DNA of 21,869 nt, taken from a virus. This document shows positions 1 through 21,869 of the stretch, piece after piece. The notes beneath the pieces were generated by a model. That model saw nothing but the letters and a program-made list of their open reading frames with translations. It did not search any database and was not told where the DNA came from. Position 1 is the first letter of the stretch. Every line of letters begins with the position of its first letter. Location of the stretch: IMG/VR virus record IMGVR_UViG_3300007352_000055, positions 1 to 21,869 of that record; one strand, given 5' to 3'. The position numbers and the translations under genes are program-made.

Positions 1-74
1 TTTTTTTTTTCAAGCAGAAGACGGCATACGAGATACATCGGTGACTGGAGTTCAGACGTGTGCTCTTCCGATCT
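1..74. other. Illumina P7/TruSeq adapter plus poly-T (sequencing artefact)
   Basis: Bases 11-34 match the Illumina P7 flow-cell sequence (begins CAAGCAGAAGACGGC). Bases 35-40 (ACATCG) occupy the index slot and are the reverse complement of TruSeq index CGATGT. Bases 41-74 match the TruSeq read-2 adapter (ends GCTCTTCCGATCT). The ten leading T are what a read shows after it runs off the adapter end. Phage sequence therefore begins at base 75. The minus-strand reading frame crossing this point gains the artefactual C-terminus IGRAHV, a peptide typical of adapter-contaminated protein records. Confidence 0.98.
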
Positions 75-435
75 CATTAGCCGCAAGCATTACATAGTCT
101 TTATAATTTTTAGGGGCTACTGAATTTCCCTCAAAGCCAAAAGTAACCCCATTAAATTTATTATCCAGCTTTCTAAGCACTTTACCTACGGTTAGTTCCG
201 TCGCAAAGAACGTCACATCTTCAAACACACTCGGATTCATCGTTGGAATAAATCCAAGCCTATAGCTCTTGGGGACTAGGTTAAAAGTATAGTCTCCAAG
301 GGCTTTTCCTTTTTCCCACTCATAGACTGGCGTAGTTACAATGTCGCCATTGTCAAGTGTTTTGGTAATATTCGGCACGGTGTAGAGTTTCTTATCATCC
401 GTGTCGTAAAGCAGTGATTCGTTGGGGATAAGCAT
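75..435 (-). CDS. Unknown phage protein, 3' end lost in adapter
   Basis: Start ATG at 435 is preceded by AAGGAGAACCC, a good SD at proper spacing. About 120 genuine residues remain, beginning MLIPNESLLYDTDD. After residue N120 the frame enters the adapter, so the EIGRAHV tail is not phage protein and the true C-terminus is missing. The visible part is mixed polar and aromatic, with no signal peptide, membrane segment or cysteine motif. It is the last gene visible in the leftward array, 9 bases after the MazG-like gene. I do not recognise the family. Confidence 0.7.
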
Positions 436-444
436 GGGTTCTCC

Positions 445-795
445 TTAATATTTCTTTCCATTCGGGGCTAAGCGGCCTTCATTTGAATGATCGTAGCGTT
501 TAGCATTATATTGCATTTTTTCACGATAAGCACCTTCCAGATCAAATTCGTATGCGGCACAAATATCCAAAATGCGAATAACTGTGTCTGCTAATTCAAC
601 TTCAACCATCAAGCGCGTTGGCAGCTTATCATCCATTAAATTTTTTCGATGGCCCTCCAGTGCTTCGCTTAATTCTGAGTGAACTAGCGCGATAAGCTCG
701 CCAAAATTTCGTTTAAGCGGCTCGCCAGTCACTAGGTCTTTCCACCATTTTTGGTTAGCTTTATGTACTTCGCTTGCATAGTCATTAAGATTCAT
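445..795 (-). CDS. MazG-like nucleoside triphosphate pyrophosphohydrolase
   Basis: This 116-residue, probably all-helical protein carries the two metal-binding half-motifs of the MazG/all-alpha NTP-PPase superfamily: ExxE in ELSE (E41, E44) and ExxD in ELAD (E67, D70), with the usual spacing between helices. Family members hydrolyse dNTPs or NTPs, and sometimes (p)ppGpp, to the monophosphate and pyrophosphate. Phage copies are thought to clean nucleotide pools or blunt starvation signalling; which applies here cannot be read from sequence. The length is right for a single-domain phage MazG. Its SD (GGAG) lies inside the last codons of the upstream 66-residue gene, so the two are probably translationally coupled. 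Confidence 0.8.
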   Translation of the reverse strand: MNLNDYASEVHKANQKWWKDLVTGEPLKRNFGELIALVHSELSEALEGHRKNLMDDKLPTRLMVEVELADTVIRILDICAAYEFDLEGAYREKMQYNAKRYDHSNEGRLAPNGKKY

Positions 796-797
796 TT

Positions 798-998
798 TTA
801 TCCATTCTCCTTAAACAGCCTAACTTGTTCTGAGAGTTCTATCGACTCTGTATAACTGAGCCATCGGTTCATTTTAGGCTCAACTGCGGGCTTAATATCA
901 TGCTGTAATATCTCAGCACTAGCTAGTCGAACCTTTTCAGGTGGGTCAGGAATTTCAGTAATATATGTCTCAGCATTTGCTATGACAATAAGAAGCAT
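798..998 (-). CDS. Small unknown protein (66 aa)
   Basis: The start ATG at 998 follows GGAGAATGGATAAAG, a strong SD that overlaps the end of the upstream 386-residue gene. The protein starts with a short hydrophobic stretch (MLLIVIANA) too brief for a confident membrane segment, then a Pro-rich turn and a charged helical C-terminus ending KENG. The codons for KENG and the stop supply the SD for the next gene. No family recognised. Confidence 0.65.
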   Translation of the reverse strand: MLLIVIANAETYITEIPDPPEKVRLASAEILQHDIKPAVEPKMNRWLSYTESIELSEQVRLFKENG

Positions 999-1000
999 CT

Positions 1001-2161
1001 TTATCCATTCTCCTTCCTATAAATCTCTTTACATTTCTCAGTCATGCCATAGCTGACTTTTCCGTTGGTGCTATGATTAAGCACAATCAAACCACCTTGT
1101 TCTAGTGTTGTAATTAGCTTGTCCAAATCTTCAGCGCTCATCATGTGCCAATAGTTGCGTAGTACATCCTCCCTTTTCATCTCTTGCTTTGGCGTATTCC
1201 AAAGAGAATTCAGTAGAAGCGCTCCGATTTCAGCTTGTGTTGATTTTCCGCTACTCATTGCGTATACCTCGTAATTTGCTTTCAGCTTGGTTATTTGTTC
1301 AATCGCCTCCTTCATGTGATGCTCATTTATCTCTGTGCTATAGTAACTCGCAGCTATCACAATCGCCAGTTTTAATACTGTCGTGTGCATACGCTGAGTT
1401 ACTCCAGTTCTATCGGCGATCTTTTCATAACTCTTATATAGCGCCTGATACCACATATTGTAAATCGTCTTAGCATCTTCAGTGATAGTGACAGGGCCAT
1501 TTAAGAGCTTAATCTTGTAAAGGCTATTGGATAAATCTTTAGTATCGTACTGCTTCAAATTAACATCAAGAAGCGAATTTGGCTCACGAATCTCATCAGG
1601 CTTTACCATCACGGTGCGGCCTAACAATCCTCCATAAACCGCAGCAGTAGTATATACCTCCCTTAGAAACGTCTCATTCGACGCGGCCAACATAGTTACG
1701 CAAAGGTCAGTAATCTTGATCTTTCCTGAGCGTAGATTATACTGGAACTCACTCCGAAAATCATACATATCCGTAATTAACGGAATGAGCGCAGGGTCTT
1801 GCACAAAGAAGCTCGCCATTTCTTCAGCACATAAAAGACATGATCCCCCTTTAAGGCCACCGCTATTCTGAGATAGTTCATCGAGAATACTCTGGACACT
1901 TGTGCGGCCTACGATTACTTTGGTACTCTTCATTTCTTTGAGCAAGCTCGTAATAGGACCAAACGGGCCACTTTTGCGGTACTTTGCCGAGTCTGCTAAA
2001 AGAACAACATAGAGATTCGGGTAGGTTCGCCTAAGCCCATGCTCAAAGTAAACATTGTTACGAAGTGTTGCAGCTACGGTGGCATACGCGGCCCACCTCC
2101 AAAAACTTGTAGGGGATTCATAGTCTCTCGTGTAATTTATGAACTGAGAAATGAAGTCCAT
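1001..2161 (-). CDS. DUF3987-like P-loop protein (primase/helicase-associated)
   Basis: This 386-residue protein resembles the DUF3987/YfjI-type ATPases often found in phage and plasmid replication modules. The N-terminus reads like that family (FWRWAAYATVAATLRNNVYF, 20-39, then YPNLYVVLLADS). The P-loop position (about 54-67) is ADSAKYRKSGPF, keeping only a Lys-Ser and lacking the glycines of a normal Walker A. A hydrophobic strand ending CAEEM (111-115) stands at Walker B, and GGLLGRT (177-183) supplies a plausible arginine finger. The C-terminal third, from about residue 300, looks like a winged helix. It sits downstream of the polymerase, fitting a helicase-loading or primase-helicase accessory role, but the degenerate P-loop leaves ATPase activity uncertain. 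No clear SD is visible before the start. Confidence 0.5.
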   Translation of the reverse strand: MDFISQFINYTRDYESPTSFWRWAAYATVAATLRNNVYFEHGLRRTYPNLYVVLLADSAKYRKSGPFGPITSLLKEMKSTKVIVGRTSVQSILDELSQNSGGLKGGSCLLCAEEMASFFVQDPALIPLITDMYDFRSEFQYNLRSGKIKITDLCVTMLAASNETFLREVYTTAAVYGGLLGRTVMVKPDEIREPNSLLDVNLKQYDTKDLSNSLYKIKLLNGPVTITEDAKTIYNMWYQALYKSYEKIADRTGVTQRMHTTVLKLAIVIAASYYSTEINEHHMKEAIEQITKLKANYEVYAMSSGKSTQAEIGALLLNSLWNTPKQEMKREDVLRNYWHMMSAEDLDKLITTLEQGGLIVLNHSTNGKVSYGMTEKCKEIYRKENG

Positions 2162-2177
2162 TGGGGTTAAAGTTCAA

Positions 2178-2471
2178 CTATTCTACTCCAAACATCTTTC
2201 TTATTTTATCTTTCCAAGAGCGCCGTTCAGACTCAATGCCCGCGCTAAACCCCATTTCCCTTGCTTGCTTTATCCAAACAGTCGCATTATGTTTGATAAT
2301 GTTTGGGCTTAGCTTATTTGAGATAGAATCTGGCCTAAATGCGTCAGTAATTACTCTAAAAGCCATTGCTTGATACTCATTAATGGCTTCATCTTCTTTA
2401 GGCCAGGATTTAAGTTCAAAACAAGAGGCTAAAAATTTATAATCTACTGCTGGAAGCAATTTATCACTCAT
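2178..2471 (-). CDS. Small unknown protein (97 aa)
   Basis: The start at 2471 overlaps the upstream stop in an ATGA junction and follows AAGGATTT, a usable SD. The protein is mostly charged and helical. It has the segment KHNATVWIKQAREMGFSAG and a basic C-terminus (RRSWKDKIRKMFGVE). No cysteine motif or membrane segment is present. I do not recognise it. Position between the polymerase and the DUF3987-like gene suggests a replication-module accessory, by context only. Confidence 0.65.
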   Translation of the reverse strand: MSDKLLPAVDYKFLASCFELKSWPKEDEAINEYQAMAFRVITDAFRPDSISNKLSPNIIKHNATVWIKQAREMGFSAGIESERRSWKDKIRKMFGVE

Positions 2472-2653
2472 AAATCCTTCGCCTCTCTTACCATCTCAAC
2501 CAAATCATGTTTACTATCGTCCACACATTTCAAAGTCTCAGGGTCAAAGTAATGATAATCTTTAACTCCTAAGACTTTGCCATCAAAGACTCCAATGAGA
2601 ACGAATGTTTCACCGGAGGCCGTAAGATATTTAGAGGGGAATTTTAGGTTCAT
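2468..2653 (-). CDS. Small unknown protein (61 aa)
   Basis: The start at 2653 has a clear SD (GGAGAAATTAA) and an ATGA overlap with the upstream membrane-protein gene. The protein reads like a small beta-rich fold (FVLIGVFDGKVLGVKDYHYFD) followed by an acidic helix. No motif or family recognised. The overlapping starts and stops on both sides make it very likely to be translated. Confidence 0.65.
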   Translation of the reverse strand: MNLKFPSKYLTASGETFVLIGVFDGKVLGVKDYHYFDPETLKCVDDSKHDLVEMVREAKDL

Positions 2654-2838
2654 TTAATTTCTCCGTATTTAGCACAATAAGTCATGGGCATAGGCACAAA
2701 CACCTTCCCTATTAATACTGGCTGAATTCTAGTTGAATACTCTAAGCATGGTGGTGCCTCTGGTAGAAGTAAATTAACTAAATAGCCAATAGAGCATAGC
2801 AATAAGATTAATGAGAGATAGCTCATGAATGTTTTCAT
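2650..2838 (-). CDS. Small single-span membrane protein (62 aa)
   Basis: I chose the internal ATG at 2838 rather than the upstream ATG at 2865. It forms an ATGA overlap with the polymerase stop and has GAAGGACTTG as SD. The product starts MKTFMSYLSLILLLCSIGYL: residues about 5-26 form one hydrophobic span, followed by a roughly 35-residue tail with two cysteines and several prolines. This is a signal-anchor or short signal-peptide layout, placing the tail in the periplasm or outside. Function unknown. Confidence 0.65.
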   Translation of the reverse strand: MKTFMSYLSLILLLCSIGYLVNLLLPEAPPCLEYSTRIQPVLIGKVFVPMPMTYCAKYGEIK

Positions 2839-5357
2839 AAAATCAAGTCCTTCATCTCCATCCAATTAGTATCACTCCACGCAGTTTCACAAGGTACAAC
2901 TAATTCAACATCACGATACAACGTGCAAAGATCATAGCGTAGTGGCCGCTCAAGGTGGCGCTTAACTACTCTGGCCGCTTCCATTACGCGCTCTCTAGGC
3001 ACTTCCATAAGTAATCCGTCGTGTTGCTCTGCCAGAAATCTAACCCAGGGAGTTTCATCGAGAACACGGCGAATTGTGAATTTAGTATGATCGCTCACGG
3101 TGCTTTGCGGAATATGCGCAATGGCTTCTTTATAGAGTGACTCATCTAGATAGCCGAAGAACATGCGCTTTCTTCCAAATGGAGTTACAAGAACTCTACT
3201 ACGCTTAATCGCATCAATAACTCCGAGATGAAATACCGAGCGTATGTTAGGATTAACCTCATGAAATTTCTCCATCATTCGCTTACACTCTGGAAAGCTC
3301 ATGTGAGTCATTTGGGCTAAGCGGCCAGGCCCCATGTTATAATTTCCAGCGTGGCGTATTCTCTTACCAAGATCATAGTATGCAATACCGATCTTGGGAA
3401 CTGTAGGCGAGTCTTTAGTAATTATTTTTGGGTCGATACCAAAGATTGCGCCTGCCGTTTTCGCATGTACTTTCGGCTTGCGATCAAAAGATTCCAGAAG
3501 TTCCCAATCTTCCGCGAGTACCGCAACGTGTCTTGCTTCCGCTTGCGAACCATCGGCTTCGAGAAATACATAGCCAGGACTAGGTACAAACATACTTCGC
3601 AAGTCACTAGCAATAGAAACGTCTTCAAAGTCATCGAATAGTTCTTCATCGACGTGAAACCCATGCTTTGATATGGTCTGAAGAGAGCGGCCTAGTTTCT
3701 TAGCTTTGAAGCCTTTTCCTTCGCGGACTAGAATTTCGTCGATGGTTTTACTAAAGCTACTTCGACCCGTTTCCGTTCCCGCAAGATTAGAACTACCACG
3801 TAAGCGGCCATCAGGATGAAGCGGCGTATTAATATACTCCAAGACCTTCCGTAATTTCCGGCAAATGATGACGCGGCCAATTACTTTAAGCCCAAGTACA
3901 CCTTGCTTATTCTCCATCCCATGATTAATCACTAGGTCATCGAGAGTATCTTTATCAGTCTTGTAAGATTTTCTTCCAGTTTCGATGTCTGTTTTACGGC
4001 GAATTGGAAAGCCCAATTGTTCGTATACGAGGATTCCGACTTGCTGAGATGAAGAAGGGTTAAAATCGGGATCATTAACGAGAGTGCGAAGAGTCTTAAG
4101 ATTACTTTCGTACAGATCGGTATACTTAGAAAGAAGGCGCTCTTTTTGCTCATCATCGCGGCGAATTCCTATTTCATCAATTCTCTTGTAAATGGGGATT
4201 AACGGAACGATCTCTTCATGATATAACTTCTTGAGATTCTCATTCTCAGGTTCTTCTAGCTCAGCTAGTTGCTCAGAATAAACTTTATGAGCAGCAATTG
4301 AGTCCATTGCGTTATAAAGATAAAGGCGATCACGAGTATGAGCCTTGGGATTAAATTCTTTTCCCTCATCTTTATAATATCCGATGGGGGTGTAGATGGA
4401 TGTGTAGAAGTCCAAACCTTTAGGCAACTCCGGATACAAGCAATGCCCAAGTAGCATAGTGTCACCGAAAACGTTGCGCACGTTAAAACCATAACGATTA
4501 AGTATAATCCAGTCATATTTTATGTTCTGATTCGTCTTTGGAATTGGATGGTTTAGCAGCTTAGCAACAGTCTGCCAGATTAGGGCCATTTCAGCTTTAG
4601 GTATTTTCGAGTCATAAAGGGGAATACTCACACCTTCATAACCGTCGAAGCTAAAGCTAATACAAGTGATTAGGCCGCCGTAGGTTTCAATATCGAAGGC
4701 TAGAAACTTAGCGTCTACGATACTTCGCTCAATAAATTTAATGAGCTTGTAGGCATCTTTACAAACCCACCGCACGCCATACTCTTTAACTTCGCGGCGA
4801 ACGTCTTTACTTTCGACTATCTTCTTATAGTCAAGCGTAACGTAGCTTCGGGCCGCGTTATCGGAGTAGAGCAACTGCGGCCCAATGGTGGGAATTACGC
4901 GAACGGGATAATCGAATTCTTTTTGCCAATCACTTCGTAGTGGAAGCTCACTACCTCGAAAACAGTAAACCCAATGCTTGCGGCCACGAGGTTTACTAAT
5001 CGAGTGAATATAAGGATAGACTGCGCCTAATGCTACGTCATCAAGCGGAACGATAATATTAGGCTGAACTTCCTTTAACTCCTGGAGAAGCTCATACTCA
5101 TAAGCCTGCGTATTTACCGCACCTACTGCGGCCTTGAGTTTCTTGGTATTAGTCGCGGAATACGTTAGCTTTTCCTTAATGAGCAGACTCCGATAGCAAT
5201 TCTTCAGAGTTAGCTTATAAGGTGAAAGCATCGAATTCAGAGTATTCTCTGCGCTACCGCTGAGAGCCAATCCTGTATTGAGATCAGCCGCAAGCGGATA
5301 GCCCGCAAGAAAGAATATCTCTGCGCGGCCATAGCCATGAGATTCGACTTTATTCAT
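2835..5357 (-). CDS. Family A DNA polymerase with N-terminal UDG-like domain
   Basis: This 840-residue protein is the likely replicative polymerase. Residues 12-185 look like a family 4 uracil-DNA glycosylase domain: GYPLAAD (19-25) where GEAPGxxE is expected, then GLALSGSAENTL, a NIIVPLDD strand, and IGPQLL (158-163) where the HPS motif would be. The catalytic His is absent, so it is probably a degenerate DNA-binding domain. The 3'-5' exonuclease follows: DIE (222-224), NQNIKYD (276-282) and YNAMD (348-352), so proofreading is likely intact. The polymerase has motif A ADGSQAEAR (601-609), motif B around KRIRHAGNYNMGPG (665-678) and motif C EQHDG (777-781). Motif B has His where E. coli Pol I has the O-helix Lys. 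The UDG4-exo-pol order is known for the SPO1 polymerase. No strong SD; it overlaps the upstream stop by 8 bases. Confidence 0.93.
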   Translation of the reverse strand: MNKVESHGYGRAEIFFLAGYPLAADLNTGLALSGSAENTLNSMLSPYKLTLKNCYRSLLIKEKLTYSATNTKKLKAAVGAVNTQAYEYELLQELKEVQPNIIVPLDDVALGAVYPYIHSISKPRGRKHWVYCFRGSELPLRSDWQKEFDYPVRVIPTIGPQLLYSDNAARSYVTLDYKKIVESKDVRREVKEYGVRWVCKDAYKLIKFIERSIVDAKFLAFDIETYGGLITCISFSFDGYEGVSIPLYDSKIPKAEMALIWQTVAKLLNHPIPKTNQNIKYDWIILNRYGFNVRNVFGDTMLLGHCLYPELPKGLDFYTSIYTPIGYYKDEGKEFNPKAHTRDRLYLYNAMDSIAAHKVYSEQLAELEEPENENLKKLYHEEIVPLIPIYKRIDEIGIRRDDEQKERLLSKYTDLYESNLKTLRTLVNDPDFNPSSSQQVGILVYEQLGFPIRRKTDIETGRKSYKTDKDTLDDLVINHGMENKQGVLGLKVIGRVIICRKLRKVLEYINTPLHPDGRLRGSSNLAGTETGRSSFSKTIDEILVREGKGFKAKKLGRSLQTISKHGFHVDEELFDDFEDVSIASDLRSMFVPSPGYVFLEADGSQAEARHVAVLAEDWELLESFDRKPKVHAKTAGAIFGIDPKIITKDSPTVPKIGIAYYDLGKRIRHAGNYNMGPGRLAQMTHMSFPECKRMMEKFHEVNPNIRSVFHLGVIDAIKRSRVLVTPFGRKRMFFGYLDESLYKEAIAHIPQSTVSDHTKFTIRRVLDETPWVRFLAEQHDGLLMEVPRERVMEAARVVKRHLERPLRYDLCTLYRDVELVVPCETAWSDTNWMEMKDLIL

Positions 5358-5541
5358 GGGAAGAGTTATCTAAACGTTCCTGAATCTCTTTAATCATCCT
5401 TCGTGCATCTTTAACAAGGCGAGCTACTTTATCTGAGCAAACGTCTAAGCGAACACAGTTTAAGTTTCGTTCGATCTCAATTAGCTCAGCTTGGTCTATC
5501 TTAGCACCAGTGTATTCGCGGTAATCAGGAGAGATTGCCAT
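5350..5541 (-). CDS. Small charged helical protein (63 aa)
   Basis: The ATG at 5541 is preferred over the one at 5571 because GAGGAGAATACT lies just upstream at usable distance. The protein (MAISPDYREYTG...) is almost entirely charged helix with an ERNLNCVRLDVCSDKVARL segment and could form a short coiled coil. It overlaps the upstream gene by 17 bases and the polymerase start by 8, indicating coupled translation. No family recognised. Confidence 0.6.
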   Translation of the reverse strand: MAISPDYREYTGAKIDQAELIEIERNLNCVRLDVCSDKVARLVKDARRMIKEIQERLDNSSHE

Positions 5542-5848
5542 TTTTAGTATTCTCCTCAATAAAAAGTGCATACATTAAGAGCAAGTAAATTCGTGCATCT
5601 TGAATACGTGACTCAAAGGCTTCGCTAAGCTCTTTCTTACCTTTGACGACGTATGCGATTGCATCCATGTGCTTCTTAAAATAAATGTATGCAATGAGCA
5701 TCGGAGAAATGCCAAGCTCATTAGCAAGGCGCTTAAAATTGCCAAGGCGATCCTTAGAGTTCGCATACTCTACGCCTTTGCTATAGCACGTAGCTTCTTC
5801 GAGCTTATTAAACTCTAGGCGTATCTTGTCAAATTCATCGAAAGTCAT
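5525..5848 (-). CDS. Unknown helical protein (107 aa)
   Basis: The ATG at 5848 (MTFDEFDKIRLEFNKLEE) is preferred over an upstream ATG at 5947, because the extra N-terminal segment is unlike the rest and AAAGGAACG lies upstream of 5848. The protein is helical, with a Tyr/Ile-rich centre (LIAYIYFKKHMDAIAYVV) and a hydrophobic C-terminal helix (RIYLLLMYALFIEE) that is amphipathic rather than clearly transmembrane. No motif recognised. It lies in the string of small genes directly upstream of the polymerase. Confidence 0.55.
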   Translation of the reverse strand: MTFDEFDKIRLEFNKLEEATCYSKGVEYANSKDRLGNFKRLANELGISPMLIAYIYFKKHMDAIAYVVKGKKELSEAFESRIQDARIYLLLMYALFIEENTKNGNLS

Positions 5849-6059
5849 AGGATTCTCGTTCCTTTCTAAAGTGCCACTCCCTAACGCTAATGCTTTTGAG
5901 AACGCGGTTACACTTATTAGAGCAGGTTTTAGTACGATAATTGCCACGCGGCCACGGATTAAACCATGCGCCGCATATGCACTCTTTGCCTGGCCTAATT
6001 AAATGGTGCCGGTTTATTTTATCTTTCCACACAAAATTCTTTAAGCCGCCATGTGCCAT
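5835..6059 (-). CDS. Small Cys-rich, probable zinc-binding protein (74 aa)
   Basis: The frame carries ECICGAWFNPWPRG followed by KTCSNKC: two Cys pairs (CxC and CxxxC) about 15 residues apart, a likely treble-clef or zinc-ribbon site. The remainder is basic. I place the start at 6059 (MAHGGLKNF), giving moderate overlap with the upstream gene; its SD (AAGGGG) is distant. A longer form from 6140 is possible. The fold suggests nucleic-acid binding, and an HNH-like relative cannot be excluded, though no HNH catalytic pattern is evident. Confidence 0.5.
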   Translation of the reverse strand: MAHGGLKNFVWKDKINRHHLIRPGKECICGAWFNPWPRGNYRTKTCSNKCNRVLKSISVREWHFRKERESYDFR

Positions 6060-6285
6060 TACCGCCCGTCGCCCCTTGGGGTTTAATTTGAACAAACGCG
6101 CCGCTATTGCGTATCGACTTAAGAATGTCCCTTTGTGCATTGGAATTCGTTGAAGTTTGGCTAATTAAACCTTGTTGGCGCAGCGTTGGAATTAGAGAAG
6201 CTAGGTGAATGTAACCTCCATGAAGGCGTGCGTGTGAAATGAGGTAGTCTGCTACTGTATTAGTAGGAGATTTTGGTCGAGCCAT
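6019..6285 (-). CDS. Possible winged-helix DNA-binding protein (88 aa)
   Basis: The start at 6285 is set by GGAGG six bases upstream; an ATG at 6291 would be too close to that SD. The product (MARPKSPTNTVADYLISHAR) has a helix-rich N-terminal half, then LIPTLRQQGLIS, a serine/asparagine turn, and a C-terminal strand pair around FVQIKPQGATGGNGTWRL. This is the general outline of a winged helix-turn-helix, inferred from sequence character only. It overlaps genes on both sides. Confidence 0.5.
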   Translation of the reverse strand: MARPKSPTNTVADYLISHARLHGGYIHLASLIPTLRQQGLISQTSTNSNAQRDILKSIRNSGAFVQIKPQGATGGNGTWRLKEFCVER

Positions 6286-6481
6286 TAGCATCCTCCAAAG
6301 GGTTACTTTCAGCTAACACAATAACATCAGAGTATGTCTGCTTTACTGAGATTAACTTTTCTGGATGATTCTTTTCAAACCAAAGGACAACATCGTTAAG
6401 AGAGTCTGCGACGACGAATTTATAGGCTTTGTCTGGAAAGGTACCTTTCTTCTCATATTCAATTGTATATAAACTTCGCAT
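6260..6481 (-). CDS. Small unknown protein (73 aa)
   Basis: The ATG at 6481 is preceded by GAAAGGAAACTT, a clear SD. The sequence alternates strands and helices (LYTIEYEKKG, then AYKFVVADSLNDVVLWFEKNH), consistent with a small alpha/beta fold. No catalytic or metal-binding motif. It follows a 108-base spacer after the SSB-like gene and overlaps the next gene by 26 bases. No family recognised. Confidence 0.6.
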   Translation of the reverse strand: MRSLYTIEYEKKGTFPDKAYKFVVADSLNDVVLWFEKNHPEKLISVKQTYSDVIVLAESNPLEDANGSTKISY

Positions 6482-6589
6482 AAGTTTCCTTTCAAAAATT
6501 GGCCGCGTCGGTGGGGAAGTTACACCAAGTTAAACTTTACTCTTGTCCGACACTGTTTATTTAGTCGCGCGGCCATTAGTTAAATTAGG

Positions 6590-6991
6590 TTAAAACGGAA
6601 CCGTCGCATCATAAGGAAGAAAACCATCGACCTTATTGACCATGCGGCCTTGATACTCTTCGTTCTTAACCTGAATCTGGAGCTTCATTCCGACACAAGT
6701 ATCGGTATCAAACTCCAAAGTTCCGCCTTTCATCTCTTCCATAATCTGCTTTACAGGCTTATTCTGCAAAGCACCAATGAAAGGCCCCATATTCCCAATG
6801 GCCTGCGAATTGAAAGTGTGATTCAATTCCAAACCATCAAGAGACGGGATGCGGAACGTCGGAACATAATTCAAGCTATCTCCGCCAGACTTCGGCGGCT
6901 TGATGGTAAAGGCAGTAATTTCCACCTTATACCAACCAGGGGCAATAGCTTGCCCCTTCATCAGATCGGACTTAGTAAGTGTAATTTTCAC
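6590..6991 (-). CDS. DUF669/SSB-like single-stranded DNA-binding protein (133 aa)
   Basis: The frame opens with GTG at 6991; an in-frame stop lies just upstream and the first ATG would lose the conserved N-terminus. An AAGGAG lies about 15 bases before it. The sequence APGWYKVEI, KPPKSGGDSLNYVPTFRI, LNHTFNSQAIGNMGPFIGAL matches the pattern of small OB-fold-like phage proteins of the DUF669 type, commonly encoded beside Sak4/AAA ATPases. A role as the module's ssDNA-binding partner for polymerase and recombinase is likely but inferred. There is no acidic C-terminal tail like that of E. coli SSB; it ends in ATVPF, leaving a terminal Phe. Confidence 0.55.
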   Translation of the reverse strand: MKITLTKSDLMKGQAIAPGWYKVEITAFTIKPPKSGGDSLNYVPTFRIPSLDGLELNHTFNSQAIGNMGPFIGALQNKPVKQIMEEMKGGTLEFDTDTCVGMKLQIQVKNEEYQGRMVNKVDGFLPYDATVPF

Positions 6992-7064
6992 TTTAGTTTA
7001 CTCTTTTCTCCTTAGCTTAACCCTGCTAAGGTAGGGAATATTAGGGAACTAAATCCCTAAACTC
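6992..7064 (-). other. Spacer with two small hairpins upstream of the SSB-like gene
   Basis: This is one of the few real gaps in the left arm. It contains the perfect dyad TTAGGGA/TCCCTAA (7041-7047 with 7054-7060, 6-base loop) and CTTAGC/GCTAAG (7011-7016 with 7025-7030). GGGA-type repeats are frequent. No convincing U-tract follows, so these look more like operator or mRNA-processing elements than a terminator. The spacer lies just before the GTG-started SSB-like gene and could adjust its expression. Confidence 0.35.
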
Positions 7065-7334
7065 TTAGATATTTAAACCTGAGGCACGAATACGTGCTTC
7101 AAGATCACCATTAGTCCAACTCCAAAATGCATGAGCTTTAATTGGAAAGGCAAGCCCAATTTTAGCTAGATTATCCGCATCAGCCGCGCACATTAGTTCC
7201 CACAACTTTTCTTCAAAGTTACCTGGGTGTGTAACTCCTTTATACTGCATCTTAACTATCCACTTTTCAGCTTGTGAGAAACCATTATTATCATCGGCTA
7301 GAAAATTAATAACCTCTTCGCGTGTTGCAGGCAT
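7065..7334 (-). CDS. Small unknown protein (89 aa)
   Basis: The start at 7334 (MPATREEVINFLADD) is chosen because GGAGC lies seven bases upstream and it begins just after the previous stop; the longer frame from 7361 adds residues without an SD. The protein is helical with several Trp (KLWELMCAADADNLAKIG, HAFWSWTNGDLEARIRAS). No motif or family recognised. It is the last gene before a 73-base spacer. Confidence 0.6.
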   Translation of the reverse strand: MPATREEVINFLADDNNGFSQAEKWIVKMQYKGVTHPGNFEEKLWELMCAADADNLAKIGLAFPIKAHAFWSWTNGDLEARIRASGLNI

Positions 7335-7336
7335 AG

Positions 7337-7597
7337 TTAAAGCTCCAATAAGCACTGGCAATTCGCGCAGTATTGCTTATTCTCTTTCTTAGCTTTCTCG
7401 ATCTTTTCTTCCATAGCCTTAACGCGGCCATAGATTTCGCCGATGGCACGAGTGAAGGAATTAATAGGCCACATGCCAACGCGCTCAAGCGTATTCTTGT
7501 TGCGAAGTGTGAACAATTGATCCGGCGTTTCCACCACTTCCAACGTCGTTCCATCCGGCATACGGATCGCGGCCCTTACTTTGGGGTAATTATTCAT
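7337..7597 (-). CDS. Small protein with coiled coil and C-terminal CxxC (86 aa)
   Basis: The ATG at 7597 has a strong SD (CGAAGGAGTAACCT). The N-terminal half looks like a beta-rich region (RAAIRMPDGTTLEVVETPDQ). Residues about 50-73 form a charged coiled-coil helix (EIYGRVKAMEEKIEKAKKEN). The tail carries CANCQC near the C-terminus, which could bind metal in an oligomer. No known family recognised. Confidence 0.6.
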   Translation of the reverse strand: MNNYPKVRAAIRMPDGTTLEVVETPDQLFTLRNKNTLERVGMWPINSFTRAIGEIYGRVKAMEEKIEKAKKENKQYCANCQCLLEL

Positions 7598-7600
7598 AGG

Positions 7601-7771
7601 TTACTCCTTCGTAGGATAAACAGGCCAATAGGGACAACTATTTTCCCAATGTGCAGCTAGCAATGTTTTAATAACGCGCCGTTTGCACAATTCGCAAATC
7701 ACAACCTCCGTCGGAGCCTCAGTTAGCCCCACCTTAACTTCATCTTCAGGTTTCATCGCGTCAGTTATCAT
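7601..7771 (-). CDS. Small C2HC zinc-finger protein (56 aa)
   Basis: This short frame fills what would otherwise be a gap. It begins at ATG 7771 in a TAATG overlap with the upstream stop and ends in TAA at 7601, four bases before the next gene. The peptide starts MITDAMKPEDEVKVGLTEAP, and C26, C29, H41 and C46 make a CxxC-x11-H-x4-C site typical of a compact zinc knuckle. The last codons (ACG AAG GAG TAA) provide the SD for the next gene, as elsewhere in this operon, which supports real translation. Function unknown; nucleic-acid or protein binding is the usual role for such fingers. Confidence 0.65.
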   Translation of the reverse strand: MITDAMKPEDEVKVGLTEAPTEVVICELCKRRVIKTLLAAHWENSCPYWPVYPTKE

Positions 7772-8001
7772 TAGGATTTAGCCTTTTTAACCTTTCTAGT
7801 AGTCATATAGCCTCTAAGGAGTTGATAAAACTTAGCTTTACTCTCCGGCGCAATGTTCATTACATCGTGATTTTTGAATGTAACTCTAAGTGTAGGCGCT
7901 TTAATAGCCGTTGCAGGGTCAGGAATAATATTCGTGACTTCATCAAGATCAATGTAGACAGGTTCATCCGTTGCAGCAGATGGAAAAGTAATCCAATACA
8001 T
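7771..8001 (-). CDS. Small unknown protein (76 aa)
   Basis: The ATG at 8001 immediately follows the upstream TAG, with AAAGGAAG as SD at the end of the Sak4-like gene. The product (MYWITFPSAATDEPVYIDLD) is a small beta-rich protein with a basic C-terminus (TTRKVKKAKS). No cysteine or catalytic motif. Its tight coupling to the Sak4-like gene suggests co-production, but I do not recognise it. Confidence 0.6.
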   Translation of the reverse strand: MYWITFPSAATDEPVYIDLDEVTNIIPDPATAIKAPTLRVTFKNHDVMNIAPESKAKFYQLLRGYMTTRKVKKAKS

Positions 8002-8766
8002 CTAGCTTCCTTTCTTAGTAGTTAATTCTTGCAAATAGTTATAAAAGTTCTTCCCGGTAATGTCGTGCTCTCCAGGAGGAATTCCAAATGAGTTCTTTGC
8101 GAGATCAGTAGCAAAGTTTGCATAGTATTTCACTTGCCCATTAACAACTTCGCGGGAGAAGCGAAACACATTATCGAAATAGGTCTGCACATTCTCGCCA
8201 AGGTTATCTCTAACACTTAGCTTTTCGCCAACAATGCCAGTTTCAGAATACTCTTGCGTCTTATCGAGCTTGCCATACTTATCAATAACGTGCGCAGAGC
8301 ATATAACATGACAAGGGAGTACGCGGAGAAAATCGAAAATTTGGTGCACTCCTGATGCTTCAAAGTTAAAATCACCAGGACCGCTTACTCGGAGCTTGCC
8401 AATCATCTTTCCCTTTTGGAGTTTGTGAGAAGCAATAACTAGCAAGCGAGCAAGGCTCGTTAGTGAGTCTACAATAATCGTTTTATAGGGAAATTGGCCT
8501 TGCATACGCGCAACTTCCCATTGCGTAAATAGAGCTTCGACAGGCTCATAGCCACCGCGAGGGTTAAACATCTGATAGTCTACATTGTCAGCGGTGTAAA
8601 TCCCCTGTGTAATTGCGCCTGCAATTCCCGCAAAACGATTATCAAAATCAAGGTCCATTACAGGGCGCGGAAATGATGCCGCCGCGGTGCTTTTGCCATC
8701 TCCACTGCGGCCAATAAATAAAGCGAAGATTCGAGTCTCAGGTTTATATTCACTTGCTTTGGGCAT
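8002..8766 (-). CDS. Sak4-like RecA-fold ATPase (phage recombinase family)
   Basis: This 254-residue single-domain P-loop protein has Walker A GRSGDGKST (19-27), Walker B as the YKTIIVDS strand (94-101), and a third conserved strand HVICSAHV (153-160) ending at a polar sensor-like position. It matches the AAA_24/phage nucleotide-binding family that includes Sak4, a short RecA/Rad51 relative that promotes single-strand annealing together with an SSB. The neighbouring SSB-like, helicase and PD-(D/E)XK nuclease genes support a recombination or replication-repair role. No N-terminal extension or zinc finger is seen, so it is the minimal form. Confidence 0.78.
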   Translation of the reverse strand: MPKASEYKPETRIFALFIGRSGDGKSTAAASFPRPVMDLDFDNRFAGIAGAITQGIYTADNVDYQMFNPRGGYEPVEALFTQWEVARMQGQFPYKTIIVDSLTSLARLLVIASHKLQKGKMIGKLRVSGPGDFNFEASGVHQIFDFLRVLPCHVICSAHVIDKYGKLDKTQEYSETGIVGEKLSVRDNLGENVQTYFDNVFRFSREVVNGQVKYYANFATDLAKNSFGIPPGEHDITGKNFYNYLQELTTKKGS

Positions 8767-8998
8767 GAATAATTACTCCGAATTTATGGATAGCTAGGCA
8801 AGCAAACTCGCCAGATTGCGGAGGGTTAATGGCATAGCGAAATTCTGCTTTTTGAAAATCAATTTCTACGGCTGCCGCTTTTTCAAGGCCATAAATAGCC
8901 GCGCCTTCTGGCGTAAATGTAACATCATAGAAAACCCAGATGCCTTCAACAATAGAGTCCCAATTTTCCCATTTAGCTATGTGAAATAGTTTTTCCAT
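8750..8998 (-). CDS. Small unknown protein (82 aa)
   Basis: The start at 8998 has a strong SD (GAGGAAAGAAA). The sequence (MEKLFHIAKWENWDSIVEGI) suggests a small alpha/beta protein with many aromatic residues and one Cys; no metal-binding pattern. It overlaps the Sak4-like gene by 17 bases and the gene before it by 26 bases, so translation is coupled. No family recognised. Confidence 0.6.
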   Translation of the reverse strand: MEKLFHIAKWENWDSIVEGIWVFYDVTFTPEGAAIYGLEKAAAVEIDFQKAEFRYAINPPQSGEFACLAIHKFGVIIHAQSK

Positions 8999-9170
8999 TT
9001 TCTTTCCTCAGGCAAGGGTAAATAAATTCCCCTAGCTCATTAATCGGTTCTGGCTTTCCACAAATGCCACAAATCTCAGTGTTCTTACGAACAGTAATAA
9101 CTTGCAGCGTTTTTTGGAAATAGCCACGGTTATCATAGATAGGTAATGATTCTTTAGAAGTAACGATCAT
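8973..9170 (-). CDS. Small CxxC protein (65 aa)
   Basis: The start at 9170 lies in an ATGA overlap, with GGAGGAGAATTACT as a very strong SD. The N-terminal half is strand-rich and is followed by ICGICGKPEPINELGEFIYPC: a Cys pair plus a third Cys about 18 residues later, close to a zinc-ribbon signature with one ligand unclear. Function unknown. It is the first of a run of Cys-rich small genes extending to 11074. Confidence 0.6.
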   Translation of the reverse strand: MIVTSKESLPIYDNRGYFQKTLQVITVRKNTEICGICGKPEPINELGEFIYPCLRKENGKTISHS

Positions 9171-9484
9171 AGTAATTCTCCTCCTCCTGGCGTTTCAATA
9201 GGAAGTATCTCAGCAAGAATATCTTGGATTTTTTCAGTGGTAGCATTGAGTTGTTTACTCTTCTTAGACTTGGTGCAGAATTCGCACACGAGCGTTTTAC
9301 GCTTATCTTTCAGGGCCATAATACGTGGGATAATAAAGGCTCTCCCGCACACGCACATCGCTTTCTTTCCTACAACAAACTCAGCACGCTGAAAGTAAGT
9401 ACACTCAGGGTGCATACAGCGGTAGACTTTAGGATTCATTCTACTGCGTTCGAGAGTATGGAGATGATCTTTTTTATTTAGCAT
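9167..9484 (-). CDS. Multi-Cys zinc-binding protein (105 aa)
   Basis: Three Cys pairs are visible: RCMHPEC (about 22-28), MCVCG (about 43-47) and VCEFC (about 66-70). They could form one zinc ribbon plus part of a second site. A helical, acidic C-terminus follows and ends GGGELL; those codons form the GGAGGAGGAG SD of the next gene. The start at 9484 has only a weak upstream purine run, and ATG 9439 has none, so the longer form is kept. Likely nucleic-acid or protein binding; no named family assigned. Confidence 0.6.
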   Translation of the reverse strand: MLNKKDHLHTLERSRMNPKVYRCMHPECTYFQRAEFVVGKKAMCVCGRAFIIPRIMALKDKRKTLVCEFCTKSKKSKQLNATTEKIQDILAEILPIETPGGGELL

Positions 9485-9494
9485 GATTTTATCT

Positions 9495-9653
9495 CTAGTC
9501 TAAAAACCACTTTATTACTTCCCATTTGCGGCCAAAAGCCCAAAAATAAAGGACACGATATGCGTCTTCATTATACTCATAGCGAATGTAAGACCAGCAA
9601 TTAGGAATACGGCACCAATGTTTGTGAATAAAGTTCTTTATTTTAAGTCCCAT
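9495..9653 (-). CDS. Small aromatic-rich protein (52 aa)
   Basis: This short frame occupies the apparent gap between the nuclease and the 105-residue protein. The ATG at 9653 follows GAGGAGATC, a strong SD inside the last codons of the nuclease gene, which it overlaps by 16 bases. The peptide (MGLKIKNFIHKHWCRIPNCW) is basic and unusually rich in Trp, Tyr and Phe, with no hydrophobic span long enough for a membrane helix. Function unknown. Confidence 0.55.
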   Translation of the reverse strand: MGLKIKNFIHKHWCRIPNCWSYIRYEYNEDAYRVLYFWAFGRKWEVIKWFLD

Positions 9654-10531
9654 GATCTCCTCGGCGGATTCTTAGCATAGCTAAACTGTTTAATGTTATG
9701 GCGCATGGCCGCATCGTTAGTTTCGCACAATTGCGTAAACTGACACGGTGTCTTCCCAAACGCCCCACCACACGCGGCCCGCTCACGCTTAAAAGCATCG
9801 CTAGGACAATCTACTCCATGATGCTCTAATACCTGTGCGAGCTTAAAATAGAGCTTAAGCAATTCCTGTTCCCACTCTTCAACTAACCATTCGGGAAATG
9901 TAATAAGCTCTTTATTGAATGTGTTCTTATCATTGTATGTAGAGTGCGTGCGGAAGTAATTAATCACACCGCGCTTTAGTTTAGTCGCCCAGGCATAAGT
10001 AAGGAATTGCGGATTATATCTATACAAATCCCCTACTTGCATTTGGCTCTTATGATCTACCCAGGCGGCTTCATCATTCAAAGTAACAATGAGATCGAGC
10101 CTACTCTCAACTAAAAATAAATATTTTGCGTCTTCAAATAAGACCTTAGAGAAGCCCACTTCGATGGCGGGTGTGTTCTTTTTAACTAAGACCTTAAAAT
10201 CACTCTGAGAATATCTACAGAGATACTGCGTAAAACGGTTACAAAGAAATTCCCAACGCTTAGCATCTACTCCATAGGAAGTATAGACTAAGTTTTTAGA
10301 AAAGACTTCAATTACCGCTTTACCATGTTCAAACATTGAGATATGCGGAGCATAAGCGCGTAGAGTGTAATAAGACTCTAGCATTGCGTGAATTAGAGAG
10401 CCTTCGTCTAAAGCTGTAGTTACTCTATCAGCTTTAGCTAGATTCTCACGGAAGCCTAATGACCATGCGTGAGGACATTTGAAGGCTTCAGAGATTTGAG
10501 TGCTGCTGAGAGCTAATGTAATTTTCGACAT
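9638..10531 (-). CDS. PD-(D/E)XK nuclease of the RecB/Cas4 type with Fe-S Cys
   Basis: This 297-residue protein has the order of the RecB-like exonuclease family. It begins with an STQISEAFKCPHAWSLGFR motif (C19), then GSLIHAMLE (44-52). The core has E124 in AIEVGF, D146 in SRLDLIV, and D159-H160-K161 in WVDHKS, the D...(D/E)xK active site. A Q-containing helix follows (NPQFLTYAWATKLKRG). C254, C263 and C269 near the end, with C19, reproduce the one-plus-three Cys layout that binds a [4Fe-4S] cluster in AddB and Cas4. Members degrade or resect DNA ends. With the Sak4-like and SSB-like genes it suggests a complete end-resection and annealing set. The start overlaps the upstream gene by 44 bases and lacks a clear SD. 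Confidence 0.82.
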   Translation of the reverse strand: MSKITLALSSTQISEAFKCPHAWSLGFRENLAKADRVTTALDEGSLIHAMLESYYTLRAYAPHISMFEHGKAVIEVFSKNLVYTSYGVDAKRWEFLCNRFTQYLCRYSQSDFKVLVKKNTPAIEVGFSKVLFEDAKYLFLVESRLDLIVTLNDEAAWVDHKSQMQVGDLYRYNPQFLTYAWATKLKRGVINYFRTHSTYNDKNTFNKELITFPEWLVEEWEQELLKLYFKLAQVLEHHGVDCPSDAFKRERAACGGAFGKTPCQFTQLCETNDAAMRHNIKQFSYAKNPPRRSWDLK

Positions 10532-10868
10532 TTTGAATATGTTTTTTACGAAGAATTATTATATTTTCGTGGAGGATTTCATGAGACTTAAGATAGCTAG
10601 CCGCTATAGTTAAGCCAGGAATATAGTTTGTTGTAACTAAGCAACTACAATTAATATGTAACTCAAACCCATAATTATGTTTCGGTTGGCTAGCCCTTAA
10701 GCTATACCCTTCTCCACAATGCGAACAATAGTAGAGATGAAAATGATCCGAGTCGAATTTCTCTCCAACTTCTCTAACTCGCTCATTAAACTTGAAGATG
10801 AGACTAGACAAAGTATCTTGGGCACCGAACTGATCCCATTCTAGTCCCTTTGGCTCATCTGGGTTCAT
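10488..10868 (-). CDS. Cys/His-containing unknown protein (126 aa)
   Basis: The start at 10868 overlaps the upstream stop as ATGA. The protein (MNPDEPKGLEWDQFGAQDT) has a central HFHLYYCSHCGEGYSL, a CxxC, and later NCSCL, a CxC. Together these form a plausible four-Cys zinc site around residues 48-76. The C-terminal part is helical with many Ile and Leu. Function unknown. It lies between another small zinc-binding gene and the nuclease. Confidence 0.6.
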   Translation of the reverse strand: MNPDEPKGLEWDQFGAQDTLSSLIFKFNERVREVGEKFDSDHFHLYYCSHCGEGYSLRASQPKHNYGFELHINCSCLVTTNYIPGLTIAASYLKSHEILHENIIILRKKHIQNVENYISSQQHSNL

Positions 10869-11074
10869 TTCAATTCTCTAATCGCTTGAGTCAAGTATTT
10901 AAGTAGGCAGCCTTCGGAGCAGAAATAGAAGTTGCCCTTTTCTTCAAAAATGCCTTTTCTAATTTCAAGGTATGGATAACGGTGTACGACACTAAACCCA
11001 TTTTCTTCCTTAACTTCGGAATTGCACATTACTCCGCTAGCCCCATCACAAATGAATTTAGATACTTTGGGCAT
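10865..11074 (-). CDS. Four-Cys putative zinc-binding protein (69 aa)
   Basis: The ATG at 11074 follows a strong SD (GAAGGAGAAGCAATA) and overlaps the upstream TAA by one base. C9 and C17 in the N-terminal half pair with C52 and C56 in YFCSEGCLLKYL, giving an outline like MYM/TRASH-type knuckles, in which a C-terminal FCSxxC helix closes the site. Such domains mediate nucleic-acid or protein contacts. Family membership is an inference from spacing. Confidence 0.6.
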   Translation of the reverse strand: MPKVSKFICDGASGVMCNSEVKEENGFSVVHRYPYLEIRKGIFEEKGNFYFCSEGCLLKYLTQAIRELK

Positions 11075-11262
11075 TATTGCTTCTCCTTCTCCAGTGGGAG
11101 CACCACTATTTCACACTTTCCATTACTCCATACGCCATCATGCTCATAGCAGAGACGAATTTCGGTCTTCTTAACTTCGTGTACCGTAATGTCATGTGAC
11201 CACGCAAACGCGGCCAATGTAATGAGAGCAGAATAAACGAGTAGAATGAGGGTTTCTTTCAT
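11074..11262 (-). CDS. Small membrane-anchored or secreted protein (62 aa)
   Basis: ATG 11262 is chosen over the frame's earlier ATG at 11322 because AGAGGAATC lies upstream and the product then begins with MKETLILLVYSALITLAAFA, a typical signal-anchor or signal peptide. The outer part has two Cys (RLCYEHDGVWSNGKC) that could form a disulfide after export, and a charged tail ending EKEKQ. The last codons make the SD of the next gene. Function unknown. Confidence 0.6.
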   Translation of the reverse strand: MKETLILLVYSALITLAAFAWSHDITVHEVKKTEIRLCYEHDGVWSNGKCEIVVLPLEKEKQ

Positions 11263-11266
11263 GGGA

Positions 11267-11392
11267 TTAGATTCCTCTATAAATAACGTACCAGATTCTC
11301 CCGTAGCTTGCATTAAACCCAAGCATCAGCCTACGGATCATTGTTGCTCTCTTAGAGAAGAGGCAAGTGAAGTTAACTAGAAATTTATACAT
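11267..11392 (-). CDS. Tiny basic protein (41 aa)
   Basis: The ATG at 11392 has GAGGAGATTACGTCCA upstream and overlaps the previous stop by 8 bases. Its own end (AGAGGAATCTAA) provides the SD of the next gene, the same arrangement as its neighbours. The peptide (MYKFLVNFTCLFSKRATMIR) is basic and hydrophobic and ends YVIYRGI. It could associate with membranes. A much longer frame from 11515 overlaps the 121-residue gene and is rejected. Confidence 0.5.
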   Translation of the reverse strand: MYKFLVNFTCLFSKRATMIRRLMLGFNASYGRIWYVIYRGI

Positions 11393-11750
11393 TGGACGTA
11401 ATCTCCTCAAAGTCAACAGACTCAGAATAGTATCCATTAGACGTGCCATACCATCTAACAGCCACGCTGCCTTTAATCGTAGCAAATTTATAGAATGTCC
11501 AGGTGAATGTATCACACTCAGCTTTGTTTTCGCCTGAATTAGTCTCCTCTCGGATATCTACTAAAGGAACTCCAATTAAATCATTGGGGTCTCCAACAAC
11601 GTCATCAACAAGCACAACTTCGCAGCAGTCTTGACAATGCCAAAATCTAAAGATGCGCCCATCTTCAAGTGTAATTTTAATTTCACCACTTCCTTTAACC
11701 ATCCCGTCAATAGCGGTAATGATTTGATCTTTTAAGATAGTAATTTCCAT
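11385..11750 (-). CDS. DUF7448-like unknown protein (121 aa)
   Basis: The segment RFWHCQDCCEVVLVDDVVGD followed by PNDLIGVPLVDIREETN is a pattern I associate with a family of phage proteins of unknown function (DUF7448-like). The HxxDCCE block is the most conserved part and may bind metal. The protein is beta-rich, with strands at WTFYKFATIKGSVAVRWYG and an acidic end. The start at 11750 follows a purine-poor leader with GGAGCAAAAATA upstream. Function unknown; the family name is from memory. Confidence 0.55.
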   Translation of the reverse strand: MEITILKDQIITAIDGMVKGSGEIKITLEDGRIFRFWHCQDCCEVVLVDDVVGDPNDLIGVPLVDIREETNSGENKAECDTFTWTFYKFATIKGSVAVRWYGTSNGYYSESVDFEEITSNV

Positions 11751-11763
11751 TATTTTTGCTCCT

Positions 11764-12198
11764 TTATTTCACGGGCCAAATATACTCAATCTTCGGTTCA
11801 ACGTCCCAATTAAATTGAGAATACCATTCAGGATTCTTAGCTAAGAGTGCGGCGCGGTGAGAATTGATGAATTCTTCATTAATCCAATCAGGCCGCCTTA
11901 CAGGCTTGAGTTTAGTTAGCAAAAGAACAAAAGTATCAAATAGCGTGTCCTTAAATCCGCGATCAATCCAAGTGCAACAGATTGCTGCTCCATATAATGC
12001 GAGTTCACGCTCATATCCTCTCCACATCTTAACAGCAGGGTGATTCTCCCATGCAACTTTGCCATTCTTACCTGGCTTAGTTTCGCCAGTTAGAATTTTT
12101 AGAATTTGCATTGCTTCGACACGCTGCTTACCCAGGCGTTTATTATCGAGAGTGCGGGCAGTATCGAAGAAACTGAAATCAGTAATGAAGGTTTGCAT
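11764..12198 (-). CDS. Pyrimidine-dimer DNA glycosylase-like (MSMEG_6728 type)
   Basis: The 144-residue protein begins MQTFITDFSFFDTARTLDNK and continues RLGKQRVEAMQIL (21-33) and ENHPAVKMWRGYE, with AICCTWIDRGFKD after that. These are the hallmarks of the Pyr_excise/MSMEG_6728 family, related by annotation to T4 endonuclease V-like pyrimidine-dimer glycosylases. A repair role on UV-damaged phage or host DNA is possible, but many members are uncharacterised. AAGGAG lies about 14 bases before the start, inside the stop region of the upstream zinc-finger gene. Confidence 0.7.
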   Translation of the reverse strand: MQTFITDFSFFDTARTLDNKRLGKQRVEAMQILKILTGETKPGKNGKVAWENHPAVKMWRGYERELALYGAAICCTWIDRGFKDTLFDTFVLLLTKLKPVRRPDWINEEFINSHRAALLAKNPEWYSQFNWDVEPKIEYIWPVK

Positions 12199-12209
12199 AG
12201 ACTTAGATT

Positions 12210-12359
12210 TTACTCCTTACGCTTAGATTCTAGTCTATTTAGCTGCATATGCAATGCAGTTGTGTGCGTCTTAAGCCCGCATAATTTACAAGGCTTACGT
12301 GTGGGCTTCACAAAAATTTTTATACTCTTACCTGTATTGCAAGCTCCAGTGTGTTTCAT
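12210..12359 (-). CDS. Small C2H2-like zinc-finger protein (49 aa)
   Basis: This short frame lies in the apparent gap upstream of the glycosylase-like gene. ATG 12359 opens MKHTGACNTGKSIKIFVKPT, and the centre reads PCKLCGLKTHTTALH, a CxxC-x4-H-x4-H zinc site. The final codons (CGT AAG GAG TAA) form the SD for the glycosylase-like gene, the design seen repeatedly here, which supports coding. Its own SD is weak. Probably nucleic-acid or protein binding. Confidence 0.55.
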   Translation of the reverse strand: MKHTGACNTGKSIKIFVKPTRKPCKLCGLKTHTTALHMQLNRLESKRKE

Positions 12360-12365
12360 ATATGT

Positions 12366-12533
12366 TTATTTCTGGCGGGCCAAATAAATTTTTGCAGCCC
12401 AGAGAATTTCGCGCGCTTTTGCTAACTCGGTCCCTTTGTAAGCAAATCCAGCGCCTAATTTAGTTAAAGCTGCCGACAAAATTTGGTCTGCTTTTTCGAT
12501 AGCACTAATACTCTTGAAATATGTTTTGCTCAT
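12366..12533 (-). CDS. Small helical protein (55 aa)
   Basis: The ATG at 12533 overlaps the helicase stop in an ATGA junction. The peptide (MSKTYFKSISAIEKADQILS) is one or two amphipathic helices rich in Ala, Lys and Leu and ends LARQK. No motif recognised. Coupling to the helicase gene suggests that the two are made together. Confidence 0.55.
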   Translation of the reverse strand: MSKTYFKSISAIEKADQILSAALTKLGAGFAYKGTELAKAREILWAAKIYLARQK

Positions 12534-14140
12534 ATTTTACTCCGTCTCACTTTATCCGTTAATTCTTTCATTGCGTCACTATCCTGCGTAAAACTCCAAT
12601 CTTTAACTAGAGTCTCACCGCAGATTTTACGCTTCTCTTCTACCATATCATGAAAGAATTCGTCTATGGTTCCCTTGGCGATCATGTAAGTAACATTAAC
12701 CGCATTAACTTGACCGTTACGATGAAAGCGGCCTTCAAACTGTTCTTCATCGGCTGCGTTCCATTGACGCTCTAAAACTAAAGCATTAGCGCAAGATTGA
12801 AGGTTTAAGCCGATGCCGCCAGCGATCATGTTAATAACTAAGCATCGCGCATCACCACGATTAAAGGCATTAACTACGGCGTCTTTACGGTAGCTGTTAT
12901 CTTCACCTGAGAGCTTCAATACTTTATAACCAAAGGCTTCTAACAAGTAATAGAGCGTATCGCGCACACTAGTATGCTGAATACCGATAGCCAGAGACTC
13001 ATCAGACGAATCGAGAAATTCCTGCGCATAGTCGAGCGCGGCCTGACATTTAGCTTGGCCTGTAATTGCTCTTAGCTTAGCCAACCAGCCTAGAATATCG
13101 GATGATGTGATGTTAGTAGTATTGTTCAGGAAGTTATCGAAGAGACTCACGGCCTTATTATAACTATCCTTCACACCCTGATCTTCGATCTCGATAAACC
13201 GATAGTCACGAGTTAAAGGGGGCAGGTTAGTTAAAACTTCGTGCTTTTCTCTACGGAGAATCCAGCGCGAAGTTAAAGCCTTGAAATCGTCTAACCGATA
13301 TGGATTAATTCGAGTGTACTGACCCTTATCATTTTGGATGAGCCAGCGATTACGGAATTGCGCCAGCGATCTAAAATGCTCAGGAGCGAGCAAGTTTAGA
13401 ATCGTGAAATACTCATCAGCCCGATTCTTAATCGGCGTGCCAGATAGCGCTATCTTGTGCTGAATCTTACCCAAAGTAATGAATTTAATCAAGGCTTTTG
13501 TGCGAGCACTATCAGGGTCTTTGAAAGAGTGAGATTCATCGAGAATTAAACACTTGATACCAAGAGTAAGCAAGCGCTCAATCACGCCTTTGCGTGAGAG
13601 CATATCCATACTCATGATATAAGAGCCGAATCCTGGAATAATATTCTCACGTTTGAGAATTGGCATTACTCCGAACGGATGATTCGATGCCCAAGTCTTT
13701 AATTCTTTAGACCACTGAAAAACTAAGCTACTCTTCACGAGTATCAGGGCAGGAGTTAAATGCTTTTTATTTCGCTTGAGAGTTAAAAGAGCCTGAATAG
13801 TCTTACCTAGGCCCATAGCATCAGCTATGAGACAATTAAAGCCAGACTCTTCAGCGAATTTAACACCGTCAACCTGGAAGTCATAGGCTAGCTTAGAGCC
13901 GCAAGTAGATGCGAAAGACGGGTCAATTAGAGACTGAGGAATAGGGCTGGCGCCGTTTACGGTATCCTGCGGAGCATCAGGAAGTAAATCAGCAGCATTA
14001 TCCTCAGTCTCTAATTGAATCTTCTCTCGCAATTCCGTATGGCCGCACCGCCAAACATACATCACGAGATTCCCCATCGGGAACTCGCTCTGGATATCCG
14101 CGGGCTTGTTACAGGTTTTGCATTTAATTTGGAGGCGCAT
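12530..14140 (-). CDS. SNF2-family superfamily 2 helicase/translocase
   Basis: This 536-residue protein holds a complete SF2/SNF2 motif set: Walker A DAMGLGKTI (107-115), DESH box (201-204), motif III SGTP (233-236), motif V GGIGLNLQ (441-448) and motif VI QFEGRFHRNGQ (467-477). GLGKT and RxHRxGQ are the SNF2 style rather than the DEAD-box style. An N-terminal zinc ribbon is likely from CKTC (7-10) and WRCGH (30-34). Phage members translocate on double-stranded DNA and serve in replication or recombination. It lacks the long insertions of chromatin remodelers. No clear SD precedes the start, 5 bases after the upstream stop. Confidence 0.92.
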   Translation of the reverse strand: MRLQIKCKTCNKPADIQSEFPMGNLVMYVWRCGHTELREKIQLETEDNAADLLPDAPQDTVNGASPIPQSLIDPSFASTCGSKLAYDFQVDGVKFAEESGFNCLIADAMGLGKTIQALLTLKRNKKHLTPALILVKSSLVFQWSKELKTWASNHPFGVMPILKRENIIPGFGSYIMSMDMLSRKGVIERLLTLGIKCLILDESHSFKDPDSARTKALIKFITLGKIQHKIALSGTPIKNRADEYFTILNLLAPEHFRSLAQFRNRWLIQNDKGQYTRINPYRLDDFKALTSRWILRREKHEVLTNLPPLTRDYRFIEIEDQGVKDSYNKAVSLFDNFLNNTTNITSSDILGWLAKLRAITGQAKCQAALDYAQEFLDSSDESLAIGIQHTSVRDTLYYLLEAFGYKVLKLSGEDNSYRKDAVVNAFNRGDARCLVINMIAGGIGLNLQSCANALVLERQWNAADEEQFEGRFHRNGQVNAVNVTYMIAKGTIDEFFHDMVEEKRKICGETLVKDWSFTQDSDAMKELTDKVRRSKI

Positions 14141-14145
14141 GGGAA

Positions 14146-14352
14146 TTAATTTTCGGGGTAGCTTACTTTCTCTGGCGCTGTTATGTCTAATAGGCCATAA
14201 AATAAAGGGTCTGCGGGCGTCTCATTTCGATATGGACGATTCCGTTGCAATCGGCAAATGCGTAGGATTGTTTCGCCATCCGGCGAATGCACGTAGTAAA
14301 CACCGCGTGCGGTGTCGTATTCTACGGTGCAATTTTCAATTGTTTGGGTCAT
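14146..14352 (-). CDS. Small unknown protein (68 aa)
   Basis: The ATG at 14352 has AAGGATAAATCTC as SD. The protein (MTQTIENCTVEYDTARGVYY) is predicted strand-rich in its first half, then has an Arg/Asn-rich middle (RICRLQRNRPYRNETP) and a short C-terminus. Two isolated Cys, no pair motif. No family recognised. Five bases separate it from the helicase start, so the two are probably co-transcribed. Confidence 0.6.
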   Translation of the reverse strand: MTQTIENCTVEYDTARGVYYVHSPDGETILRICRLQRNRPYRNETPADPLFYGLLDITAPEKVSYPEN

Positions 14353-14403
14353 GAGATTTATCCTTATGTTTACGCTGATTAAAGCTTATGAGAGCCGAGA
14401 AAG

Positions 14404-14505
14404 CTAATTCATTGCAATTCTCATAAACTCAAGAACCAAAATTAAAATGACCCCCGAAAGGGCCATTTTTAGAATTGGAGAGAGATAATATTTTAGGGTT
14501 TTCAT
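14404..14505 (-). CDS. Possible micro membrane protein (33 aa)
   Basis: The ATG overlaps the stop of the 159-residue gene as ATGA, with GGGGGA immediately upstream. The peptide (MKTLKYYLSPILKMALSGVI) continues with a hydrophobic span (about 13-27) and ends with a short basic tail, a layout of tiny single-span proteins. The overlap and SD favour coding, but a terminator-like hairpin lies within the frame (14444-14469), so it may be only read-through sequence. Unresolved between the two. Confidence 0.4.
   Translation of the reverse strand: MKTLKYYLSPILKMALSGVILILVLEFMRIAMN
14444..14469. terminator. Candidate bidirectional hairpin terminator
   Basis: AAAATG at 14444-14449 pairs with CATTTT at 14464-14469. 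One A-C mismatch follows, then CCC pairs with GGG around a 6-base loop. A T-run follows on the plus strand and a TTTT-AA-TTTT tract on the minus strand. It could end or attenuate leftward transcription between the coiled-coil gene and the helicase block. It overlaps a 33-codon frame, so the role is uncertain. Confidence 0.4.
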
Positions 14506-14981
14506 TTTCCCCCACTCATCATCTCAATCATCATCTTAGCTTCGTCGAAAGATTTGCCGAGCGTTTTAGCAAGCGCTTTAATCGCCTTAACTTTCTTCGC
14601 TTGCTCCGCCGTCATCATCTTGGATTCGACGCGCTGATCGAGTGTCTTGTTTTTCTGTTCTCGATAGTCGCGAGCCGCTTGTAGCTTCTTTTCTTCCCGC
14701 TTCGCAACATGCGCCTTAAGCTGATCCTTACTCATTTGAGTGTGCAGGATTTCAGCGTAGAGCTTGGCAAACTTCTCATGAACTTCGAGCGCGGCCATGA
14801 TAGTCTCTAATGGCTGCGCAGAGATTTCGACGCGCTTTTGAGCGAGGAAGATACCATTAACTTCTAGCTCTTGAGTGAACAGCATACTTCTAAAATGATT
14901 ACACTCTTGAGTGAGTTTGGTTATGTCTTGTTGCGCTTGTTCTAGGCGCTGTTTATATTCTTCGATGGTCTTTAATTCCAT
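14502..14981 (-). CDS. Coiled-coil protein (159 aa)
   Basis: Nearly the whole product is charged helix (MELKTIEEYKQRLEQAQQDI). It has heptad-like hydrophobic spacing over about 1-35 and a Lys/Glu/Ala-rich stretch around 85-135. The C-terminus is Met-rich (AKMMIEMMSGGK), and its codons supply the SD of the possible 33-residue gene. There are no enzymatic motifs. It might be an oligomeric DNA-binding or scaffold-type early protein; family not recognised. The SD at its own start is weak (GCAAAGATC). Confidence 0.6.
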   Translation of the reverse strand: MELKTIEEYKQRLEQAQQDITKLTQECNHFRSMLFTQELEVNGIFLAQKRVEISAQPLETIMAALEVHEKFAKLYAEILHTQMSKDQLKAHVAKREEKKLQAARDYREQKNKTLDQRVESKMMTAEQAKKVKAIKALAKTLGKSFDEAKMMIEMMSGGK

Positions 14982-15017
14982 GATCTTTGCTCGGTGAAAT
15001 TAAAAAGACGAAAGCGC

Positions 15018-15077
15018 TTACGCGCCCTCGCCCATCATCTTTTTCATCATGTCCTCGAAAGACTCTTCATCCTTCAT
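15018..15077 (-). CDS. Possible micro-ORF (19 aa) coupled to the first left-arm gene
   Basis: An ATG overlaps the stop of the 98-residue gene as ATGA and opens a frame of 19 residues (MKDEESFEDMMKKMMGEGA). Its Met/Lys-rich end resembles the C-terminal character of the next protein downstream (MMIEMMSGGK). Right after it, a small GCGC-GTAA-GCGC stem followed by TCTTTTT could act as a weak leftward terminator. The frame is too short to be certain of. Confidence 0.25.
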   Translation of the reverse strand: MKDEESFEDMMKKMMGEGA

Positions 15078-15370
15078 TTCGTTTCTTGCGCCGCTTTAAT
15101 ACCGTGCCAAAAGGCGTTGAGAATCATAGCGCCGATGGCATCGGGATTAATTACGATAGCCCCACTCAGGGGACACGTCATTGTAATTAGCACTTCCACT
15201 GAAGAAAGTCGTGAGATGACACACTCACGGGAGACTTTCAAATAGTTGTTCCAGGGAATTTCAGGGTCCTCAGGATTTAAGAAAGCCTGCAACTTTGCAG
15301 ACTCTTCAGGATTAAACAAGGGCGCTGCATTACTCATGAATTGCAGCGTTAACTCTTCGATGGATTTCAT
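15074..15370 (-). CDS. First left-arm gene, unknown protein (98 aa)
   Basis: This is the first gene read from the leftward promoter at 15445-15472, with a leader of roughly 65 bases. The product (MKSIEELTLQFMSNAAPLFN) has a helical start, a Pro/Glu-rich linker (NPEDPEIPWNN) and a hydrophobic C-terminal half (EVLITMTCPLSGAIVINPDA). The SD is weak (AGAGC, distant). As the promoter-proximal early gene it may be regulatory or host-directed, but no family is recognised. Confidence 0.6.
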   Translation of the reverse strand: MKSIEELTLQFMSNAAPLFNPEESAKLQAFLNPEDPEIPWNNYLKVSRECVISRLSSVEVLITMTCPLSGAIVINPDAIGAMILNAFWHGIKAAQETK

Positions 15371-15444
15371 ATACTTTTGCTCTGTAAGTGAGAATCAGTG
15401 GGGCATTTGACCCAACTGGTGCCGGTGTCAGATTGTCTAGGTGT

Positions 15445-15472
15445 AGTATAGCAGGTTTCTAGGTGTTGTCAA
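15445..15472 (-). promoter_or_regulatory. Leftward early promoter
   Basis: Read on the minus strand: TTGACA (15472-15467), a 16-base spacer, then TATACT (15450-15445), preceded by TGC as an extended -10. This is a near-consensus sigma-70 promoter. Its start point would lie about 65 bases before the first left-arm gene. It is the only strong promoter I found for the whole leftward array. Confidence 0.75.
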
Positions 15473-15545
15473 GGGGGAATTTGGGTGATGGGTATTGACG
15501 CTAACTCATTGATAGCATTAGAGTTAAGCCCATCAGCGAAGCCGA

Positions 15546-15580
15546 CCCTCTCCTACCCTACCTTTACCCTCAGGAGAGGG
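15546..15580. repeat. 9-bp inverted repeat with pyrimidine-rich loop
   Basis: CCCTCTCCT and AGGAGAGGG are exact complements around a 17-base loop that itself repeats TACCCT-like units (TACCCTACCTTTACCCTC). Flanking GA and GTC extend the pairing after one bulged G. There is no T-run on either side, so it is not an intrinsic terminator. An origin stem-loop or operator is more likely. Confidence 0.6.
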
Positions 15581-15625
15581 GTCAGGTAAGCCATTGATTC
15601 TAAAGGACTTATTCTTCTAGTGTTT

Positions 15626-15645
15626 TATATATTAAAAAATATATA
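15626..15645. repeat. AT-only inverted repeat, possible DNA unwinding element
   Basis: TATATATT (15626-15633) is the exact reverse complement of AATATATA (15638-15645), with AAAA between. The surrounding 25 bases have no G or C apart from the edges. Such tracts melt easily and are common at origins. Confidence 0.5.
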
Positions 15646-15900
15646 TGTGAATCATCGAGCCAACAAAGCCATTGTTTTCAACAGCCTAGCTCACCTACGC
15701 TTTTGACCACCACCGAGGGTATAGGAGGGTACGGGCTAAGCATCCTGATAACCCATTGATTAGACTAGGCTTAGCTTGATTTAACATCGTCTAGAATCCC
15801 CCTCTAGTACGCTCAAAAACCTCCAATTCCGCCCCTGCGCAGTTTCACCCACCCTCGATGTTCGCTACCTAATCCCCTTATCTTCGCCCTCTGTTCCCTA

Positions 15901-15929
15901 TTGACCCCGCCCTGCGTATCCTCTATTAT
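15901..15929 (+). promoter_or_regulatory. Rightward promoter for the 71-aa gene
   Basis: TTGACC (15901-15906), a 17-base spacer, then TATTAT (15924-15929). The match to the sigma-70 consensus is strong at both boxes. The start codon of the next gene lies 47 bases downstream of the -10 box. Confidence 0.7.
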
Positions 15930-15975
15930 AGGCCTACAGCGCACCTAAGCTGAATTCACCACTACGGAGCATCCC

Positions 15976-16191
15976 ATGAAACTAAAGACACGTAATGGCA
16001 GACTAAAGCCTACGACAGTACGATTCTTCGCCGCTGGCGGGCACGATGCGGGGACAGGCTTATATAATGATAGGCCTGGAGTCTCCCTGCTGGTGACTGA
16101 ATCTCAGCGGCTCTATACGCTTCTGATTACCGATGGGCCTCGCCAAGATCGCCCGCTGCCAGCTTTAGAAAAATTGCGTTCCCCCTATTGA
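15976..16191 (+). CDS. Small unknown protein (71 aa)
   Basis: The ATG has CGGAGCATCCC upstream as SD and lies just downstream of a strong promoter. The protein (MKLKTRNGRLKPTTVRFFAA) is basic, with a Gly-rich centre (GGHDAGTGLYNDRPG) and a strand-forming part (VSLLVTESQRLYTLLITDG). The stop codon is inside the -35 box of the next promoter. No family recognised; the early rightward position and basic charge would suit a small regulator or DNA-binding protein, by inference. Confidence 0.6.
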   Translation: MKLKTRNGRLKPTTVRFFAAGGHDAGTGLYNDRPGVSLLVTESQRLYTLLITDGPRQDRPLPALEKLRSPY

Positions 16192-16216
16192 CAAGAGAGG
16201 TAGACTCTGCTATTCT
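16188..16216 (+). promoter_or_regulatory. Rightward promoter for the 146-aa gene
   Basis: TTGACA (16188-16193) with a 17-base spacer and TATTCT (16211-16216), preceded by TGC (extended -10). The -35 box overlaps the TGA stop of the gene upstream. The next gene has its own strong SD (AAAGGAGATTAAG), so it can be expressed independently. Confidence 0.75.
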
Positions 16217-16267
16217 GATCTCGTAAGGTAATTCAATCGGGCATCCGCCCAAAGGAGATTAAGTATT

Positions 16268-16708
16268 ATGGGTACTTCACCCACCCCCGCTGTTCCCACC
16301 GTTGAAATCATCGAAAAAAGCTATAGCTACTTCGATGGTACGACACTTGAGTCTCGTACTGAGCCTGTGAAAGTTGAATTCACGGCGCCGATTACCCTTA
16401 CGGACGCTATGACCCGTATTGATAATTCGCAAGAAGTTGTTTTGAGAGCACTCACTTCCTATCTGCGTCGCGCGGCACTTTCTGAGGCGAAGAAAAGCGT
16501 TCTCAGCAAGGGAGTCTCGAAGAAGATTGTGCTCGGCGTTTTGCGCCCCTTCCGTGCACTTCCTCCGTGGAGCACTATGGATCGCGCGAAACAGACCGAA
16601 GCGCTGCTTACCATGTTGCGCTCGAACCCTGCCATCCTCGAAGCGATTAAAGCAGCGAACGCTGCTAGCGATGTGGATGACGATGACAACGACGGCGATG
16701 ACGAGTAA
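16268..16708 (+). CDS. Unknown protein with acidic tail (146 aa)
   Basis: It has its own promoter and an ideal SD (AAAGGAG). The N-terminus is Pro-rich (GTSPTPAVPTVEII), followed by about 90 residues of mixed helix (LTDAMTRIDNSQEVVLRALT, then a basic KKSVLSKGVSKKIV region). The tail from about residue 133 is almost only Asp/Glu (DVDDDDNDGDDE). Acidic tails of this sort occur in SSBs, DNA mimics and proteins that bind basic partners; none can be chosen here. Codon use is more GC-rich than in the left arm. An overlapping minus-strand frame is rejected. Confidence 0.7.
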   Translation: MGTSPTPAVPTVEIIEKSYSYFDGTTLESRTEPVKVEFTAPITLTDAMTRIDNSQEVVLRALTSYLRRAALSEAKKSVLSKGVSKKIVLGVLRPFRALPPWSTMDRAKQTEALLTMLRSNPAILEAIKAANAASDVDDDDNDGDDE

Positions 16709-16711
16709 CTG

Positions 16712-16930
16712 AAGTTTGGCGCAAGCAAACCCGATCACATCGGGAGATTCGGTAAGTACGACAGCGCCTCAATTTTTAATACTCCCAGGGAATTAGCTTT
16801 TCATACTCTCATACTCAGTTAATTCCCTGAGAGTTAACTTTAACTTTGGTGAAGCCAAAAAATAGGTCCATCGGGATTAACTTCCCTTTGGACCTTTTTA
16901 GTTTTTAACTCGTGCCAGTGGCGAAGCCAC
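16712..16930. terminator. Hairpin-rich bidirectional terminator region
   Basis: Five stem-loops lie between convergent genes. They are CCCGAT/ATCGGG (16730-16744), a 14-position stem with one mismatch (16782-16795 with 16820-16833), TTTGG/CCAAA (16845-16859), AGGTCCA/TGGACCT (16864-16870 with 16889-16895) and AGTGGC/GCCACT (16917-16931). The fourth has an inner GGGA/TCCC pairing, a T-run (TTTTTAGTTTTT) on the plus strand and TATTTTTT on the minus strand. It is the best intrinsic terminator in the window and can serve both directions. Confidence 0.75.
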
Positions 16931-17674
16931 TTAGACCACTCCAAGTTTAATTAGTCGATCTAGCACGCGCTTGTATTCGATCTCTGGATCAGTTGTTTCC
17001 ACGCGATCTAGAACGAAATCGAATTCATGGATTCTGGCTTTTTCAAACTCATAGAAGCGATAGAATCCCGCCCAACGGCCCTGCGTTCCGTTGATATAGA
17101 TTGTTCGCGCCAGCGGCCCTACCAAACGATCTCCGAAGGCTCTCATTGACTGATTGCTTAGGCAAATGTGCGTGATTGACGTGGCATACGCGGGTAGTGG
17201 CACGCGAACATGACAGATACCAGCAGAGTGCATTTGAAGCCCATTCCCGTAGCAGACCTCAAGTGTGTACTTGCGCCCCTGCTTTTTGCAAAGGTCAGTA
17301 AACGCAAGTATCGCACCACCACGAATACATTGGATTTCGGTGCTATTGGCGTCCCCACTGAGATTAATCCCAATCTTAATTGGTGCTGGACGAAGAAATC
17401 GCTTCATGCGAAAACACTCCGCTTCGCCTTCAAGTGCATCATCGATATCCACGCGGTAACCTTCAGTGGCGCGAGTCTCCATCCGAATCTTGTCTTTCGA
17501 GATTAAGACTCGTGCGATCTTTTCGCGCCAACGTTGGACCTGTTCTAATGCGCTAGCTTCGATGGGAAGGTCTGTTAGCTTGATTCCAGTAGCCTCAAAA
17601 CTCGCGTAGCGCTTCAGTGGGCCGGATGCGAGTAGCTGCTTGTCATGAAATGGAATTCGCTTAGTAACGCGCAT
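16931..17674 (-). CDS. VWA-like partner protein of the AAA+ ATPase (247 aa)
   Basis: It follows the MoxR-type gene with a 14-base overlap, the usual arrangement for ATPase/VWA pairs. From residue 98 the sequence runs PIKIGINLSGDANST, then IRGGAILAFTDLCKKQGRKYTLEVCYGNG. This is the strand-loop-helix-strand order of a von Willebrand A domain, with the metal site DxSxS read here as NLSGD. With Asn in place of the first Asp, metal binding is doubtful. The N-terminal 95 residues are basic and helical. Known pairs (CobS/CobT, CbbQ/CbbO, RavA/ViaA) use the VWA protein to direct the ATPase to a target. The target is unknown here; the VWA assignment is inferred. Confidence 0.5.
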   Translation of the reverse strand: MRVTKRIPFHDKQLLASGPLKRYASFEATGIKLTDLPIEASALEQVQRWREKIARVLISKDKIRMETRATEGYRVDIDDALEGEAECFRMKRFLRPAPIKIGINLSGDANSTEIQCIRGGAILAFTDLCKKQGRKYTLEVCYGNGLQMHSAGICHVRVPLPAYATSITHICLSNQSMRAFGDRLVGPLARTIYINGTQGRWAGFYRFYEFEKARIHEFDFVLDRVETTDPEIEYKRVLDRLIKLGVV

Positions 17675-18947
17675 AGTTGCTCATGACCCTTTCGACGTCT
17701 TTCTTTACTTGCTCGATAACGGAAGGTCGTAGACCTTCGTAAAGTGCTCCGTTGCAGATATCTCGCATGATATCGAGTGTGAGTCGCTCTTCGTAAGCGA
17801 GGATTTTGGCACCCGCATAGGCGAACCGTGGCGAAGCCGCAATGGGCAATTCTGCACGTTCAACGATGGGACGAATCTCATGCACAAAATTAATCCATGC
17901 TTCGCCCCTAGGACCGGGACAAATGTCCGCAACGATTTTGCGCTCTAGTTCAGTATCGTATTTGAACTCCATGTAATAGAGACGGTTTCGGAAAGCCCCA
18001 CCCGCATCTTGCCGTTCGGGGTACCTTTCATCGTCGCCATGCAATGTGCTGTTGTCTGCGAATACCAGATAGCAGTGTGGGTGCTTTGTGATACGTGAAC
18101 CATCAGGGAAGCGTATTTCAACGTTCGCAAGTGCAGCGTTGAGAATGTTCAAAAAGCTACCTGCTGCGTTGCCGCACTCGTCGAAGAGAACAATTCCACC
18201 GTTAGCCCAAATCTCAAAAAAGTGAGCAGGGTTAAACCGTGGTTGCCCTGGTTGCGCAATGGGATTGAGTGTTCCCAGAATCTCGCTGCGAAGCATGTCG
18301 AGTGAACCAGGGATAAGCAGGAAGTCTAGCTCCGCTTCTTTCGCAATTATTTGCATGAGCGTAGTCTTTCCAGCACCGGGAGCACCATAGAGAAAAGGGT
18401 AAAGTCCCTGCCTCATGCGCTTAATGATGGTTGGCGCAAGGTAGTGCATCCCGGAGGTGCTCACTTTTTCAAGTGGTGACGGTGGAAGAGACTTTGCAGT
18501 GTGGGAAACCGATGGCTGCACCTGTACCTGTTCTTGGGGTTTCGGTGAAGCTACTTTCAACAAAGCCGCGATTCGGTCAACGATCTCTTTAGCTTCGTAA
18601 AGATTCATGTTGGTTTCGGTGCGAATCTCTTTGATAGCTTCGATCTTGCGTCCTTCGGTGATTAGCTTCGTTGCACGCGCGATACAAGCGCTCGAAGGTT
18701 GGATGATGGTGGGAACAGTTTGTGGAGGAGGAAAACCCACTGTAGGCGCTTTTGGCGTCATTGGCGAAGGATTCGGCGTAGGTTGTGAAACCTGCCCTAA
18801 CTTTTCCAATCGGCACTTCACGTGAAAGTGAATGCCCTTGGAGTGCGTGTCGTAAGACCATTGGCCCGCCGGCGTACCATAAAGATTCACGCCACAGTAG
18901 GCGCAAGCACGATGTATATGGTACATTTTAGACGAGATATTGGGCAT
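17661..18947 (-). CDS. MoxR/CobS-like AAA+ ATPase with zinc finger and L7/L12-like domain
   Basis: The start at 18947 (MPNISSKMYHIHRACAYCG) is set by CGGAGCAACA; an ATG at 19016 lacks an SD. The product has 428 residues. A zinc finger comes first: C15, C18, His at 40 and 42, and C45. A Pro-rich linker follows. Residues about 89-131 (ATKLITEGRKIEAIKEIR, then NLYEAKEIVDRI) look like the ribosomal L7/L12 C-terminal fold. The AAA+ core has Walker A GAPGAGKTT (188-196), Walker B IVLFDE (252-257), sensor-1 ADNST (about N299) and FRNR (319-322) as arginine finger. The family remodels protein complexes together with VWA partners. A minus-strand promoter lies upstream, so the cassette is controlled separately. 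Confidence 0.8.
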   Translation of the reverse strand: MPNISSKMYHIHRACAYCGVNLYGTPAGQWSYDTHSKGIHFHVKCRLEKLGQVSQPTPNPSPMTPKAPTVGFPPPQTVPTIIQPSSACIARATKLITEGRKIEAIKEIRTETNMNLYEAKEIVDRIAALLKVASPKPQEQVQVQPSVSHTAKSLPPSPLEKVSTSGMHYLAPTIIKRMRQGLYPFLYGAPGAGKTTLMQIIAKEAELDFLLIPGSLDMLRSEILGTLNPIAQPGQPRFNPAHFFEIWANGGIVLFDECGNAAGSFLNILNAALANVEIRFPDGSRITKHPHCYLVFADNSTLHGDDERYPERQDAGGAFRNRLYYMEFKYDTELERKIVADICPGPRGEAWINFVHEIRPIVERAELPIAASPRFAYAGAKILAYEERLTLDIMRDICNGALYEGLRPSVIEQVKKDVERVMSNYARY

Positions 18948-19012
18948 TGTTGCTCCGTTTCTGAGAGTCACGGGGTTTAGCGGCCGTGTTCCGCTTGCGG
19001 TATCCCGCGCTA

Positions 19013-19041
19013 CCATCTTAATATGCCCCTCCGCTTGTCAA
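19013..19041 (-). promoter_or_regulatory. Possible promoter of the AAA+/VWA cassette
   Basis: On the minus strand there is a perfect TTGACA (19041-19036), with TAAGAT at 15 bases and no better -10 at 16-17. The predicted start lies about 60 bases before the chosen AAA+ start codon. The short spacer makes it weak or activator-dependent. Confidence 0.35.
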
Positions 19042-19385
19042 GTCTTTTTAATGTTATTTTAATTGTATGCGCTTACAAGTTAATATTGGCCGCATGAGTC
19101 ATAGTGTTATAACATAATGTGTTGTGCATAGTATTTACTGTTAATTTTAACCGTAAACGCGCGTGATGCGAAGCATTTAACGTGAACTAAACCCACCCGG
19201 ATACCCCGAATACGTAGGGGCGGGACTATTTTTGTGTATGTACCCCTCTCCCGTATAAAATTCTAAAAATTCTAAAAATTTCCAAAATTCCAAAGTACCT
19301 TAAAATCGTAAAAATAAAAAATTGTGAGCACTAATGAAGAAAAGGCGAAGAGGCTACGCATTTAGGGGGAACAGCGGCTAACCCT
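19017..19385. other. AT-rich regulatory region with phased A-tracts
   Basis: No gene is visible. Bases 19250-19325 hold about seven A-tracts at roughly 8-10 base steps (TTCTAAAAATTCTAAAAATT, then CCAAAATTCCAAAG and further A4-A6 runs). Phased A-tracts curve DNA. The stretch lies between the AAA+/VWA cassette and the packaging genes, where pac or cos sites and terminase-binding regions are often found; this placement is inference only. The rest (19060-19250) has scattered short ATG frames without SD. Confidence 0.45.
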
Positions 19386-19415
19386 ATGATAGCACTAGAG
19401 ATATAGTGAGGTCAA
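19386..19415 (-). promoter_or_regulatory. Leftward promoter of the divergent pair
   Basis: Minus strand: TTGACC (19415-19410), an 18-base spacer, TATCAT (19391-19386), with TGC before the -10. Its -35 box lies within a GTCAAG-CCC-CTTGAC dyad (19411-19425) that also covers the -35 of the rightward promoter, so one bound protein could block both. Confidence 0.55.
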
Positions 19416-19420
19416 GCCCC

Positions 19421-19449
19421 TTGACATAGGCGCAAGCCTATGCTATGAT
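19421..19449 (+). promoter_or_regulatory. Rightward promoter of the packaging genes with spacer dyad
   Basis: TTGACA (19421-19426), a 17-base spacer, and TATGAT (19444-19449) with TGC before the -10: a near-perfect promoter. The spacer contains the exact dyad CATAGGC-GCAA-GCCTATG (19425-19442), which starts inside the -35 box. A repressor or activator dimer site is a natural reading. Confidence 0.8.
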
Positions 19450-19458
19450 CTCTCTCAA

Positions 19459-19546
19459 GGGGCCAGCGATTAAAAATAAAGAACTCGCCAATTCTTTATT
19501 TTCTCCTTTCGATGGCTCGACGACGCTAGAGCAACTAGCTGGCCCC
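19459..19546 (+). ncRNA. Structured leader RNA before the packaging genes
   Basis: The expected transcript starts at about 19456. GGGGCCAGC (19459-19467) pairs perfectly with GCTGGCCCC (19538-19546), enclosing an 11-bp hairpin (19473-19483 with 19492-19502, 8-base loop). There is also a possible small third arm (GCTC/GAGC). The result is a closed, junction-like fold that fills the whole leader and ends 11 bases before the first ORF. It may be a cis-regulatory element or a stable small RNA. No known family recognised. Confidence 0.5.
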
Positions 19547-19557
19547 GCTAAAATTAA

Positions 19558-19782
19558 ATGCCTATTACTATTGATTCTAGTGATACTGCGGCCACTGTGC
19601 AAGCTAAGCTAAATAAAGCTGCACTTCAAGAATATGAATACACTTTTCTACGGCTTAGCAATATCTATCAAATTGATAATTTGAATGAGATGGCCGCGGA
19701 AGGGTGGCGGCTAATTGCAATGTGCGATCTTGATGAGGCTGATTCAACTTATCAAGGCGCAATCCTTGAGCGTAAACTTTAA
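19558..19782 (+). CDS. Small DUF4177-like protein (74 aa)
   Basis: The segment YEYTFLRLSNIYQIDNLNEM and then AAEGWRLIAMCDLDEADSTY, ending in AILERK, resembles the small DUF4177-type fold: a strand, a helix with LNExxxEGW, and two further strands. The family function is unknown. It is the first gene after the structured leader. No SD is visible (GCTAAAATTAA precedes the ATG), so initiation may rely on the unstructured AT-rich stretch released after the leader stem. Confidence 0.55.
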   Translation: MPITIDSSDTAATVQAKLNKAALQEYEYTFLRLSNIYQIDNLNEMAAEGWRLIAMCDLDEADSTYQGAILERKL

Positions 19783-19785
19783 TTT

Positions 19786-19950
19786 ATGGAAGAAACCGAA
19801 GCCCGCGAACGCATAAACAATTCGCCGCTTAATCTCTTTATTCCCGATGAAACTTCAACCATTCGACCCGGCGCAGGAAGCTCTCAAATTAGCGGGGATC
19901 GGTGTAAAGAATCTCGAAGAATCGAAGAAAGTCGAAGCGACTCAGAATAA
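19786..19950 (+). CDS. Short ORF overlapping the next gene (54 aa)
   Basis: The frame starts three bases after the stop of the 74-residue gene (MEETEARERINNSPLNLFIP). Its first ~22 residues look protein-like. The rest, overlapping the 121-residue gene in another frame, is Ser/Arg-rich and unlikely to be conserved. It may be a short overlapping gene, or the true N-terminus of the next protein joined by a +1 shift or hidden by a sequence error near 19845. Confidence 0.3.
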   Translation: MEETEARERINNSPLNLFIPDETSTIRPGAGSSQISGDRCKESRRIEESRSDSE

Positions 19951-20212
19951 GTTTGCAGAACTCTTAAATGAGCATGGGGCTTCGTTAGAAGATATTGCGA
20001 GAGGGATGGGTAACGTTCTCCGCAATGGCGAGCCAGCTGAGATTATTCGCGTGTCTCAATTGGCTCTCCAAACTCATGGAGTTTTGCGCGAAGCAGATAA
20101 GCCCACGATTCCGGCCATTCACATTAATATTATGGGAAAAGAGCAACGGAGTCTCTTGCAACTAATTACGCCGAATATTCATAATGCAAAAATCGAGGGA
20201 CCAACTAATTAA
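19847..20212 (+). CDS. Possible terminase small subunit (121 aa)
   Basis: The frame (MKLQPFDPAQEALKLAGIGV) has a helical coiled N-terminal part. A segment FAELLNEHGASLEDIARGMG and then AEIIRVSQLALQTHGVLRE follows the helix-helix pattern often seen in small terminase-like phage proteins (a helix-turn-helix, then an ALELALKLHG-like helix). Size and position one to three genes before TerL agree. The C-terminus (HINIMGKEQRSLLQLITP) may be the oligomerisation or portal-facing tail. No SD is visible. Assignment by context and weak resemblance only. Confidence 0.4.
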   Translation: MKLQPFDPAQEALKLAGIGVKNLEESKKVEATQNKFAELLNEHGASLEDIARGMGNVLRNGEPAEIIRVSQLALQTHGVLREADKPTIPAIHINIMGKEQRSLLQLITPNIHNAKIEGPTN

Positions 20213-20213
20213 T

Positions 20214-20510
20214 ATGGCTAATGCAACTTCATCTCCTGCGACTTCTACTCCTGGGGCCGCGTCCCCGGCGGCACATGAAAAGTCGCGGGTTTATATCCTC
20301 CACTTTCGCCAAGGAAATATGCTTCAGAAGAAGCACTTTAACTTTTGCGGCCCGCTTAGAGAAGCCGTGATGCGTGCGCGTGAACATTGCGATAAAATGG
20401 GTTATCGCCACGTATGGACGCGGCCCTTTGTAGTAGATTTAGAGCATCAAGAAAAGCTCAAAGCTACTGGATACGAAGGAAATGTGGAGGATGCTTTCGA
20501 TGAAGCGTAG
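20214..20510 (+). CDS. Unknown protein with Ala/Ser/Pro-rich N-terminus (98 aa)
   Basis: ATG 20214 lies one base after the previous stop; an ATG at 20184 would overlap the upstream gene. A GAGGG lies about 15 bases upstream. The first 20 residues (MANATSSPATSTPGAASPAA) are a low-complexity linker. The remainder is a compact alpha/beta sequence (VYILHFRQGNMLQKKHFNFC, then REAVMRAREHCDKMGYRHVW). No family recognised. The low-complexity head resembles flexible ends of virion proteins, but this is speculative. Confidence 0.6.
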   Translation: MANATSSPATSTPGAASPAAHEKSRVYILHFRQGNMLQKKHFNFCGPLREAVMRAREHCDKMGYRHVWTRPFVVDLEHQEKLKATGYEGNVEDAFDEA

Positions 20511-20814
20511 ATTTCTGTTCGCATTACCTGTACTCCCGCTGTTTCTTCAGCGCGCGTTCGGGCAAAATCCTACCAAACTCGACGCGGCTCAAATTAGGCC
20601 GAGTCTTACTATTGTTTCCGAAACAGTTACGCGTAACGGAAACACTTTAACCCTCTCCTTTACCCCCGCCAATTCCTTCATTCAGCTTTTCATTAATGGC
20701 CTTCAAGTGCGGCCAAATCGAGATTTCCTCATTGCAGGAAATATTATTACGCTTAACGACGCTTATAATACTCTCGATGCCTCCGCTACTTTCGATGTTT
20801 ATTATTACCGTTAA
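20500..20814 (+). CDS. Signal-peptide protein with phage beta-sandwich-like domain (104 aa)
   Basis: ATG 20500 is chosen because GGAGG sits eight bases upstream, whereas the earlier ATGs overlap the SD itself. It overlaps the previous stop. The product starts MKRRFLFALPVLPLFLQRAF, a classical Sec signal peptide with a likely cleavage after AFG. The mature part has strand pairs typical of beta-sandwich modules seen in tail or surface proteins: NTLTLSFTPANSF, LFINGLQVRPNRDFLIAG and NIITLND, ending FDVYYYR. A secreted protein inside the packaging operon is unusual. It may alter the host envelope or superinfection; the function is unproven. Confidence 0.65.
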   Translation: MKRRFLFALPVLPLFLQRAFGQNPTKLDAAQIRPSLTIVSETVTRNGNTLTLSFTPANSFIQLFINGLQVRPNRDFLIAGNIITLNDAYNTLDASATFDVYYYR

Positions 20815-20822
20815 TCCTTCCT

Positions 20823-21869
20823 ATGGAAGTAAATATCGAGTTTCGCAATCGTGAACAAGAACTCTTTTTCTGGACACGAACGCGAAATAATTGCTTTTCT
20901 GGTGGTTTTGGCAACGGCAAGAGTTATGCTGGCTGTCTTCGAGCTTTTATAATGCTCAGCACCTTCCCTAAATATAGGATGGTGATTGCAAGACAAGTTC
21001 TGAAAGACCTTATTGAGACGACGCAGAAGACGTTTTTTAAGATTTGCCCGCCGTCTCTAATTAAAAGCCACTCTAAGCAGAGTAACATTACTGAGCTTGT
21101 AAATGGATCAACAATCCTCTGGATGCACTTGGACGCTTTCGATGAGCAATCCATGCGAGGATTGGAAATTAATAGCGCTCTCCTCGACCAAGCAGAAGAG
21201 ATTGATGAAGGCATCTATCTTATCCTCGATTCCCGAATTGGACGATGGGATCAAGCGCAAGTTCCAGAAGAATACCTTGAAGGAAATCCTTATTGGCCGC
21301 GTGACGACTATAATCGGCCCCGCGTGCCCAACTTCATCGATATTCTTTGTAACCCCGATACCACTTTTCACTGGATTTACAGGCGTTATCACCCCGATTC
21401 CATCGAACGAATCGAAGACCATTTCTATATTGAAGGAGCTACCGACGAATCACTAAACGACCCGCATACAATTGCGCAGATGAAAATGCGCGATCCTGAA
21501 TGGGTCCAAAAGTATTTCTACGGTAAATGGGGCTTTTCTGGTGCCCAAGTCCATTCGATCCATAATGAATCAATACTCGAATGGAATCCAGATTTTATTG
21601 CTGAGCTTAGGCGTAATTCTGCTCTTTATAGGATTCTCGATCATGGTGATGCTTGCCCAACCTGTTGTCTCTGGGCCGCAGCCTATAAGGGAGTTTACAT
21701 TTTCTATCGGGAGTATTACTCTCTTAACGATGTTATATCTTCTCATCGGCAGAACATTGATGCGCTAAGCACGTATCGAAGCGTAGGCGGCCAAGATATC
21801 CAAGAGTATTACTCAGGAAATTATGCCGATCCTTCGATCTTTCGTAAAGCCTCCCAAAAGGATGGCGGA
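20823..21869 (+). CDS. terL: Terminase large subunit, 3' end cut by the window
   Basis: An open frame of 349 codons runs from ATG 20823 (MEVNIEFRNREQELFFW) to the right edge without a stop. The ATPase half has Walker A GGFGNGKS (27-34), the coupling-type motif of TerL, and Walker B ALLDQAEEI (119-127), where a Glu pair follows the hydrophobic strand. The nuclease half begins at RILDHGD (270-276, D273 as the first RNase H-fold acid). A second acidic motif reads ADPS (335-338). The enzyme cuts concatemeric DNA and drives it into the prohead. The final catalytic region is missing because the contig ends. No SD is visible before the start. Confidence 0.93.
   Translation, partial: MEVNIEFRNREQELFFWTRTRNNCFSGGFGNGKSYAGCLRAFIMLSTFPKYRMVIARQVLKDLIETTQKTFFKICPPSLIKSHSKQSNITELVNGSTILWMHLDAFDEQSMRGLEINSALLDQAEEIDEGIYLILDSRIGRWDQAQVPEEYLEGNPYWPRDDYNRPRVPNFIDILCNPDTTFHWIYRRYHPDSIERIEDHFYIEGATDESLNDPHTIAQMKMRDPEWVQKYFYGKWGFSGAQVHSIHNESILEWNPDFIAELRRNSALYRILDHGDACPTCCLWAAAYKGVYIFYREYYSLNDVISSHRQNIDALSTYRSVGGQDIQEYYSGNYADPSIFRKASQKDGG

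Follow-up and report, generated by a model that had tools for sequence, protein, structure and literature searches.

What does a virus do with an AAA+ ATPase whose gene overlaps that of a small companion protein and whose N-terminus joins a putative zinc knuckle to a stretch resembling ribosomal protein L7/L12? The window that we analysed is an entire virus record of 21,869 bases, possibly a fragment. From its sequence alone, an original prediction had seen a MoxR-type ATPase with a VWA partner, acting perhaps on translation factors or ribosomes, perhaps on phage assembly. The elements at the locus are the following.

16864-16899, no strand assigned: terminator-like inverted repeat AGGTCCA...TGGACCT with flanking A and T runs (read from the sequence)
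16931-17674, minus strand: partner protein, 247 aa, divergent member of DUF7192/phrog_1909 (ORF, family profile, AlphaFold2 model)
17661-17674, minus strand: overlap of the ATPase and partner genes, 14 nt (sequence)
17661-18947, minus strand: MoxR/CbbQ-NorQ-type AAA+ ATPase, 428 aa (ORF, AAA_5, phrog_249, AlphaFold2 model)
19386-19449, both strands: overlapping divergent sigma-70-like promoter pair (consensus scan only)

The partner ATG precedes the stop codon of the ATPase gene, and because the genes overlap by 14 nt, coupled translation of the two is suggested. An alternative start, an upstream ATG at 19016, would lengthen the ATPase to 451 aa. To the left of the cassette, also on the minus strand, lie genes for a DNA polymerase, a primase, an SNF2 helicase, Sak4 and a PD-(D/E)XK exonuclease. 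The polymerase (DNA polymerase A, 2835-5357, minus strand) has its exonuclease and polymerase domains after an N-terminal part; residues 11-119 weakly match the uracil-DNA glycosylase superfamily (E 0.0073), with a motif that looks degenerate. The packaging genes, from 19558 onward with the terminase at 20823, are on the plus strand and diverge from the cassette, so that the predicted opposite transcription is correct. Promoters of its own, with which the cassette had also been credited, are not demonstrated, because the region holds 10 sigma-70-like sites against 5.3 +/- 2.9 in shuffles, which is within two standard deviations. Within the listed pair, the minus-strand site (19415-19386) points to the cassette and the plus-strand site (19421-19449) to the packaging genes; the latter matches 11 of 12 consensus bases. 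The inverted repeat lies between convergent genes, the cassette on one side and two small genes on the other. It was read by eye and is absent from the output of the scan, whose loop limit was 8 nt. No RNA elements or tRNAs were found in the window.

The ATPase and its partner

The following parts of the ATPase, all on the minus strand, are needed for the argument.

18177-18197, minus strand: Walker B IVLFDE, about residues 251-257 (D256 and E257 conserved)
18228-18275, minus strand: beta-hairpin of the helix-2 insert, residues about 225-240 (AlphaFold2 strands 226-228 and 237-239; alignment)
18363-18386, minus strand: Walker A GAPGAGKT, residues 188-195 (invariant positions in the alignment)
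18546-18653, minus strand: L7/L12-like two-helix hairpin, residues 99-134 (PF00542; AlphaFold2 helices)
18813-18905, minus strand: putative zinc knuckle CxxC...HxxC, residues 15-45 (sequence; comparable heads in relatives)

The ATPase is a MoxR AAA+ protein of the CbbQ/NorQ type with its catalytic motifs intact, and the class named in the original prediction is thus borne out. It matches Pfam AAA_5 (E 1.8e-10) and phrog_249 (E 1.3e-30). Every catalytic position that is invariant in an alignment of 58 sequences is kept (G188, G193, K194, D256, E257, N299, R322 and R374), and Walker A, Walker B, sensor 1, the Arg finger and sensor 2 are present as in the MoxR/CbbQ-NorQ clade. Its AlphaFold2 model (mean pLDDT 82.9) is closest in fold to CbbQ2 (Z 22.4 over 251 residues) and NorQ (Z 22.1); dynein, McrB and Rea1 score clearly lower (Z 15-17). 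When PDB sequences are ranked by a profile of the ATPase family, Midasin, CobS, CbbQ and NorQ come first, and phmmer with the ATPase itself finds Midasin/Rea1 as the best PDB match (E 2.5e-15). Both hairpins typical of the MoxR clade, that of the helix-2 insert and the pre-sensor-1 hairpin, appear in the model. The helix-2 insert is longer than in relatives, and the motif GRxLL/IxxxxT, a feature of this insert in NorQ (PMC13036017), is absent from it: residues 225-245 read GTLNPIAQPGQPRFNPAHFFE. Exact-peptide scans found no close relatives of the ATPase in IMG/VR or in GTDB genomes, and a DNA-pattern search for FDECGNA gave 13 loci, none of which has this ATPase.

Two parts of the partner deserve attention.

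17351-17365, minus strand: degenerate MIDAS motif N-L-S-G-D, residues 104-108, in place of D-x-S-x-S (sequence)
17384-17491, minus strand: predicted VWA finger, residues about 62-97 (position between helix 40-61 and strand 99-104)

The match of the partner to Pfam DUF7192 (PF23822) is under Pfam's cut-off (E 0.0064). A profile of 80 DUF7192 relatives from which the window was excluded recovers it at E 2.9e-9; the score is 29.8 bits, and none of the shuffled copies listed exceeds 6.0. On this profile evidence the partner is a short, divergent member of DUF7192/phrog_1909, a family entered as of unknown function in both Pfam and PHROGs. A literature search found no paper naming DUF7192, tblastn of the partner against the phage collection gave no match, and an exact-peptide scan of IMG/VR gave no close relatives.

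What kind of protein might DUF7192 be? The AlphaFold2 model of the partner (pLDDT 76.6, pTM 0.71) has NorD VWA chains as its top PDB matches in Foldseek (probability 0.90-0.99). In VIA it matches NorD and the MIDAS domains of Rea1/MDN1 at Z 6.5-7.7 over 146-194 residues (NorD VWA 7.7, Rea1/MDN1 up to 7.5), values under 8, which can mean only a common arrangement. Generic VWA domains score lower, at 6.4 or less over about 113-130 residues. Against a viral library the model finds DUF7192 proteins first and then phage CobT/VWFA proteins (E down to 5.6e-5). A sequence-profile search of the PDB with DUF7192 found no VWA. The DUF7192 family, again without the window, can be aligned to a CobT-like VWA protein encoded by Gordonia phage GordDuk1, and the finger, the MIDAS and a conserved Lys then fall in register. 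The alignment scores 24.8, the highest of 100 shuffles 21.2; hhalign probabilities stay low (1-8%). Even the vWF proteins of GordDuk1 and another Gordonia phage, Jumbo, match no VWA model in Pfam, so that Pfam's silence is uninformative there. We suggest that DUF7192 is probably a mini-VWA, because the predicted structure of the partner most resembles the VWA domain of NorD and that of Midasin and because the pair is widespread. A partner unlike VWA had been named in advance as grounds for giving up the prediction; the predicted structure, with NorD VWA at probability 0.99 and Z 7.7, speaks for VWA.

The range of NorD that is matched, 382-638, has the NorD finger (403-448) at a place equivalent to that of the predicted finger in the partner. 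Residues 62-97 belong to the best conserved region of the partner, and a conserved stretch of the finger region, G..lD..L.Ge..c, has an aligned counterpart in GordDuk1, in its CobT-like VWA protein. The metal site is another matter. The MIDAS motif DxSxS is found in many VWA domains, not in all. In the partner N104 occupies its first position, as had been predicted, but this is a trait of the family and no peculiarity of the protein: Asn is the commonest residue there (35 of 80 members), Asp is found in 17 of the 80, and a full D-x-S/T-x-S/T is kept in only 2. With Asn prevailing and the motif so rarely complete, the family as a whole has, judging from the alignment, largely given up the MIDAS. 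Two residues in the C-terminal half of DUF7192, an Arg and a Lys, are nearly invariant; R178 of the partner falls in the Arg column, and the Lys position cannot be aligned.

A gene pair common in phages

We retrieved 76 IMG/VR loci through the ATPase alone. DUF7192 stands beside it in 70 of them, always on the same strand and downstream in 66, mostly overlapping it or within tens of nucleotides. The window, with its overlap, shows the adjacency to a phrog_249-type ATPase that is expected of DUF7192. The pair is likewise present in 11 of 12 phage records examined, which include Herelleviridae, crAss-like phages, a mycobacteriophage and phages of Gordonia, Rhizobium, Acinetobacter, Listeria, Lactobacillus, Enterococcus and Tunturiibacter. 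Searching with the ATPase also gave 28 bacterial contigs, and 26 of them, mostly Bacteroidota, have the pair too. Failure of the genes to co-occur in other phages was to have counted against the prediction; they do co-occur. The same counts dispose of the suggestion that the pair is novel: it is uncharacterised but very common, and the cassette in the window is a divergent variant of it. The reading as an AAA+/VWA remodelling pair is well supported. MoxR-vWA pairs of a related kind, in which the VWA protein is longer, are already known from jumbo phages and from viruses of archaea (PMC7824862, PMC7911831, PMC8651126).

The nearest known counterparts are the phrog_249 and DUF7192 pairs of Staphylococcus phage Stab23, Acinetobacter phage AM24 and Tunturi_4, in which the same two families are adjacent on one strand, with the same AAA core and a similar partner. 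A CxxC head on the ATPase is common to the window, Tunturi_4 and mycobacteriophages. The window ATPase differs from its relatives in these three phages in sequence (about 20-26% identity), in its longer helix-2 insert and in the L12-like hairpin; its partner differs from their DUF7192 proteins in being shorter and below Pfam's cut-off.

Some loci depart from the usual arrangement. The order is reversed, with DUF7192 before the ATPase, in L010 (1810-2658), L019, L034, L054 and L067. In Mycoplasma and Malacoplasma MAGs (L120, L121 and L123-L127) the ATPase has a divergent DUF7192-like neighbour, fully readable only if TGA is Trp (code 4). In Gordonia phages GordDuk1 (L134, 3945-8547) and Jumbo (L135, 3942-8853) the place of DUF7192 after a related ATPase is taken by a CobT-like vWF protein of roughly 870 aa with a full DVSGS motif. 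A protein of phrog_6361, to which no function is assigned, is encoded among the close neighbours in 8 loci, and just upstream of the ATPase in L014 (2698-3351). It is possible that it is a third component of the pair; it was not found among the window proteins scanned.

Is the pair then a viral version of CobS-CobT, a metal chelatase that serves to make cobalamin? The PHROG label 'porphyrin biosynthesis' and annotations of viral CobST point that way. CobS is a relative of the ATPase family by profile and is among its closest solved relatives, a CobT-like VWA protein fills the partner slot in related Gordonia phages, where it is annotated as cobalamin biosynthesis, and the borrowing of host CobN by viral CobST has been argued for (PMC8651126). 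However, members of DUF7192 are mostly of about 250-300 aa and lack the long N-terminal and acidic parts of CobT as well as DxSxS. With 247 aa and no DxSxS, the window partner has neither the length nor the metal site of CobT. The window ATPase is not matched by the CobS equivalog model, and the AM24 relative scores far under the cut-off of that model. No CobN or cobalamin gene could be recognised in the ten window proteins that were scanned, in a record of 21.9 kb that may be a fragment, and the pair is also present in mycoplasma MAGs. We regard the chelatase explanation as extremely improbable.

The gene neighbourhood bears on another suggestion, that the pair is a virion-assembly chaperone which remodels head, neck or tail proteins. 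Such roles have been given to p618/p892 of Acidianus two-tailed virus and to the MoxR-vWA pairs of jumbo phages (PMC7824862). Some loci adjoin head morphogenesis, portal or terminase genes, and the window cassette adjoins the packaging operon. Yet replication genes are neighbours as well: functional enrichment gave mixed replication and head genes and no single module. The window cassette runs opposite to the packaging genes, and no structural partner gene was seen travelling with the pair. A role in virion assembly is, in our estimate, unlikely.

A possible remodelling machine and its targets

Quite probably, in our view, the two genes specify a MoxR-VWA machine of the phage that remodels proteins in the manner of NorQ-NorD. 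This estimate covers the machine itself, not recognition by the heads or the type of target. The likeness to NorQ-NorD and CbbQ-CbbO lies in the AAA fold (Z 22), in the helix-2-insert and pre-sensor-1 hairpins and in a VWA partner with a predicted finger. The differences are that the window partner lacks the N-terminal target domain and a complete MIDAS, and that the ATPase has an N-terminal head and is missing the GRxLL motif. This missing motif, VWA matches of the partner at Z under 8 and a PDB profile search without VWA all count against a NorQ-like machine. Midasin/Rea1 is also similar, as the best phmmer match of the ATPase in the PDB and through its MIDAS domain, a top fold match of the partner, but it is one giant polypeptide that contains six AAA modules, whereas the cassette encodes two separate proteins.

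In NorQD one VWA partner plugs the hexameric ring, with its finger through the pore to the helix-2 inserts; the C-terminus of the VWA protein docks at the other end of the ring, and ATP turnover rotates the plug (PMC13036017, PMC9976466). By analogy, six copies of the window ATPase would assemble into a ring like those of CbbQ and NorQ. The partner finger (about residues 62-97) would enter the pore and touch the helix-2 inserts, and the partner C-terminus would dock on the ring. Hydrolysis of ATP would then turn or pull the plug, putting strain on a bound target.

How would such a machine find its target? MIDAS mutants of NorD still bind NorQ but fail in target maturation (PMC9976466). The partner would be little more than a VWA domain that has lost the metal site which engages the target in NorD. 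Since it lacks both this site and the N-terminal domain of NorD, the choice of target has probably moved to the ATPase heads, if the machine is built as we propose. Recognition would fall to small heads at the ATPase N-terminus, which may be exchangeable between ATPases: the zinc knuckle and the L12-like hairpin in the window, and CxxC knuckles, SAP domains or Rho_N domains in relatives. We hold this view of recognition tentatively, at somewhat less than even chances; of the 69 N-terminal heads that were scanned, only 5 have a SAP (three) or a Rho_N domain (two). These domains and the zinc knuckle hint at a nucleic-acid-associated target or a phage nucleoprotein, which is possible but rather doubtful.

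The zinc finger of the original prediction survives as a putative knuckle, C15-x2-C18...H42-x2-C45, placed at low confidence in the AlphaFold2 model (pLDDT under 50). It has counterparts of varying pattern in Tunturi_4, mycobacteriophage Wyatt2, Gordonia phage Kudefre and about nine IMG/VR relatives. The L7/L12 module stands in part. Residues 99-134 match Ribosomal_L12 (PF00542) at E 7.3e-6, scoring 26.7 bits where the cut-off is 25.9; in the genome search the score is 29.4 bits. The match spans only positions 10-45 of the 67 in the profile, and the model has helices at 101-112 and 116-133, preceded by an extra one at 86-97 (pLDDT about 90-95), and no strands. Because of this partial span and the lack of modelled strands, the similarity is, on the predicted structure, that of a helical hairpin and not of the whole L7/L12 C-terminal alpha/beta domain of about 67 residues. 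A failure of residues 89-131 to fold like L12 was the remaining ground named in advance for giving up the prediction, and on this point the prediction holds only by half. The window's own protein is the only one with such a match among 58 full ATPases and 69 N-terminal heads.

An action on translation had been proposed on the strength of this likeness. L12 itself makes its contacts with factors through these two helices. By mimicking them, the ATPase might recruit EF-Tu, EF-G, IF2 or the ribosome to the machine. The PF00542 match is above its cut-off, and the bare hairpin of 47 aa aligns to L12 chains of solved ribosomes (best E 0.02). On the other hand, only half of the L12 domain is there, the hairpin is in no other ATPase checked, and the same stretch matches the non-ribosomal families phrog_5819, phrog_26927 and PRK06771 and, weakly, a hypothetical protein of phage Pumpernickel. 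Since non-ribosomal families share it, the hairpin is, as far as sequence goes, not a mark of ribosomal function. An action on ribosomes or translation factors is unsupported beyond the helical hairpin, and we think a translational target very unlikely. To the fuller version, in which a stripped-down NorQD-like motor with a plug lacking its target site seizes translational GTPases by a head of knuckle and L12 hairpin, we give very little credence. The original prediction read the protein class well and over-read the link to the ribosome.

The useful outcome concerns DUF7192. A family to which no function is assigned, and which occurs in Herelleviridae, crAss-like phages, mycobacteriophages and many uncultured phages, gains a likely and testable identity: a VWA plug without a MIDAS, made for a ring of the NorQ type. 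If this is true, a very common phage pair labelled 'porphyrin biosynthesis' would be a motor for remodelling in general rather than a vitamin gene, and the variable heads of its ATPases would be a route to finding its targets.
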